A stretch of DNA of 64,000 nucleotides from Sphaerobacter sp. Lineage in GTDB: Bacteria; Chloroflexota; Chloroflexia; Thermomicrobiales; Thermomicrobiaceae. Of the stretch, positions 1 through 64,000 are shown piece by piece. The notes under the pieces were generated by a model. The model was given only the letters and a program-made list of their open reading frames with translations. It was not told the origin of the DNA and did not search any database. Both the position numbers and the translations under genes were made by a program. The stretch spans positions 1-64,000 of the forward strand of contig JASBVL010000002.1 of NCBI GenBank assembly GCA_029961075.1, in the 5' to 3' direction. The first letter of the stretch is position 1. Every line of letters begins with the position of its first letter.

Positions 1-34
1 GTTGTTCCTGAGCCAGGATCAAACTCTCCATCAG
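1..34 (-). rRNA. rrs: 16S rRNA, 5' end only (gene continues off the left edge)
   Basis: Read on the minus strand, positions 30 to 1 contain GAGTTTGATCCTGGCTCAG, the universally conserved 5' segment of bacterial 16S rRNA. Aligning the G of GAGTTTGATC (position 26) with E. coli base 9 puts the mature 5' end near position 34. The rest of the gene lies outside the window, so no taxonomic signal can be taken from it. Confidence 0.95.
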
Positions 35-136
35 TGTGCCCCACCACGGGGCGTTACACTCTGCCTGGTTCGTCCGACCCATACTCACCACGCGATCACG
101 AGGGATCGCGCGCGAGGGCACTCGATCACGCTCCAA

Positions 137-149
137 TTGTCAAGGTGCC
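137..149 (-). promoter_or_regulatory. candidate boxA-like antitermination site in the rRNA leader
   Basis: The minus strand reads GGCACCTTGACAA in the transcribed leader between the rRNA promoters and the 16S 5' end. It matches 9 of 13 positions of the E. coli rrn boxA. A perfect TTGACA sits inside it but has no -10 at a suitable distance, so a boxA role fits better than a promoter. A 16-base palindrome at 171-186 lies just upstream in the same leader. Confidence 0.35.
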
Positions 150-216
150 CGGGGCTGCTCCGCTTCCGCGGCGGCGAGCTCGCCGCTCGCCTCAGCCCCC
201 GCGAAACGCGACGACC

Positions 217-245
217 AGTCTAGCACGCCTCGGCTGTCGCGTCAA
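217..245 (-). promoter_or_regulatory. main rRNA promoter (16S direction)
   Basis: On the minus strand, -35 TTGACG (240-245), a 17-base spacer and -10 TAGACT (217-222), the latter preceded by TGC (extended -10). The predicted start is near 210, leaving a leader of about 175 nt before 16S. This is among the best -35/-10 pairs in the window, as expected for an rRNA operon. Confidence 0.8.
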
Positions 246-319
246 GGCCGTGCTGCTGTGTCGATCTGGTCTGGCCTTCGCTGTTTCGCGTTGCCGCCGC
301 CCTCAGCGGCGACACGCAT

Positions 320-349
320 ACTATAGCACATCGATCCACCCAGCGTCCA
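320..349 (-). promoter_or_regulatory. second, upstream rRNA promoter candidate
   Basis: On the minus strand, TGGACG (344-349), an 18-base spacer and TGC-TATAGT (-10 at 320-325). It lies about 105 bases upstream of the stronger promoter, giving the tandem arrangement common at rRNA operons. Confidence 0.5.
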
Positions 350-400
350 CCTCCGCAGCCGGTGATGTGACCGCGAGACACCACCAGGTAGCGCCCCTGC

Positions 401-429
401 TTGACCCGTCCGCGACCCGACACGATAAT
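401..429 (+). promoter_or_regulatory. promoter of the glutamine amidotransferase-like gene
   Basis: TTGACC (401-406), a 17-base spacer and GATAAT (424-429). The predicted transcript starts near 436. An upstream in-frame start at 401 lies in the -35 box, which supports translation from the ATG at 479. Confidence 0.6.
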
Positions 430-478
430 GCAGCGACCGTGCCGCGCGCCTGGCGCTGGGAAGGGAGGCCACGCCCCG

Positions 479-1231
479 ATGAAGCCGATCATTGGGATCA
501 CCCCGTCGATCGTGACGACGGACGGCGACCGTCCGGAGCGCCGCTACACGCTGGCGACCACCTACAGCGACGCGGTCGACGCCGCCGGCGGGGTGCCGAT
601 CATCCTCCCCTACCACGAGGGCAGCGTCGAGCGCATCCTCGACATCGTGGACGGCCTGGTGCTCAGCGGCGGCGCCGACCTGCGGCCTGACCGCTACGGC
701 GACACCACCGTTCACCCCACGGTCTACGGCATCGACGACCTGCGCGATTCCTTCGAGGTCGCGCTGGTGGAGCGGGCCATCGCCCGCGGCGTCCCGATCC
801 TGGGGATCTGTCGCGGCTGCCAGGTCCTGAACGTGGCCCTGGGCGGGACGCTGATCCAGGACATTCCCGACCAGCACGGCACCACGATCGAGCATCGTCA
901 GTCGGAGCGCACGATCCCCCCGGCCGAGCCGAGCCACAGCGTCAGCGTCGAATCCGGCTCCTTGCTGGAGACGGTCTACGGCGCGACCAGCCTGGCCACG
1001 AACTCCTTCCACCACCAGGCGATCCGCGACATCGCACCGAGCTTGCGGCTGGCCGGGCGCGCGCCGGACGGCATCGTCGAGGCGGTCTGGCGTCCGGGCC
1101 CGACGTGGGTCCTCGGCCTGCAGTGGCACCCCGAGCTGATGTTCCGCGCCCACCCCGAGCACCTGCGCCCGTTCCAGGCCCTGGTGGCAGCGGCGCGCGC
1201 CGCGGGGCGGTCGGCCGCGGTCGGGAGCTGA
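479..1231 (+). CDS. gamma-glutamyl-gamma-aminobutyrate hydrolase family protein (peptidase C26)
   Basis: A 250-residue class I glutamine-amidotransferase-fold hydrolase. Visible are the start MKPIIGITPS, the nucleophile elbow GICRGCQ with Cys111, and the His/Glu pair in QWHPE (His217, Glu219), so the catalytic triad is complete. Relatives (PuuD-like) cleave gamma-glutamyl amides such as gamma-glutamyl-GABA in polyamine breakdown. No other puu genes are nearby, so the substrate is unproven. Start chosen at the ATG preceded by AAGGGAGG (461-468). It is cytosolic, monocistronic and divergent from the rRNA operon. Confidence 0.85.
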   Translation: MKPIIGITPSIVTTDGDRPERRYTLATTYSDAVDAAGGVPIILPYHEGSVERILDIVDGLVLSGGADLRPDRYGDTTVHPTVYGIDDLRDSFEVALVERAIARGVPILGICRGCQVLNVALGGTLIQDIPDQHGTTIEHRQSERTIPPAEPSHSVSVESGSLLETVYGATSLATNSFHHQAIRDIAPSLRLAGRAPDGIVEAVWRPGPTWVLGLQWHPELMFRAHPEHLRPFQALVAAARAAGRSAAVGS

Positions 1232-1256
1232 CGCTGGCGCGGCCAGCAAGACAAGA

Positions 1257-1284
1257 ACGCGGGCGGCAGGTGTGCCGCCCGCGT
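1257..1284 (-). terminator. rho-independent terminator of lon
   Basis: A perfect 11-bp stem (1257-1267 with 1274-1284) and a 6-nt loop. In the leftward (lon) direction it is followed by the T-rich TTCTTGTCTTG; the rightward side is not T-rich. It lies 24 bases past the lon stop codon. Confidence 0.7.
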
Positions 1285-1308
1285 CTGGTGTCCGCCACGC
1301 TGGCGCGC

Positions 1309-3822
1309 CTAGGTGGCCACGTCGGTGCCCTGCTGGCTCGCCGCCGCCACCTCACGCAGCTCGCGCTCCGAGGCGCCCTGCTGGCGGGCCGCGGCGACCC
1401 GCCCCTTGAACTCCTCCGGCATCGCCACGCTCAGGACTTCGTCGATGGTGTCCACCAGGACGAACTCCAGGCGCTCGCGCAGCGACGGCGGGAGATCATC
1501 CAGGTCGGCCTCGTTGCGCTTCGGCATGATGAAGACCTTGACGCCGGCGCGGGCCGCGGCCAGCGCCTTCTCCTTGATGCCACCGACCGGCAGCACCTGA
1601 CCGCGCAGGGTGATCTCGCCGGTCATCGCCACCTCGTTGCGCACCGGGATGCCGGTGAGCAGCGAGACGAGCGCCGTGGTGATGGCGACGCCGGCCGATG
1701 GCCCGTCCTTCGGGACCGCCCCGGCCGGGACGTGCAGGTGCACGTCGCTCTCCTTGAAGAAGTCCGGGTCGATGCCGAATTCGGTCGCCCGCGCGCGGAC
1801 CAGGCTGAGCGCAGCCTGGGACGACTCCCGCATCACCTCGCCCAGTTGCCCGGTGATGATCACGTTGCCGCGGCCGGGCATGCGCGACGCTTCGATGAAC
1901 ATGATGTCGCCGCCGACCGGAGTCACCCCGACGCCGATGGCCACGCCCGGCACGGCGGTCCGCTCGCTGAGCTCCTCATAGTGGAACCGGCGCTTGCCCA
2001 ACAGCTCGCGGATGTGCTCGGCCTGGATGGTGCGCTGGACCGCCTGGCCCTCGGCCAAACGGGTGGCGATCTTCCGGGCGACGCTGGCGATCTCGCGCTC
2101 GAGGTTCCGCACCCCCGCCTCGCGCGTGTAGTGCTGGATGATCTCCATCAGCGCGCTGTCGTCGATGGTGACCTCCTCCGGCGAGAGCGCGTGCCGCTTG
2201 AGCTGCTTCGGCACGAGGTAGTGCCGCGCGATGTTGAGCTTCTCCTCGTCGGTGTACCCCGAGAGCTGCAGGATCTCCATCCGGTCGCGCAGTGCCGGCG
2301 GGATGGTGTCCAGCATGTTCGCCGTCGCGATGAACATTACCTTGGACAGGTCGAACGGCACGTCCAGGTAATGGTCACGGAAGGTGCTGTTCTGCTCGGG
2401 GTCGAGGACCTCCAGCAGGGCCGACGAGGGATCGCCCCGCCAGTCGGCGCCCAGCTTGTCGATCTCGTCGAGCACGAAGACCGGGTCGTTGGTGCCGGCG
2501 CGGCGAATGGCCTGGATGATCCGGCCCGGCATCGCACCGATGTAGGTCCGCCGGTGCCCGCGGATCTCGGCCTCATCCCGCACGCCGCCGAGCGACATCC
2601 GGGTGAACTCCCGCCCGAGCGCGCGCGCGATCGACTGGGCCAGGCTCGTCTTGCCCACGCCCGGCGGGCCGACGAAGCAGAGGATCGGCTCGCGGCTCTC
2701 CTCCTCGTCGGAGACCGCCCGCTCCTTGCGCAGCCGGCGCACCGCCAGGTACTCGAGGATCCGCTCCTTGACCTTCTCGAGGTCGTAGTGATCCTCGTCC
2801 AGGATCTGGCGCGCCTTGGCGATGTCGATCTCCTGCTCGGTGCTCTTGTTCCAGGGCAGCGAGGTGAGCCAGTCCAGATAGGTCCGGATCACGCCATACT
2901 CGGCCGCGGCGGGCGGCAGCTTGGACAGGCGGTCCAGCTCGCGCCGCGCCTCGCGCTCGGCCTCCTCTGGCATGCCGGCTTGCTCGATCTTGGCCCGCAG
3001 CTCATTGATCTCGGCTTCCTGCTCGCTGGTCTCACCCAGCTCGCGCTGGATGGCCTTGAGCTGCTCGCGCAGGTAGTACTCCCGCTGGGTCTTGCCGACC
3101 TCCTCCTGCACCTGGCTCTGGATCTTCTTGCCCAGCTCGAGCAGGTCCAGCTCCTTGCTCATGAAGGCGTTCAGCCGCTGCAGCTTGGCCCGAACACTGT
3201 CGAGCTCGAGCAGCGCCTGCCGCTCTTCGGCCTCCATGCGCAGGTTGCTGGCGATCAGGTAGACCAGGTGGAGCGGGTCGTCGATGTTGAGCGCCGCCGT
3301 GACCAGCTCCTCCGGCAGGTTGGAGACCAGGCCGACCAGCCGCTGGAACAGCTCCTGGGCGTTGCGCACGAGCGCCTTGATCTCGACCGACTCCTCGACC
3401 TCCTCCGGGATCTCCTCAACCCGGGCGGTGAGGTAGGGCTCCTCCTGGAGCCACTCGACGATGCGCATGCGCCGCTGCCCCTGGACGGCCAGCCGCACCG
3501 TGCCGTCCGGCACCCGCATCATCTGGTGGATGCTGGCGATTGTCCCGATCTCATACGTCTCGCCGGGCCCAGCACCCTCCTGCTCGGGGTCCTTCTGCAG
3601 CACCAACCCCACCATGCGGTCGCCGGAGACCACGTCGTCGATCAGGCGGAGGGACCGCGGTTGGCCCGCGGCCAGGGGCACGAGCGTCATGGGGAAGACG
3701 ACGGTGCCCCGGAGCGGCAGGATGGGCAGCACCAGCGTCGACGGCGCCTCTTCCTGCTCCTCTGGTGTCTCGTCAGTCGGCTCGTAGCCCGGCTCGTTGT
3801 CGCTTCGGAATCTCTCGACCAT
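1309..3822 (-). CDS. lon: ATP-dependent endopeptidase Lon
   Basis: An 837-residue, full-length LonA protease. In order it has an N-terminal LON substrate-binding domain (from about residue 30), a coiled-coil helical region, an AAA+ module with Walker [10 protein letters not shown] (Lys391), and a C-terminal peptidase domain with the Ser-Lys dyad Ser709 (PKDGPSAG) and Lys752 (GGIKEKAL). It degrades misfolded and regulatory proteins in the cytosol. The gene starts 6 bases after the hsp20 stop, with GAGAGG just upstream, so the two genes form one heat-shock operon. A terminator follows. Confidence 0.97.
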
Positions 3823-3828
3823 CCGTGG

Positions 3829-4290
3829 TTACCTCTCTTGGTCCGTCGCAGACGCCCCGCCCCGCGGCACGATGCGGGTCGCCTGCGCCCGAGGCAGGGT
3901 TACCCGGAGAAACCCGTGCTCGTAGACCGCCTCGACGGCGTCCAGCACGACCGGGAACGGCAGGAAGACCTCCGCCTCGAATGGGCCGTACGCGATCCCC
4001 ATCTCGTGGTAGGTCCGCTTCGGATGGGGCGCCGTGTTCTGTCGGAGCCCGGCGATGTGGAGGACGCTCTCGTCCACCACCACCTGCAGGTCTTCTTCGC
4101 GCATGCCGGCGATCTCCACGGTCACCACCAGCGCGGTCTCGCACTCGTACACCTCGACTGGCGGTCGCCAGACGCCGACGTGCGAGCGGGACAGCGGACG
4201 GCCGCTGATCACCAGCGCCCGAAAGACTTCTTCCATCTCCTGCTGGATGCGGTCCGTCCCACGGCTGCCTTGCCTGCGCACGATCAACAT
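3829..4290 (-). CDS. Hsp20/alpha-crystallin family small heat-shock protein
   Basis: A 153-residue small heat-shock protein with an alpha-crystallin domain at about residues 40-135 (VEIAGMREEDLQVVV, then HGFLRVTLP). It is an ATP-independent holdase. The frame is open further upstream, but residues before MLIVRRQG are Pro/Arg-rich and non-conserved and would begin inside the promoter at 4450-4478. The ATG at 4290 is therefore chosen; a GAGG lies about 11 bases before it. It is first in an operon with lon, pairing a holdase with a protease. Confidence 0.88.
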   Translation of the reverse strand: MLIVRRQGSRGTDRIQQEMEEVFRALVISGRPLSRSHVGVWRPPVEVYECETALVVTVEIAGMREEDLQVVVDESVLHIAGLRQNTAPHPKRTYHEMGIAYGPFEAEVFLPFPVVLDAVEAVYEHGFLRVTLPRAQATRIVPRGGASATDQER

Positions 4291-4449
4291 CTCTGCCCGT
4301 CCTCTTGTGTCGACTGGTTCCCGGGGTGTCTGTCGCAAAGACGAGTCCAAAACCTCGGCCGCCCCCGCGCTCCAGCCGGCGCCACCAAGGTGTCGGGCGA
4401 GTCCACAGGCGTGGGTGGGCGGACGAGCGACGGCTTCCAGGTTCGCCCT

Positions 4450-4478
4450 AGTATAACACGGGAAAAGAACCCTGACAA
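4450..4478 (-). promoter_or_regulatory. hsp20-lon promoter
   Basis: On the minus strand, TTGTCA (4473-4478), a 17-base spacer and TATACT (4450-4455), preceded by TGT (extended -10). This is a housekeeping-type promoter, not a sigma-32-like one, so heat regulation would have to come from a repressor; see the inverted repeats directly upstream. Confidence 0.75.
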
Positions 4479-4515
4479 ACACGTGTCAAAGGATATTGAT
4501 GCGATCCGTATCAAT
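4473..4515 (-). promoter_or_regulatory. two inverted repeats at the hsp20-lon promoter, candidate operators
   Basis: The first is TGACA-N6-TGTCA (4473-4488), which overlaps the -35 box and contains the palindrome ACACGTGT. The second is ATTGAT-N9-ATCAAT (4495-4515), just upstream and overlapping the stop codon of the preceding gene. Neither matches CIRCE (TTAGCACTC-N9-GAGTGCTAA), although the second shares its 9-base spacing. A repressor site is inferred from position and symmetry only. Confidence 0.4.
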
Positions 4516-5434
4516 GCCACGGCTGGTAGAGAATGAGGATCGTGGTGATGCCCCACAGCACGATGCTCAACAGCAGGGGCAGGTCGTCGAGCAGGACCTG
4601 CTCCGGCGCCCCGCCGCCGTTCTTGCGATGCACCAGGAAGAGGTAGCGGAAGATCCCGTAGATCACGAACGGGATGGTCAGCATCATCGCGTGATTGTCG
4701 GGAAGGTTGGGCGCCGAGAAGGTGTAGAGCGAGTAGGCCATGATGGTCGCCGCCGACACCACCCCGATCAGGTCATCGAGGAGCGCCGGCGAGTAGTCGT
4801 CCAGGATCTTGCGGTGCGCCCCCGCGTTGTCGTCGAGCAGGACCAGCTCGTGCCGCCGCTTGGCGAAGCCCAGGAAGAGCGACAGCAGGACGGTACACAC
4901 GTAGAGCCACGGCGAGATGGGAATGCCGATCACCACCGCCCCGGCCGCGGCCCGGAGCACGAAGCCGGCGGCGATGACGAAGACGTCGATGATGACCCAG
5001 TGCTTGAGCATGAAGGTGTAGGCCAGCATCAGCAGGGCGTAGAGCACCAGGATCCCCGCGAACACCGGGGTGATGGCCAGCGCGGTCGGCAGCACCGTCA
5101 GCGCGATTACCGCGATCGCCAGCTTCGCCACGGTCGGGCTCAACCGGCCCGAGGCGATCGGGCGCTTGCACTTGAGCGGATGGTGGCGGTCGGCCTCGGC
5201 ATCCAGGAGGTCATTGAACAGGTAGACCGCACTGCTGGTGAGCGAGAAGAGCACCGCCGCCAGCGTCACGATGGCGAACTTATCCGCCGCGAACAGGCTG
5301 CCGTCGAAGACGAGCGCCGCGAAGACGACCGCGTTCTTGGTCCATTGCTTCGGCCGCATCGCCTCGACCAGCGCGGTCAGCTTCGTGATCGCTGCCGGTG
5401 CGACATTGCTCGATGGCGTCTCAGGTCGATCCAC
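4511..5434 (-). CDS. UbiA-family prenyltransferase, decaprenyl-phosphate phosphoribosyltransferase-like
   Basis: A 307-residue polytopic membrane protein with the UbiA signature NDLLDAEADRHHPLKCKRP and an N-terminal RPKQWTKN motif. These resemble the family that transfers phosphoribose from PRPP to polyprenyl phosphate (DPPR synthase, Rv3806c type) more than quinone prenyltransferases. The start is the GTG at 5434, with AGAGGAGG five bases before it; more upstream starts would run into the neighbouring gene. It lies 50 bases downstream of the glycoside-hydrolase-like gene, so probably co-transcribed. No epimerase genes for decaprenyl-arabinose are seen here, so the end product is open. Confidence 0.8.
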   Translation of the reverse strand: MDRPETPSSNVAPAAITKLTALVEAMRPKQWTKNAVVFAALVFDGSLFAADKFAIVTLAAVLFSLTSSAVYLFNDLLDAEADRHHPLKCKRPIASGRLSPTVAKLAIAVIALTVLPTALAITPVFAGILVLYALLMLAYTFMLKHWVIIDVFVIAAGFVLRAAAGAVVIGIPISPWLYVCTVLLSLFLGFAKRRHELVLLDDNAGAHRKILDDYSPALLDDLIGVVSAATIMAYSLYTFSAPNLPDNHAMMLTIPFVIYGIFRYLFLVHRKNGGGAPEQVLLDDLPLLLSIVLWGITTILILYQPWH

Positions 5435-5484
5435 AACGACCTCCTCTGCACCGGTGGCAGACCGGACGAGCCGATTCCGCGGGG

Positions 5485-7227
5485 CTACGGCGCGCCCAGC
5501 GCCCCCTCGTGGTAGTCGCTGGCCGCGTTCCACAGCATCCAGCCCGAACTGCCGAAGTCCTCGGCGGCGTCGATCTGCGCCCGCACCTCCGCGTCGCCAT
5601 ACGGGATCCCCTCTCCGTAGGAGAAGTCCTGCAGCCAGGGCCGGAACTTCGGCGCCGCCTCCGGCACCCGCTCCCCGCCGTTCTCCAGGCTCCACAAGAT
5701 CACCTCGTAGGGGTGATCGTTGGGGATGTCGAACCCCATGGAGCCGGGGTAGAAGTGGGACGGGTAGATCATCGGGCAGATGTAGTCCACCACGGGGGCA
5801 ATCGCTTCCAGGTTCTGCCCGATCCCGCCGTCACTGAGCTCCCAGAAGGTAAGGCCAAAGACGTCGACGGCCAGGTAGGCCGGGGTCGGCGCCAGTGCGG
5901 CCCGGACGCCGGCGAGGAAGTCACGGATCGCGGCGGCGCGGGTCTCCGCGTTGTGCGGCACGCCGTACTCTGCCTCGTCCAATGGGCCGTCGCTCGGGAA
6001 GCGGATGTAGTCGAGCTGGATCTCGTCGAACCCGAGCTCTGCCGCCTCCCGGGTGAGGGCGGTATCGTACTCCCAAACCTCGTGTCGATGGGCGTTCACC
6101 CAGGCCAGGCCATTCCAGGTCCGCCAGAGGCTCCCGTCGGGCACGTGGATCGCCCACTCGGGACGGTGCTCGGCGAGCACGGGGTCCTCGAAGACCACGA
6201 TCCGGGCGATGGCGTAGATGCCGCGCTCGTGCAGCGCCGCCACCACCGCCTTCGGGTCGAGGATCGGGTTGACGGCGCCGATGTCGTGCGCCAGCCGCAC
6301 CCGGGTGTCGTAGTAGACCGAGCCGGTGCTGTCCTTCAGGTCGATGACCATCGCGTTCAACTCGGTCCGCTCCACCAGCGCGATCATCTCCTGGAAGCGC
6401 TGCGGGTCCGCCGCGACGTCCGCGGTGAGGTAGATGGCCTTCGCCTTGAAGGGCTCGAGCCGGGCATCCACTCGCATGCGCTGATCCAACGGCACCGTCG
6501 CGGCCCGGTAGCCGGGTGCCTTGACGACGACCGTCCCCTTCGTCGGGCCGCCCGTCAGCCGGAAGCTGCCGTCGGCACCCGTCGTCGCCTCGGCCGAACC
6601 CGCCACCACGCGCGCCCCGGCGAGCGGCTGGCCGGCCGCGTCGGTGATCGTGCCGGTAATCACATCGTAGCGGAGCGCGATCTCGAACGCGGTCTGCCGT
6701 CCGATCGCGAGCGTCGCGTCGCGGTAGTCGTCGGCCGTCACCGCGAGGAGCGCTCCCACGGGCACATCCCGCAGCACGAACGTGCCGTCGGCGCCGGTGG
6801 TCGTCGCAACCAGCGGCGTGCCGTCCGGGGCACGGGCCTCGACCGCGGCCCCGGCGATGGGCTGACCGTCGGCGACGTTGCGCACCACCCCGTGGACGAC
6901 GTTGGGGCGGAGCGTGATGCGAATCTCGCCCTCACCGGAGAGGGTCACCGACTGCGAATCGTAGCCATCCTTCTGGACCTGGATCTGGGTGACCTCGCGC
7001 GGAACGCGGAACCGCCCCTCGGCATCAGTGCGGATCTCCTGCGGGCCGCCGAGAATGCGGGCGTCTGCCACCGGCTCCCCGGTGTAGGCATCGACCACCT
7101 GGCCACCATAGCCGCGTGCGTCGGCGAACTGCTGATAGGCGACGAGCCCGGTGAATCCGAGGAGTGGCACGATGAGGATCAGGCTGTACCACCAACTGAT
7201 GCGGTCCCATCGGCGACGCCGACGCAC
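5485..7227 (-). CDS. membrane-anchored putative glycoside hydrolase (DUF4015-type) with carboxypeptidase-regulatory-like repeats
   Basis: About 580 residues. It has a short Arg-rich N-terminus, one transmembrane anchor (SLILIVPLLGFTGLVAY), then three tandem Ig-like carboxypeptidase-regulatory units (each with a pattern like GxVxDAxxGxPVxGAxV, about residues 40-260), then a C-terminal TIM-barrel domain. The last carries MVIDLKDSTGSVYYD, ELGFDEIQLDYIRFPSDG and YICPMIYPSHF, typical of the putative glycosyl hydrolase DUF4015 family. It likely sits outside the membrane and acts on surface or extracellular glycans; the substrate is unknown. The GTG at 7227 is chosen because AGAGGAGGAGGG lies about 9 bases upstream. 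Confidence 0.78.
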   Translation of the reverse strand: MRRRRRWDRISWWYSLILIVPLLGFTGLVAYQQFADARGYGGQVVDAYTGEPVADARILGGPQEIRTDAEGRFRVPREVTQIQVQKDGYDSQSVTLSGEGEIRITLRPNVVHGVVRNVADGQPIAGAAVEARAPDGTPLVATTTGADGTFVLRDVPVGALLAVTADDYRDATLAIGRQTAFEIALRYDVITGTITDAAGQPLAGARVVAGSAEATTGADGSFRLTGGPTKGTVVVKAPGYRAATVPLDQRMRVDARLEPFKAKAIYLTADVAADPQRFQEMIALVERTELNAMVIDLKDSTGSVYYDTRVRLAHDIGAVNPILDPKAVVAALHERGIYAIARIVVFEDPVLAEHRPEWAIHVPDGSLWRTWNGLAWVNAHRHEVWEYDTALTREAAELGFDEIQLDYIRFPSDGPLDEAEYGVPHNAETRAAAIRDFLAGVRAALAPTPAYLAVDVFGLTFWELSDGGIGQNLEAIAPVVDYICPMIYPSHFYPGSMGFDIPNDHPYEVILWSLENGGERVPEAAPKFRPWLQDFSYGEGIPYGDAEVRAQIDAAEDFGSSGWMLWNAASDYHEGALGAP

Positions 7228-7352
7228 TGCTAGGCGCCCTCCTCCTCTGCGTGTCCACGCTGTGCGGTGCTGTGTCGGCCGGGGCACACCCGCGCGACGC
7301 GGGATCGGCGGCGGATGGGTCGCTTGTCGGGCCCATCAGGCGGCACCGCACC

Positions 7353-7369
7353 ACCCCCGTGCGACGGGG
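7353..7369. other. short GC hairpin in the divergent intergenic region
   Basis: CCCCCGT-GCG-ACGGGGG forms a perfect 7-bp stem with a 3-base loop. No T-run follows on either strand, so it is not a classical terminator. It could shape the leader of the leftward hydrolase gene. Confidence 0.3.
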
Positions 7370-7437
7370 GCACCGTATGCCATACTACCATCTGCGCGAC
7401 GCGGCCAGGCCGGACACGGCGCCCGGCGGGCTGGCGA

Positions 7438-7467
7438 TTGACCGCATGCAGGGTTGAACCGTATAAT
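7438..7467 (+). promoter_or_regulatory. promoter of the polyprenyl diphosphate synthase gene
   Basis: TTGACC (7438-7443), an 18-base spacer and a perfect TATAAT (7462-7467), predicting a transcript start near 7474. The first in-frame ATG of the open frame (7454) lies inside this promoter, so translation must begin downstream. Confidence 0.75.
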
Positions 7468-7522
7468 CCGCCGAAGGTGCGGGCTGGCGCTGGGGGAGTT
7501 GCCCGCGCGCTCGGTTCCAGTG

Positions 7523-8518
7523 ATGGGTTGGCAGCCGTTGGATCTCTCCGATGTGATGTCGGTCATGCGGGCCGATGTGGCCCGGGTTGAAGACCGGCTC
7601 CGCGAGGAAGTACGCGTCGAGTTCCCATTCGTCGGGGAGATCCTGCAAGGGCTGATCGACGCCGGGGGCAAGCGACTTCGGCCCCTGACCCTCCTCCTCG
7701 CGGCGCGGCCCTTCTCCTACGACATCGAGCGCCTCCTGCCGGCGGCGGTCGGCGTCGAACTGCTCCACACCGCCTCCCTCATCCACGACGACACGGTGGA
7801 CAGGGCGCTCCTGCGCCGCGGGCGGCCGACGCTCAACTCCATCTTCAGCACCGAGACGGTGATCCTGCTGGGCGACTACGTGTTCGCCCGCTCCGCCATG
7901 ATGGCGGCGCAAACGATGAACCCGCGGGTGATGCAGGTGTTCGCCTCCAGCCTGGCGCACATCTGCGACGGCCAACTGCGCGAGATCTTCACCGCGCGGG
8001 AGCTCGACCAGAGCTTCGACGACTACCGGCGGCGCATCTTCGGCAAGACCGCCTCGCTCTTCGCTGGCTCGGCGGAGATGGGCGCCATCTTGGGCGAGGC
8101 CGACGAGCCGCAGATCCAGGCACTCCGGCGCTACGGGGAGAACCTCGGCATGGCCTTCCAGATCGTCGACGACGTGCTCGACCTGCGCGAGTCGACCGAC
8201 GAGATCGGCAAGCCGGCCGGCCTGGATCTCCGCCAGGGGACCATTACCCTCCCCACCATGCTCTTCTTCGAGCTGAATCGCGGGAATGGCCACTACGCCG
8301 AGCTCGTGCGCCGCGTGGTGGACGGCCGCGGGGCGACCGACGAAGACTACGCCACGGCGACCGCGGTGATCCGGGAGTCCGGCGCCTTGGAGCGCGCGCT
8401 CGAGATCGCGGCCGAGTATGTCCGGCAGGCCCGCGAGGCGCTGCGCATCGTCCCGCCAGGCGAAGGGCGGGACCTGCTCGAGGTCCTGGCCGAGGCCTCG
8501 CTCTCGCGGACGCGCTAG
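7523..8518 (+). CDS. polyprenyl diphosphate synthase (trans-isoprenyl chain elongating)
   Basis: A 331-residue cytosolic enzyme that condenses isopentenyl diphosphate units onto an allylic primer. The first Asp-rich motif is DDTVD at residues 89-93 with GRPT following, and the second is DDVLD at 216-220. Between them lie the GGKRLRP and GDYVFARS blocks of the family. The product is probably the menaquinone side chain or a lipid carrier precursor; chain length cannot be read with confidence. The ATG at 7523 is the first start downstream of the predicted transcript start; a GGGGGAG lies unusually far (about 26 bases) upstream. Confidence 0.88.
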   Translation: MGWQPLDLSDVMSVMRADVARVEDRLREEVRVEFPFVGEILQGLIDAGGKRLRPLTLLLAARPFSYDIERLLPAAVGVELLHTASLIHDDTVDRALLRRGRPTLNSIFSTETVILLGDYVFARSAMMAAQTMNPRVMQVFASSLAHICDGQLREIFTARELDQSFDDYRRRIFGKTASLFAGSAEMGAILGEADEPQIQALRRYGENLGMAFQIVDDVLDLRESTDEIGKPAGLDLRQGTITLPTMLFFELNRGNGHYAELVRRVVDGRGATDEDYATATAVIRESGALERALEIAAEYVRQAREALRIVPPGEGRDLLEVLAEASLSRTR

Positions 8519-8529
8519 CCCCCGCGGGC

Positions 8530-9120
8530 TCACACCGCGATGAAGCTGCGCTCGTACATCCACTCGTAGAGCCGCTGCCAGAACGGCGTGCCCGGCACGA
8601 CCTCCTCGTAGGCTGCCGCCAGCGACTCGGGGCGGTGCGGCGTCAAGAGGATGGTGGAGAGCCGCTGGTCATAGCGCCGCGCCATCGTCTCATCCAGGAA
8701 CACGACCTCGTGGCGGTGCGTCGGCCGCATCCCGCTCACGATCAAGAGGTCCGCCGCGACCATGCGCACCATGGCATCGCGCGACACGCGGGTCGCGATG
8801 TCGAACTCGGTTTTCGCCTTGCCCTGGAGCTGGGACTCCTGGGGCCGCAGGCTCTCCAGCTCCACCCCGACCATGTAGGCGTTCAGCGAGAAGTCGCGCC
8901 ACGGCACCAGGTAGTAGGTGGCCAGCGGGACATAGCTGTGCAGCCGGGACGCGATGAAGGAGACGATGCGGGCCCCGCGGGCGCCGGCCGCGTTGAAGAT
9001 GAACCAGCCGTGCCCCTCGCGGAGGTGCTCATCCAACGCGTCGAAGTACTGGCTCAGGCGATTCAGCAGATCGAGATCCTGCAGTGGGATCGTGTCCCGC
9101 AAGTCCAGTTCACCAGACAT
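8530..9120 (-). CDS. conserved-looking hypothetical protein resembling a degenerate DnaC/IstB-type ATPase
   Basis: 196 residues; not a family I can name with certainty. The layout resembles a compact AAA+ (DnaC/IstB) core: FIFNAAGARGARIVSF where Walker A would be, a hydrophobic LLIVSGM where Walker B would be, and RLSTILLTPHRPESL like the sensor-1 PTIITTN segment. The P-loop Lys-Ser/Thr is missing, so ATP binding is doubtful. The ATG at 9120 follows GGAGGG with normal spacing. The gene converges on the polyprenyl synthase with only 11 bases between stops and lies 60 bases downstream of the nucleoside hydrolase. Confidence 0.6.
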   Translation of the reverse strand: MSGELDLRDTIPLQDLDLLNRLSQYFDALDEHLREGHGWFIFNAAGARGARIVSFIASRLHSYVPLATYYLVPWRDFSLNAYMVGVELESLRPQESQLQGKAKTEFDIATRVSRDAMVRMVAADLLIVSGMRPTHRHEVVFLDETMARRYDQRLSTILLTPHRPESLAAAYEEVVPGTPFWQRLYEWMYERSFIAV

Positions 9121-9180
9121 CGGTGCCCCCTCCAGGTGGCGCTGCCATACGGCCCGATCGCCCAGAGTGGAGCGGCCCCG

Positions 9181-10113
9181 TCAGCCGGCGACGACCTCCA
9201 GCCGCAGCGCCGACCGGAATAGGGTGCCGAACGCCGCCGCATCCACCTCCAGCGCCACGTCATGGGTAGGCAGACCCGGCCGCTCGACCAGCATGGTCTC
9301 ACCGGCGCGCGCCCCCAGGCCAGTGTCGATCGCCACCCCCGTCGCCCGGGTCCGCACGAGGTTCGGACAGGCCGCCACGGCGACCGCGAGCGGGTCATGC
9401 AGGTGCATCTGGTCGATGCCGCGGCGGGCGAAACTGTGCTGCCCTACGCCTCGCACTAGCCGCGCCGCCGGATCGGTCGCCGCACCCAGGCGCTCCCACT
9501 CCGTCCGCAGGAGCGCCACCTGATGCGTGACGTCCAGTCCGATGAACGTGATCGGGAGCGCGCTCCGCGCGACGGCGGCCGCGCTCTCTGGATCGACATA
9601 TACATTAAACTCCGCCGCGGGCGTGACGTTTCCCGGAACGGTGAAGGCGCCGCCCATGATGACCACCCGGCGCACCAGCCGCGGCAGGTCCGGCTCCAGG
9701 CCGAGCGCCACGGCCAGGTTGGTCAGCGGCCCGACGCAGACGAAGACGACCTCGCCCGGTCGCTCGCGCGCCGTGCGCACCATGAACTCCGGCGCCGTCA
9801 CCGGGCTGAGCGGCACCGGCGACGGGGGCGGCGCGAAGCCGCCGAGCCCGGTGTCGCCGTGGACCCAGGCAGCGGTCCGCAGCGGCCGGACCAGCGGGCG
9901 GCTCATGCCGCGGGCGACCGGGATCTCCGGAGCGCCCAGCCACGCCAGCACCCGCCGGGTGTTCTCCGTCGTGTGCTCGAGCGTCACATTCCCGGCCACC
10001 GTCGTCACGCCGACGAGCTCCACCGCGTCGAGCCGGAGCGCCAGCGCGATGGCCATGGCGTCGTCGACCCCGGTGTCGACGTCGAGCAGGATGGGGATGC
10101 GCCCGCCGCTCAT
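9181..10113 (-). CDS. inosine-uridine preferring nucleoside hydrolase family protein
   Basis: A 310-residue nucleoside N-ribohydrolase. The hallmark calcium-binding cluster DVDTGVDDAMAI is at residues 10-21, followed by VGPLTNLA, the IMGGAF segment, EFNVYVDPESAA and the late HDPLAVA motif with His. It cleaves the N-glycosidic bond of nucleosides to base and ribose in the cytosol. Its ATG overlaps the stop of the upstream TPP-enzyme gene (ATGA), so the two are translationally coupled. That pairing is unusual and may mean the substrate is not an ordinary nucleoside. Confidence 0.9.
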   Translation of the reverse strand: MSGGRIPILLDVDTGVDDAMAIALALRLDAVELVGVTTVAGNVTLEHTTENTRRVLAWLGAPEIPVARGMSRPLVRPLRTAAWVHGDTGLGGFAPPPSPVPLSPVTAPEFMVRTARERPGEVVFVCVGPLTNLAVALGLEPDLPRLVRRVVIMGGAFTVPGNVTPAAEFNVYVDPESAAAVARSALPITFIGLDVTHQVALLRTEWERLGAATDPAARLVRGVGQHSFARRGIDQMHLHDPLAVAVAACPNLVRTRATGVAIDTGLGARAGETMLVERPGLPTHDVALEVDAAAFGTLFRSALRLEVVAG

Positions 10114-11822
10114 CGCGCCGCCCTCCGCAGCGCCTCGGCCGCCTGCCAGGCCGCGACCGGCGGCATCTCGGTCAGCGGGGACGCGCTCACCACGTCGATG
10201 AAGGACGGCTGGCCGGACGCCAGCGCCCGGGCGATGGCCGGCTCGACCTCCTCCGGGTCCACGACCTGCTCGGCGCGGAACCCAAAGCCGCGCGCGATGG
10301 CCGCGTAGTCCACCGCGTTGAAGTCGACCGACAGGAACCGGTCGTCGTGGTAGAGATGCTGCAGCTCCTTGATCCAGCCGAAGGAGCCGTTGTTGAACTG
10401 GATGAGCGTGATCGGCAGGCCCAGGCGGGCGATCGTCTCGAGTTCCCCGCACGACATGGCGAAGCTCCCGTCGCCGCACAGCCCGACGACGGGCTTCCCG
10501 GCCGCGCCGAAGTAGGCGCCGACCACCGCGGGGATGGCATAGCCCAGCCCGCCATGCGCGCGGGGGATCACCGTCCAGCGGCCCGCCTGCTCCAGCAGGT
10601 ACTCGGCCGCGATGAACGGCGTCGGCGTGCCCGGGTCGGCCACGATGACCGTGTCGGGGCTCAAGAGCCGGCGCAGCGCGGCGATCACGCGCTGCGGCTT
10701 GATCGGACGGGCGGTGGACGCCGCCTTGGCCGCCGCCTCGGCGAAGTAGGCCTCCTTGCGGGCCGCGATCTCGTCCAGCCACGTCCGCCGCTCCGCGATC
10801 TTCGGGTCGCGCAGGTCGACCGCCTCCAGCAGGTCGCGCAGCGCCAGCTTGGCGTCCGCCACGATCCCGAGCACGGTCGGGTAGTTGTTGCCCGGCTGCC
10901 ACGGGTCGACGTCGATGTGGATCACCTGCGGCTCACCGGGGCGCGGCAGGGTCCAGTCGAGCGTGGTCACCGAGTCGGTCCGCGTCCCGATGAAGATGAC
11001 GAGATCGGCCCCGGCCAGCACTTCGTTGGCGTAGGGGCGCGCGCCGTTCCCGCCGACGACCCCCAGGCTGATCGGGCTCGTCTCGGGCACGCTCCCCTTC
11101 CCGTTGATCGAGGTGGCGACCGGGATGGCGCACGACTCGGCCAGCGTGGTCAGCTCGTCCCAGGCGCCGGCGATGCGCACGCCGCCCCCGGCCACGATCA
11201 CCGGACGCGCGGCCCTGCCGATCAGGTCCGCCGCGCGCGTGATGGCCTCCGGATCGGGCCGCGTGCGCTGGCTCGGCGCCTCGAGCGCCTCCGGCAGCCC
11301 ATAGACCGTGTCCTCGTCGACCGGCCCGCGCAGCACATCCGCCGGCAGCACGACCGAGACGGCGCCCGGCCGCCCGGCCGTCGCCATTCGCAGCGCGCGC
11401 CGCAGCACCTCCGGCGCGCTGCCCGATGTCTTGACGCGGGTCGCCCACTTCGTCACCGGCCGGAAGAGCGATTCCTGATCAAGCTCGGTGAGCACCCCGC
11501 GCCCCTCCTCGGCAATCGGGATGTCGGTCGTCAGGCTCAGGAGCGGGGAGGACGACCCCTGCGCCTCGGCGACGCCGGGGACAACGTAGGTCGCGCCGCC
11601 GCCGCTCGGGCTCTCCACCACCCCGAGGCGGCCGCTGACCCGCGCGTAGGCGTCGGCCATGAAGCCCGCGGAGCGCTCGTCCCGGGTCAGGATGTGCGTC
11701 AGGGTGTCCCGGTGGCGGTAGAGCGCATCGTAGAAGTCCATGCTCGTGTCGCCGGGCAGGCCGAAGATGTGGCGCACCCCCGTCTCGATCAGCATCCGCA
11801 CAATCGCCTCGGCCGCGTTCAT
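10110..11822 (-). CDS. thiamine-pyrophosphate-dependent enzyme, acetolactate synthase large-subunit-like
   Basis: A 570-residue three-domain TPP enzyme. The N-terminal PYR domain carries the catalytic Glu49 (TRDERSAG), there is a central Rossmann-like domain, and the C-terminal PP domain carries GDGSFAMS and the Mg/TPP-binding NNGSFGW. It belongs to the acetolactate synthase/oxalyl-CoA decarboxylase/benzoylformate decarboxylase superfamily; without an ilvN-type subunit nearby, a catabolic 2-oxoacid decarboxylase or ligase is as likely as acetolactate synthesis. The ATG at 11822 is chosen over 11846 because CGAGGAGGGC lies just before it. Coupled to the nucleoside hydrolase gene. Confidence 0.85.
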   Translation of the reverse strand: MNAAEAIVRMLIETGVRHIFGLPGDTSMDFYDALYRHRDTLTHILTRDERSAGFMADAYARVSGRLGVVESPSGGGATYVVPGVAEAQGSSSPLLSLTTDIPIAEEGRGVLTELDQESLFRPVTKWATRVKTSGSAPEVLRRALRMATAGRPGAVSVVLPADVLRGPVDEDTVYGLPEALEAPSQRTRPDPEAITRAADLIGRAARPVIVAGGGVRIAGAWDELTTLAESCAIPVATSINGKGSVPETSPISLGVVGGNGARPYANEVLAGADLVIFIGTRTDSVTTLDWTLPRPGEPQVIHIDVDPWQPGNNYPTVLGIVADAKLALRDLLEAVDLRDPKIAERRTWLDEIAARKEAYFAEAAAKAASTARPIKPQRVIAALRRLLSPDTVIVADPGTPTPFIAAEYLLEQAGRWTVIPRAHGGLGYAIPAVVGAYFGAAGKPVVGLCGDGSFAMSCGELETIARLGLPITLIQFNNGSFGWIKELQHLYHDDRFLSVDFNAVDYAAIARGFGFRAEQVVDPEEVEPAIARALASGQPSFIDVVSASPLTEMPPVAAWQAAEALRRAAR

Positions 11823-11894
11823 GCTGCCCTCCTCGCGCGTCGGCATCAGCTCAGCCCGATTGCCTCGTCGCGGTGTGAATCTCCCGTACCCCGC

Positions 11895-11903
11895 ACTATA
11901 GCA
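11895..11903 (-). promoter_or_regulatory. extended -10 promoter for the TPP-enzyme operon
   Basis: The minus strand reads TGC-TATAGT (-10 at 11895-11900) with no recognisable -35. The predicted start is near 11888, giving a leader of about 65 nt to the ATG at 11822. Confidence 0.5.
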
Positions 11904-11940
11904 CTATCCCGTCGCGGGGGGACTCGCCTCCCGAGGGCTC

Positions 11941-11949
11941 TGGTATACT
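11941..11949 (+). promoter_or_regulatory. extended -10 promoter giving a leaderless transcript
   Basis: TGG-TATACT (-10 at 11944-11949) ends only 7 bases before the ATG at 11957, so the transcription start predicted 7-8 bases after the -10 coincides with the A of the start codon. There is no room for a ribosome-binding site and none is visible. Confidence 0.6.
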
Positions 11950-11956
11950 GCCGCCC

Positions 11957-13585
11957 ATGAGCAGGAGGGGACCCCACACCGCACCGCGGATCGTTGCGCT
12001 GTGTTTGGCCGCCACGCTCACCCTCACCGCGGCCCTGAGCGCGGCGCCCAGCCAGTCGGTCCACGCGGCCGAACTCCCCTACCGCCTCGAACCGGCCATG
12101 ACCTCCTCGATCGGCGTCGATCAGCGGGGGCTCGTGGCCGACGGTCCCCTCGTCGTCTGGCAAGACAGCCGCAACGGCGCGCCCGACATCTTCGCCTACG
12201 ACCTCGACGACGCGCGCGAGTTCCGCGTGGCCCCGGCGGCAGGCCACCGCGTCCAGCCGGCCATCAGCGGCTCGCGCATCGTCTGGGCGAGCGGCGCCGA
12301 TCCGCGCCAGCGAGTCATCGAGGTGCTCGATCTCAGCAGCCGGGTCCTGTCGGCAGTCACAGACCAGCCCGCCGAGGTCGCCGACCCCGCCGTCAGCGGC
12401 GAGGTCGTCGTCTGGCGGGAGCGCCGCGACGGGGCCTGGGACATCGTCGGCAAGCGCCTCACCACCGGCGAGCGCTTCGAGGTCACCCGCGACGCCGTCA
12501 ACCAGGCCCACCCGACCGTGTCCGGCACGACCATCGCCTGGCAGGCGTACGTCAACGGGAGCTGGGAGCTCTTCCGCTACGATCTGGGCACGGGGCGCGT
12601 CGAGCAACTCACCGCCACGCCCGACGACGAGATCGAGCCCGTCCTGTCCGGCACGCGACTCCTCTTTCGGCGGGTCCCCGTGAATGGGGGCGCTCCGTCG
12701 CTGGTGCTGCGCGACCTGAGCAACCGCACCGAGCGGGTGATCGTCGGCGACCACATGGTCATGCGCGGGACCCTGGCCGGGGATCTGGTGGCCTGGGAGG
12801 ACTGGCGCACCGGCCTGCCCGACATCTACGCCTACGACATCACGCACGACCAGACGTTCGCGATCGCCCGGTCGCAGCAGGCCTACGCGCCGGCCGTGTC
12901 GGATCGTGCCGTGGCCTGGGTGAGCCGCTCGGACCCGAGCCGCTGCCGGGTGCAGGCGCTGGCGCGCGTCGAGCGGCTGCCGACCGACCCGCGCGATCCG
13001 CCCGCGGTGCCGTCGCCGGACAGCGTCTACGTGCCGGAGACGAAGCACTTCATGTCCGCGGGGTTCAAGAGCTTCTGGCAGGCGCACGGCGGGCCGGCGC
13101 TCTTCGGCTACCCCCTGTCCGAGGAGTTCACGGAGGTCGACCCGGTCACGGGCGAAGAGCTGGTCGTGCAGTACTTCGAACGGGTGAAGATGGAGTACCG
13201 CCCCAGCGCCCCCGAGGGCGAGCGCATCTCGCTCGCCCGCCTCGGCGTGGAGTTGACCGCCGACCGCGACTTCCCGCCCGTCCCACCCGTGCCGACCACC
13301 GACGACCGGCTCTACTTCCCGGAGACGGGGCACACCGTCGCGCTCGGCTTCAAGGAGTTCTGGGAGGCGCACGGCGGGCTCGGCATCTTCGGCTACCCGA
13401 TCAGCGAGGAGTTCACCGAGAACGGGCGCACGGTGCAGTACTTCGAGCGGGCACGCTTCGAGTTCAACCCGAACGCCGAATCGGAGGCGGACCGGGTCAC
13501 GCTCGGCCTGCTCGGTCAGGAGGCCCTCCAGCGCCGCGGCTGGCTGCCGCGCCCGCCCATCGACACCACGGGCCTGCTGGAGTAG
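11957..13585 (+). CDS. secreted TolB-like beta-propeller protein with two C-terminal LGFP-like repeats
   Basis: 542 residues. A Sec signal peptide (hydrophobic stretch ending ...SVHAAELPY, about residues 1-36) precedes about six propeller blades of the pattern GxxVVWxDxRxGxxDIYxYDL (residues 50-345). These are followed by two copies of an 85-residue module (about 355-440 and 449-530) sharing PETxHxxxxGFKxFWxAHGG, FGYPxSEEF and VQYFERxxxE. That module is common in Chloroflexi exported proteins and resembles LGFP cell-surface repeats. No catalytic residues are evident, so a binding or surface role is inferred. The mRNA looks leaderless (promoter at 11941-11949). Confidence 0.8.
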   Translation: MSRRGPHTAPRIVALCLAATLTLTAALSAAPSQSVHAAELPYRLEPAMTSSIGVDQRGLVADGPLVVWQDSRNGAPDIFAYDLDDAREFRVAPAAGHRVQPAISGSRIVWASGADPRQRVIEVLDLSSRVLSAVTDQPAEVADPAVSGEVVVWRERRDGAWDIVGKRLTTGERFEVTRDAVNQAHPTVSGTTIAWQAYVNGSWELFRYDLGTGRVEQLTATPDDEIEPVLSGTRLLFRRVPVNGGAPSLVLRDLSNRTERVIVGDHMVMRGTLAGDLVAWEDWRTGLPDIYAYDITHDQTFAIARSQQAYAPAVSDRAVAWVSRSDPSRCRVQALARVERLPTDPRDPPAVPSPDSVYVPETKHFMSAGFKSFWQAHGGPALFGYPLSEEFTEVDPVTGEELVVQYFERVKMEYRPSAPEGERISLARLGVELTADRDFPPVPPVPTTDDRLYFPETGHTVALGFKEFWEAHGGLGIFGYPISEEFTENGRTVQYFERARFEFNPNAESEADRVTLGLLGQEALQRRGWLPRPPIDTTGLLE

Positions 13586-13700
13586 TCCCCGCGGCCCCGC
13601 GCCCGGCCCGCGCCGCGGGCGGCTCAGGCGCCTGCCCCAGCGTCGCCCCGGGGCCGCGCCGGCGGCGCGGCGGACGAACGCCGGCAACCGCGTCCACCGC

Positions 13701-13901
13701 TCACATCGCCGCGATCGACCAGAGCAGCCAGAGCGCCAGCACCAGGCCGAGCAGCCCGAGAAGGGCGCCCGGGATGAGATCGACGCCCAGGGGGAGCCGC
13801 CCCTGGTGACGCCGGGCGCTGCCCAGCCACGCCAGCCCGAGCAACACCAGGAGCGCGCTGACGACGACGGCGACAGCGACGAGCCAGACGCTGGGTTCCA
13901 T
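13701..13901 (-). CDS. small two-helix membrane protein
   Basis: About 66 residues with two hydrophobic helices (WLVAVAVVVSALLVLLGLAW and LIPGALLGLLGLVLALWLLW) separated by a short Arg-containing loop. No family recognised. The start MEPSVW at 13901 has GGTGAGAG about 8 bases upstream; an ATG 24 bases further up is the alternative. It lies 110 bases downstream of the glycerate kinase stop in the same direction. The clean hydrophobic pattern, not just an open frame in GC-rich DNA, is the reason for calling it. Confidence 0.5.
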   Translation of the reverse strand: MEPSVWLVAVAVVVSALLVLLGLAWLGSARRHQGRLPLGVDLIPGALLGLLGLVLALWLLWSIAAM

Positions 13902-14012
13902 CGGGGACACTCTCACCTCTGGCATCGCGACCGACGCTGGGCAACGGTGCGGCCATGAGCGATGGCTGGACCAGCCTTCCGCACCGCACGCCGCACGCCT
14001 CGACGGAGCGAT

Positions 14013-15329
14013 CTAGGGGAGGAGCGCGAGGTAGAGATCGTTCACATTGGTGCCAGTACTGACAGACGGGATCAGCCCATCCGCGGCGGCCAGGGCACGC
14101 GCGCTGTCGTTCTCCGCCAGCAGCGCCGCCGGGTCCAGGCCGGCCGCCCGTATCCGCGCTGCCGAGTCGCCGACGACGACCCCGCCTGCGGCGCCGGCTT
14201 GCCCGTCGTCGCCATCGGTGGCGAGGCTGGCAATCGCGATGCCCGCCACACCGTCGATGGCGAGCGCCGCCGCGAGGGACATCTCGGTGTTCCGGCCGCC
14301 GCGCCCTGAGCCGCGCACCGTGACGGTCAACTCACCGGCGCCGATCAGGCACGCCGGTGGCCGTACCGGGCCGTCACCCCGCCGGAGCTGGCGCGCGACC
14401 GTGGCCCAGAAGCCGCCGAACTCCCGGGCTTCGCCCGCGAAGCGGGTGCCGAGCACGAACGGGCGGTAGCCACGCTCCTGCGCGGCCGCAGCGGCGGCGT
14501 CGGCCACGGCGGCGGCGTCGGCCAGCATGACGGTGTCGACGACGTTGTGGGCCGCGGCCAGCCGGGCATCCACCGGCGCAGTCAGCGCCGCGCGCACGTG
14601 GCCGGGCAGGCGCTCCCAGACGCCCAACTCCCGCAGCCGGGGCGCCGGGTCCATCGCCAGCGGCGCGGCGACCGTCGGCCCGCTGGCGATCACCCCGACG
14701 GGGTTGCCGAGCACGTCCGAGACGATGAGGTTGATCACCCGCGCCGGGGCGATGGCCGCGGCCAGCCCGCCCCCTTTGATCTGGCTGAGTCGACGGCGCA
14801 CGGCGTTGAGGAGGCCGATGTCCGCGCCGCCACGGAGGAGGAGGTCGGTCGTCTGGGCGATGTCCTCCAGGCTCACGCCGGAGACCGGGACCTCCGCTAG
14901 CGCCGACCCCCCGCCCGAGATCAGCGCCAGGACGACGTCGTCGGGACCGAGACCGGCGACCGTCGCCAGGATCCGCTGCCCGGCGGCCACACTGGCCTCG
15001 TCGGGCACCGGGTGACTCCCCGCCACCACCGCGATCGGGCCCACCGCCTGTGGGAGGGTGTCGCCGGGGAGCACCTTGGTGACCGCGACGCCGCGGTCGA
15101 TCCGCGCGCCCAGCGCGGCCAGCGCGCCGCGCGCCATCGGCACCGACGCCTTGCCGATGGCGACCACGACGAGCCGCGTCCGTCGAGCCAGCGGGTGGCG
15201 CTGACCGCGCACCAGCAGCCCGTCGTCGTCCAGCGCCAGCGCCTGCCGCACCAGCGCCTCCGGGTCCACTTGCCGCAGCGCCGCGGCGAAGATCGCCGTC
15301 ACGTCGGTGCGCGCCCGCGCCAGGTCCAT
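14013..15329 (-). CDS. glycerate 2-kinase (MOFRL/GckA type)
   Basis: A 438-residue glycerate kinase of the GckA/TtuD class: an N-terminal DUF4147 domain (VVVAIGKASVPMARGA, AGSHPVPDEAS, LISGGGSAL), then a C-terminal MOFRL domain (GAGELTVTVRGSGRGGRNTEM, IASLATDGDDG). It phosphorylates D-glycerate to 2-phosphoglycerate, feeding photorespiratory-type or serine-derived carbon into glycolysis. The ATG at 15329 is 2 bases past the stop of the pseudouridine synthase gene, so it is in the same operon as rluD-like, lspA and the dksA-like gene. The expected motifs are present and the length is normal. Confidence 0.9.
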   Translation of the reverse strand: MDLARARTDVTAIFAAALRQVDPEALVRQALALDDDGLLVRGQRHPLARRTRLVVVAIGKASVPMARGALAALGARIDRGVAVTKVLPGDTLPQAVGPIAVVAGSHPVPDEASVAAGQRILATVAGLGPDDVVLALISGGGSALAEVPVSGVSLEDIAQTTDLLLRGGADIGLLNAVRRRLSQIKGGGLAAAIAPARVINLIVSDVLGNPVGVIASGPTVAAPLAMDPAPRLRELGVWERLPGHVRAALTAPVDARLAAAHNVVDTVMLADAAAVADAAAAAAQERGYRPFVLGTRFAGEAREFGGFWATVARQLRRGDGPVRPPACLIGAGELTVTVRGSGRGGRNTEMSLAAALAIDGVAGIAIASLATDGDDGQAGAAGGVVVGDSAARIRAAGLDPAALLAENDSARALAAADGLIPSVSTGTNVNDLYLALLP

Positions 15330-15331
15330 GG

Positions 15332-16297
15332 CTAGCCCTCGGCCCGGAGCCGCTCGAGCACCTCCCGCAGGTCGGCCGGGAGCGGCGTCTCGACTTCGAT
15401 CGGCCGCCCGCTCTCGGGGAGGCTGAACTTCAGATAGGTCGCGTGGAGGAACTGGCGCGGCACCGGGATGCGGAACGGGCGCTTCCCGTACAGCTGATCG
15501 CCCACGACCGGATGGCCGATGAAGTCCATGTGTACCCGGATCTGGTGCGTGCGCCCCGTCTCGATCAAGACGCTCAGCAGCGTCGCGTCGCGGAACCGCT
15601 CCAGCACCCGGAAGTGCGTCCGCGCTGGCCGGCCATGGGCAACCACCGCCATGCGCTTGCGGTTCTGCGGATCGCGGCTGATGGGCGCGTCGATCGTGCC
15701 CTCCTGCTCCTGGATCACGCCATGGACCAGGGTGGTGTAGCGTTTGACGACATCCCGCTGCTGCCACTGCTGGACGAGGTAGCGGCGCGCCGCCTCGTTC
15801 TTCGCCACCACGATCAGGCCGGACGTGTCCTTGTCCAGGCGGTGCACGATCCCCGGTCGCTCGCCGCCCATGAGCAGCGGCACGTCCGGGCGCAGCGCTT
15901 TCACCACATTCACCAGGGTGCCGTGCTCGTGGCCGGGCGCCGGGTGCGTCACCAGCCCGGGAGGCTTGTCGAAAATGATGACGTCGTCGTCCTCGTAGAT
16001 GACGGGTACCGGGATGTACTCCGGCGTCAGGTTGTCCGGCTCCGGCACCGGCGGGAGCAGGACCTCGATCGTCTCACCCTTCCGGACCCGGCGTGCCGGC
16101 CGAGCCGGCTCCCCGTTGACATACACGTCGCCCGCTTTGACCAGCGCCTGCGCGTAGCTGCGGCTGATCTCCGCCACGCGTTGGGCGATGAGCCGGTCGA
16201 GGCGCTCCCCATCTTCCTCGGGTGCTACGTCGAGCACGACCCGGACCGCATCCTGCATCCCAATTTCACTCACAGCCATCTGCCAGGTGTCGCTCAT
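15332..16297 (-). CDS. RluA/RluD-family rRNA pseudouridine synthase
   Basis: 321 residues. An S4 RNA-binding domain (about residues 30-90: ERLDRLIAQR, KAGDVYVNG) is followed by the catalytic domain with HRLDKDTSGL, whose Asp155 is the invariant nucleophile, and ETGRTHQIRVH. It converts uridines in 23S rRNA (RluD-like) to pseudouridine. It lies between lspA and the glycerate kinase gene; the lspA-rluD order is widespread in bacteria. ATGs at codons 7 and 14 are alternative starts. Confidence 0.92.
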   Translation of the reverse strand: MSDTWQMAVSEIGMQDAVRVVLDVAPEEDGERLDRLIAQRVAEISRSYAQALVKAGDVYVNGEPARPARRVRKGETIEVLLPPVPEPDNLTPEYIPVPVIYEDDDVIIFDKPPGLVTHPAPGHEHGTLVNVVKALRPDVPLLMGGERPGIVHRLDKDTSGLIVVAKNEAARRYLVQQWQQRDVVKRYTTLVHGVIQEQEGTIDAPISRDPQNRKRMAVVAHGRPARTHFRVLERFRDATLLSVLIETGRTHQIRVHMDFIGHPVVGDQLYGKRPFRIPVPRQFLHATYLKFSLPESGRPIEVETPLPADLREVLERLRAEG

Positions 16298-16378
16298 CTC
16301 CAGACAGACTCATCAGCAGCGACCCACGCAAGGTTGCGGCGCCGCGGTCGACACAGAATGGTCATCCTGCGACGAGGG

Positions 16379-16972
16379 TCAGCCGGACGGGTGCCGCGTC
16401 GAGCCCGGCCCGCCGTCCTCGACGCCGGGTGCCACGACGCCTGGCGCATCGATCGCCGCCCACGACGTGCCCCTGGTCGATGCGTCGACTTCGGACCGGA
16501 GCAGGGAGAAGCCGAGCATGAAGACGCCGATGGTGATGGCGCTGTCGGCGACGTTGAAGGTCGGGAAGCGGAGCACGTCGATAAAGTCCACCACGTGCCC
16601 AAGCCGGAGGCGGTCGATGATGTTCCCGATGGCGCCGCCGAACTGGAGGCCCAGCGCCAGCGACAGCCACAGGCTCTCGCGGATCATCCGCCGGAACACG
16701 ATCCCCAGAACGACCACGACCGCCACGGCCAGCACCGTCAGCACTGGCCCCGCGCCCTGGAACATGCCGAATGCCACGCCGGTGTTCCGGACGTAGAGCA
16801 GGCGCAGCACCCGCGGCACGACCCAGATGACGGTCCGATCGCCAGTGGGACCCAGTGCCGCCGTGATGGCCGCCTTGCTCACCTGGTCGGCGGCGATCAC
16901 CGCCGCGGCCACGCCCGCGGCGACGAGCAGATTACGCCGACCACGGGACACGTCGGCCTCACCAGCCGTCAC
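16379..16972 (-). CDS. lspA: lipoprotein signal peptidase (signal peptidase II)
   Basis: About 197 residues with four membrane helices. The conserved blocks are NTGVAFGMF and the two catalytic Asp motifs GGAIGNIIDRLRLGHVVDFID and FNVADSAI. It removes the signal peptide from prolipoproteins at the lipobox Cys, relevant to the binding lipoprotein at 62475. The GTG at 16972 overlaps the stop of the dksA-like gene (GTGA) and has GGGGGGA upstream; a second GTG at 16951 with GGTGAGG is an equally good start. The Gly/Asp-rich C-terminal tail (about 40 residues) is longer than usual. Confidence 0.92.
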   Translation of the reverse strand: MTAGEADVSRGRRNLLVAAGVAAAVIAADQVSKAAITAALGPTGDRTVIWVVPRVLRLLYVRNTGVAFGMFQGAGPVLTVLAVAVVVVLGIVFRRMIRESLWLSLALGLQFGGAIGNIIDRLRLGHVVDFIDVLRFPTFNVADSAITIGVFMLGFSLLRSEVDASTRGTSWAAIDAPGVVAPGVEDGGPGSTRHPSG

Positions 16973-17358
16973 CAGCGTCCCCCCTGCTGCTGATCGATCT
17001 TGGACTGACATTCGATGCAATAGCGGGCGAACGGCAGGGCCTCGAGCCGCTCCGGGGCGATGGGCCGCCCGCATTCCTCGCAGTAGCCGTACTTGCCCCG
17101 GTCCATCTTCTCGAGCGCCAACAGGATGAGCGCTTGGCGATCAGCGAGTCGCTCCCGGACCGACAGCAGGCGCTCCTGCTCGAAGAGCACATCGGCTTCA
17201 TCTCCGGGATGATTGTCGACGCCGTGCGGGCTGTCATCGTCAGATTCACCGACCGAGCGGACCTGCTCGTCGATGCGCGCGAGCTCGCGCTTGGTCTCTT
17301 CCAGGTCGTGCGCCAGGCGCGCACGGATGGCCTCGATTTGATCCTGCGTCAGCACCAT
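16969..17358 (-). CDS. TraR/DksA-family zinc-finger protein
   Basis: 129 residues: an N-terminal antiparallel coiled coil (about 5-85) followed by a four-cysteine zinc finger, Cys93-Cys96 (CEEC) and Cys114-Cys117 (CIEC). DksA relatives insert the coiled coil into the RNA polymerase secondary channel, with acidic tip residues acting with ppGpp. GGAGGG lies 7 bases before the ATG at 17358; longer readings of the frame would pass through the promoter. It is first in the lspA-rluD-glycerate kinase operon, an arrangement also seen in other phyla. Confidence 0.88.
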   Translation of the reverse strand: MVLTQDQIEAIRARLAHDLEETKRELARIDEQVRSVGESDDDSPHGVDNHPGDEADVLFEQERLLSVRERLADRQALILLALEKMDRGKYGYCEECGRPIAPERLEALPFARYCIECQSKIDQQQGGRW

Positions 17359-17434
17359 ACCACACCCTCCCATCCCAAACCGCGGCTGCGCCGTGGCCAG
17401 CGATGGATTCCCCGCCCGGTGCGCCCGCACGTGT

Positions 17435-17443
17435 AGTGTAGCA
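17435..17443 (-). promoter_or_regulatory. extended -10 promoter of the dksA-like/lspA operon
   Basis: The minus strand reads TGC-TACACT (-10 at 17435-17440). No good -35 lies 16-18 bases upstream. The predicted start is near 17428, about 70 bases before the ATG. Confidence 0.5.
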
Positions 17444-17521
17444 TAGGCCGTTTTTCCGGACGGGACGCGCCGCCATCGCCTGGCATCAGCCCCTCGGTCC
17501 CGGCTAAGATTCCGCGCGGTT

Positions 17522-18715
17522 GTGAGCACGTCCGATGCCACAACGATGGGGGATGGAGCCGTGGAGCGAGCCGCGCTCAAGATCGTCATCGCCGGTGGCG
17601 GCACCGGCGGGCACGTCCAGCCCGCGATCGCCACGCTCGAGGTGCTGCGCCAGCGCGTGCCGGTCGAGCCGCTGTGGATCGGCTCGTCCGGCGGCGTCGA
17701 AGCGGAGGCCGCCGCGCGGGCCCAGATCCCCTTCCGGGCGATCCCAACCGGCAAGCTGCGCCGCTACGTATCGCTCCACACGCTGGTCGACGCCGTGCGC
17801 GTGCCCCTCGGCGTGCTCCAGGCGCTGCGCATCCTGCGGCGCGTCCGCCCCGACGTCGTGTTCGCCACCGGCGGGTTCGTCAGCGTCCCCACCGTCGTGG
17901 CCGCGCGGGTGCTGGGCATCCCCTGTCTCAGCCACGAGCAGACGGCCACCATCGGGCTGGCCAACCGGATCAACGCCCGCTTCTGCGACGTGCTGGCCCT
18001 GGCCTACGCGCGCCCGGCTGGCCCGCGCCCCGGCTGGCGCGCACGGGCCGTCGTGACCGGCAACCCGATCCGCGCGAGCCTGCTCGCCGGCTCCAGCCAG
18101 ACCATCGCCGAGGCATTCGGCCTCGACCCGGCGCTGCCCCTGGTCTACGTCACCGGCGGTGCGCTGGGCGCCCATGCGATCAACGAGGCGGTGCGGCTCG
18201 CCCTCCCACGCCTCGTGTCGATGGCGCAGGTGCTCCACCAATGCGGCCCGACCGCAGCCAACGGCGACTACCCGCGCCTGCTGGAGGCGCGCGCAGCGCT
18301 CGCGCCGGAGTTGCAGTCCCGCTACGTGGTGGTGGAGCGGGTCGGTGACGAGCTGCCGGGGGTCTACGCCGCCGCCACGGTGGTCGTCAGCCGTGCCGGC
18401 GCGGGCACCGTGGCCGAGCTGGCGACGCTCGGGAAACCGGCCATCCTGATCCCCCTGCCGGGCACGGGCGGCGACGAGCAGACGCGGAACGCCCGCGTCC
18501 TGGCCGACGACGGCGCCGCGACGCTGCTGCCGCAGGCCGAGCTGACGCCCGATCGGCTCGTCGCGGAGCTGCAGGGTCTGCTCCAGGACCCGGCGCGCCG
18601 CGCGGCGATGAGTGCGCGTGCGCGCGCCCACGGCCACGCCGCCGCCGCGGAGCGCCTCGCCGATGCGATCCTCTCCCTCGCCGGCCGGCCCGTCGCGGCG
18701 CCGGTGGGGCAGTGA
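17522..18715 (+). CDS. murG: MurG-like UDP-GlcNAc:undecaprenyl-PP-MurNAc-pentapeptide transferase
   Basis: 397 residues, GT28 fold. Visible are the lipid-acceptor loop GGGTGGHVQPAIA (25-37), the FATGGFVSVP block, HEQTATIGLANR, TGNPIR, and the UDP-binding SRAGAGTVAELATLGKPAILIPLPG with downstream Gln. It makes lipid II on the inner face of the membrane. The gene stands alone, not in a dcw cluster. A TAAGAT (17505-17510) ends 11 bases before the GTG at 17522, so the leader would be only a few bases and no Shine-Dalgarno is seen; an ATG at 17546 is the alternative start. Confidence 0.85.
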   Translation: MSTSDATTMGDGAVERAALKIVIAGGGTGGHVQPAIATLEVLRQRVPVEPLWIGSSGGVEAEAAARAQIPFRAIPTGKLRRYVSLHTLVDAVRVPLGVLQALRILRRVRPDVVFATGGFVSVPTVVAARVLGIPCLSHEQTATIGLANRINARFCDVLALAYARPAGPRPGWRARAVVTGNPIRASLLAGSSQTIAEAFGLDPALPLVYVTGGALGAHAINEAVRLALPRLVSMAQVLHQCGPTAANGDYPRLLEARAALAPELQSRYVVVERVGDELPGVYAAATVVVSRAGAGTVAELATLGKPAILIPLPGTGGDEQTRNARVLADDGAATLLPQAELTPDRLVAELQGLLQDPARRAAMSARARAHGHAAAAERLADAILSLAGRPVAAPVGQ

Positions 18716-18739
18716 GCGACCCGGGCGCCCCGGCCCACC

Positions 18740-18808
18740 ATGCACCACGCACGACGCCGTAGGCAACACGGAACACGCGTCACGGGTGACGCATGACGGC
18801 TGACGCCG
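18740..18808. repeat. partial copy of the composite intergenic repeat
   Basis: It holds the right-hand part of the family found at 26698, 31538 and 59105: GGCAACACGGAACACGCGTC followed by the module GCATGACGGCTGACGCCG (18791-18808). The same 18 bases recur at 59286-59303 with one difference. The copy lies between the convergent murG and radA stops. Confidence 0.6.
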
Positions 18809-18813
18809 TCGCC

Positions 18814-20184
<1,371 letters not shown>

Positions 20185-20230
20185 GCCCGCACTCCTGGCT
20201 CACGCACGCTGCCCGCGAACATCCGTTCGT

Positions 20231-20239
20231 ATTGTAGCA
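20231..20239 (-). promoter_or_regulatory. extended -10 promoter of radA
   Basis: The minus strand reads TGC-TACAAT (-10 at 20231-20236); no convincing -35. The predicted start is near 20224, leaving a 40-nt leader. Confidence 0.5.
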
Positions 20240-20293
20240 GACCTGCCCCCGCCGGGCTGCCGCGAGCCGGTCGCCCGCCGGCGGGCACGAACA

Positions 20294-20323
20294 AGCGCCA
20301 CCGGGGTTTCTCCCGGTGGCGCT
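20294..20323 (-). terminator. hairpin downstream of clpC
   Basis: A perfect 12-bp stem, AGCGCCACCGGG with CCCGGTGGCGCT, around a 6-base loop, 28 bases beyond the clpC stop. The leftward flank (TGTTCG) is only weakly T-rich, so termination may be partial or rho-assisted. Confidence 0.55.
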
Positions 20324-20350
20324 CGTCGTTCGATGCGGATCGGTGCGCGC

Positions 20351-22804
<2,454 letters not shown>

Positions 22805-22881
22805 CGTACTCTCCCACAGCCACTGGCCTGTGCGACCCAGCACTCGCCAACAACTTGCCGGGACGGTCAGTGATGGAACTT

Positions 22882-22926
22882 AATGAAACAGGGAGCCCCC
22901 GAACGCATGTTGCGTGCCTGGGGGCT
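22882..22926 (-). terminator. rho-independent terminator of rpsA
   Basis: Stem AGCCCCC (22894-22900) with GGGGGCT (22920-22926), extended inward by ACGCA/TGCGT, then leftward flank CCCTGTTTCATT with a T-run. It lies 80 bases beyond the rpsA stop and before the clpC leader. Confidence 0.65.
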
Positions 22927-23008
22927 TCACCGTTCGCCGGCACGCACCGACCCGATGTCGCCACGCACCGGCTCAATTCTGGATGTGCAGTGCTGGTGGG
23001 AGACCGGG

Positions 23009-24388
23009 CTACGAACCCGACTCCTCCTCACCATCGTCGGCCCGCGGGGTTTCCTCCGTGCTCTCTGCGCTCGTCACGACCGCTTCGGCTGGCTCCGGTG
23101 CTTTGCCGCCCTCGGGCTCGGAATCGGTGTCGTCCGGCTCGGCATCCACTTCGATCTCGCGGGCGAGCAGCTCGTGCTTCAGCGCCACTGCCTCAGCCCC
23201 CAGCGCCGCCGCGATCTCGTCGTCGGTTGCCTCCAGGGCCCGGCGCAGGCTTAGCCCCATTCGCCGCCGGGCCGGATCGATTCGGATAATTCGCAAGATC
23301 AGGTCCTGGCCCTCCGAGACCGCCTGCCTCGGATGCCCGATCCGCTGCTCCGACAGCTCGGAGACGTGGATCAGACCCTCAATCCCGTCCTCGATCCTGG
23401 CGAAGGCGCCGAAGTTCGCAAGCTGCGTGACCGTACCGATCACGAGCTGGCCAACTTCGTACTTCATCGCCACGCGGCTCCACGGCTCCGGCTGCGTGCG
23501 CTTGATGCTCAGCGCGATCTTCTTCTCCTCGGCATTGATGCCGAGAACGTAGACATCGACCTCCTGGCCGACCTTGAGCACCTCGCTCGGGTGCTTCACG
23601 CGGCTCCAGGACAGCTCCGACAGGTGGACCAGTCCATCGGCCCCACCGATGTCGACGAACGCGCCAAAATCGGTGATGCTCGTCACGCGCCCGCGGCGAG
23701 TCTCTCCCTCGGTGAGCTCCTCGATGAGGCGCTCCTTCATGACGTCGCGCCGCTCCTGGATCGCCTGCCGCTCCGACAGGATCAAGCGGTTGCGGTGGCG
23801 ATTGATCTCGATGATCTTGAGGGAGAGCTTCGACCCGATCAGGCGGGCCATGTCGGCCTGCTTGCTGCCGTCATCGCCCCCGCGGATCTCGGTCACCTGG
23901 GAGGCCGGGACGAAGCCGCGCACCCCATCCAGGTTGACCAGCAACCCGCCCTTGTTGTAGTTCGTCACCTCGGCTTCGATGATCTCGCCCGCCTCGTAGA
24001 TCTCCTGCAGCCGCCGCCAGCTCTTCTCCTGGCGCGCCCGGTCGATCGAGAGGACCGCCTGCCCTTCCTGGTTCTCGGCCTGCACCACGAACACAAGGAC
24101 GTGGTCGCCCACGGACAGAGCCGCCCGCTCCTCGTCGGTCAGCGTGGAGAACTCCCGAGCCGGGATGACGCCTTCCGACTTCGAGCCGATGTCGACCAGC
24201 AGCTCGTCCCGGTCGATGTGCATGATTTGCCCCTCGATCACGTCCCCGTAATTGAGAATACGGTAGTCGTGACTGGGGTCACTGAGTAACTGTTCCATGA
24301 GCGACCGCGACTCGTCGACTACCGCCTCGGTCACGGTGGCGGAAGTGCTCGAGGGCTGCACGCTCATGTCCTGCTCGATCTGATCCAT
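23009..24388 (-). CDS. rpsA: S1 RNA-binding domain protein, 30S ribosomal protein S1 homologue
   Basis: 459 residues with four consecutive S1 OB-fold domains (about 45-110, 125-200, 215-285, 300-370; each with patterns like GxVxxIxDFGAFVDIGGxxGLVHxSEL), then an acidic Glu/Asp-rich tail ending EEESGS. Four domains rather than six is usual outside Proteobacteria. It likely helps mRNA docking, which matters in a genome that seems to use weak or missing Shine-Dalgarno sites at some genes. The ATG at 24388 is preceded by AAGGAAGG; the longer frame would extend into the promoter region. Confidence 0.9.
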   Translation of the reverse strand: MDQIEQDMSVQPSSTSATVTEAVVDESRSLMEQLLSDPSHDYRILNYGDVIEGQIMHIDRDELLVDIGSKSEGVIPAREFSTLTDEERAALSVGDHVLVFVVQAENQEGQAVLSIDRARQEKSWRRLQEIYEAGEIIEAEVTNYNKGGLLVNLDGVRGFVPASQVTEIRGGDDGSKQADMARLIGSKLSLKIIEINRHRNRLILSERQAIQERRDVMKERLIEELTEGETRRGRVTSITDFGAFVDIGGADGLVHLSELSWSRVKHPSEVLKVGQEVDVYVLGINAEEKKIALSIKRTQPEPWSRVAMKYEVGQLVIGTVTQLANFGAFARIEDGIEGLIHVSELSEQRIGHPRQAVSEGQDLILRIIRIDPARRRMGLSLRRALEATDDEIAAALGAEAVALKHELLAREIEVDAEPDDTDSEPEGGKAPEPAEAVVTSAESTEETPRADDGEEESGS

Positions 24389-24474
24389 AGACCTTCCTTG
24401 TGTCGCAGATTTGCCGGCCCAACCAGAGGGTTCGGTCCGCGATCTGGATTGGGGGCGGCACGACGCTGTCAATC

Positions 24475-24503
24475 ATTATAGTATGCGGCCATACCCGGCG
24501 CAA
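24475..24503 (-). promoter_or_regulatory. rpsA promoter
   Basis: On the minus strand, TTGCGC (24498-24503), a 17-base spacer and perfect TATAAT (24475-24480). The predicted start is near 24468, about 80 nt upstream of the ATG. Confidence 0.7.
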
Positions 24504-24539
24504 GGCGACCAGCGCCCGCCTGTCACAGGTCCTGACGCG

Positions 24540-25631
24540 TCAAACCGCTCGCTGCGACTTGGTGACCGCCGCCAGCGCGGCCAGCGTCCGCTCCAGCTCC
24601 GGCTCATGCACCCAGCCCATGTGCCCGACGCGGATGATCGCGTCCTTGAGCGGCCCCTGCCCGGCCGCGATCTCGATCCCGAACTCGCGCCGCAGCCGCT
24701 CGACCACGTCCCGCACCGCCACGCCCTCGGGCGGCACGGCTGCCGTCACCGTGTCGGAGGCATACGCCGGGTCCGCGAAGAGCCGGTAGCCCAGCTCCTG
24801 TACGCCGCGCCGCACCAGCGCGCCCAGCCGCCGGTGGCGCGCGTAGACCGCCTCCAGGCCCTCCGCCTCCAGCATGTCACACGCCGCCTGCAGGGCATAG
24901 AGCAGCGTCAGCGGCGCCGTGGTCGGCGTGTTGCCCTCGGCCGCCGCCCGGCGCGCGGCGTCGAGATCCCAGAAGAACCGCGGATAGCTCGCCCGCGCGT
25001 ACGCCTCCCAGACGCGCGGCCCCAGCGCGAGGATCACCAGGCCCGGCGGGCACATCCACGCCTTCTGCGACCCGCTCAGGATCAGATCGACGCCCCAGGC
25101 GTCCATCTCGAGCGGCAGCGCCGCCACGGCGCTGACGCCGTCGACCAGCAGCAGGGCGCCATGCGCGCGCACCAGCGGGCCGATCTCCGCCAGGGGGTTG
25201 GCCACCCCGGTCGAGGTCTCGTTGTAGGTGTAGAGCACGGCCCGCGCGTCCGGGTGCCGCTCCAGCGCCGGGGCCACCACCTCGGCCGTCGCCGCCTGCC
25301 CCCACGCGACGGCCACCCGCTCCACCCGCAGGCCGAATCGTTCCGCCACGCGCGCAAACCGCTCGCCGAAGTCGCCCGCGACGATCGCCAGCACCGTGTC
25401 ACCCGGGCAGAGGGTATTGACGATCGCCGCCTCCCAGCCGGCCGAGCCGCTTCCCGGGAGGATCACGACGTCACCGTCGGTGCGATGGACCCGCCGCACC
25501 TGCTCCCGCAACGCACGGAAGAACGCGCGGAAGGCGCTCCCCCGGTGCGGGATCATGGCCCGCTGCATCGCCTGGCGCACGGCCGGCGGCAGCGGCGTCG
25601 GCCCCGGAATGCGTAGATTGGTCGCCTCCAC
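24540..25631 (-). CDS. class V aminotransferase (serine/alanine-glyoxylate aminotransferase-like)
   Basis: About 363 residues, fold-type I PLP enzyme. It begins NLRIPGPTPLPPAVRQAM, with the phosphate-binding GSGSAGWEAA, YNETSTGV, LLLVDGVSAV (Asp contacting PLP) and the Schiff-base lysine in SGSQKAWMCPPG. Family members transfer amino groups between serine/alanine and glyoxylate or act as phosphonate aminotransferases; the exact substrate is not determinable. The start is the GTG at 25631, 6 bases after GAGGGGG; GTGs at 25652 and 25655 are alternatives. It may link to the glycerate kinase through hydroxypyruvate metabolism, though that gene is distant. Confidence 0.85.
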   Translation of the reverse strand: MEATNLRIPGPTPLPPAVRQAMQRAMIPHRGSAFRAFFRALREQVRRVHRTDGDVVILPGSGSAGWEAAIVNTLCPGDTVLAIVAGDFGERFARVAERFGLRVERVAVAWGQAATAEVVAPALERHPDARAVLYTYNETSTGVANPLAEIGPLVRAHGALLLVDGVSAVAALPLEMDAWGVDLILSGSQKAWMCPPGLVILALGPRVWEAYARASYPRFFWDLDAARRAAAEGNTPTTAPLTLLYALQAACDMLEAEGLEAVYARHRRLGALVRRGVQELGYRLFADPAYASDTVTAAVPPEGVAVRDVVERLRREFGIEIAAGQGPLKDAIIRVGHMGWVHEPELERTLAALAAVTKSQRAV

Positions 25632-25824
25632 CAGCAGCCCCCTCTTCGTCACCACCCAGCGCGACGCGCGCCGCTCTGGATGCCCGAATGGTAGCCGATC
25701 CGCCGCGCGGCCGTCGTCTGCGCGACGGGTACCCACCGGGCTGGCCTCGCCCTGGCGCGGCCCCTGCGCAGGCGCGCGGTGACCGTTCACCGCTCGGCAC
25801 GAGGTAGCGACAGGGAGCACCACT

Positions 25825-26692
25825 ATGGGGGTCATCGGCGCCAGCATCCAGTCGATCCTGGGCGAAGCGTTCGCCCCCCAGCCCACCGACGGCCGCCAGC
25901 GCATCCTCGCCGCCTTCGAGGAACAGCCCGTCGCCCTCGAGCTCGACGCGGTCGAACTCTTCTTCGACGGGCTGTTCCTCTTCCCTGACCTGGTCGACGA
26001 GGCCCTCATGACCGCCATCGCCCGCCTCCAGCAGCGCCTGGCCGTGACGGTGACGGCGCACCTGCCCCTACCTGTGGGTCAACCTCAGCGCCGCCAACGA
26101 GCTCACCCGTGCGGCCAGCGTCGAGGCGATCGTCCGCGCCATCCGCGCCTGCGCCCCGCTCGACATCGCCAGCTTCGCGCTCCACGCCACCGGCCCGTTC
26201 GGCAACGAGGTGGCGCCCGGCGTCGGTGACCCCAAGCAGAGCCTGTGGCTCCAGTTGATGCTGGCCGGCATCGATCGCTCCTTCCGAGACCTCACGCGGG
26301 CGGTGCCCACGGCCCCGCTGGCGGTCGAGACGATGGAGGGGTTCCCGTTCGCCTGGCAGGCGGAGCTGGTGGCGGAGCACGACCTCGGCATCTGCTGCGA
26401 CGTGGGCCACCTGGTGGTGCGCGGCGACGACCCCGCCGGGTTCATCGAGGCATGGCTGCCCCGCATCCGTCAGATCCACCTGCACGGCGTCCGCGAGCAG
26501 TTCTTCAGCGGCAACATGCGGCGCCGGATCGACCACCGACCGCTGGGCGGCCCCGGTGAGCTGGTCGATGTCCCAGGCCTGCTCCGCCTGCTCGAGGCTC
26601 GGGGGTTCCGCGGGCCGGTCATCGTGGAGAGCCGGTCCCGCGCCGACCTGGCCCAGTCGGTCGCCGCGCTCCGCCGGGCGATGGGAGAGTGA
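25825..26692 (+). pseudogene. xylose-isomerase-like TIM-barrel protein, interrupted by a frameshift
   Basis: Two overlapping frames together encode one protein of about 288 residues. Frame 1 starts at the ATG at 25825 (GGGAG 9 bases upstream) and reads well to TVTAHLP; after a CCCC run at 26065-26068 the protein continues one base on as YLWVNLSAANELT and on to VIVESRSRAD. Removing one C restores the whole frame. The C-terminal half has the barrel motifs AVETMEG, ICCDVGHL and IHLHGVR expected of AP-endonuclease-2/sugar isomerase proteins, including metal ligands Glu, Asp/His and His. Real mutation or sequencing error cannot be told apart here. Confidence 0.75.
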
Positions 26693-26697
26693 GGGAC

Positions 26698-26847
26698 GTA
26701 CTCCGTGTTGCGTATTGCGTGCTCCGTCTTCTCCCCTCTCCCAAGAGCCTACCCTGAGCGCAGCCGAAGGGTGGGGAGAGGGGTCGGGGGAGGGAGGTCA
26801 CGGAGTACGAAGCACGGAACACGCAACACGCGTCACGCGCGACGCAT
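26698..26847. repeat. composite intergenic repeat, copy A
   Basis: Left arm with GTGTTGCGTATTGCGTGCTC, a core hairpin CCCCTCTCCC...GGGAGAGGGG interrupted by an insert CTACCCTGAGCGCAGCCG (itself followed by its partner AGGGT), and a right arm ACGGAACACGCAACACGCGT running inverted to the left arm. The right end overlaps the last codons of the leftward phosphodiesterase gene. Confidence 0.65.
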
Positions 26848-27384
26848 GGCTCCTCGCCAGTCGAAGAACCGGAGCTCCGGCTCGATCACGTCCGCAAAGC
26901 GGATGATCCCGTAGGAGAATCGCGGCTGCCAGCGCTTGGCAGTGGGCGAGCCCGGGTTGAAGAGGAGCGTGCCGTCGCGCCACTCGCAGAGCGGCTGGTG
27001 GCTGTGCCCAAAGATGGCGACGTCGACCCGGCCGACCAGCGTCCGCCCGGCCGCCTGGCGCGCGCTGAGGTGGTCCACGTCGTGCCCGTGCATCAGGCCC
27101 ACGGTGAAGCCGCCGAAGCGGAAGTAGCGGATGCGAGGCAGCCGCAGACGGAGCTCCGGCTCGTCGTTGTTCCCGATGACCGCCCGCACCGGAGCGATCG
27201 CCTCGAGGAGCGCCAGGGCGTGGGCGCTGGTCAGATCCCCGGCGTGGAGGATCAGGTCGACGCCGCGCAGGCCCTCCACCAGCGGCGCGGGCAGGGCGCG
27301 CCGCCGCGCCGTGATGTGGGTATCGGACACCACCCCAACGACGATCGGCGCGGCGAACGTCTCGAACTGGTCAGGCGCGGGCAA
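26833..27384 (-). CDS. YfcE/MJ0936-type metallophosphodiesterase
   Basis: 183 residues. All metal-binding motifs of the calcineurin-like phosphoesterase family are present: VVSDTHI, HAGDLTS, GNNDEPE, GLMHGHD and IFGHSHQP, then NPGSP. It hydrolyses phosphodiesters such as cyclic nucleotides or bis-pNPP in vitro; the natural substrate is unknown. The ATG at 27384 overlaps the end of the dapA-like gene by 14 bases, so it is the last gene of that operon. The final residues MRRA and stop lie in the intergenic repeat, so the repeat probably replaced the original C-terminus. Confidence 0.88.
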   Translation of the reverse strand: MPAPDQFETFAAPIVVGVVSDTHITARRRALPAPLVEGLRGVDLILHAGDLTSAHALALLEAIAPVRAVIGNNDEPELRLRLPRIRYFRFGGFTVGLMHGHDVDHLSARQAAGRTLVGRVDVAIFGHSHQPLCEWRDGTLLFNPGSPTAKRWQPRFSYGIIRFADVIEPELRFFDWRGAMRRA

Positions 27385-28273
27385 GGATGCCGGCTTCCTC
27401 CATGATCCGGCGCACCTCCGCCCGCTCCGCCTCGGTCAGAGGCAGCAGGGGCGGCCGGGGATCGCCGCCGTAGAGCCCGATCATGTCCATGGCCGCCTTC
27501 AGCCCGGCGATCCCGAAGCGCGTGGTCACCGCGGCGTTGGGGGCCAGGAGCCGGAACTGCATCGCGCGCGCCGCGCCGTGGTCGCCGTCCCGGACCGCGC
27601 GGACGATCGCCTGGCAGGCATCGGGCGCCACGTTGGCCAGGGCCAGGATGCCCCCGGTGGCACCCAAACAGAGGGCCGGGTAGAGGAAGTTGGCCGAGCC
27701 GGCCAGCACGGCGAAGTCGTCGGGGGTACGCGCCACCATCTCCGCCACCTTGGGCGCGTTGCCGCCGCTGTCCTTGATGCCCACGATGTTCGGATGCTGC
27801 GCGATCTCGACGACGGTGTCGACCGGCAGGTCCACGCCCGTATAGGCGGCCATGACGTAGACGATGACCGGGATCGGCGAGGCGTCGGCCACGGTGTGGA
27901 AGTGCCGCACATAGGCGGCGCGGTCGTACCGCGGCTTGTAGTAGTGTGGCGTCACCACCAGCGCGTAGGTTGCGCCCAGCTCCGCCGCCGCCTTGGTGAG
28001 CTCGATCGTCCCCCGCGTCGACTCGACCCCCGTCCCGGCGACGACCGGCTTGCGGCCGTTGATCGCCGTGACGCCCGCCTCGATCAGGCGCAGCTTCTCC
28101 TCGGTCGACAGGCTCACATACTCGCCGTTGGAGCCCATGATGACGATGCCGTCCAGCGACGAGGTGGCGTACCACTCCATGTTCGCGCGGAACCGATCCA
28201 GCGCGAGTTCGCCGTCCGGCCCAAACGTCGTCGCCACCGGTGCGAAGACACCTACCGGGTACGGTCGAGCCAT
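27371..28273 (-). CDS. dihydrodipicolinate synthase/N-acetylneuraminate lyase family aldolase
   Basis: 300 residues, class I pyruvate-dependent aldolase of the DapA superfamily. The Schiff-base lysine is in IVGIKDSGGN, with MGSNGEYVSLSTEEKLRL as the pyruvate-binding block and VIVYVMAAYTG carrying the family tyrosine. The LYN(V/I)P motif of true DapA is altered to VYVMAAY, which favours a 4-hydroxy-2-oxoglutarate aldolase or sugar-acid aldolase over lysine synthesis. The gene lies between the holin-like and phosphodiesterase genes with spacing 12 and overlap 14 bases. Confidence 0.85.
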   Translation of the reverse strand: MARPYPVGVFAPVATTFGPDGELALDRFRANMEWYATSSLDGIVIMGSNGEYVSLSTEEKLRLIEAGVTAINGRKPVVAGTGVESTRGTIELTKAAAELGATYALVVTPHYYKPRYDRAAYVRHFHTVADASPIPVIVYVMAAYTGVDLPVDTVVEIAQHPNIVGIKDSGGNAPKVAEMVARTPDDFAVLAGSANFLYPALCLGATGGILALANVAPDACQAIVRAVRDGDHGAARAMQFRLLAPNAAVTTRFGIAGLKAAMDMIGLYGGDPRPPLLPLTEAERAEVRRIMEEAGILARA

Positions 28274-28285
28274 GTCCGCCGCTCC

Positions 28286-28639
28286 TTATCGCTTGCCGTT
28301 CTCGCCCACCAGTCGCCAGATCAGGCCCGTCAGCAGGCTCTCGACGACCGTGCCGACCAGGGCGCCGACGAAGGAGAGGTGGATCCCGCCGCTGAGGCGC
28401 GCGGCCAGGTAGAAGACCGCGGCGTTCACCACGATGGCGAAGAGCCCGAAGGTCAAGCAGGTCACCGGGAACGCCACCAGGCGGAGGATCGGTCGCAGCA
28501 CGGCGTTCAGCACCACCAGGATCGCGGAGAAGATCACCACGGCGGTGGTGTCGGTGTAGCTGACGTGCTCCGGGAGCAACCGGGCCAGCCCCACCACGGC
28601 GAGGCCGTTCGCGACCAGATGCGCGATCAGTCGTGTCAT
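28286..28639 (-). CDS. phage-holin-family-4-like four-helix membrane protein (PF04020 type)
   Basis: 117 residues, four membrane helices, with the family pattern VVLNAVLRPILRLVAFPVTCLTFGLF (NxxLRPxL...PxxxLTxG) and a Phe/Asn-rich second half. It is widespread, non-phage in most genomes, and of unknown function. It lies 12 bases upstream of the dapA-like gene in the same operon. Confidence 0.85.
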   Translation of the reverse strand: MTRLIAHLVANGLAVVGLARLLPEHVSYTDTTAVVIFSAILVVLNAVLRPILRLVAFPVTCLTFGLFAIVVNAAVFYLAARLSGGIHLSFVGALVGTVVESLLTGLIWRLVGENGKR

Positions 28640-28685
28640 CCCCGATCCTTCCCGCGCGGGACCCTACCACGGGCGGCGGGCAGCG

Positions 28686-30146
28686 TCAACGCACCCGCTT
28701 CGGCGGATAGGCCAGGGCCAGGAGCAGCCCGCAGACGAGCCAGAAGAGCGCGACCATGTGGGGGAAGCTGATGTTGAAGAAGTAGTGGTCAAACACCCCG
28801 ACGGTCAACGCCGTCGCCAGCGCCGCGAGCAGCCCGAGCGTCAGGTCCCCGGCCGCGGTCTCCCGCTGCCGGCGCCAGCAGCGCAGCCCCGCCAGGGCGA
28901 TCGCACCCACCGTGATCAGGAAGACCCCGAGGCCGAGCAGCCCGGTCCGCTCCGCGATGGTGAGGTAGATACTGGACACGCCGGTCTGCAGGGTGATCGA
29001 TGGGGCTTCGCCGAAGCCGACGCCGAACACCGGATGCGCTCGGATGATTGCCAGGGCGTTGCGGTACTCCATCAACCGCAGCCGGGTGGCGGCATCCTGC
29101 AAGGTCAGCCCCAGGTAGAGGCGGTGGATGAAGCTGGCGCCGATCCCCAGCAGCAGGGCGGCCGCCGCCAGGAGGCCGCCGGGGAGGATCAGCCAGCGAT
29201 AGCGCAGGACGGTCAGCACGGCCAGCCCCGCCGCCGCCCCGACCCAGGCGCCGCGCGACAGCGTCAGCAGCAGGGCCGCCCCGAGCAGCCCGATCGCCGG
29301 CACCGTCAGCCAGCGGGGCAGCAGCCGCTGCCGCGCGATCGCCATCGCCACCGCGAGGACGAAGGTCACCGCCAGCAGCCCGCCGAAGGAGTTGGGGTCG
29401 ACCGAGGTGGAGATCAGCCGCATCGGCCGCGCCGGGTCGTCCTCGATGTAGCGCACGATGCGATCGGACGGGTAGCCGTACGGGATCAGGCGGCTGAGCA
29501 CCCGCAGGGTCAGCCCCGGCCCGCCGGCGTACAGCGCCAGGCCGATCGCCGCGGCCGCGCTGGCGCCGAGGAGGAGCACCGCGGTCAGGCGCCGCGCGTC
29601 GGCCAGCGTGTACGTCGTGTTCCAGACGACGAAGCCCACGAGCACCGCCAGGACGAACTTGCCGTAGTCGTGGAACGTCTGCGAGGTGTAGGCGTGATGG
29701 ATCCCCAGCAGGAACGCGAAGAGGGTGAGGGCGAGCAGGAGCACGATCAGCGCCGCGGGCGCGGTCGAGACGATGCGCTCGTCGCGGCGCAGCAGCAGCC
29801 GCAGACCCCACACCCCGAGCGCGCCGATCGCCGCCGCCTCGAACAGCGTCAGGGTGAGGCCGACCCGCACCGGGATCACCGCGAAGGGCAGCAGCGTCAT
29901 CACCGCGACGACCGCCCAGACGCCCGCGCGCGGGTCACTCGACACCACCACCGCGGCGACCAGCCCGGCGAGGATCGCCGTGGCCGGGATCGGGCCCTGC
30001 GCCACCGACAGCCAGCCGATGGCGCCCGCGCCGACGACCGTGGCCAGGGCGACCAGCACCGCGGCGAGCGGCCGCGGCAGGCTCACGCTCACGCGCGGGA
30101 AGGCGGGCAAGAACGCCCGCCGATCCCGGACGGCCCGCTCCGCCAT
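28686..30146 (-). CDS. O-antigen ligase/polymerase-like membrane protein (Wzy/WaaL superfamily)
   Basis: 486 residues with about 12 hydrophobic helices and the O-antigen-ligase core: a large extracytoplasmic loop ending ALAIIRAHPVFGVGFGEAPS, the RxxxxxxA(x)IRxHPxxGxG motif that holds the functionally critical Arg and His. It would attach or polymerise surface glycans from a lipid carrier. The ATG at 30146 overlaps the stop of the M20 peptidase gene by one base (TGATG), so it is translationally coupled. No other polysaccharide genes are adjacent; a glycosyltransferase lies 4 kb away. Confidence 0.82.
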   Translation of the reverse strand: MAERAVRDRRAFLPAFPRVSVSLPRPLAAVLVALATVVGAGAIGWLSVAQGPIPATAILAGLVAAVVVSSDPRAGVWAVVAVMTLLPFAVIPVRVGLTLTLFEAAAIGALGVWGLRLLLRRDERIVSTAPAALIVLLLALTLFAFLLGIHHAYTSQTFHDYGKFVLAVLVGFVVWNTTYTLADARRLTAVLLLGASAAAAIGLALYAGGPGLTLRVLSRLIPYGYPSDRIVRYIEDDPARPMRLISTSVDPNSFGGLLAVTFVLAVAMAIARQRLLPRWLTVPAIGLLGAALLLTLSRGAWVGAAAGLAVLTVLRYRWLILPGGLLAAAALLLGIGASFIHRLYLGLTLQDAATRLRLMEYRNALAIIRAHPVFGVGFGEAPSITLQTGVSSIYLTIAERTGLLGLGVFLITVGAIALAGLRCWRRQRETAAGDLTLGLLAALATALTVGVFDHYFFNISFPHMVALFWLVCGLLLALAYPPKRVR

Positions 30147-31303
30147 CACGGCCGCGCCGGTGCCTGCATCAGCAGCGCCGCGACGAGCGCCAATCGCTCC
30201 GGCACCGTCTCCAGATCCACCCACTCGTCCACACTGTGCGCGTGCTGCCCGACCGGCCCCAGCGAGTCGAGGGTGGACACGCCGAGCGCCGCGGTGAAGT
30301 TCCCGTCACTGCCGCCGCCGCTGGTCAGCTCCTGGAACTCCAGGCCCAGCCCCTCGACGATGCCGCGCGCCACATCCAGCAGCGCGGCGGTCCCGGGGAC
30401 CTTCTCCATCGGCGGGCGGTTCAGCCCCCCGGTCAGGACCGTCTCGGTGTCCGGCACCCAGCGGCGCTCGGCGAGCGCCACCATCGCCGCGTGCACCCGC
30501 TCCGCCTCGGCGCGGGTCGGCACGCGGACGTCCACCTCCACCACGGCGTGGTCGGCGATGACGTTGCGCCGCGACCCGCCCCGCATCACGTTGGCCGAGA
30601 CCGTCGTCCCGACCGCGGGGTCATTCAACTCGTGCATCGCGATGATCTTGTGCGCCAACTCCAGGTTGGCGTTGCGCCCGTCCTGCGGTGCGGCCCCGGC
30701 GTGCGCGGCCCGGCCCCGCACCGTCAGCTCGTACATCCCGACACCCTTGCGCGTCGCCAGGACGCCGCCGGGCGCCCGTCCCGGCTCCAGCACGAAGACG
30801 GCGTCCATCCGGCTGGCCTCCGACTCGATCAAGCCGCGCGAGGTCGGCGAGCCGATCTCCTCGTCGGCATTGGCCACGAAGGTGATCTCGGCGAAGTCGT
30901 CGAAGCCCAGATCGCGGAGCAGGCGCAGCGCGTAGTAGCCGAGGATCAGCCCGCCCTTCATGTCCATCGTCGCCGGACCGTACCCCCGGCCATCGCGCAC
31001 CGTGAACGGCCGCTCGGCAACGGTCCCAGCGGGATAGACCGTATCGAAGTGGCCGAGCAGCATCAGCCGGCGGGTGCCCGCACCGCGCAGCGTGGCGGTA
31101 AAGTTGTCCCCCAGGTCGGCATGGGGATGGACCGTGATCTCGCAGCCGAGCCCGGCGAGGAGGTCCCGCAGGAGTGCCCCGGCCTGGTCCACGCCGGCCT
31201 TATCGAACGTGCCGCTGTCGATGTTGACGATGCGCTCCAGGTCGCGCACGTAGTCGCCGTGGTAGGCGGCTGCCCGCCTCCGGATCTCGTCCAGCGTCGT
31301 CAT
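30146..31303 (-). CDS. M20-family metallopeptidase (carboxypeptidase G2/ArgE-like)
   Basis: 385 residues. Zinc ligands are visible in LLGHFDTV (His), GPATMDMKGG (bridging Asp), NADEEIGS (catalytic Glu plus ligand Glu), VLEPGRA (Glu) and, near the end, QHAHSVDEWV (His). A dimerisation lid (RKGVGMYELTVRGRAAHAG) sits between. It hydrolyses N-acyl amino acids or C-terminal residues. The ATG at 31303 follows GGAGGAGATGCG. It is the first gene of the operon leading to the O-antigen-ligase-like gene. Confidence 0.9.
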   Translation of the reverse strand: MTTLDEIRRRAAAYHGDYVRDLERIVNIDSGTFDKAGVDQAGALLRDLLAGLGCEITVHPHADLGDNFTATLRGAGTRRLMLLGHFDTVYPAGTVAERPFTVRDGRGYGPATMDMKGGLILGYYALRLLRDLGFDDFAEITFVANADEEIGSPTSRGLIESEASRMDAVFVLEPGRAPGGVLATRKGVGMYELTVRGRAAHAGAAPQDGRNANLELAHKIIAMHELNDPAVGTTVSANVMRGGSRRNVIADHAVVEVDVRVPTRAEAERVHAAMVALAERRWVPDTETVLTGGLNRPPMEKVPGTAALLDVARGIVEGLGLEFQELTSGGGSDGNFTAALGVSTLDSLGPVGQHAHSVDEWVDLETVPERLALVAALLMQAPARP

Positions 31304-31537
31304 CGCATCTCCTCCACGCCCGGCCTGCACCCTCGCCGATCCGAACCGGCCCGCGCTCGAACGTCGCGGTCCGCCGCTGCCGGCGCTGGCGTCGTCCCAG
31401 ACCTCAGCCTCAGACGGCACCGGCGGAGGCCGCGCGTGCACCGCGCGTGCGACCCAGCCAGGATCGCCTCCGAGATGGTAGCGCATGTACGAGGGATACG
31501 GTCATCTTGACGGGTGGCGGATGAGGTCGGCGCGCTG
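31304..31537. other. non-coding stretch upstream of the M20 peptidase gene
   Basis: GC-rich, with no coherent protein in any frame. It should hold the promoter of the leftward peptidase operon; TGCGC-TACCAT on the minus strand near 31470 is the only weak candidate seen. No tRNA or riboswitch was recognised. Confidence 0.4.
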
Positions 31538-31835
31538 GCAGACGTCACACGTCATGCGTCATGGGTATGGCGTACTGCGTATTGCGTGGTGCGTATTGCG
31601 TGGTGCGTCGGCCCTCACCCCCAGCCCCTCTCCCAACGTTGGGAGAGGGGGGACGAGGCTTCACCGTCACCCGCTCTCCCACCAGGGGAGAGGGGAGACA
31701 CCGGAAGACGGAGTACAGACCATACTCCGCATCACGCCAGCCGGAACACGCAACACCAACCACGGACTACGCACTACGACACACGCATCACGCATCACGC
31801 ATCACCCACCACGGCTGACGTGTGACGCCTGACGT
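31538..31835. repeat. composite intergenic repeat, copy B (longest)
   Basis: Left arm with repeated GCGTATTGCGTGGT units, then CCTCACCCCCAGCCCC and a perfect hairpin CCCCTCTCCCAACGTTGGGA...GGGG, a second hairpin-like block CTCTCCCACCAGGGGAGAG, then a right arm with CGGAACACGCAACACC, ACGCATCACGCATCACGCAT triplets and GGCTGACGTGTGACGCCTGA. It ends 16 bases before the moaA stop codon. Confidence 0.65.
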
Positions 31836-31851
31836 CCGACGTTCCTCCGCC

Positions 31852-32901
<1,050 letters not shown>

Positions 32902-33067
32902 CTGTCGTCCTTCCGCCGGCCCCACGGACCGTCACTCGCTGCTGGCGCCTCCGGTGGCCGATCCCCGCTGCTGCCACGATCTGCAACGCTACGACTACCA
33001 TACCAAGGCTACCAGACATTCGCAACGCTTCGGTTGCGGATCTCCGCGGCCGGGGGCGATGCCCGCC

Positions 33068-33763
33068 TCAGCGTCGCATCTTGATGACCTTGAACGCCTC
33101 CGCCAGCGGGATGCCCTCGGGCCGCCCCACCTCGGCCGCCCGCTCCCGCACGCGCTCCTCCAGATCCTCGGCCGTCCCCACCTGGCTGACGTGCGCCCGC
33201 AGCGCGTTGATCTTGGCCTCGAAGGTATCGCTGATGTCGATGAAGGTGTCGGGGTACTCCGCGCCGAAGAGCCACAGCTCCGCCACCTTGTGCGGCTCCA
33301 GCCCCGCCTCCAGGTGCTCCGGAAAGTAGAGCGGGTCGCGCGCGGTCGGATAGACCGAGTCGACCGTGGTGATCCCCACCGCGCGGTGATCGGGGTGGAG
33401 CGAGTAGGGGCGGAACGGGTCGTGGGTGATGACGATGTCCGGCCGGTGCTTCCGGATCTGGCGCACGATCTTCTCCCGGAAGTTGAGGTCCGGCATCAGC
33501 TCACCGTCGGGGAGCCGCAGGAACTCGATCTGACTCACCCCCAGGCGCCGGCACGCTTCGCGCTCCTCCTCCTCGCGCAGCGCCGCCAGCTCCGCCGAGG
33601 AGATGTCGCGGCGCGCGGTCCCCTTGTCGCCCGAGGTGCACTGCACCAGCACCACCTCGCGGCCCTCCGCGACGAACTTGGCCACCGTCCCGGCCGAACT
33701 GAACTCCATGTCGTCGGGATGGGCAACCACGACCATGACGCGCCGGTACTCTTCAGCGCTCAT
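33068..33763 (-). CDS. PIG-L/LmbE-family N-acetylglucosaminyl deacetylase
   Basis: 231 residues. Zinc-site motifs AHPDDMEF (His, Asp, Asp) near the N-terminus and SLHPDHRAVG (second His) are intact. Family members deacetylate GlcNAc conjugates (mycothiol or bacillithiol precursors, GlcNAc-PI) or amide antibiotics. No mycothiol or bacillithiol ligase is nearby, so the substrate is open. The ATG at 33763 is chosen because residues upstream are low-complexity; the AAGG next to it is too close to be a good ribosome site and GGAAGG lies further up. Confidence 0.86.
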   Translation of the reverse strand: MSAEEYRRVMVVVAHPDDMEFSSAGTVAKFVAEGREVVLVQCTSGDKGTARRDISSAELAALREEEEREACRRLGVSQIEFLRLPDGELMPDLNFREKIVRQIRKHRPDIVITHDPFRPYSLHPDHRAVGITTVDSVYPTARDPLYFPEHLEAGLEPHKVAELWLFGAEYPDTFIDISDTFEAKINALRAHVSQVGTAEDLEERVRERAAEVGRPEGIPLAEAFKVIKMRR

Positions 33764-33965
33764 CCTTGTACCCCACACACCTTCCTGCTCGCCGTGCCGT
33801 CTGCTGCCTAGGACTATCCGTCCCGAACGCCACGCCGTCAAGGCGAGCGCCCCCGGGCGAACCGGGGGCGCGCCTGCCGGCGGGCGGGGCCTTCCCGCCG
33901 CGGCCTACAACCACGGCAGCGCCGTCAGCGTACAATGACGTCCAAGAGGGGGAGGGATGCGACGC

Positions 33966-35315
33966 GTGACGGTAAAGGTCGCCCGGTTCAATCGGCCACT
34001 TCGGGTGCTGATGATCGCGCCCACATCCTTCTTCGCCGACTACGGCTGCCATGTCCGCATCTATGAAGAGACGCGAGCGCTCCAGGCACAGGGCCATCAC
34101 GTCACGATCTGCACCTATCACAACGGCAGCGACATGCCAGGCCTCGTGATACGCCGCTCGCTCGACGTCCCCTGGCGGAAGCGCGTCGTGGTCGGCTCGT
34201 CGCGCCACAAGCTGTACCTCGACGCGGTCCTCTCGCTGGAGGTCCTGCGCACGGCCCTGCGCGAGCGACCCGACCTCATCCACGCCCACCTGCACGAGGG
34301 CGCCTTGATTGGCGGCGTGCTCGCCCGCCTGATCCGGCGGCCACTGGTGTTCGACTACCAGGGCAGCCTCACCGAGGAGATGCTCGACCACGGCTTCCTC
34401 CGGCGCAACGGGCGGCTGCAAGCCGCCGTCCGGGCCCTGGAGCACTGCATCGACCGCCTGCCCGACCGGATCATCACCAGCAGCGACAACGCGCGGCAGC
34501 GCCTGCTCCAGCGCGGCCACCCGCCCGAGCGGCTGACGACCGTGCTCGACGCCGTGGACACCGATCGGTTCTCGCCCGCGGCGGTCACCGACGCCGAGCG
34601 GCAGGAGCTGCGGCGCCTCTTCGGCATCCCGGAGGGGGCGCGCGTCATCGTCTACCTGGGCCTCCTCGCCCCCTATCAAGGCGCCGACCTGCTGCTCGAC
34701 GCCGCACACCGGGTTCTAACGCAGGAGCCGGACGCCTTCTTCCTGGTCATGGGCTTCCCCGGCAACGAACGCTACCGCTTGCTGGCCGAAGCGCGCGGGC
34801 TTGGGCACCGGATGAGCTTTCCCGGCCGCATCCCCTATGCCGCCGCCCATCGCTACCTCGCCCTGGGCGAGGTGGCCGTCGCGCCGAAGATGTCACTCAC
34901 CGAGGGGAACGGCAAGCTCTACAACTACATGGCGATGGGCCTGCCCGTCGTCGCCTTCGACGCGCCCGCCAACCGGGAGATCCTCGGCGACCTCGGGGTC
35001 TACGCGCCACACGGCGACGCCGCCGCCTTCGCCGATCAGATCCTGTGGCTGCTCCGCCATCCCGCGCAGGCCGCGGCGCTCGGCGTCCAACTGCGCGAGC
35101 GCGCCGTCACCCACCTCTCCTGGCGCAGCCGCGTACGCGAGCTGTTGGAGGTCTACCATGCAGTCCTGGCCGGCTCACCGGTGGTCGCCCCGGCCACCGG
35201 CGAGGCCGGAGCGCCGATTGCCGACCACGGCAACGGCCGTATCGTCGCGACGGCGGCGATCGACGAGGAGACCGGCGCCGCACAGGCACCGGCCGGGCAC
35301 CGGCGGCTGCGATAG
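33966..35315 (+). CDS. GT4-family glycosyltransferase
   Basis: About 449 residues, GT-B fold. The N-terminal half shows VLMIAPTSFFADYGCHVRIY and LIHAHLHEGALIGG; the C-terminal half shows VIVYLGLLAPYQGADLLLDA and the nucleotide-sugar site KMSLTEGNGKLYNYMAMGLPVV. The order fits retaining transferases that build surface glycans or glycolipids in the cytosol. The GTG at 33966 is preferred because GGGGAGGG ends 9 bases before it; an ATG at 33957 directly abuts that sequence. TACAAT at 33931-33936 is a plausible -10. The last 50 residues are low-complexity. Confidence 0.85.
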   Translation: MTVKVARFNRPLRVLMIAPTSFFADYGCHVRIYEETRALQAQGHHVTICTYHNGSDMPGLVIRRSLDVPWRKRVVVGSSRHKLYLDAVLSLEVLRTALRERPDLIHAHLHEGALIGGVLARLIRRPLVFDYQGSLTEEMLDHGFLRRNGRLQAAVRALEHCIDRLPDRIITSSDNARQRLLQRGHPPERLTTVLDAVDTDRFSPAAVTDAERQELRRLFGIPEGARVIVYLGLLAPYQGADLLLDAAHRVLTQEPDAFFLVMGFPGNERYRLLAEARGLGHRMSFPGRIPYAAAHRYLALGEVAVAPKMSLTEGNGKLYNYMAMGLPVVAFDAPANREILGDLGVYAPHGDAAAFADQILWLLRHPAQAAALGVQLRERAVTHLSWRSRVRELLEVYHAVLAGSPVVAPATGEAGAPIADHGNGRIVATAAIDEETGAAQAPAGHRRLR

Positions 35316-35322
35316 CCCCCCA

Positions 35323-35363
35323 CGGCCCCGCCGGTGCGCGTCCGGCGGCCGAGGGCGGGGCCG
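35323..35363. terminator. GC hairpin between convergent genes
   Basis: A 10-bp stem CGGCCCCGCC (35323-35332) with GGCGGGGCCG (35354-35363) between the glycosyltransferase stop and the stop of the leftward TIM-barrel gene. There is no T-run on either side; it could serve both directions weakly. Confidence 0.4.
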
Positions 35364-35370
35364 CGCGCCC

Positions 35371-36270
35371 CTAGCGGCGGGAGAGCCGCGCCACGATGGC
35401 GCCGACCCGCCGATAGCTCTCGCCCAGCAACTCCCACGGGTCGCCCAGGCGTGCGGCGCAGCGCCAGCGCACCTCCATGGTGATTGACGGCAGGCGACCG
35501 GTACGGGCCAGGGCCGCGAGCTGCTCGGCGACGGGCACCCGGCCAAGCAGCGGCGGGTAGTGCGACGCCCCGTCGTCACCGAGGTCGTGCGCGTGGACGT
35601 GGACCACGCGCGCCAGGAAGTCGGCGTCCGGCACCGTGGTCCACCCGGCCTCGTGCGCGGCGTTCTCGCAGTCGTGCGCCAGATCCCAGCAGATGCCGAC
35701 GCGCGGGGAATCGACCGCGCGCACCAGCGCCAGGACGCCGTCCCGGGAGCGGGCCGTGGCGGTGGGCCGGTCCGGCTTCATCGCCCCCAACTCCAACGCG
35801 ATGAGCACCTCGCCGGGCAGTCGCTCGGCCTCTTCCGCCAGCCAGGCGAGCAGCTCGACGGTCGCCTGGCGGTTGTCAGCGTAGCTGCGGGCGGGATCAC
35901 CCGCTCCGTGGAGGACGAGGACGGCCCGCCCCTGCTCCGCGGCCAGGTCGCGCAGCACCCGGAAGAGCGGGGCGTACTCCCGCTTGAGCGCGTCGGGATC
36001 GTCGAGCCAACGGTGCGTCGCGAAGCGCGGATCGAGCGAGACATGCACCTGCACCGCGATCCCGGCGTCGCGGTAGCGTCGGAGCACGCGCTCCCAGTCC
36101 TCCGCCAGCAGGTGCACGCGTGCGGTGCGCTCGTCGGCCGGGCCGTGGTGCAACACCACCTCGGTCGCGGTGGCGCCCCAGGCGCGCAGGCGCTCGAGGT
36201 AGGCGTCCAGTCGCGGCGGGTCGCCCTGGTACCAGCGCGGCGCGCTGCTATTGCCCAGCAGCGCCGTCAC
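35371..36270 (-). CDS. xylose-isomerase-like TIM-barrel protein
   Basis: 299 residues. Barrel-strand motifs with likely metal ligands: VVLHHGPADE, VLVLHGAGD, LIALELGAMK (Glu), VGICWDLAHD (Asp, His), VVHVHAHDLGDD (His, Asp) and ITMEVRW (Glu). These match the AP-endonuclease-2/sugar-phosphate isomerase superfamily; substrate unknown. The ATG at 36270 overlaps the end of hisS by 23 bases, so the gene is translated from the hisS mRNA. Confidence 0.78.
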   Translation of the reverse strand: MTALLGNSSAPRWYQGDPPRLDAYLERLRAWGATATEVVLHHGPADERTARVHLLAEDWERVLRRYRDAGIAVQVHVSLDPRFATHRWLDDPDALKREYAPLFRVLRDLAAEQGRAVLVLHGAGDPARSYADNRQATVELLAWLAEEAERLPGEVLIALELGAMKPDRPTATARSRDGVLALVRAVDSPRVGICWDLAHDCENAAHEAGWTTVPDADFLARVVHVHAHDLGDDGASHYPPLLGRVPVAEQLAALARTGRLPSITMEVRWRCAARLGDPWELLGESYRRVGAIVARLSRR

Positions 36271-37615
36271 CGCTCCGCTCCTGCTTCAGCAGCCGGTCGA
36301 TCGTCTCGGCAGCCGCGCTCACCGGCACCGTGACCTGCTCGCCGCTCGCCATGACCCGCAGGTTGACCGTCCCGGCCGCGATCTCGTCGGGGCCGAGGAA
36401 GGCCACCAGCGGGATCCCCTTGCGGTCGGCGTACTGCACCTGGCGGCGCAGGTCCCGCCGCTCGCCCAGGTAGATCTCGGCGTTGACCTCGCCGGCGCGG
36501 AGCTGGCTGACGAGGCTGAGGGAGGCCTCCAGTCCCTCGTCACTGAAGACCGTGACCAGCACCTCGGACACCGTGCGCGGCTGGGGCAGCAGGTGCAGCT
36601 CCTGGATCACGTCGATGATGCGCTCGAGGCCGAGCGAGGCGCCCGTGGCCGGGATGTCTTCACCGAGGAACATGCCGATCAGGTGGTCATAGCGGCCAGC
36701 GCCACCGAGCGAGCCGATGTTCGGCTCCTTCACCATGGCCTCGAACACCGGCCCGGTGTAGTAGTCCAGCCCCCGGGCCAGTGACAGGTCCAACTGGTAG
36801 TGCGCGGGGTCCGCGTTCAGCTCGCCGAGGTAGCGGAAGAGGTTTTCCAGGTCGGCGATCCCCTCCTCGGCCAGTTGGTTGCCGGCCAGCCGGCGACGGA
36901 GCTCCGCCAGCACCTCCGCCGGCTCACCCTCCAGTGCGACCAGGTCCAGCACACGGTCGGCCGCCTCAGGCGGGATGCCGTGATTGACCATCTCGGCATG
37001 CACCCCGTCGCGCCCGATCTTGGCCAGCTTGTCGATCGCCCGGTGGATCGTCGCGGCCTGCGCCTCCGGCACGCCGGCGACCTGCGCCATGCTCTGGAGC
37101 AGCTTGCGGTGGTTGATGTGCACCACGAAGTTGGGCATGTTGACCGCCGACAGCGCGTCGATCCAGACCATGATCACCTCGGCGTCGGCCAGCATCGACG
37201 CCGTGCCGACGATGTCCACGTCGCACTGCCAGAACTGGCGGTAGCGCCCGCGCTGCGGGCGGTCGGCCCGGAAGACCGGCTCGATGTGGTAACGCTTGAA
37301 GGGGAAGACCAGCTCATGCCGGTGGGTGGCGACGAAGCGCGCCAGCGGGACCGTCAGGTCGTAGCGCAGCCCGACCTCGCGCCCGCCGCGATCCTGGAAG
37401 TGGTAGATCAGCTTCTCGTCTTCGCCATACTTTCCGGTCAGGACGTCCAGATATTCGAGCACCGGCGTCTCAATGGGCTCGAACCCGTAGCGCTCGAAGA
37501 CGCGCCGGAAGGTGCCGATGACGTGCTGGCGGAGCACCATCTGCTGGGGGAGCAGGTCTCGCATCCCCTTGAGGACCTGGGGCGTTCGCGCCGGCCGGTC
37601 ACCAGTCCGCGCCAT
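36248..37615 (-). CDS. hisS: histidyl-tRNA synthetase
   Basis: 455 residues, class II aminoacyl-tRNA synthetase. Motif 1 around FEPIETPVLEYLDVL, motif 2 FRADRPQRGRYRQFWQCDVD, the histidine-A box ARGLDYYTG, GGAGRYDHLIG, motif 3 ATGASLGLERI, and a C-terminal anticodon-binding domain (ADRKGIPLVAFLGPDE). It charges tRNA-His. The ATG at 37615 is preferred because GGAAGG lies 9 bases upstream; the ATG at 37624 directly abuts it. TGG-TATCAT (37657-37662, minus strand) may be the -10. Confidence 0.95.
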   Translation of the reverse strand: MARTGDRPARTPQVLKGMRDLLPQQMVLRQHVIGTFRRVFERYGFEPIETPVLEYLDVLTGKYGEDEKLIYHFQDRGGREVGLRYDLTVPLARFVATHRHELVFPFKRYHIEPVFRADRPQRGRYRQFWQCDVDIVGTASMLADAEVIMVWIDALSAVNMPNFVVHINHRKLLQSMAQVAGVPEAQAATIHRAIDKLAKIGRDGVHAEMVNHGIPPEAADRVLDLVALEGEPAEVLAELRRRLAGNQLAEEGIADLENLFRYLGELNADPAHYQLDLSLARGLDYYTGPVFEAMVKEPNIGSLGGAGRYDHLIGMFLGEDIPATGASLGLERIIDVIQELHLLPQPRTVSEVLVTVFSDEGLEASLSLVSQLRAGEVNAEIYLGERRDLRRQVQYADRKGIPLVAFLGPDEIAAGTVNLRVMASGEQVTVPVSAAAETIDRLLKQERSGDGAAGQ

Positions 37616-37722
37616 CGTCTCCATCCTTCCGCACACGCCATCGTCACGCCGGGTGGATGATACCAAAGGTGCCCGCCGGGCCAGCGCCGCGCCCAATCCG
37701 TCTTGGCGGTGGGCGTGTGCTG

Positions 37723-37748
37723 GTAGGGGCGGGCCTTGTGCCCGCCCG
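37723..37748. repeat. 26-base palindromic repeat, copy 1
   Basis: GTAGGGGCGGGCCTTGTGCC followed by CGCCCG; GGGCGGGC and GCCCGCCC form the arms. A second copy at 58523-58548 differs by one base. The surrounding 37750-37850 also has a fragment similar to the other repeat family (CACGGACTACGCG, CGCAATACGGGA). Confidence 0.65.
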
Positions 37749-37907
37749 CGTGACTGCGAGGCCGAGGCCAGGCTCCGGCTGCTCCGGGCGGGATACAGCC
37801 CGCGATCCGGGGCACGGACTACGCGATCCGCAATACGGGACAGGACACCCGCCCCCGCGAACCCGCCGTCGGGTTGCCAGGCGCACTGCTGGGCCTGGGG
37901 GTGCTCC

Positions 37908-38417
37908 CTACTTCCGGAGCTCGTACACCATGTGCGCGAGCTCGGGGACGATCAGCTTGTCCATCGCCAGGGCCACTGCGTGGCTCGACCCCGGCGTGAG
38001 GAAGATGAGGGTGCCGCGATAGACGCCGGCCGTCGCACGGGAGAGCATGGCCGCCGCGCCGATCTCGGCATAGCTCAGCATGCGGAACAGCTCGCCGAAC
38101 CCGTCCAGGCGCTTCTCCAACCGGCTGGCGACGACGTCGTAGGTCGTATCGCGGCGCGCGATGCCGGTGCCGCCGTTCAGGATGATCGCGTCGCAGCCGC
38201 TGGCCTCGGCCAGCTCATCCAGCAGCGGGCCAATGCGGTCCGGCTCGTCGGGCACAATGCGGTAGTCCACCACGGCGTGCCCCGCGGCGGTGAGGCGCTC
38301 GCGGATCAGCGCCCCGCTGCGATCCGTTGCTGGCGTCCGGGTATCGCTGACCGTGATCACCGCGCAGCGGACCGCCGCGGGTGCCTGCGCGCGGTGCTCC
38401 TCCGTCGATCGGCTCAT
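37908..38417 (-). CDS. molybdopterin adenylyltransferase-like MogA/MoaB
   Basis: 169 residues, MoCF-biosynthesis fold. Visible are [20 protein letters not shown], the [13 protein letters not shown] loop that binds molybdopterin, and the late [14 protein letters not shown] segment. It adenylates molybdopterin before metal insertion; MoaB-type and MogA-type cannot be told apart from sequence alone. GGGAGGG lies 7 bases before the ATG at 38417. It is the last gene of the rplS-rnhB-yraN group. Confidence 0.87.
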
Positions 38418-38434
38418 GATCCCGCCCTCCCCGG

Positions 38435-38803
38435 CTACCCGGTCTGATAGGCGTCGGGCACATGGGTGACGCGCTCGACCGCGCCGCGCGCGTCCAGGGT
38501 GATGGCCACCAGGTCGACGCGCCACACCCGCTCGCTGTGCTCCGGGTGGGCGGCGACGAACTCCTCGCCCAGCGCGAGCAGGCGCTCCGCCTTGGCCGGG
38601 TCGACCGCTTCCTCGGCCGCGCCGAAGCGCGCGCCCCGGCGCGTCTTGACCTCGACCAGGACCAGCACGTCGCCGTCGAGCGCGACCAGGTCCACCTCGC
38701 CCGACGCGCCGCGCCACTGGCGCGCCAGCACCCGCCAGCCGCGCCGGGTGACGTAGTGCTCGGCGAACCGCTCGCCAGCGTCGCCCAAGCGCCGGCGGTG
38801 CAT
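38435..38803 (-). CDS. YraN family (UPF0102) nuclease-like protein
   Basis: 122 residues. It has the restriction-endonuclease-like core [21 protein letters not shown] (E-x-D...ExK), near [19 protein letters not shown], characteristic of YraN. Function is still not established in the family; it almost always follows rnhB, as here. Its ATG overlaps the rnhB stop by one base (TGATG). Confidence 0.88.
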
Positions 38804-39501
38804 CAGCGCGGCTCCAGGAGCTGCCCCGCGAGCAGCTCCCGCACGGGGGCGAAGGTGCGACGGTGGTGCGGGGTCGGTCCGGCCCGCCGCAGCGCGGCCA
38901 GGTGCTCCTCGGTGCCGTAGCCGGCGTTCCGATCCCAGCCATACTCCGGGTGGCGCCGCGCCAGCCGCGCCATGAGGTGGTCGCGCACGACCTTGGCCAG
39001 GATCGAGGCACAGGCGATCGACAGGCACGTAGCATCGCCCTTGACCACGGCGGTGGCGCGCTCGGGGTCCAGCTCCGGCAGCGGGTGGCCGTCGTAGAGC
39101 ACGTGGTCCCAGGCCCCCAAGCGCGCCAGCGCCCGTTGCATCGCGAGGGCGCTGGCGACGCGGACGTTGAGGCGGTCCACCTCGCGATGCGAGGCCGCGC
39201 CGATGCCGACCGCGATCGCCACCCGGCGAATCTCCGCCGCCAGGCGCTCCCGCTGGCGGCCCGACAGGGTCTTCGAGTCGCGCACGCCCGGGATGTCCTC
39301 GAGGCCGGGCGGGAGAATGCAGGCGGCCGCCACGACCGGCCCGGCGACGCAGCCGCGGCCCACCTCGTCGACCCCCGCGACCCGGCGCAGCCCGCGCGCC
39401 CAGAGCGTCGCTTCGATCGCCGCGGTCGGTCGGCCCGCATCGGGCACCGAAAGCACAGGAGCGGTGCTCGCGCACCGCTCCGACGCTTGCTCGCTCCTCA
39501 T
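38803..39501 (-). CDS. rnhB: ribonuclease HII
   Basis: About 232 residues. The first catalytic motif is [13 protein letters not shown] (Asp, Glu), then [10 protein letters not shown], the third Asp in LYDGHPLP, and [11 protein letters not shown] with the fourth. The enzyme removes ribonucleotides from DNA and RNA-DNA hybrids. The ATG at 39501 or a GTG at 39513 could be the start; no strong ribosome site separates them. It follows rplS by less than 20 bases, the standard rplS-rnhB-yraN order. Confidence 0.92.
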
Positions 39502-39519
39502 GGCCCCGTGCACCGCCGG

Positions 39520-39891
39520 CTACCGCAGGTAGCTGCCAGGGGATCGGCGACGCTCCTTGATGCGGGCAGCACGGCCGGTCAGACCGCGCAGGTAGTACAG
39601 CTTGGCCCGGCGCACCTTGCCGTGCCGCAGCACCTCGATCTTCTCCACCCGCGGGCTGTGGATCGGGAACGTGCGCTCGACCCCGATGCCGTGCGAGGCG
39701 ATCCGGCGCACCGTGAAGTTCTCGTTGATCCCGCCGCCGCGCCGCCGGATAACCACCCCTTCGAAGGGCTGGATGCGCTCCCGGTTGCCCTCGACGACCT
39801 TGACGTGGACTCGCACCGTGTCACCGGGACCAAAGTGCGGGATATCGTCCCGCAGGTGCTCCTGCTCGATACTCCTGATTACGTCCACCAT
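39520..39891 (-). CDS. rplS: 50S ribosomal protein L19
   Basis: 123 residues, full length. Typical blocks are [47 protein letters not shown] and the terminal [21 protein letters not shown]. It bridges the ribosomal subunits. The promoter at 39983-40011 gives a leader of about 85 nt with GAGGGTAG before the ATG. rnhB, yraN and mogA follow in the same direction. Confidence 0.97.
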
Positions 39892-39982
39892 GGTTGCACT
39901 ACCCTCACACCCCTACGTCGCGGTCCACGTCTCCCTGCTCGCGCCCACGCCGATAGGAGCCCGGCGGGGGCGGGCCGCGCGC

Positions 39983-40011
39983 AGTATAGCACCCGGGGGC
40001 TAGCGCCGCAA
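39983..40011 (-). promoter_or_regulatory. rplS promoter
   Basis: On the minus strand, TTGCGG (40006-40011), a 17-base spacer and TGC-TATACT (-10 at 39983-39988). It overlaps the last codons of the upstream methyltransferase/reductase gene. Confidence 0.7.
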
Positions 40012-41895
40012 CGGTGCCCGGAGCCGCCGGTCGGTCAGCGCCTCGAGCACCTCCGCCGCCACCTCGTACCGGCCGAACGACGGCATGATGTAGATGCCGT
40101 GCACCAGCTCCCGCGCCGCCTCAACCAGCTCTCGCGCCATCGCGACGCCCTCGCGCCGCCCCTCGCTGCCGGCGCGGCGCATGCGCTCCCGCGCCTCGTC
40201 GGTGAGGCGGATGCCCGGCACCTCGTTGTGGAGGAACTCGGCATGGCGATGACTCTGGAGCGGCAGCACCCCGAGCAGCACCGGCACGGGGATCGGGCCG
40301 TACCGCTCCTCGTAGAGGGCGGCGAAGCGGGTCCACGTCTCCACGGCAAAGACCGGCTGGGTCATGACCAGATCCGCCCCGGCCGAGATCTTGGCGTGCA
40401 GCCGCTCCGCCTCGTGGAGCAGGTCGTCTCGGGTGGGATCGGCCGCGACCGCGACGGTGAAGCTCGCCATCTGCCCGATCGACGCCCCGGCGGCATCCGT
40501 CCCCTGATTGAACGAGCGGATGATCCGGACCAGCCCGATCGAGTCCACATCGTAGACCGGCGTGGCGTCGGGATAGTCTCCCAGGCTCGGCGGGTCGCCG
40601 GTCAGGGCGATGATGTTGCGGACCCCCATCGCGTGGGCGCCGATCAGGTCCGATTGGAGGCCCATCAGGTTGCGATCCCGGGTGGTGAAGTGCAGGATCG
40701 TCTCGACGCCGACCTGCTGCTGGATCAGGTAGCAGAGCGTCAGCGCGCTCATGCGGACGCGGGCCATCGGGCTGTCGGCCACGTTGATGAACTCCACGCC
40801 GGCCTGCTTCAGTAGCTCGGCGCCGGCCAGCGTCTTGCGCGCGTTGAGCCCCTTCGGCGGATCCACCTCGACGCTGACGACGAACTCTTTGCCCAGCTTC
40901 TGGGCCAGGCGGGTCGGCCCCTCGGGGGCCAGGACCTCGCGCCGCGGCGGCCGCACCTCGATCCGCTCGGGCGGCGTGGGCGCTTCGACCTGCGCCAGCT
41001 CGTCGATGGCCTGCCGCATCGCCCGGATATGCACCGGCGTGGTGCCGCAGCAGCCACCGACGATCGACAGCCCCATCCGCACCGCATCGCGGGCGTAGGC
41101 CGCGAAGTACTCCGGGGCCGACGGGTAGATCACCCGCCCGCCGACCTGCATCGGCCAGCCCGCGTTCGGCTGCCCCGAGAAGCGGCAGCCCGGCGGGGCG
41201 ACCCGGACCATCCGACGCAGCACCTCACGGGTCGAGCGCGGCCCCACGCTGCAGTTGGCCCCGATCACCGCGACCCCCAGCTCGCTCAGCACCGCCACGA
41301 CCTCGTCCACGGTGTTGCCGGCGAGGGTCTGCTCGTCGTCGACAAAGGTCATCTGCGCCACGATCGGCAGGTCGGACACCTGCCGCGCCGCCTCGACCGC
41401 GGCGCGCATCTCGGCCAGCGCGCCGATGGTCTCGATCATCAGGAGATCCACCCCGCCCTCGAGCAGGCCCTCGACCTGCTCGCGATAGGCTGCGATGACC
41501 GCGTCGACCGGCGTGCCGCCGATCGGCGGCAGGGTGCGCCCGGTCGGCCCGATCGAACCGGCGATGAGCACCGGCTGGCCGCTGATCTCCCGCGCCTCGC
41601 GTGCGTTGCGCGCCGCGCGCCGGTTGATCTCGCGCACCCTCGTCGCCAGCCCGTACGGCTCCAGCTTGAACCGGTTCGCGCCGAAGGAGTTGGTTTCGAT
41701 GATCTCCGCGCCGGCCGCGATGTACTCACGGTGGATGTCGACGACGAGGTCCGGATTGGTGAGATTGACCTCATCAAAGCAGGCGTCGAGGGGGATACCG
41801 CGCTCGTAGAGCAGCGTCCCCATGGCACCGTCACACAGGATCGGCCCGCGCGCCAGTCGCTCGAGAAACGGGTGCGTCACGCCACCCCCATTCAT
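40000..41895 (-). CDS. bifunctional homocysteine S-methyltransferase / 5,10-methylenetetrahydrofolate reductase
   Basis: 631 residues, a fusion as in YitJ-like proteins. The N-terminal half (about 1-300) is a homocysteine methyltransferase with DGAMGTLLYERG and zinc cysteines in GANCSVG and GGCCGTTP. The C-terminal half (about 330-620) is an MTHFR barrel with SVEVDPPKG, NIIALTGDPP and MTQPVF. The chain lacks the cobalamin domains of MetH, so the methyl donor is probably S-methylmethionine or another, or an outside cobalamin protein. The ATG at 41895 has no clear ribosome site; a GTG at 41880 follows GGGGGTGG. Confidence 0.9.
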   Translation of the reverse strand: MNGGGVTHPFLERLARGPILCDGAMGTLLYERGIPLDACFDEVNLTNPDLVVDIHREYIAAGAEIIETNSFGANRFKLEPYGLATRVREINRRAARNAREAREISGQPVLIAGSIGPTGRTLPPIGGTPVDAVIAAYREQVEGLLEGGVDLLMIETIGALAEMRAAVEAARQVSDLPIVAQMTFVDDEQTLAGNTVDEVVAVLSELGVAVIGANCSVGPRSTREVLRRMVRVAPPGCRFSGQPNAGWPMQVGGRVIYPSAPEYFAAYARDAVRMGLSIVGGCCGTTPVHIRAMRQAIDELAQVEAPTPPERIEVRPPRREVLAPEGPTRLAQKLGKEFVVSVEVDPPKGLNARKTLAGAELLKQAGVEFINVADSPMARVRMSALTLCYLIQQQVGVETILHFTTRDRNLMGLQSDLIGAHAMGVRNIIALTGDPPSLGDYPDATPVYDVDSIGLVRIIRSFNQGTDAAGASIGQMASFTVAVAADPTRDDLLHEAERLHAKISAGADLVMTQPVFAVETWTRFAALYEERYGPIPVPVLLGVLPLQSHRHAEFLHNEVPGIRLTDEARERMRRAGSEGRREGVAMARELVEAARELVHGIYIMPSFGRYEVAAEVLEALTDRRLRAPLRR

Positions 41896-41935
41896 CGGTC
41901 AGCCGCGGCACCACCCGGCCGCGCCCTGGGCCGGA

Positions 41936-41944
41936 ATTGTAGCA
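41936..41944 (-). promoter_or_regulatory. extended -10 promoter of the methyltransferase/MTHFR gene
   Basis: The minus strand reads TGC-TACAAT (-10 at 41936-41941) without a clear -35. The predicted leader is only about 35 nt, too short for a SAM or B12 riboswitch. Confidence 0.5.
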
Positions 41945-41996
41945 CTGACGCGGCAGCCGATGGCCCGCCGGGGGCCACCGACGCGCCGTGACCGTG

Positions 41997-42028
41997 TTGC
42001 ATCTCAAGCGAGAATGGGGTATCGTCTA
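41997..42028 (+). promoter_or_regulatory. promoter candidate of the ECF sigma/anti-sigma operon
   Basis: TTGCAT (41997-42002), a 17-base spacer and TATCGT (42020-42025). The overlapping CGTCTA (42023-42028) is a typical ECF-sigma -10, so autoregulation is possible, but no matching GGAAC-type -35 is obvious. Confidence 0.4.
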
Positions 42029-42154
42029 CCTGCATGTACACTATCGCTGGCTCTCAGGTGACAGATGACCTTCCCGCCACGGCCGGTGGTGCTGGCATAC
42101 ATCCCACAACCAGGGGCGCGGCTCGCTCGTTAGAAGGATACGGAGGACCTCGTT

Positions 42155-42742
42155 ATGGATGGCTCTGCCGTCGTGCCTGTGGACGAGGCCGCATGGATCA
42201 GCCGGGCGAAGGAGGGTGACCAGGCAGCCTTTGAAGCGATCTTCCAGCACTACGAGCGGCAGATCTACGGCTTCATCTACCGCATGATGGGCAATGCCGA
42301 GGACGCCAGCGATCTGACCCAGGAGTGCTTCATCCGAGCTTACCGGGGGCTTGCGCAGACCTCGGAGGACCTCAACATCTCCGCGTGGCTGCACCGGATC
42401 GCTTCGAATGCGTGCCTCGACGTCCTCCGCCGCCGCCAGCGGATCCGCTGGCTCCCGTGGGAGACGCACAAGCACGAACATCTCCTCCACGGACGCCCGT
42501 TGGATGATCCCGAGCGTCGCGCGCTGAGCCAGGAGACACAAGCCGTGGTGCAGCAGGTCCTTCAGCAGATGAGCCCGCGCAACCGCATGGCGCTCATTCT
42601 GCGCGAGTTCGAGGGCATGTCCTGCGAAGACATCGGCCAGGTCATGGGGTTGTCCCGCTCCGCGGTCAAGTCGGTCCTCTTCCGCGCGCGGGAGGAGTTC
42701 CGCCGGATCTACCGGCGCCTGGAGGAGCCAGTCAGGGCATGA
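42155..42742 (+). CDS. ECF-type RNA polymerase sigma factor
   Basis: 195 residues. Region 2 (about 25-95) has FEAIFQHYERQIYGFIYRMMGNAEDASDLTQECFIRAYRGL and WLHRIASNACLDVLRRR; region 4 (about 125-185) has the helix-turn-helix REFEGMSCEDIGQVMGLSRSAVKSVLFRAREEF. It lacks sigma region 3, as ECF factors do. GGAGGACCTCGTT precedes the ATG. The next gene, its likely anti-sigma, overlaps by four bases (ATGA), so the pair is translationally coupled. Confidence 0.93.
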   Translation: MDGSAVVPVDEAAWISRAKEGDQAAFEAIFQHYERQIYGFIYRMMGNAEDASDLTQECFIRAYRGLAQTSEDLNISAWLHRIASNACLDVLRRRQRIRWLPWETHKHEHLLHGRPLDDPERRALSQETQAVVQQVLQQMSPRNRMALILREFEGMSCEDIGQVMGLSRSAVKSVLFRAREEFRRIYRRLEEPVRA

Positions 42743-44373
42743 GCCGGCAAGGGTGCAAGTCCATCCGGCCACTCATATCGGCCTACATGGACGGGGAGTT
42801 GATGCCGGACGAAGTCCGGCGACTCCTGGAGCACCTTGCCCACTGCGACGAGTGCGCTACCCTCCTTCGTGAGTACCAACTCCTGCGCGAGCAGGTCCGC
42901 GAGCTGCTCCCGCCACCCCCACCACCCGATGACCTCGCCAAACAGGTCTGGCAGCAGACGGTCGAGCGGGGCGCACCCTCCCGCTTCCACCGCTGGTTCG
43001 GCGTGTCCGGCAGCCGCGTCGGGCTGTCCGCCGTCGGCACCTTTGCCGTCATCCTGATCGCCGCTGCCTTCCTCCTCGTGCGCGGCTACGAGCGCAACCT
43101 CACCCCCGCCGTGACGGGGCCGGACGCCACGGTCATCCAGCAGTGGCCGGTCCAGCAGCCGATCGAGATCACCTTCAACAAGGCGATGGACCCGGTATCG
43201 GTGCAGGAGCACCTGCGCATCATCCCGCTGTCGGAGCAGGAGCGGCTGCCGATCAGTTGGCGCGGGAGCAAGCAGCTCATCATCGGCGCGAGCCCGACGG
43301 AGACCGTCCCGCTGCTCCCGAACACCGACTATCTCATCACCATCCTGCCAGGCGCGCGGGACGCCTATGGCGGCGCCTTGGCGAAGGCGTGGACCTTGCG
43401 TCTCCACACCACGCCCGCGCTCGCCCAGGGGCCGGATCCGACGGCGACACCGACCACCGCGCCAGCACCAACGGCCACCAGCACGGTCCCGCCCACCGCC
43501 GAGCAGTCGCCCTCGGCGCCAGCGGTCGTGGCTTCGGCCACGCAGGCCGGCCGGGACGAGCTGCCCGGGACCGAGCCGGTGCAGCCCGACACCCCGACCC
43601 AGCCGGGCAACGGCCGCGGCCAACCGAGCCCGGGCACCGGCACGCCGGGTGCGCGCCAGCCCAGCCCGACGACGAGCCCGGCACCGGCGACGCCCGCGAC
43701 ACCCACCCCACCGGCCGACACGCCGACGCCCCAGCCAACAATCCCGGCCCCGACGGCGACCCCGACGCCGGTGCCGGTCACCGGCGCCTTCGGGAGCGTC
43801 TACTGGGCTCAGGAGAGCGTGCGGGCGCGCCTCGGTGCCCCCGACCCGCGCGGCGCCTACAGCACCTCGGCCGCCGTCCTCGACTTCCAGCGGGGAACGA
43901 TGTACGCGCGCTTCGACACCTATCAGATCTACGTCCTGAACAACAGCACCGGGACGTGGAGCCTGGAGGCGGACACCTGGACCGCATCGGACCCGGCCTA
44001 CGGCGGTCCCGCGCCTGAGCCGAACCTCTGGGTCCCGAGCACGCGCTTCGGCAAGCTCTGGACAGAGCATCCGGCCATCCGGCAGCAGCTCGGCTACGCC
44101 ACGACCGACACGGCCCATGAGCCCATGGACGGCCGCATCCAGGAGTTTGCCAACGGCCTCATGCTCTACAGCGACCAGGGCTTCGTCTACGTCCTCTACT
44201 TCGACGCCGGCAGCACCACCGGCGGCACGTGGGAGATCTACCCCGACACGTCCGGTCACGGCGACCTCCTGACGCCGACCCCGGCGCCGCAGCCGGCCGC
44301 GTCCGAGCCCCCGGCCTCCCCGCCCGCCGCGACGCCTGAAGAGCAGCCCCCGGGCGCTTCCCCGACCCCCTAA
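42739..44373 (+). CDS. membrane anti-sigma factor with large ectodomain (zf-HC2, Ig-like, LGFP-like)
   Basis: 544 residues. The N-terminal zinc-binding anti-sigma domain (about 1-58) has HLAHCDEC (His32, Cys36, Cys39). One transmembrane helix spans about 94-115. The ectodomain has an Ig-like domain with a SbsA-type ITFNKAMDPVSV strand (about 120-232), a Pro/Thr-rich linker (about 233-348), and a C-terminal module (about 350-515) with WTEHPAIRQQLGYATTD and QEFANGLMLY, close to LGFP cell-wall repeats. It should hold the sigma factor at the membrane until a wall or surface signal releases it. Confidence 0.85.
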   Translation: MSRQGCKSIRPLISAYMDGELMPDEVRRLLEHLAHCDECATLLREYQLLREQVRELLPPPPPPDDLAKQVWQQTVERGAPSRFHRWFGVSGSRVGLSAVGTFAVILIAAAFLLVRGYERNLTPAVTGPDATVIQQWPVQQPIEITFNKAMDPVSVQEHLRIIPLSEQERLPISWRGSKQLIIGASPTETVPLLPNTDYLITILPGARDAYGGALAKAWTLRLHTTPALAQGPDPTATPTTAPAPTATSTVPPTAEQSPSAPAVVASATQAGRDELPGTEPVQPDTPTQPGNGRGQPSPGTGTPGARQPSPTTSPAPATPATPTPPADTPTPQPTIPAPTATPTPVPVTGAFGSVYWAQESVRARLGAPDPRGAYSTSAAVLDFQRGTMYARFDTYQIYVLNNSTGTWSLEADTWTASDPAYGGPAPEPNLWVPSTRFGKLWTEHPAIRQQLGYATTDTAHEPMDGRIQEFANGLMLYSDQGFVYVLYFDAGSTTGGTWEIYPDTSGHGDLLTPTPAPQPAASEPPASPPAATPEEQPPGASPTP

Positions 44374-44466
44374 CCCCGAGTGCTGAGATCGCCCGCGGGC
44401 GACCCACCGTGGGGCAGGATCCCCTCCGGGTCCCAGTCCCGCCACGCGGCGCCCATGGGCGTCGGC

Positions 44467-45408
44467 TCACACGGTCGACTGGAGCAGCACCGCCACGGTG
44501 TTGTAGGCCGCGTGGGTCACGATCGACGCCGTCGTCCCCATGCGCTGGCGCTCCAGGCCCAGCAGGACGCTCAGCAAGAAGACCCCGAGGACGATCACGC
44601 TGAATCCGTACTGGACGTGAGTGACGGAGAAGACCAGCGAGGTGAACACGATCCCGTAGCGCGGCTGGATCGCGCCACGGAAGAGGATCTCTTCCCCGAT
44701 CCCGGCGGTCAGCCCGAGCGTGACCGCGCCCGGGACGTTGGCCACCTCCTGCGTCATCGTGCGGAGCCGCTCCTCCAGCTCGCGCTCCAGCCCGGGCTGC
44801 AGCGCCTGGGTGAGCGCGCCAGCCACCCCGCTGATGAAGAAGGCAACCAGCACCAGGGCGAGCGCAATGGCGAACTCGCGCGGGGTGAGCAACCGCAGCC
44901 CGAGCCGCCGCACCGCGGATCGCAGGTCACGCCTGATCCAGGTGCCCACGGCCAGGAACGCCAGGAGGACGAACATCACCGTTTGCACCACCAGCTCGTC
45001 GGCGCCGACGGGGCGGTAGGCGACGTCGTCCGCGGTTGAGACGCCGAGCAGCGGGAAACCGACCAGCGTGGCGGTGAGGATCGCCAGGCCAACCATGTCC
45101 GGGATCGAGGTCGGATCGAACGGCATGGCCCGGGCCAGGAGGCGGCGCACCGGCGGGAGGAGCGGCAGCCCCAGCCCGAGCCCCACCGCCAGTGCCGCAC
45201 CGCCGGCCGGCGCCGTCCCGGCCGTCCCGGCCGCCTCCCCGAGGAGGAGCATGCCCGCCCCGGCGAGGACGAGCAGGGCGCTGACCAAGCCGAACGCCAC
45301 GTAGAGGAGTATCCCCAGCACGCGGTTGGTCTGGGCGCTGCTGGTCCAGACAGCCAACAGTGCCCCGACTCCGACGGTGATCACCGCCAAGCCGATGGTC
45401 TCCGTCAT
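44467..45408 (-). CDS. CPBP-family intramembrane metalloprotease
   Basis: 313 residues with about eight membrane helices. The CPBP (Rce1-like, Abi) motifs are present: GEEILFRG (EExxxR), FSVTHVQYG (His) and VTHAAYNTVA (HxxxN). Such proteins cleave prenylated or membrane substrates, some anti-sigma factors among them. It lies convergent with the anti-sigma gene with 93 bases between. A proteolytic link to that anti-sigma is possible but unproven. Confidence 0.88.
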   Translation of the reverse strand: MTETIGLAVITVGVGALLAVWTSSAQTNRVLGILLYVAFGLVSALLVLAGAGMLLLGEAAGTAGTAPAGGAALAVGLGLGLPLLPPVRRLLARAMPFDPTSIPDMVGLAILTATLVGFPLLGVSTADDVAYRPVGADELVVQTVMFVLLAFLAVGTWIRRDLRSAVRRLGLRLLTPREFAIALALVLVAFFISGVAGALTQALQPGLERELEERLRTMTQEVANVPGAVTLGLTAGIGEEILFRGAIQPRYGIVFTSLVFSVTHVQYGFSVIVLGVFLLSVLLGLERQRMGTTASIVTHAAYNTVAVLLQSTV

Positions 45409-45490
45409 ACCAGGCTTCTCCTCTCGGTCGGCGCAATCGGCCGGGGTGGTCGCCCCACTGGCCGTCGACGGGGGCAGCCGCTGGCGCCCA

Positions 45491-45499
45491 TGCTACACT
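45491..45499 (+). promoter_or_regulatory. extended -10 promoter of parB
   Basis: TGC-TACACT (-10 at 45494-45499), no good -35. The predicted start is near 45506, about 35 nt before the ATG at 45541. An in-frame ATG at 45490 lies upstream of the -10 and cannot be used. Confidence 0.5.
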
Positions 45500-45540
45500 C
45501 TCACTGCCACATGGCGCGGCCGGATGAGGGGACGAGAAGG

Positions 45541-46416
45541 ATGGCGCAGCGCAAAGGGGGACTCGGCCGGGGGCTGGACGCGCTGATCCAGGCGCAGGGC
45601 GGCCCGGCCGACGCGGGAGGCATCCAGCACGTCGAGCTCGACGCCATCGAGCCGAACCCGTTTCAGCCCCGGACCGACTTCGATCCAGACCAGCTCGCCA
45701 GCCTCGCGGCGTCGATCCGCGAGCACGGCGTGATCCAGCCGCTGGTGCTGGCGCAGAGTGACGGCGCCACCCCCTACCGCATCCTCGCCGGGGAGCGCCG
45801 CTGGCGCGCCGCCCGGCTGGCGGGGCTCCGCACGGTGCCCGCGATCGTCCGCGACTCGACGCCGCGCGAGCTGCTCGAGGTGGCGCTGGTCGAGAACGTC
45901 CAGCGCGCCGATCTGACCGTCATCGAGGAGGCGACCGCCTACCGCCAGCTCATCGAGGAGTTCGGTCTCACCCAGGCCGAGGTGGCCGCCCGCGTCGGCA
46001 AGAGCCGCGTCGCGATCACGAACGCGCTGCGCATCCTCGACGCGCCGGAGGAGGTCCGCGCCGCGGTCGTCGCCGGGCAGATCACCGAAGGGCACGCCCG
46101 GGCGCTGCTCGGGCTCCCGCTGGCGGTCGAGCAGGTGGCCGCCCTGCAGATCGTGATCGCCCGAGACCTGAGCGTCCGCCAGACCGAGCAATTGGTGCGC
46201 GACTGGCGCAGCGGCAAGCGCCCGGCGGCGCCTGCCCGACCGGCTCCCTCGCCGACCATCCAGCGGCTGGAGGATCAGTTCCGGCGCGCCCTCGGCACCA
46301 AGGTGGAGCTGCGGCGCGGTCGCTCGGGCGGGCGGCTCGTGATCCACTTCTTCACCGACGAGGAACTGGACGGCCTCTACCGGCGCATCGTCGGCGAGGA
46401 CGCGGACGACTGGTAG
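45541..46416 (+). CDS. parB: ParB/Spo0J chromosome-partitioning protein
   Basis: 291 residues. It starts with MAQRKGGLGRGLDALI, the ParA-activating N-terminus of chromosomal ParB. The CTP-binding ParB/Srx domain has PNPFQPRTDFD, HGVIQPLVL and the GERRWRAA box; the helix-turn-helix is LTQAEVAARVGKSRVAITNALRIL; a C-terminal dimer domain ends the chain. It binds parS and spreads by CTP-dependent clamping. parA normally precedes parB but is absent here: the upstream gene is a divergent CPBP protease. No parS-like 16-mer was recognised in the flanks by eye. Confidence 0.93.
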   Translation: MAQRKGGLGRGLDALIQAQGGPADAGGIQHVELDAIEPNPFQPRTDFDPDQLASLAASIREHGVIQPLVLAQSDGATPYRILAGERRWRAARLAGLRTVPAIVRDSTPRELLEVALVENVQRADLTVIEEATAYRQLIEEFGLTQAEVAARVGKSRVAITNALRILDAPEEVRAAVVAGQITEGHARALLGLPLAVEQVAALQIVIARDLSVRQTEQLVRDWRSGKRPAAPARPAPSPTIQRLEDQFRRALGTKVELRRGRSGGRLVIHFFTDEELDGLYRRIVGEDADDW

Positions 46417-46476
46417 CAGCACGCGGCGCGAGTGGCCCGCCACGGCAGCCGCCGGACCGCTCCAGCCCGCGCACCG

Positions 46477-47886
46477 CTACAGCGCGAGACGCTCGCGCAG
46501 GGCGGCCACGAGCTCCGCGATCGGCACGCGCACCTGCTCCATGCTGTCGCGGTCCCGGATCGTGACCGAGTCGTCCTCCAGCGTGTCGTAGTCGATGGTC
46601 ACGCACAGAGGCGTGCCGATCTCGTCCTGCCGCCGGTAGCGGCGCCCGATGCTCTGCGTCTCGTCGTAGTCGGTGGGGAACTCGGGCCGCAGCAGCGCCC
46701 AGACCTCCTGGGCCTTGGCCACCAGCTCCGGCTTCCGCATCAGCGGCAGCACCGCCGCCTTGTAGGGTGCCATGCGCGGGTGGAAGCGCAGCACGACGCG
46801 CCGGTACGGCTTCCCGGCCACGTCGACCGCATCCTCCTCGTGGTAGGCGTCGAGCAGCAGGACCAGCAGCAGCCGGTCCACCCCCATGGTCGGCTCGATG
46901 ACGTGCGGCAGGTAGCGCTCGCCCGTCTGCTGGTCGAAGTAGGTCAGGTCGACCCCGCTGTACTCCTGATGCCGCCGCAGATCGAAATCGGTGCGATAGG
47001 CCAGGCCGCACAGCTCTTTCCAGCCGAACGGGAAGAGATACTCGAAGTCGATGGTGCGCTTCGAGTAGTGGGACAGCTCCGACGGCCCGTGCTCCCGCCG
47101 CCGCAGCCGCTCCGTCCCCAGCCCGATGTAGCTGAGGAAGGCCTGCATCGCATCGAGCCACTGCTCGAAGTGCGTCTCCCAGCCGTTCGGGTGGATGAAG
47201 TACTCGATCTCCATCTGCTCGAACTCGAGCAGACGGAAAATGAAATTCCCCGGCGTGATCTCGTTGCGGAAGGCCTTGCCGATCTGCGCGATGCCGAAGG
47301 GGATCTTGACGCGGCTGGACTGCAGCACGCTCCGGTAGTCGAGGAAGATGGCCTGGGCGGTCTCCGGCCGCAGGAACACCGGCGTCCCCGCGGACTCGAC
47401 CGGCCCGAGGAAGGTGCGGAACATGAGGTTGAACTGGCGCACCGGCGTCCAGTCGCGCTGGCCGCAGGTGGGACAGGCGGGCTGCTGCTCCTGGATGATC
47501 CGGTTCAGCTCCTCCAGCGAGAGCCCATCGGCCGGGATCCCCAGTCGCTCCTCGATCAGCGTGTCGGCCCGGTAGCGCGACCGGCAGTTCCGGCAATCAA
47601 TCAGCGGGTCATTGAACTCGTCGACGTGCCCGGACGCTTCCCAGGTACGTGGGTGAAGCAGGATCGAGCCGTCCAGCCCCACGATGTCGGGCCGCAACTG
47701 CACGAAGAACCGCCACCAGGCATGCTTGATGTTCCGGCGCAGCTCCACGCCCAGCGGCCCGAAGTCCCAGGTATTGGCGAGCCCGCCGTAGATCTCGCTT
47801 CCCGGAAAGACGAAGCCTCGCCGTTTGGCCAGGGCGACGATCGTGTCCATCGACACCGGCGTCTTTGGCGTCTGCTCCGCGCCCAT
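46477..47886 (-). CDS. glyS: glycyl-tRNA synthetase, dimeric (eukaryal/archaeal-like) type
   Basis: 469 residues, alpha2-type class II synthetase, not the bacterial alpha2beta2 type. Motifs include [24 protein letters not shown], a CRNC/CPTCG zinc-binding insertion, [15 protein letters not shown], motif 2 [11 protein letters not shown] and motif 3 [17 protein letters not shown]-terminal anticodon domain begins near [26 protein letters not shown] precedes the ATG at 47886 at slightly long spacing; the ATG at 47850 ([11 protein letters not shown]) is the alternative. Confidence 0.93.
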
Positions 47887-47943
47887 GTCGCTGCGCCCCT
47901 CCGCCCTGTCTGCGGGAATCATCAGTCTCCAATGACGAAGACC

Positions 47944-47965
47944 CCCCGTCGGGCGACGAGGGGAA
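47944..47965 (-). terminator. hairpin between xerC/D and glyS
   Basis: The minus strand reads CCCCTCGTCGCCCGACGGGG (stem CGTCG/CGACG with outer CCCC/GGGG and a bulge) followed by TCTTCGTC. It could end the xerC/D transcript or act as an attenuator before glyS. Confidence 0.45.
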
Positions 47966-48019
47966 TCAGGTGTCCCACCGTGCAGATCGGAGCCGCGGCC
48001 GGCGACCGCTCGCCGCGCC

Positions 48020-48940
48020 TCACTCCGAACTGTCGCTATCGTAGCACGCCGCCACCGAGGAGACGAGGGCGTGCCCGTTGGTGCGGCTGACCTGCTGGGC
48101 GACCTGCTGGTAGACCTGCGTGGTGGAGATGCTGACGTGGCCGAGCACCTGCTGGATCTCCCGCAGTGCGCGGCCGCGCGTCAGCGCGTGCGCGGCGAAC
48201 GTGTGTCGCAGGGTGTGCGGCGTGATGTCCCCCAGCTCCGCCGCCTCGGCGTAGGACTTCAGGATGAGCCAGAAGCCCTGGCGCGTCAGCCGGCTGCCGC
48301 GATGGTTCAGGAAGAGGGCCGTCTCGTCGGCCGACTGCCGCAGCAGCGGGCGACCGACCCGCAGGTACTCCTGGAGCGCGGCGACGGCGCTGTCGGACAG
48401 CGGCACCCAGCGCTGGCGCTCGGGCTTGTTGCCGCACCGGATCTGGGCCCCCTCGAGATCGACGTCCTCCACATTGAGCGCGGTCAGCTCGCTCACGCGC
48501 ATGCCGCTGGCGTAGAGGGTCTCCAGCATGGCCTTGTCGCGCAGGGCCTCCGGCGTCCGCTCGCGGGCTGGCTGGGCCAGCAGCGCCGCGACCTCCTCCG
48601 GCGTGATCGCGCGGGGGATGAACTTGTCCACCTTCGGCGACGGCAGCCCGGCGGCCGGGTCGTGGCGCAGTTCCCCGACCTCGACCAGGTAGTGACAGAA
48701 GGACTTGACGGCCGCCACCTTCCGCGCCACGGTCGCATTGGCGTACGACCGCTCGCGCAGGTGGAGCACGTAGCTGGTGAGGATGGTTTCAGTGAGTTCC
48801 TGCCAACATTGGAGCCGCTGGTGCTCTCGGAGGAACAGGCAGAACTGACTGAGGTCGTTCCGGTACGCGGATATCGTGTTGGGGGAGAACCCGCGATCCC
48901 GGCCAAGCGCGGCGAGGAACCGCTCGATCTGTTCCTCCAT
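48020..48940 (-). CDS. XerC/XerD-type tyrosine recombinase
   Basis: 306 residues. An N-terminal SAM-like core-binding domain (about 1-95: [26 protein letters not shown]) and catalytic domain with Arg in [16 protein letters not shown] (His-x-x-Arg), LGHVS (His) and the tyrosine nucleophile in TTQVYQQV. Length and architecture match chromosome-dimer-resolving Xer enzymes. AGGAGG lies 6 bases before the ATG at 48940. No integrase cargo or att-like repeats are adjacent, so a housekeeping role is likely. Confidence 0.9.
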
Positions 48941-49384
48941 TACCATCCTCCTAGACGCGCGCGCACATCCGGCTGCCGGTGACAAGGCAGCCCGCGGGCC
49001 CGTGGTGATTGCGATGCCGGAGCGTGGACCGCTGGCACTCGAGCAACAACAGTCTCGCGCAGATCTCGTCAGCCCCAGATCCGATCAAAATCGCATCACG
49101 TGGAGTGTAGAGCAGACACAGCGCATCGGCAACGTATGGCAACGCTCCCGGCGCGCCCGCTCCACGGGTTAACGGAGGAACCCGCGTACGGTCGCGCCTG
49201 ACCAGGGCCGCGCGCCAGCCCGCGGCGGGCCCATTCTAGCACGCGGACCCGGATGCGCGTCACGGGGCCATCGCGCCGCCCGCGTTGACGCGGCCCGTCG
49301 CCGGCCGGTACCATTGAACGACAGCCGCTTCAACGTCCGCCCGCGACGTCGAAGCTCCGTCGAGTCAGGCAACGAGGCACACCC
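48941..49384. other. non-coding region between divergent xerC/D and rseP
   Basis: No convincing gene. It holds the xerC/D promoter (49104-49132) and a 150-nt xerC/D leader. Short frames here have no conserved look and start upstream of the promoter. A purine-rich GGAGGAACCC near 49174 has no gene behind it. Confidence 0.5.
49104..49132 (-). promoter_or_regulatory. xerC/D promoter
   Basis: On the minus strand, TTGCCG (49127-49132), a 17-base spacer and TACACT (49104-49109). The predicted start is near 49097, about 155 nt before the ATG at 48940. Confidence 0.6.
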
Positions 49385-50704
49385 GTGAACGCACTCTACA
49401 TCGTCCCGATCCTGGCGATCTTGATTCTCGTCCATGAACTGGGGCACTTTGTCACCGCCCGCCTGGTGGGGATCAAGGTGGAGGAGTTTGGGATCGGGCT
49501 GCCACCGCGCCTGGTCGGCATCCGCCGCGGCGGCGTGATCTACTCGATCAACCTGATCCCGCTCGGGGGCTTCGTGCGCTTGCTCGGCGAGGACGGCAAG
49601 TCCCTCGCGCCGGGCAGCATGCAGTCGAAGTCACGGCTCCAGCGCACGCTCGTGCTCTCCGCCGGGTCGCTGATGAACCTCGTCCTGGCCCTCGTGCTGA
49701 TGACGGCCGTCGTCGGCCTGCAGGGCGAGGCCAGGCTGAACGTCTACGTCGCCGAGGTACAGCCCGACTCACCGGCTCAGCAAGCCGGGTGGCAGGCCGG
49801 CGATCGCTTCCTGCAGGTCGGCGGGCAGACCGTGACCTCGGTCGAGCAGGTCCAGCGCCTGACCGAGGACTTCAGCGGCCGGCCGATGCCGGTGACCCTC
49901 CTCCGCCACGGGGAGACGATCCAGACCGAAGTGGTGCCCCGCGAGCATCCGCCGGCGAACGCCGGGCGGACCGGGATCCTGATCACGAGTGCCGCCAACG
50001 CGCGGATCACGGTGGCAGAGGTCGATCCGGCCAGCCCCGCGGAGCAGGCGGGGCTGCGGCCCGGTGACGTGGTGACCGCCATCGACGGGCAGCCAATCGA
50101 GGACAGCTTCGCCTACCTCCAGTCGCTGCGCAACGCGGCGGGGCGGTCCGTGCAGATCGTGGTGGAGCGCGACGGCGCGCCGCAGCCCCTGACGCTGGCC
50201 GTCCCGGCCATGACCCCGGCCCAGTCGGAGCCGCACATCGGCGCGGCGGTGCGCCAGGACGTGCTGTATCACCGGCTGCCCTGGTGGCAGATCGTCCCGC
50301 GCGGCGTCAGCGAGACGTGGAGCGCGCTCGGCCAGATGTTCCACGGGCTGGTGCTCCTCATCCGGGGGGCGGTCCCGCTCAGCGGCGTGACCGGGCCGAT
50401 CGGGATGGGGCAGTTGACCTCGGAGGTCCTGGCCATCAGCAGTGCGCCGACCTGGGTCACGCTGGCCAACCTCACCGTGCTGCTGTCGCTCAACCTGGCC
50501 GTCCTGAACCTGCTGCCCTTCCCGGCCCTGGACGGCGGCCGCCTGGCCTTCGTCCTCATCGAGGCGATCCGCGGCCGGCGGGTGTCGCCGGAGAAGGAGG
50601 GGCTCGTCCACTTCGTCGGGCTGGTGCTGCTGCTCGCGGTCATGTTCGTCGTCGCCTTTGTCGACCTCGAGCGGCTGGTGAGCGGCCAGTCGTTCCTGCG
50701 TTAG
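49385..50704 (+). CDS. rseP: RIP metalloprotease RseP (site-2 protease)
   Basis: 439 residues, GTG start with GAGG 9 bases upstream. The first helix has the zinc motif HELGH (17-21). Two PDZ domains follow (about 115-185 with DSPAQQAGWQAGD, and 200-275 with ASPAEQAGLRPGDVV), then the C-terminal LLPFPALDGGR motif supplying the third ligand. It cleaves transmembrane segments, typically of anti-sigma factors after a first cut, or remnant signal peptides. It is followed by ispG, as in many bacteria; dxr, often in the same cluster, is absent. Confidence 0.93.
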   Translation: MNALYIVPILAILILVHELGHFVTARLVGIKVEEFGIGLPPRLVGIRRGGVIYSINLIPLGGFVRLLGEDGKSLAPGSMQSKSRLQRTLVLSAGSLMNLVLALVLMTAVVGLQGEARLNVYVAEVQPDSPAQQAGWQAGDRFLQVGGQTVTSVEQVQRLTEDFSGRPMPVTLLRHGETIQTEVVPREHPPANAGRTGILITSAANARITVAEVDPASPAEQAGLRPGDVVTAIDGQPIEDSFAYLQSLRNAAGRSVQIVVERDGAPQPLTLAVPAMTPAQSEPHIGAAVRQDVLYHRLPWWQIVPRGVSETWSALGQMFHGLVLLIRGAVPLSGVTGPIGMGQLTSEVLAISSAPTWVTLANLTVLLSLNLAVLNLLPFPALDGGRLAFVLIEAIRGRRVSPEKEGLVHFVGLVLLLAVMFVVAFVDLERLVSGQSFLR

Positions 50705-50785
50705 CCCTGCCCATGTCCCGCTGGACACCGCCTCAGCCGCTGCTGCACACTCACGGTGTGAAGCAGACTGGGCCGCACCAGGGGC

Positions 50786-50799
50786 GCCGGCATGCCGGC
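50786..50799. other. 14-base palindrome in the rseP-ispG gap
   Basis: GCCGGCATGCCGGC is a perfect palindrome 39 bases before the ispG ATG. No T-run follows. It may be a protein site or a small RNA hairpin. Confidence 0.3.
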
Positions 50800-50837
50800 A
50801 CCGCTGCCCGCGGCCGCACGAGGGAGGTTCACCGTCC

Positions 50838-51944
50838 ATGGTAGCCCCGCGTCGTCAGACCCGCGCCATCTACATCGGGGACGTGCAGATCGGCGGCGGC
50901 GCCCCGATCGTCGTCCAGTCGATGACCACGGCCGACACCCGTGACCCCAAGGCCACCCTGCGCCAGATCCACGAGCTCGCCGATGCCGGGTGCGAGGTGG
51001 TCCGGGTCGCCGTCCCCGACCGCGTGGCCGCGGCGGCGCTGCCGGAGATCGTGCCCCACTCGCCCGTCCCGCTCGTCGCCGACATCCACTTTGAGCACAC
51101 CCTGGCGCTCAAGGCCATCGAAGCCGGCATCCACGGCCTGCGCCTCAACCCCGGCAACATCCGCAAGCCGGAGGATGTGCGCGAGGTCGTCGCCAAGGCC
51201 AAGGAGCGGCACATCCCCATCCGGATCGGCGTCAACTTCGGCTCGCTGCCGCCTATGAGTCGCGAGTTCGTCGACGAGATGGCGGCGCAGAACGCGACCC
51301 AGGTGGAGCTGATCGCCGAGCACATGGTCCGCACCGCGCTGGGCCACGTGAAGATCCTGGAGGACCTCGACTTCGGCGACATCAAGATCTCGCTGAAGGC
51401 GTTCGAGCTGCCGGTCATGCTGGAAGCCTACCGGCGCATGGCGCGGCTCAACGACTATCCCCTGCACCTGGGCGTCACCGAGGCCGGCACGCCCAAGAGC
51501 GGCACGATCCGCTCGGCGATCGGCGTCGGCACCCTGCTCGAGGAGGGCATCGGCGACACCATCCGGATCTCCCTGACCACCGACCCGGTCGAGGAGGTCT
51601 ACGTCGCGTATGAGATCCTCAAGAGCCTCGGGCTGCGGCAGCGCGGCGCCACGCTGGTCGCGTGCCCGACCTGCGGTCGGGTCGAGGTCGACCTGTTCCG
51701 GCTGGCCAACGAGGTCGACGAGTACCTTAAGACCATCAAGGCGCCGATCAAGGTCGCGGTCATGGGCTGCGTCGTCAACGGACCGGGCGAGGCGCGCGAC
51801 TCCGATGTCGGGGTCGCGGCGGGCCGCGGCAAGGGCGTGATCTTCCGCAAGGGGAAGATCGTCCGCAAGGTCGACGAGGCCGAGATCGTCCCCGCGCTGA
51901 AGGAAGAGATCGCGACGATCCTGGCCGAGCGTGGCGACGCCTGA
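50838..51944 (+). CDS. ispG: 4-hydroxy-3-methylbut-2-enyl diphosphate synthase
   Basis: 368 residues. The N-terminal TIM barrel begins IYIGDVQIGGGAPIVVQSMTTADTRD; the C-terminal [4Fe-4S] domain has Cys276, Cys279 and Cys311 with Glu318 (CPTCGR, GCVVNGPGEA). It converts MEcPP to HMBPP in the MEP isoprenoid pathway, which supplies the polyprenyl synthase at 7523. GGGAGG lies 11 bases before the ATG. It is one of two rightward genes after rseP and is separated from it by 133 bases. Confidence 0.96.
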   Translation: MVAPRRQTRAIYIGDVQIGGGAPIVVQSMTTADTRDPKATLRQIHELADAGCEVVRVAVPDRVAAAALPEIVPHSPVPLVADIHFEHTLALKAIEAGIHGLRLNPGNIRKPEDVREVVAKAKERHIPIRIGVNFGSLPPMSREFVDEMAAQNATQVELIAEHMVRTALGHVKILEDLDFGDIKISLKAFELPVMLEAYRRMARLNDYPLHLGVTEAGTPKSGTIRSAIGVGTLLEEGIGDTIRISLTTDPVEEVYVAYEILKSLGLRQRGATLVACPTCGRVEVDLFRLANEVDEYLKTIKAPIKVAVMGCVVNGPGEARDSDVGVAAGRGKGVIFRKGKIVRKVDEAEIVPALKEEIATILAERGDA

Positions 51945-51988
51945 GCCGGCCCTGCGCGGGCCGCGCGGTGTGCCTGACGGAGTGGGAG

Positions 51989-52654
51989 ATGCCCTCGGCG
52001 CACGGGTTCCTCGACATCACCCTGGCCCTCGGGCCGCATCTCCCCGTCTGGCCAGGTGATCCCACCATCCGGCTCGACCCGGCCGCCCGCATCGCGGCTG
52101 GGGATGGGGTGAACGTGTCCAGGTTGCAGCTCGGCACGCACGCCGGCACCCACCTGGATCCCCCGTTCCATGTCCGCGACGACGGCGCGCGCGTCGACGA
52201 GCTCCCGCTCGACGCGCTGATCGGGCCTTGCTGGGTCTGCGACCTCACCCCTCTGACCGCGCATATCGATGCCGGCGACCTGCGGCGCGCGGGCATCCCC
52301 GCGGGGACCCAGCGCCTGCTGCTCAAGACGCGCAACTCGCGGCTCTGGAGCACGCAGCCGCACGCCTTCACCGACGACTTCGTCGCCCTGACCCCTGCGG
52401 CGGCCCGGTGGGTCGTCGATGCCGGAATCCGCCTGATCGGGATCGACTACCTCTCGATCGAGCCGTTCGACGGGGACGGCGAGACGCACCGCATCCTGCT
52501 CTCGGCCGGCGTCATCGCCGTGGAGGGGCTCGACCTCGGCCGGGTCAGCCCGGGCGCCTATACCCTGCTCTGCCTGCCGCTCAAGATCGCCGGGGGCGAC
52601 GGCGCCCCCTGCCGCGCCGTCCTGGCGCCGCTCGCGTTCGGAGGCCAGCCATGA
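51989..52654 (+). CDS. cyclase family protein (kynurenine formamidase-like)
   Basis: 221 residues. The zinc-hydrolase motif HAGTHLDPPFHV (HxGTHxDxPxH) is intact, with LALGPHLPVWPGDP at the N-terminus and IGIDYLSIEP mid-chain. The family includes KynB arylformamidase and isatin hydrolase; no kynurenine genes are near. The ATG at 51989 follows GGAG at 6 bases; a GTG 21 bases upstream is weaker. Its stop overlaps the pfkB-family ATG (ATGA). Confidence 0.85.
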   Translation: MPSAHGFLDITLALGPHLPVWPGDPTIRLDPAARIAAGDGVNVSRLQLGTHAGTHLDPPFHVRDDGARVDELPLDALIGPCWVCDLTPLTAHIDAGDLRRAGIPAGTQRLLLKTRNSRLWSTQPHAFTDDFVALTPAAARWVVDAGIRLIGIDYLSIEPFDGDGETHRILLSAGVIAVEGLDLGRVSPGAYTLLCLPLKIAGGDGAPCRAVLAPLAFGGQP

Positions 52655-53607
52655 CCGGCGTCCGCGTCGCCGCCTTCGGCCTCACCTCGTGGGATGAGCT
52701 GCTCTTCACCGATCGCCACCCGGCCCCCGGCGACTACGCGATCGTCCACCGCGCCGTGGAGCAGCCCGGCGGCACCACGGCGAACCTCGCGGTCGCGCTC
52801 GCCCGGCTGGGCGTCCACGTATCGCTGGCCGCCATGGTCGGGGACGATGCCGAGGGACGGCGGCTCCGAGAGGAGCTCGCGGCAGCCGGAGTCGACATCC
52901 GCCACGTCCGGACCCGCGCCAGCGAGCCGACCGACCGCTCCACCATCATCGTGGCCGGGGAAGGCGCGGCGGCCGATCGCACCATCGTGTGGCGGCGCGG
53001 TGCCCGGCTGCGCCGCGGCGATCATCTCCCGATCGAGGAGTTCTTCGCCTACGACCTGGTGGTGGTCGACGTCGATGACCCGCGGCTCCGGCGCCTCATC
53101 GTCGATCTGTCGATGCACGTCTCCCCGCGCACCCGGCTCCTCGGCCCGCTGGTGTACCTCACCACGCTCGACCCGGCGACCGGCCTCGACCTCGCCCTGC
53201 GCCACGACTACGTGGTCGGCAACGCCACCGAGCTGTGCTACCTCACCGGCGCGCCGGACCTCCCGGCGGCGCTCGCCGTGCTGCGCGAGGAGATGATCCT
53301 GTCGCAGACCCGGCTGGCGGCGATCACCTGCGGCGCGGACGGCTGCGTGCTCGTCGACCGCGACCGCGTGGTGACGGTCCCGGCCTTCGACGTCGAGGTG
53401 GTCGACCCAACCGGCGCCGGCGACGCGTTCGCCGCAGGGCTGGCGCTGGGCATCGTCAGTCGCTGGGATCTGGCGCAGATCGGGCGCTTCGCCAACGCGA
53501 TGGGCGCGCTCGCCACGCGCTGCCCCGGCGCGCAGGCCGGCCTGCCTCGCCGCGGCGAGGTCGAGCGCTTCCTCGCGGCCGCGCCCGTGCGCGAGCCAGT
53601 CCGATGA
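52651..53607 (+). CDS. PfkB-family carbohydrate kinase
   Basis: 318 residues, ribokinase fold. N-terminal GGTTANLAVALARLGVHV (substrate glycine pair), the VVGNATELCYLTG segment and the C-terminal VDPTGAGDAFAAGLALG with catalytic Asp and anion hole. It phosphorylates a sugar or sugar-like alcohol; substrate not predictable. Translationally coupled at both ends: ATGA overlap with the cyclase gene and with queG. Confidence 0.88.
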   Translation: MTGVRVAAFGLTSWDELLFTDRHPAPGDYAIVHRAVEQPGGTTANLAVALARLGVHVSLAAMVGDDAEGRRLREELAAAGVDIRHVRTRASEPTDRSTIIVAGEGAAADRTIVWRRGARLRRGDHLPIEEFFAYDLVVVDVDDPRLRRLIVDLSMHVSPRTRLLGPLVYLTTLDPATGLDLALRHDYVVGNATELCYLTGAPDLPAALAVLREEMILSQTRLAAITCGADGCVLVDRDRVVTVPAFDVEVVDPTGAGDAFAAGLALGIVSRWDLAQIGRFANAMGALATRCPGAQAGLPRRGEVERFLAAAPVREPVR

Positions 53608-54767
53608 GCGGCATCGACCGGGTCCGCCTCCGCCAGCTCGCGGCCGCCGCGCGCCTCACGCTCCTCGGCGTCACCACCGCGGAGCCGTTCCACGAGCTGG
53701 CCGCGCTGCTGGAGGCGCACATCCGCGCCGGGCACATGGCCGGGCTCGACTGGTTCACCGAGGAGCGCGCCCGCTTCTCGGCCGACCCGCGCAACCTGCA
53801 CCCCACCGCGCGCAGCATCGTCAGCGTCGGCCTGCCCTACTGGCAGCCCGACATCGTGCCGCCCGACGACGGGGTCCCGCGCGGCCGCATCGCCCGCTAC
53901 GCCTGGGGCCGCGACTACCACGCGACGCTGAAGGCCCGCATGCGGGACCTGCACGCGCGCCTGGAGCAGGAACTCGGCCGACCGCTCGAGGCCCGCTTCC
54001 TGGTCGACACGGCGCGCATCGTCGACCGCGCCGCCGCGGCGCGCTCGGGGCTGGGCTGGTACGGCAAGAACACGATGATCCTCGTGCCCGGCCACGGCTC
54101 CTGGGTCATGTTGGGGGAGCTGGTCCTCGACATCGACCTGGAGCCGTCACCCCCGCTGCGCCCGAAGTGCGGGCGCTGCACCCGCTGCCTGGACGCCTGT
54201 CCCACCGGGGCGCTGATCGATGCCTACCGCCTGCACACCCCGCACTGCATCTCCTACCTCACCATCGAGCTGCGAGGCGCCATCCCGCGGCATCTGCGGC
54301 CGCTGATGGGCAATTGGGTCTTCGGCTGCGACATCTGCCAGGAGCTCTGCCCCTACACCGGCGCCGCGGCCCCGAGCGCCGACCCGGACGTCCGCCCGGA
54401 GCGGATCGAGCACGCCTTCCCCGCGCTCCACTGGCTCCTGCGCATGTCCGAGGAGGAGTTCCGCGCCGTCTACCGCGGGCGCGCCGTGCTGCGGGCCAAG
54501 CGGCGTGGCCTGGCCCGCAACGCCGCGGTGGCCCTGGGGAACGTGGGCACCCGCGCCGACCTGGCGCTCCTGGAAGAGGTCGCGACCGCGCACGACCTGC
54601 CGCTGGTGCGGGGGCACGCGGCCTGGGCCATCGCGCGCATCGCGGGCGCCGACAGCCTCCCAGCCCTGCGCGCCATACTGGACCGCGAGCAGGACCCGGC
54701 CGTCCGCGAGGAGCTCCGGGCGATCCTCGACGACCCGCCCCCGCCCCGCTGCCAGTGCGCTGCCTGA
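53604..54767 (+). CDS. queG: epoxyqueuosine reductase QueG
   Basis: 387 residues. An N-terminal corrinoid-binding domain, then two [4Fe-4S] motifs, CGRCTRCLDACPTGAL and CDICQELCPYTG, then a C-terminal HEAT-like repeat tail (about 300-375). It performs the last step of queuosine synthesis in tRNA using cobalamin. Other que genes are not in the window. The ATG overlaps the pfkB-family stop by four bases; the coupling of a tRNA-modification gene to a sugar kinase is odd. Confidence 0.93.
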   Translation: MSGIDRVRLRQLAAAARLTLLGVTTAEPFHELAALLEAHIRAGHMAGLDWFTEERARFSADPRNLHPTARSIVSVGLPYWQPDIVPPDDGVPRGRIARYAWGRDYHATLKARMRDLHARLEQELGRPLEARFLVDTARIVDRAAAARSGLGWYGKNTMILVPGHGSWVMLGELVLDIDLEPSPPLRPKCGRCTRCLDACPTGALIDAYRLHTPHCISYLTIELRGAIPRHLRPLMGNWVFGCDICQELCPYTGAAAPSADPDVRPERIEHAFPALHWLLRMSEEEFRAVYRGRAVLRAKRRGLARNAAVALGNVGTRADLALLEEVATAHDLPLVRGHAAWAIARIAGADSLPALRAILDREQDPAVREELRAILDDPPPPRCQCAA

Positions 54768-54772
54768 GCCGC

Positions 54773-54778
54773 TATACT
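54773..54778 (+). promoter_or_regulatory. coaX -10 element
   Basis: TATACT five bases beyond the queG stop codon, with a predicted start near 54785, 70 nt before the coaX ATG. The -35 would lie in queG coding sequence and is not clear. Confidence 0.45.
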
Positions 54779-54854
54779 GCGGCCGGCCGAGCCTCGGGTC
54801 CAGGGAGCCGTGCGCCTGGCGGCGGCACAGCGCCGGCAAGCGAGAGGAGAGGGT

Positions 54855-55637
54855 ATGCTGCTCGCGGTCGACATCGGCAACACCAACATCGTCGTGGGCG
54901 TCTTCCAGGACGACCGCCTGCTGACGAGCTGGCGGATGGAGAGCGACCGCGCGCGGATGGCCGATGAGTGGTGGGCACTCCTGAGCACCCTGGCCGCGAG
55001 CGACGGGATCGACCTGCGCGCCGTCGATGGCGCGATCATCGCCAGCGGCGTCCCGCAGCTCGCGACCACGTTCCGCACGTTGATCCGCCGCCGCCTGCAC
55101 CGCGAGCCGATCGAGGTGAGCGCCGCCCTCGACCTCGGCATCCGCGTCTGCACCGACAACCCGATGGAGGTCGGGGCCGACCGCCTGGCCAACGCGGTCG
55201 CCGCGCACCATCGCGGCCCGGGCCCCTGGGTCGTTGTCGACTTCGGCACCGCGACCACGCTCGACATCGTCTCGCCCGCGGGCGACTACCTGGGCGGCGC
55301 CATCGCCCCGGGCGTCCTCGTCGCGCTGGAAGCGCTCACCGCCCGGGCGGCGCGCCTCCAGGCGGTGGACCTCGTGCTGCCGGAGCGCGCCATCGGCCGC
55401 AATACCCGCCAGGCGATCCAGTCCGGCACCCTGCTGGGCTACCTCGGCCTGATCGAGGGGCTGCTCGCCCGCGTCACGGCCGAACTGGGTCAGACCCCCA
55501 ACGTGGTCGTGACCGGCGGCCTCGGCGAGCTCTTCGTGCGCCACTCCCCGGCGCTCGCCGATTACGACCCCGACCTCACCCTGATCGGCCTCGCACTCAT
55601 CTACCGCCGCCTCGTCGCCCAGCGTGGCGCGGCCTAA
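54855..55637 (+). CDS. coaX: type III pantothenate kinase
   Basis: 260 residues, ASKHA fold. MLLAVDIGNTNIVVGVF is the phosphate-binding start; the family motifs NPMEVGADRLAN, VVDFGTATTLDIV and GGAIAPGVLVALEALTARAARL follow. It phosphorylates pantothenate in CoA synthesis and, unlike CoaA, is not inhibited by CoA. The ATG at 54855 is preceded by AGAGGAGAGGG; the longer frame starts in the leader. A TATACT (54773-54778) likely starts its transcript. Confidence 0.95.
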   Translation: MLLAVDIGNTNIVVGVFQDDRLLTSWRMESDRARMADEWWALLSTLAASDGIDLRAVDGAIIASGVPQLATTFRTLIRRRLHREPIEVSAALDLGIRVCTDNPMEVGADRLANAVAAHHRGPGPWVVVDFGTATTLDIVSPAGDYLGGAIAPGVLVALEALTARAARLQAVDLVLPERAIGRNTRQAIQSGTLLGYLGLIEGLLARVTAELGQTPNVVVTGGLGELFVRHSPALADYDPDLTLIGLALIYRRLVAQRGAA

Positions 55638-55707
55638 CGGCCGCGCCCTCACCGCGATGCCGCACGGGCGGGCGCGCCCTCGTGGGCCGACGCCGAGTTC
55701 CCCCTGG

Positions 55708-55735
55708 TTGCTCACTTCAAGGGGCACGCTATAAT
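55708..55735 (+). promoter_or_regulatory. promoter of the EF-G-like gene
   Basis: TTGCTC (55708-55713), a 16-base spacer and perfect TATAAT (55730-55735). The predicted leader is about 140 nt before the GTG at 55881. Confidence 0.6.
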
Positions 55736-55880
55736 ACGTCAATGCCGACAGATAGCAGGCGTCACCCGCGCAACGGTGCCGCTCTAGTATTGGCCCCGAG
55801 GGCAACGGTAGCCGATGTCATCGGCTCTCCAGCCGGGGCATCCCCTACCACCCCCGCGGGCCGCTGGGTGGAGGGAACCG

Positions 55881-57962
55881 GTGAGAACCTACACGGTGGA
55901 ACGCATCCGGAACGTCGGCCTCTTCTCGCATGGCGGTGCCGGGAAGACGTCGTTGACCGAGGCCATGGCCTTCCTGACCCACGCCACCACCCGCCTGGGT
56001 CGCGTCGAGGATGGCAACACGGTCTCTGACTGGGACCCCGACGAGATCAAGCGGCAGATCTCCATCACCACCAGCCTGGTGCCCGTCGAGTGGCGTGACC
56101 ACAAGCTCAACCTGCTCGACGCCCCCGGGTATGCCGACTTCGTCGGGGAGATCCGCGGCGCCATGCGCGTGTGCGACGTGGCCCTCATCCTCCTGGATGC
56201 CTCGGCCGGGGTCGAGGTCGGCACCGAGCAGATCTGGGAGGCCGCGACCGCCGTCGACAGACCGCGCGTGCTGTTCATCAACAAGATGGATCGGGAGAAC
56301 GCCAACTTCGAGAGCAGCCTGAGCGCGGCGCAGCAGGCCTTCGGCCCGGCCGTCGTTCCGGTGCAGCTCCCGATCGGCGCCGAGAAGCAGTTCACCGGGG
56401 TGATCGATCTGCTCAGCCGCCAGGCGTACCAGTTCGGCGACGGCAAGGATGGCACGCTCACCCCGATCGACATCCCGGCCGCCCTGGCCGATGCCGTGGA
56501 GGCGCAGCGGACCGCGCTGGTCGAGAAGATCTGCGAGTCCGACGAAGAGCTGACGCTGCGCTACCTGGAGGACGACGAGATCACCGTCGACGAGCTCCGC
56601 CAGGGGCTCAAGGCGGGCATTGCCGCCGGCACGCTCGTCCCCGTCTTCGTCGGCGCCGCCACCGCCTGCAAGGCCGTGACCCTCCTGCTCGACGCCATCG
56701 TGGATTACTTCCCCAGCCCGGCCGGCACCACGGCGCGCGATGCCGCGGGCAACGAGGTCGCGCTGACGCCCGACCCCGCCGGCCCGCTCGCCGCGGTCGT
56801 CTTCAAGACGGTGGCCGACCCCTTCGTCGGCAAACTCTCCTACTTCCGCGTCTACTCCGGGACGATCAGATCCGACTCCCACGCGTTCAACACGACGCGT
56901 GGGCACGACGAGCGCCTGGGCCAGCTCTACGTCATGCGCGGCAAGGAGCAGCTCAACGTCGCCGAGGCGGGGCCGGGCGACATCGCCGCGGTCGCCAAGC
57001 TGCAGGTGACCGCCACCGGCGACACGCTCAGCGATGCCCAGCACCGCCTCACCCTCCCAGGCATCGAGTTCCCGCATCCCTCCTTCGCCGCGGCCGTCAC
57101 CCCCAAGACCAAGAGCGACCTGGACAAGATGGGCACCGCGATCCAGCGGCTGCTCGAGGAGGACCCCACCCTCCAGGTCTCGCGCGACAGCCGGACCGGC
57201 GAGACGATCCTCGCCGGGCTCGGTGAGTCGCACGTCCAGATCGCGCTCGACCGCATGGCGCGGAAGTTCGGGGTGCACGTCGAGCTGGGCCTGCCGCAGG
57301 TCGCCTACCGGGAGACGATCTCGGTTCCGGTGCGCGGTGTGGAGTACAAGCACAAGAAGCAGACCGGCGGGCATGGCCAGTACGGCCACGTCTTCCTCGA
57401 CGTCGAGCCGCTCCCCGACGCCGACTTCCAGTTTGAGGAGCGGATCGTCGGCGGCGTCGTCCCGAAGCAGTTCATCCCGGCCGTCGAGAAGGGGGTGCGC
57501 GAGGCCATGGAGGAGGGCCCCCTGGCGGGCTACCCGATGGTCAACGTCAAGGTGACCCTCACCGACGGCTCCTACCACTCGGTCGACTCGTCGGAGATGG
57601 CCTTCAAGATCGCGGCGGCGCAGGCGTTCAAGAAAGCCGCCCTGCAGGCCAAGCCGATCCTCCTCGAGCCCATAATGCACCTCCGGGTCACCGTGCCCGA
57701 GAACCACATGGGCGACGTGATGAGCGACCTGAACAGCAAGCGCGCCCAGGTGCAGGGCATGGACCCCGGCAGCAACGGCCTGACGACGATCGTGGCGCTG
57801 GTGCCAGCAGCCGAGGTGCAACGCTACGCCACCGACCTGCGCTCGATCACCCAGGGGCGCGGCACCTTCACCGTCGAGTTCAGCCACTACCAGCCCGTGC
57901 CGCCGCACCTGACCGAGCAGATCATCGCCGCGGCCAAGTCACGGGAGACGGCGCACGCCTAG
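55881..57962 (+). CDS. elongation factor G-like GTPase (EF-G paralogue)
   Basis: 693 residues with the five EF-G domains. The G1 loop is SHGGAGKTSL in place of the canonical AHIDAGKTT, G3 DAPGYADF, G4 NKMDREN. Domains III-V follow (HPSFAAAVTPKTKSDLDKM, GGHGQYGHVFLDVEPL, the C-terminal MGDVMSDLNSKRAQVQGMD). The altered G1 matches the EF-G-like/FusA2 subgroup (Thermus EF-G-2 type), not the main translocase. The GTG at 55881 has GGAGGGAACC just upstream; an ATG at 55815 lacks a ribosome site. A strong terminator follows. Confidence 0.88.
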   Translation: MRTYTVERIRNVGLFSHGGAGKTSLTEAMAFLTHATTRLGRVEDGNTVSDWDPDEIKRQISITTSLVPVEWRDHKLNLLDAPGYADFVGEIRGAMRVCDVALILLDASAGVEVGTEQIWEAATAVDRPRVLFINKMDRENANFESSLSAAQQAFGPAVVPVQLPIGAEKQFTGVIDLLSRQAYQFGDGKDGTLTPIDIPAALADAVEAQRTALVEKICESDEELTLRYLEDDEITVDELRQGLKAGIAAGTLVPVFVGAATACKAVTLLLDAIVDYFPSPAGTTARDAAGNEVALTPDPAGPLAAVVFKTVADPFVGKLSYFRVYSGTIRSDSHAFNTTRGHDERLGQLYVMRGKEQLNVAEAGPGDIAAVAKLQVTATGDTLSDAQHRLTLPGIEFPHPSFAAAVTPKTKSDLDKMGTAIQRLLEEDPTLQVSRDSRTGETILAGLGESHVQIALDRMARKFGVHVELGLPQVAYRETISVPVRGVEYKHKKQTGGHGQYGHVFLDVEPLPDADFQFEERIVGGVVPKQFIPAVEKGVREAMEEGPLAGYPMVNVKVTLTDGSYHSVDSSEMAFKIAAAQAFKKAALQAKPILLEPIMHLRVTVPENHMGDVMSDLNSKRAQVQGMDPGSNGLTTIVALVPAAEVQRYATDLRSITQGRGTFTVEFSHYQPVPPHLTEQIIAAAKSRETAHA

Positions 57963-57984
57963 CACCCAGACCCATCGCCCGTGT

Positions 57985-58042
57985 ACCCTCACCCTGCCCG
58001 GCCCAGCGCCGGGCGCAGGGCGGACAGGGTGAGGGTTTTGTT
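57985..58042 (+). terminator. rho-independent terminator of the EF-G-like gene
   Basis: A 12-bp stem ACCCTCACCCTG (57985-57996) with CAGGGTGAGGGT (58025-58036), an inner CGGC/GCCG pair, and TTTTGTTG directly after. It lies 22 bases past the stop codon. Confidence 0.8.
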
Positions 58043-58062
58043 GTGCAGCGAGAGGATCGCGT

Positions 58063-58482
58063 GTGACTGCCAGGGAGTGTGAGCCCGACCTGACCATCGT
58101 CTGCGACGGGGGATCGCTGGGGAACCCCGGTCGCGGCTACGGCAGCTACCGGCTCACCGACAAGAGCGGCGCCAGCAAGCTGGTCCGCCTCGAGTTCGGC
58201 GACGGCGTGACGAACAACCAGGCGGAGTACCGCACCCTGATCGCGGCCCTCGAGGCCGCGCTGGCGCACGCCGCCGCCCACCGTCAGCGGCCCGAAGATC
58301 TCTGCCTCCGCATCCGCACCGACAGCCAGCTCCTGGTCGAGCAGCTCACCGGGCGCTGGAAGGTGCGCCACCCCGATCTGAAGCCGCTCCACGCCCGGGC
58401 GACCGCGCTCGTCGCCCGCTTCGGCCGGCGCGACATCGCCTGGCAGCCACGCAACCAGACGGTGCGCGTCCTGGGGCACTGA
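58063..58482 (+). CDS. ribonuclease HI-like protein
   Basis: 139 residues, GTG start with AGAGGA 8 bases upstream. RNase H fold with the first Asp in CDGGSLGNPGRGYG, Glu in NNQAEYRTLIAAL and the second Asp in IRTDSQLLVEQL. The chain ends QTVRVLGH, so the terminal Asp/His region of the usual NxxAD motif appears lost or replaced. Activity may be reduced or depend on another residue. It follows the terminator of the EF-G-like gene by 20 bases and so likely has its own promoter or readthrough. Confidence 0.75.
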   Translation: MTARECEPDLTIVCDGGSLGNPGRGYGSYRLTDKSGASKLVRLEFGDGVTNNQAEYRTLIAALEAALAHAAAHRQRPEDLCLRIRTDSQLLVEQLTGRWKVRHPDLKPLHARATALVARFGRRDIAWQPRNQTVRVLGH

Positions 58483-58522
58483 CCCGGCCCGCCCTGCCCC
58501 GCCCGGGTGCGCGGCGTGACGG

Positions 58523-58548
58523 GTAGGGGCGGGCCGTGTGCCCGCCCG
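58523..58548. repeat. 26-base palindromic repeat, copy 2
   Basis: GTAGGGGCGGGCCGTGTGCC followed by CGCCCG, identical to 37723-37748 except for G in place of T at one loop position. It sits 41 bases after the RNase HI-like stop and before the tRNA promoter. Confidence 0.65.
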
Positions 58549-58607
58549 GGCCCCACGCACCACCGTGCCTGGCGGGCACGCCGGCCGCTCGATCGCCGGT
58601 CTGGCAA

Positions 58608-58636
58608 TTGCAGCCCCCGCGACGCTGTGCTATACT
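58608..58636 (+). promoter_or_regulatory. tRNA-Val promoter
   Basis: TTGCAG (58608-58613), a 17-base spacer and TGC-TATACT (-10 at 58631-58636), with the tRNA beginning about 18 bases after the -10. A well-formed -35/-10 pair for a stable RNA gene. Confidence 0.75.
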
Positions 58637-58653
58637 CCCAGCGTCGCCGAATC

Positions 58654-58727
58654 GGGCGGTTAGCTCAGTCGGTTAGAGCGCCACGTTGACATCGTGGAGG
58701 TCACTAGTTCGAGTCTAGTACCGCCCA
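58654..58727 (+). tRNA. tRNA-Val (anticodon GAC)
   Basis: A full cloverleaf of 74 nt: acceptor GGGCGGT with ACCGCCC, D-arm GCTC/GAGC around AGTCGGTTA, anticodon arm CCACG/CGTGG with loop TTGACAT (anticodon GAC), and T-arm ACTAG/CTAGT with loop TTCGAGT. The discriminator is A. CCA is not encoded (CCC follows). Confidence 0.95.
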
Positions 58728-58736
58728 CCCGATTCC

Positions 58737-58764
58737 CCGTCAGGCCTGCCTGGCGGTCTTTTCG
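58737..58764 (+). terminator. rho-independent terminator of tRNA-Val
   Basis: Stem CCGTCAGGC (58737-58745) with GCCTGGCGG (58748-58756), one T-G mismatch/wobble, 2-base loop, then TCTTTTCG. Confidence 0.75.
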
Positions 58765-58799
58765 TTCTCAACCCGCCGCGTTGAGCGGCAGAAACACAG

Positions 58800-59068
58800 C
58801 GCCAACGGCGTCGAGCGGGACGAGTACCCGGGCGGCGGACGCGCAGAGAGGCGGGGCCACCGGCTGCAAGCCCCACCCGTGACCGGCCCGGCGAAAACCA
58901 CCCGTGAGCTGACCGGCGAACGCCCCACGCGGGGCCAGTAGCCGGCTCCGGTCGCCCCCGTTATCGGGCACCCTGAGCGCCGTCGCGGCTCCGGTCGCGC
59001 GGCGGAAGTAGGGTGGAACCACGTCAGGCCGCGCCTGTCGTCCCTTCGGACGGCGGGCGCTTTTCGTT
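58800..59068 (+). promoter_or_regulatory. T-box leader (riboswitch) of thrS, threonine specifier
   Basis: Stem I is closed by GGCGT/ACGCC (58807-58811 and 58920-58924). GGGACGAGTA (58817-58826) and AGAGAG (58845-58850), followed by a GGGGC/GCCCC distal hairpin, are the usual stem I motifs. Opposite the AGTA lies GAAA then ACC (58897-58899), read as a threonine specifier. The T-box sequence AGGGTGGAACCACG is at 59010-59023. A 13-bp terminator (59031-59043 with 59048-59060) plus TTTTCGTT follows. Uncharged tRNA-Thr would be expected to block the terminator and switch on thrS, 255 bases downstream. Confidence 0.85.
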
Positions 59069-59104
59069 GGGGCCATGGGGTGGGCGCAAGGAGGGCACGC
59101 GATG

Positions 59105-59303
59105 GATGCGACTGGTACCGCGTATTGCGTACTCCGTATTGCGTCGTGCGTGGCGGGACACCCCTCACCCCCGACCCCTCTCCCAATCCTGGGAGAGGGG
59201 GGAGAAACGGAACACGGACTACGGACTCCCAAGTACGCAACACGCAATACGCAGTACGTAGTACGCAGTACGGAGCACGCACTAGGCATGACGGTTGACG
59301 CCG
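59105..59303. repeat. composite intergenic repeat, copy C, inside the thrS leader
   Basis: Left arm GCGTATTGCGTACTCCGTAT, then CCTCACCCCCGACCCC and the core hairpin CCCTCTCCCAATCCTGGGAG..., then a right arm of TACGCAACACGCAATACGCA and TACGTAGTACGCAGTACGGA, and the end module GCATGACGGTTGACGCCG (59286-59303). It lies wholly between the T-box terminator and the thrS ribosome-binding site, so it is part of the thrS mRNA. Confidence 0.7.
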
Positions 59304-59323
59304 CACGGACAGAGGAGCACCCG

Positions 59324-61114
59324 ATGTCGGAGATCGCACAGGAGATGGACATCCAGCTCGAGGTCGAGAGCCAGGAGGAACTGGAGCTGGCGCGCATGCG
59401 GCACTCCGCCGCGCACGTCATGGCGCAGGCCGTCCTGGAGATGTTCCCGGACGCCAAGCTGGCCATCGGCCCGGCCATCGAGAACGGCTTCTACTACGAC
59501 TTCGACCTGCCCCGCTCGCTGACGCCGGACGACCTCGGCAAGATCGAGGAGCGGATGCGGGAGATCAGGGCGGCGGCCTACCCCTTCGTGCGCAAGGAGA
59601 TCGCGCGCGAGGAGGCGCTGGCGATGTTCGCCGACCAGCCCTACAAGCTCGAGATCATCCACGACCTGCCCGAGGACGCCGTGATCTCGACCTACACGCA
59701 CGATGGCTTCACGGACCTGTGCCGCGGCCCGCATGTGGCCGACACGTCGCAGATCGGCCACTTCAAGCTGCTGAACGTGGCCGGCGCCTACTGGCGCGGC
59801 GACGAGAAGCGGCCGATGCTGCAGCGCATCTATGGCACGTCCTGGCGCTCGGAGGAGGAGCTCGCGGCGTATCTCCACCGCCTGGAGGAGGCGCAGCGGC
59901 GCGACCACCGGCGGCTGGGGCGGGAACTGGACCTCTTCTCGGTCAGCGAGGAGATCGGCGCCGGGCTGATCCTATGGCACCCCAAGGGCGCTCTGATCCG
60001 CCACCTGATCGAGCGCTTCGAGACGGACGAGCACCTGAAGCGCGGCTACCAGCTCGTCTACACGCCGCACATCGCCAGCGCCGAGATCTACAAGCGGAGC
60101 GGGCACCTGGAGACGTACCAGGAGAACATGTACGCGCCGATGGATATCGATGGGACGCCCTACTACCTCAAGCCCATGAACTGTCCCGGCCACATCATGA
60201 TCTACAACTCCCACGTCCGCTCCTACCGCGACCTGCCGATCCGGCTGGCCGAGCTGGGCACGGTCTACCGCTACGAGCGGAGCGGCACGCTGCACGGGAT
60301 GCTGCGCGTCCGCGGCTTCACCCAGGACGACGCCCACATCTTCTGCCGGCCGGATCAGCTCCACGGCGAGATCATGGGCGTGCTCGACCTGGCGATGTTC
60401 TTCGCCCGCGTCTTCGGCTACGAGTACAAGGCCTTCCTCGCCACGCGGCCGGAGAAGTCGATCGGGAGCGATGAGAACTGGGAGCGCGCGACGGCGACGC
60501 TGGCGGCGGCGCTGCGCGACATGGGGATGGCGTACGCGATGGACCCCGGCGCCGGCGCGTTCTACGGCCCCAAGATCGATATCAAGTTCCTCGACTCGCT
60601 CGGCCGCGAGTGGACGGGACCGACGATCCAGGTCGACTTCAACCTGCCGGAGCGCTTCGACGTGAGCTACGTCGGGGAGGACGGCGAGCGGCACCGGGCC
60701 GTCATGATCCACCGCACGGTCCTCGGGTCGATGGAGCGCTTCGTCGGCGGGCTGATCGAGCACTTCGCGGGCGCGTTCCCGGTCTGGCTGGCGCCGGTCC
60801 AGGCCGAGATCATCCCGATCGCCGACCGGCACCTCCCCTACGCGCAGCAGGTGGCGGCACGGCTGGTGGAGGCCGGCCTGCGGGCTGAGGTTGACGACAG
60901 CAGCGACCGCATGCAGGCCAAGATCCGGCGTGCCCAGCTCCAGCGCGTGCCGTACATGCTGGTGGTCGGCGACAAGGAGGCCGAGGCGGAGGCCGTCGCG
61001 GTCCGGCTGCGCACCAACGAGAACCTCGGCCCGATGCCGCTGGCCGACTTCATTGCCCTGGCTCGGGAGATGAACGACACCAAGTCGCTCGCCCTGACCC
61101 GCGACGCCAGCTAG
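59324..61114 (+). CDS. thrS: threonyl-tRNA synthetase (no TGS domain)
   Basis: 596 residues, class II synthetase. The chain opens directly before the editing domain (RHSAAHVMAQAV and CRGPHV, with HxxxH and Cys), without the roughly 60-residue N-terminal TGS domain of the E. coli enzyme. The catalytic domain has LKPMNCPGHIMIY (zinc Cys), motif 2 YRYERSGTLHGMLRVRGFTQDDAHIF and motif 3 VLGSMERF; the anticodon domain follows from about 495. The ATG at 59324 follows AGAGGAG. Upstream in-frame starts would translate the repeat in the leader. It is controlled by the T-box at 58800-59068. Confidence 0.95.
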   Translation: MSEIAQEMDIQLEVESQEELELARMRHSAAHVMAQAVLEMFPDAKLAIGPAIENGFYYDFDLPRSLTPDDLGKIEERMREIRAAAYPFVRKEIAREEALAMFADQPYKLEIIHDLPEDAVISTYTHDGFTDLCRGPHVADTSQIGHFKLLNVAGAYWRGDEKRPMLQRIYGTSWRSEEELAAYLHRLEEAQRRDHRRLGRELDLFSVSEEIGAGLILWHPKGALIRHLIERFETDEHLKRGYQLVYTPHIASAEIYKRSGHLETYQENMYAPMDIDGTPYYLKPMNCPGHIMIYNSHVRSYRDLPIRLAELGTVYRYERSGTLHGMLRVRGFTQDDAHIFCRPDQLHGEIMGVLDLAMFFARVFGYEYKAFLATRPEKSIGSDENWERATATLAAALRDMGMAYAMDPGAGAFYGPKIDIKFLDSLGREWTGPTIQVDFNLPERFDVSYVGEDGERHRAVMIHRTVLGSMERFVGGLIEHFAGAFPVWLAPVQAEIIPIADRHLPYAQQVAARLVEAGLRAEVDDSSDRMQAKIRRAQLQRVPYMLVVGDKEAEAEAVAVRLRTNENLGPMPLADFIALAREMNDTKSLALTRDAS

Positions 61115-61134
61115 CACCCGACACCCCACAAGAA

Positions 61135-61166
61135 AGCCCCCTCTCCCAAAGTTGGGAGAGGGGGCT
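61135..61166. terminator. bidirectional hairpin between thrS and the dipeptidase gene (repeat-family core)
   Basis: A perfect 15-bp stem AGCCCCCTCTCCCAA (61135-61149) with TTGGGAGAGGGGGCT (61152-61166). It has the core sequence of the composite repeat family but lacks the arms. It lies in the 72-base gap between convergent stops. No T-run follows thrS; leftward, the flank is TTTCTTGT, so it fits the dipeptidase transcript better. Confidence 0.6.
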
Positions 61167-61186
61167 GGGGGTGAGGGCCGGCTCCC

Positions 61187-62164
61187 CTACTCCCGCCACA
61201 CCTCCCGGAACACCCGCAGCCAGTTGCCGAAGCAGATCTTCTCGATCGCGTCGTCGCTGTACCCGCGGCGCGACAGCTCCGCGATCAGCTTGGGCGTCTG
61301 GGCCGCATCGGCCAGCTCTGCCGGCATCGTGGCGCCATCAAAGTCGGAGCCCAGCGCCACGTGGTCCACCCCTACCAGGCGCACGATGTGGTCGATGTGA
61401 TCCACCAGCACGCTGAGGGGCACCTCCACCCCGGTCCGGGCACCCGGCACCAGGAAGGAGATGCAGTAGTTGATCCCCATCAGGCCGCCCTTCTCGGCCA
61501 GCGCCCGGATCTGCTCGTCGGTCAGGTTCCGCGGGTGGTCGCAGAGCGCACGGGCATTGGAGTGGCTGGCCACGAACGGCTTCTCGCTGACGGCCACCAC
61601 GTCCCAGAAGCCGGCGTCATTCAGGTGCGACACGTCGATGAGGATGCCCATCGCGTTGCACTGCCGCACCAGCTCGCGCCCCAGACCCGTCAGCCCGTTG
61701 CCGTGGTCCTCGGGGCCGACTCCCTCGGCGAAGATGTTCGTCCGGCTCCAGGTGAGCCCGAGCGAGCGCAGCCCGAGCTCGTACGAGAGCCGCAGCACCG
61801 TGAACTCCGGGTCGATCGCCTCGGCCCCCTCGTAGTGCAAGATGGCGCCGAACACGCCGCGGTCGAGGCAGTCGACCAGCTGCCGGTAGCTGCGGATCAG
61901 CTCCACCTGCCCGTTCGACTCCGCCACCACGCGCTTGAGGAGGTCGACGGCGCGCAGCGTCTGGATGAGCGCGTGGTGCGGCAGCTCCTCGGTGGGGATG
62001 AAGACCGCGCTCAGCATCGCGGCGATGCCACCGCGGCGGGCGCGGGGCAGGTCGACATGGCCGATCCCCGATTCCTCCAGGAAGCTCCGCCTGGTCTCCG
62101 TCAAGGACAGCAGGTAGTCGGTGTGCCCGTCGATCACCGGGACAGCGGGTCGTGTCCCCACCAT
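61187..62164 (-). CDS. membrane-dipeptidase family (peptidase M19)
   Basis: 325 residues, amidohydrolase barrel. Metal ligands are visible in IDGHTDYL (His-x-Asp), LHYEGAEAID (bridging Glu), LIDVSHLNDAGF (His) and ASHSNARALCDHPRN (His and Arg/Asn), with LGSDFDG near the C-terminus (catalytic Asp). Relatives hydrolyse dipeptides, including D-amino-acid or dehydro forms. No signal peptide, so cytosolic. The ATG at 62164 is preceded by GGAGGAGAGGA; the upstream frame extension is not conserved in look. Confidence 0.9.
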   Translation of the reverse strand: MVGTRPAVPVIDGHTDYLLSLTETRRSFLEESGIGHVDLPRARRGGIAAMLSAVFIPTEELPHHALIQTLRAVDLLKRVVAESNGQVELIRSYRQLVDCLDRGVFGAILHYEGAEAIDPEFTVLRLSYELGLRSLGLTWSRTNIFAEGVGPEDHGNGLTGLGRELVRQCNAMGILIDVSHLNDAGFWDVVAVSEKPFVASHSNARALCDHPRNLTDEQIRALAEKGGLMGINYCISFLVPGARTGVEVPLSVLVDHIDHIVRLVGVDHVALGSDFDGATMPAELADAAQTPKLIAELSRRGYSDDAIEKICFGNWLRVFREVWRE

Positions 62165-62379
62165 GCGTGGTGTCCTCTCCTCCCTCAGCGCAGCCGCATG
62201 CCCGCATCCGGCGGCCCCCACGACGAACCGGCGGGTTTGCCTGGGCGAGCATCACTGCGCGGCATCCTAGCCGGGATGACGGCACGCGGCAAGCGCCGCC
62301 GCGACCAATTCACACAACTGGCCAGGTTGCGCAACGATAGCAACCCTTCATGGCCGGGCTCGGCCTGGTTGTGCCTGGT
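62165..62379. other. divergent intergenic region with repeated half-sites
   Basis: It contains GGTTGC-N9-GCAACC (62325-62345), with an inner palindrome GTTGCGCAAC, and a direct repeat GCCTGGTT at 62363-62370 and 62373-62380 just upstream of the -35. No gene is seen. The arrangement looks like an operator region for the binding-protein gene. Confidence 0.4.
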
Positions 62380-62408
62380 TTGACACCAATTCGGCTGCAT
62401 GATAGACA
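62380..62408 (+). promoter_or_regulatory. promoter of the solute-binding lipoprotein gene
   Basis: A perfect TTGACA (62380-62385), a 17-base spacer and TAGACA (62403-62408). The leader to the GTG at 62475 is about 60 nt. Confidence 0.7.
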
Positions 62409-62474
62409 CTCGTGCAGTACGTTCCACGGTGAACCGTCACCGCGGCGCGCCCAGAGGACAAGGGGGTGGGATCG

Positions 62475-64000
62475 GTGGACCAGACGGTGATCAGCGAGCG
62501 TGCGCTCCGGGCGGAGATCCTCGCCGGACGGCTCACGCGGCGGGAGGTGGTGAAGCGGGCCGCGGCGCTGGGGCTCAGCGCCCCGGTGATCGCCAGCCTG
62601 CTGGCGGCCTGCGGCGGAGAAGAGGGGACCACGCCGACCAGCAGTACCGCGGGTGATGCCACTCCGACCGGTACCGCCAGCGGCGCGGCGTCGCCGACCG
62701 CCGGCACGGACGGCGGAGCCGCCAGCGGTGGCCGCGGTCGGGGGAAGGCGGACCTGCTGCGGGTCCTGTTCTGGCAAGCGCCGACCATCCTGAACACGCA
62801 CCTGGCGACCGGGGACAAGGACAACATGCCCGCGCGGCTCGTCACCGAGCCCCTGCTGAAGATCAACCCGGACGGCTCGCTGGGCGCGGTCCTGGCGGCC
62901 GAGGTGCCGTCGCTGGAGAACGGCGGCGTCGCGCCCGACGGCCTCAGCGTCACCTACCAGCTCAAGCACGGGGTCGTCTGGTCCGATGGCGAGCCCTTCA
63001 CCGCCCGGGACGTGCGCTTCACCTGGGAGTGGGTGGCCAACGTCGAGAACAACTCGCCCAACCAGGCCATCTATCAGGTCATCAAGGACGTCGAGATCGT
63101 CGACGACCACACGGTCATCGTGCACTTCCACGAGCCGAACCCGGCGTGGTTCAACCCCTTCTCCGGCGGCTACAAGGGCGGCATCCTGCCCGAGCACATC
63201 ATGAAGGACTACGTGGGCGAGCGGGCACGGGAGGCACCCTTCAACCTCGCGCCGATCGGCACCGGCCCGTACAAGGTGGTCGAGTTCCGGCCGGGTGACA
63301 CCGTGATCTTCGAGATCAACGAGCGCTTCCGGGAGCCAGACAAGCCGTACTTCAAGCGGGTCGAGTGGAAGGGCGGCGGCGATCCCGCGTCCGCGGGCCG
63401 CGCGGTGCTGCAGACGCAGGAAGCGGATTTCGCCTGGAACCTCCAGGTGGAGAAGCAGGTGCTCGAATCCCTGGCCAAGGGTGGTGCGGGCCGCCTCCTC
63501 ATCACCCCGTGGGCCAGCGCCGAGCAGATCATGCTCAACTTCGCCGACCCCAACGTCGAGGTCAACGGCGCGCGGTCCGAGCCCTCGACGACCCACCCGT
63601 TCTTCAGCGATAAGCGGGTGCGCCAGGCACTGGCCCTCGCCTGCGATCGTGCCACGATCAGCGAGGTGCTCTACGGCGAGACCGGCAAGCCGACCGCCAA
63701 CATCCTGAACGCGCCGCCGCAATTCGTCTCGCCGAACACGTCGTTCACGTACGACCTCGAGGAGGCCGGCCGGCTGCTCGACGAGGCCGGCTGGGTGAAG
63801 AACGGCAAGTACCGGCAGAAGGATGGCCGGACGCTGTCGGTCGTGTTCTCGACCACCATCAATCCGGTCCGGCAGCGGGAGCAGGAGATCCTCAAGGCGA
63901 GCTGGGAGGAGCTCGGCATCCAGACCGAGCTCAAGGCGGTCGAGTCCAGCGTCTTCTTCTCCGGGGATGCCGGCAACCCGGACACCTACAGCCACTTCTA
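62475..64000 (+). CDS. ABC transporter extracellular solute-binding lipoprotein, family 5 (peptide/nickel type), partial
   Basis: The frame is open from the GTG at 62475 to the window edge (508 codons) with no stop, so the C-terminus is missing. The N-terminus has a Tat-type TRREVVKRAAALG and a lipobox LLAACGG (Cys about residue 46), then a Thr/Gly/Ala-rich linker to about residue 95. The family-5 body begins near LLRVLFWQAPTILNTHL, with EPLLKINPDGSLG, WSDGEPFTARDVRFTWEWV, IGTGPYKVVEFRPGD and KRVRQALALACDR. It captures oligopeptides or similar ligands outside the membrane. GGGGGTGGG lies just before the GTG. The permease genes presumably follow outside the window. Confidence 0.9.
   Translation, partial: MDQTVISERALRAEILAGRLTRREVVKRAAALGLSAPVIASLLAACGGEEGTTPTSSTAGDATPTGTASGAASPTAGTDGGAASGGRGRGKADLLRVLFWQAPTILNTHLATGDKDNMPARLVTEPLLKINPDGSLGAVLAAEVPSLENGGVAPDGLSVTYQLKHGVVWSDGEPFTARDVRFTWEWVANVENNSPNQAIYQVIKDVEIVDDHTVIVHFHEPNPAWFNPFSGGYKGGILPEHIMKDYVGERAREAPFNLAPIGTGPYKVVEFRPGDTVIFEINERFREPDKPYFKRVEWKGGGDPASAGRAVLQTQEADFAWNLQVEKQVLESLAKGGAGRLLITPWASAEQIMLNFADPNVEVNGARSEPSTTHPFFSDKRVRQALALACDRATISEVLYGETGKPTANILNAPPQFVSPNTSFTYDLEEAGRLLDEAGWVKNGKYRQKDGRTLSVVFSTTINPVRQREQEILKASWEELGIQTELKAVESSVFFSGDAGNPDTYSHF

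Follow-up and report, generated by a model that had tools for sequence, protein, structure and literature searches.

A candidate threonine leader peptide behind the thrS T-box of Sphaerobacter and its relatives, interrupted by a genome-wide repeat

In the bacterial order of Sphaerobacter, the T-box terminator ahead of thrS is often followed by a short open reading frame (ORF), usually with its own predicted ribosome site and rich in the threonine codons that tRNA-Thr(GGU) reads. Together with related observations at other genes, this suggests that Thr, Leu, Lys and possibly Trp T-boxes of the order often have behind them a leader peptide with cognate codons, and that the thrS leader in the 64,000-nt stretch of Sphaerobacter sp. 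DNA analysed here (the window) is such a unit, opened by a repeat. We hold this wider reading with about even confidence.

In the window, tRNA-Val(GAC), a T-box, a terminator, an AAGGAGG/ATG pair, a composite repeat, an AGAGGAG and the thrS ATG follow one another in that order (Table 1). The T-box aligns with RF00230 over model positions 1–219 of 219 at 52.9 bits in an 801-base search, and its AGTA, AGAGA, specifier and GGGTGGAACC motifs are all present. This score is below the Rfam gathering score of 93, and the T-box was missed at the gathering threshold and recovered by a lax search; other T-boxes in these GC-rich genomes likewise score mostly 50–110 bits. The genome's tRNA-Thr(GGU) ends in ...GGGC-U-CCA, and its discriminator U fits the T-box UGGA. 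The terminator, with a stem at 59031–59060 followed by TTTT and a last base at 59064, overlaps the antiterminator portion of the RF00230 match and lies before the gene. These features show thrS to be under a predicted transcriptional T-box for tRNA-Thr(GGU). They also bear out a first-pass annotation of the locus, which had placed a complete T-box and terminator with its end near 59068 and the thrS ribosome site 250 bases further on (AGAGGAG begins about 247 nt away, at 59311), with a composite repeat at 59105–59303 filling most of the gap, as its arms, core and second copy within the window confirm.

Table 1. Features of the thrS leader and related elements, in window positions
Feature	Position	Strand	Basis or remark
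Second repeat copy in the window	31550..31653	.	sequence similarity
Promoter-like TTGCAG-17-TATACT before tRNA-Val	58608..58636	+	by eye; in 3/3 same-genus genomes
tRNA-Val(GAC)	58654..58727	+	RF00005, 71.1 bits; ARAGORN
T-box leader for thrS	58802..59048	+	RF00230, E 1.3e-10, full length
Specifier codon ACC (Thr)	58897..58899	+	RF00230 alignment; reader is tRNA-Thr(GGU), detected in the genome
T-box UGGA	59014..59017	+	complementary to UCCA of tRNA-Thr(GGU)
Intrinsic terminator of the T-box	59031..59064	+	13-pair stem, loop of 4, TTTT
AAGGAGG + ATG, upstream ORF start	59088..59104	+	no stop before thrS; start aligned in G001, G002
Composite palindromic repeat	59105..59303	.	arms, core, genome copies, fold
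Repeat core (CCCCTCACCCCCGACCCCTCTCCC-loop-GGGAGAGGGG)	59161..59200	.	pattern in 39/61 genomes of the order
AGAGGAG + ATG, conserved thrS start	59311..59326	+	N-terminus aligns with relatives
thrS, threonine--tRNA ligase without TGS domain, 596 aa	59324..61114	+	TIGR00418, 731 bits

Within 58608–58802, the sole promoter-like site seen by eye lies 5′ of tRNA-Val and is kept in the genus; the consensus promoter scan did not list it because of its weak −35 match. A terminator-like hairpin (58737–58756) follows the tRNA gene, and the T-box comes next, an arrangement from which we infer that tRNA-Val and thrS may share transcription. Between the terminator and thrS the consensus scan found no promoter, which neither shows nor excludes an independent one for thrS; any transcript that passes the terminator must include the repeat, as the annotation had stated.

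The annotation had overlooked two elements: the AAGGAGG/ATG pair with its open frame, and a conserved short ORF in the corresponding gap of relatives. This ORF begins about 25–50 nt past the terminator in eight genera of three families (in g9 it comes later, behind an inserted repeat) and encodes MTEDDTENRVA in S. thermophilus, MCGCRTSQTTGN in G005, MTTNTTSAVVQIGRRRNTNG in G006, MTDETDTR in G028 and MTDEEETGGATKMLIPIS in G032. When the upstream ORF (uORF) was defined as the first ATG or GTG with a Shine-Dalgarno sequence (SD) within about 85 nt and at least 5 codons, 12 of the 14 thrS leaders with a gap had an SD-preceded first ORF, against 3.8 expected from dinucleotide shuffles; the genera are related, and such counts are not fully independent. 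Threonine is the commonest residue, at 25 of 124 when each genus is represented by one hand-chosen peptide (p 8.5e-8 in a binomial test against 6%), and remains in excess when the residue after the start is left out (p 1.9e-5). Under the automatic rule, threonine makes up 21.8% of first uORFs in thrS leaders of eight genera, compared with 5.2% for the remaining T-box leaders (p 1.5e-5), and in an independent shuffle test it ranked first of the 20 residues, with a modest p of 0.011. The choice of codon is also skewed: ACC and ACT, which are read by the same tRNA-Thr(GGU) that the T-box senses, account for 20 of the 25 Thr codons, compared with 32% in a gene sample from the same genomes (p 1.2e-6) and with a non-coding expectation of about half (p ~0.002, by our own arithmetic). 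The ORF is not indispensable, since its start codon is lost in G021, and family f3 and genera g2, g3 and g6 have no short ORF, thrS mostly beginning soon after the terminator.

Cognate codons also recur behind other T-boxes. The survey took in 98 T-box leaders whose gap was 60 nt or longer, drawn from about 29 genomes. A blind permutation of the amino-acid labels over 38 gene-by-genus groups gave 0 of 20,000 outcomes as extreme (p about 5e-5). In several genera a Leu-codon ORF follows the T-box terminator of leuA (loci L212, 300–535, L178, L193, L296, L276 and L229). That of S. thermophilus (L212), MVIGQMAARNLDLLGLFLLSLLRPLGGARGALGGCP, is followed by a second terminator whose 5′ arm, GCCTCCCAG, appears by eye able to pair with the ORF's terminal CTGGGAGGC. 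This predicted layout is that of a classical attenuator, and the output at leuA is likely to be a second transcription decision. At lysX, Lys-rich uORFs follow the Lys T-box (L224, L312, L302, L285, L318, L288, L216 and L280), several of them overlapping the lysX start; the leader of G009 carries the Lys-codon ORF SRKQKPVLKRLKACKPGG. A first, stricter test for cognate codons gave no signal for ileS, valS, pheS, leuS or trpE, and with leaders of the first four lacking it the design is not universal. At two trpE loci, L230 (G028) and L333 (G021), the uORF behind the Trp T-box ends in TVAEWSRASWRR, which holds two Trp codons; the trpE leader of G028 contains MTVAEWSRASWRR.

The leuS leaders showed two features of a different kind. 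In 12 genomes from seven genera, the T-box harbours a tRNA-Ala(GGC) gene, placed after the Leu specifier (GAA-CTC) and before the antiterminator (L189, 1557–1632, minus strand, G000:C91:3486-3558; L213, L241, L222, L271, L270, L232, L334, L307, L300, L319 and L237). In most of these genomes a short helix resembling Stem III (GATAGGCG/CGCCTATC in g1, GGTAGAC/GTCTACC in G005) brackets the gene, which would make the tRNA the loop of that stem; the g3 and g6 genomes have the same tRNA-Ala ahead of an ordinary T-box. We know of no precedent for a tRNA gene inside a T-box, and none came to light in a literature query on this arrangement. A 42-residue ORF (MAIVPRRRSRSYLAGHRGCPGRYGTVGGAPALAAGPSPVSAA) lies between the T-box and leuS in S. 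thermophilus and G001 (L213, L241); it is largely conserved and not Leu-rich.

We propose, at a level of belief midway between doubt and acceptance, that the thrS leader has two tiers, a T-box and behind it a Thr leader peptide that would act as a second, translation-level sensor, and that in the window's genus the repeat landed in this ORF. Uncharged tRNA-Thr would cause the T-box to let transcription through, and only the read-through mRNA would carry the ORF, on which ribosomes would stall or slow at ACC and ACT codons, giving a second reading of the same tRNA ahead of thrS translation. The step that sets thrS output might be relief of masking, protection of the mRNA or control of reinitiation. 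The ORF is supported by the sequence statistics given above, and leader-peptide action is its proposed role. A terminator scan of the window found no second terminator after the thrS ORF, and folding models of thrS leaders with a stalled ribosome gave no shared SD-masking switch, the SD being clearly freed only in G006. The ORF might instead be translated without sensing threonine, its translation serving to load ribosomes, feed reinitiation and keep the read-through mRNA translated and protected. The SD and start position are conserved and the peptides differ widely in sequence from genus to genus, which suits this alternative, as does the uORF stop of G030, which overlaps the thrS start (ATGA); leader genes have moreover been proposed to raise downstream translation generally (PMC4833913). 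It leaves unexplained, however, the Thr excess and the ACC/ACT bias among the Thr codons, as well as the Leu ORFs at leuA and the Lys ORFs at lysX, and the stop-to-start distance at thrS, which ranges from −4 to about 190 nt, also speaks against it. We regard it as unlikely, though the most credible of the alternatives weighed here.

In the window itself, the two-tier leader would be in an altered state. The repeat breaks into the short ORF a few codons past its start (MDATG..), leaving no stop, whereas in S. thermophilus and G001 it supplies the end of the ORF (..RVA*). Because the repeat cut into the ORF and left no stop, the peptide's role in relatives, whatever its nature, is predicted to be altered in the window's genome. 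The frame of the ATG at 59102, which is preceded by a consensus ribosome site at 59088–59094, is open across the repeat into thrS (ORF 59075–61114). On the two-tier reading, the repeat would have spread in the genome and entered the ORF in an ancestor of the genus, and ribosomes starting at 59102 would now run into thrS to give a 670-aa form, with the conserved start at 59324 retained beside it. Another possibility is that 59102 is the working thrS start here and that the repeat encodes a 74-residue N-terminal extension. The AAGGAGG is well spaced from the ATG and the frame leads into thrS, and in f3, g2 and g6 thrS begins about as soon after the terminator, but the extension would be translated repeat that no relative has, stops occur in that stretch in G001 and G002, and the start at 59324 retains an SD and matches the N-termini of relatives in alignment. 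We therefore think it improbable that 59102 has taken over as the start. Gene callers may nonetheless prolong thrS across the non-coding repeat in this genome, and such annotations call for caution.

The repeat consists of arms made of degenerate seven-base tandem units, variable in length, on either side of a fixed core. Its inverted arms (59115–59151 and 59235–59271) are 84% complementary and the window copy folds with z = −7.6 against shuffles, in line with the annotation's claim that a long hairpin can form in the mRNA. In the window's genome the family gives 82 alignments in dozens of distinct places, far above chance, many of them being the two arms of one place. In a count over 61 genomes of the order, on both strands and with one mismatch allowed, the core pattern occurs 68 times in the window's genome and 102 times in S. 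thermophilus, and its reversed control not at all. When the flanks of 29 copies were judged by a simple ORF method, 25 were intergenic (14 co-directional, 9 convergent and 2 divergent) and 4, the thrS-leader copy among them, lay within an ORF. The thrS-leader repeat is thus an ordinary genome-wide repeat.

All three genomes of the genus (the window's, G001 and G002, the last of these Sphaerobacter thermophilus) have it at one and the same site, and we found no empty insertion site within the genus. Outside the genus the gap between terminator and thrS holds a different repeat in G032 (GGCGCAATTCATTGCGCC), another in G009 (GACCGACGCCCCTGTCGGTCC), still others in G023 and the core alone in G037 of family f3, and G005, G015, G006 and G028 have none. 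With other repeats or none in relatives, the gap appears to tolerate insertions and to require no particular repeat. The annotation had suggested that the repeat's hairpin might add a second layer of control over thrS, by RNase cleavage, termination or folding. That the repeat folds far better than shuffles and keeps its position, each in 3 of 3 same-genus genomes, is compatible with this idea; yet any palindrome would fold so, no T run follows the repeat, and in the same-genus comparison the adjoining T-box is much better conserved than the repeat. It is also a weak candidate for such a layer because it is genome-wide, lies mostly between genes in every orientation, and gives way to other repeats or none outside the genus. 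Control by the repeat thus seems to us a slim prospect, and the leader most likely tolerates the repeat as a passenger; a second layer as such remains plausible, through the Thr-codon-rich ORF.

The elements of this leader can each be set beside known systems. The repeat resembles REP- and MITE-like intergenic repeats in its many copies, palindromy and mostly intergenic location in every orientation, and differs in its degenerate 7-mer tandem arms of variable length around a fixed core. With the RF00230 T-box of thrS the window leader shares Stem I with AGTA and AGAGA, a cognate specifier, the T-box sequence and the terminator, but it scores low owing to its high GC, and an additional ORF and a repeat separate it from the gene. 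In these genomes the leuA leaders share a Leu-codon ORF before leuA with leader-peptide attenuators and with the LEU element of Actinobacteria, which has no T-box in front (PMC1262725), whereas here the ORF lies downstream of a Leu T-box. A search by ThrRS, covering a few T-box thrS leaders of distant phyla and no close relatives, found no comparable ORF. Literature on T-boxes with leader peptides beyond rtpA, on Thermomicrobia T-boxes and on Chloroflexi thrS T-boxes, mainly open-access papers and outside the main T-box reviews, contained no report of the design. To our knowledge, the only two-tier tRNA sensor of T-box and leader peptide is the Bacillus subtilis rtpA leader, which Chen and Yanofsky reportedly described in 2003 and 2004 as a T-box with a Trp-codon leader peptide. 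In the leader of rtpA (yczA, anti-TRAP), as here, a short ORF holding codons for the T-box amino acid lies between the T-box terminator and the gene. There, three Trp codons are consecutive and the stop is close to the ribosome site of the gene; here, the Thr codons are spread, the distances are variable and our analysis revealed no translation switch. If our reading is correct, double sensing of one uncharged tRNA, first through RNA-tRNA binding and next through stalled ribosomes, would be no curiosity of B. subtilis: the design would recur in a distant phylum, where S. thermophilus offers a cultured type strain for testing it.
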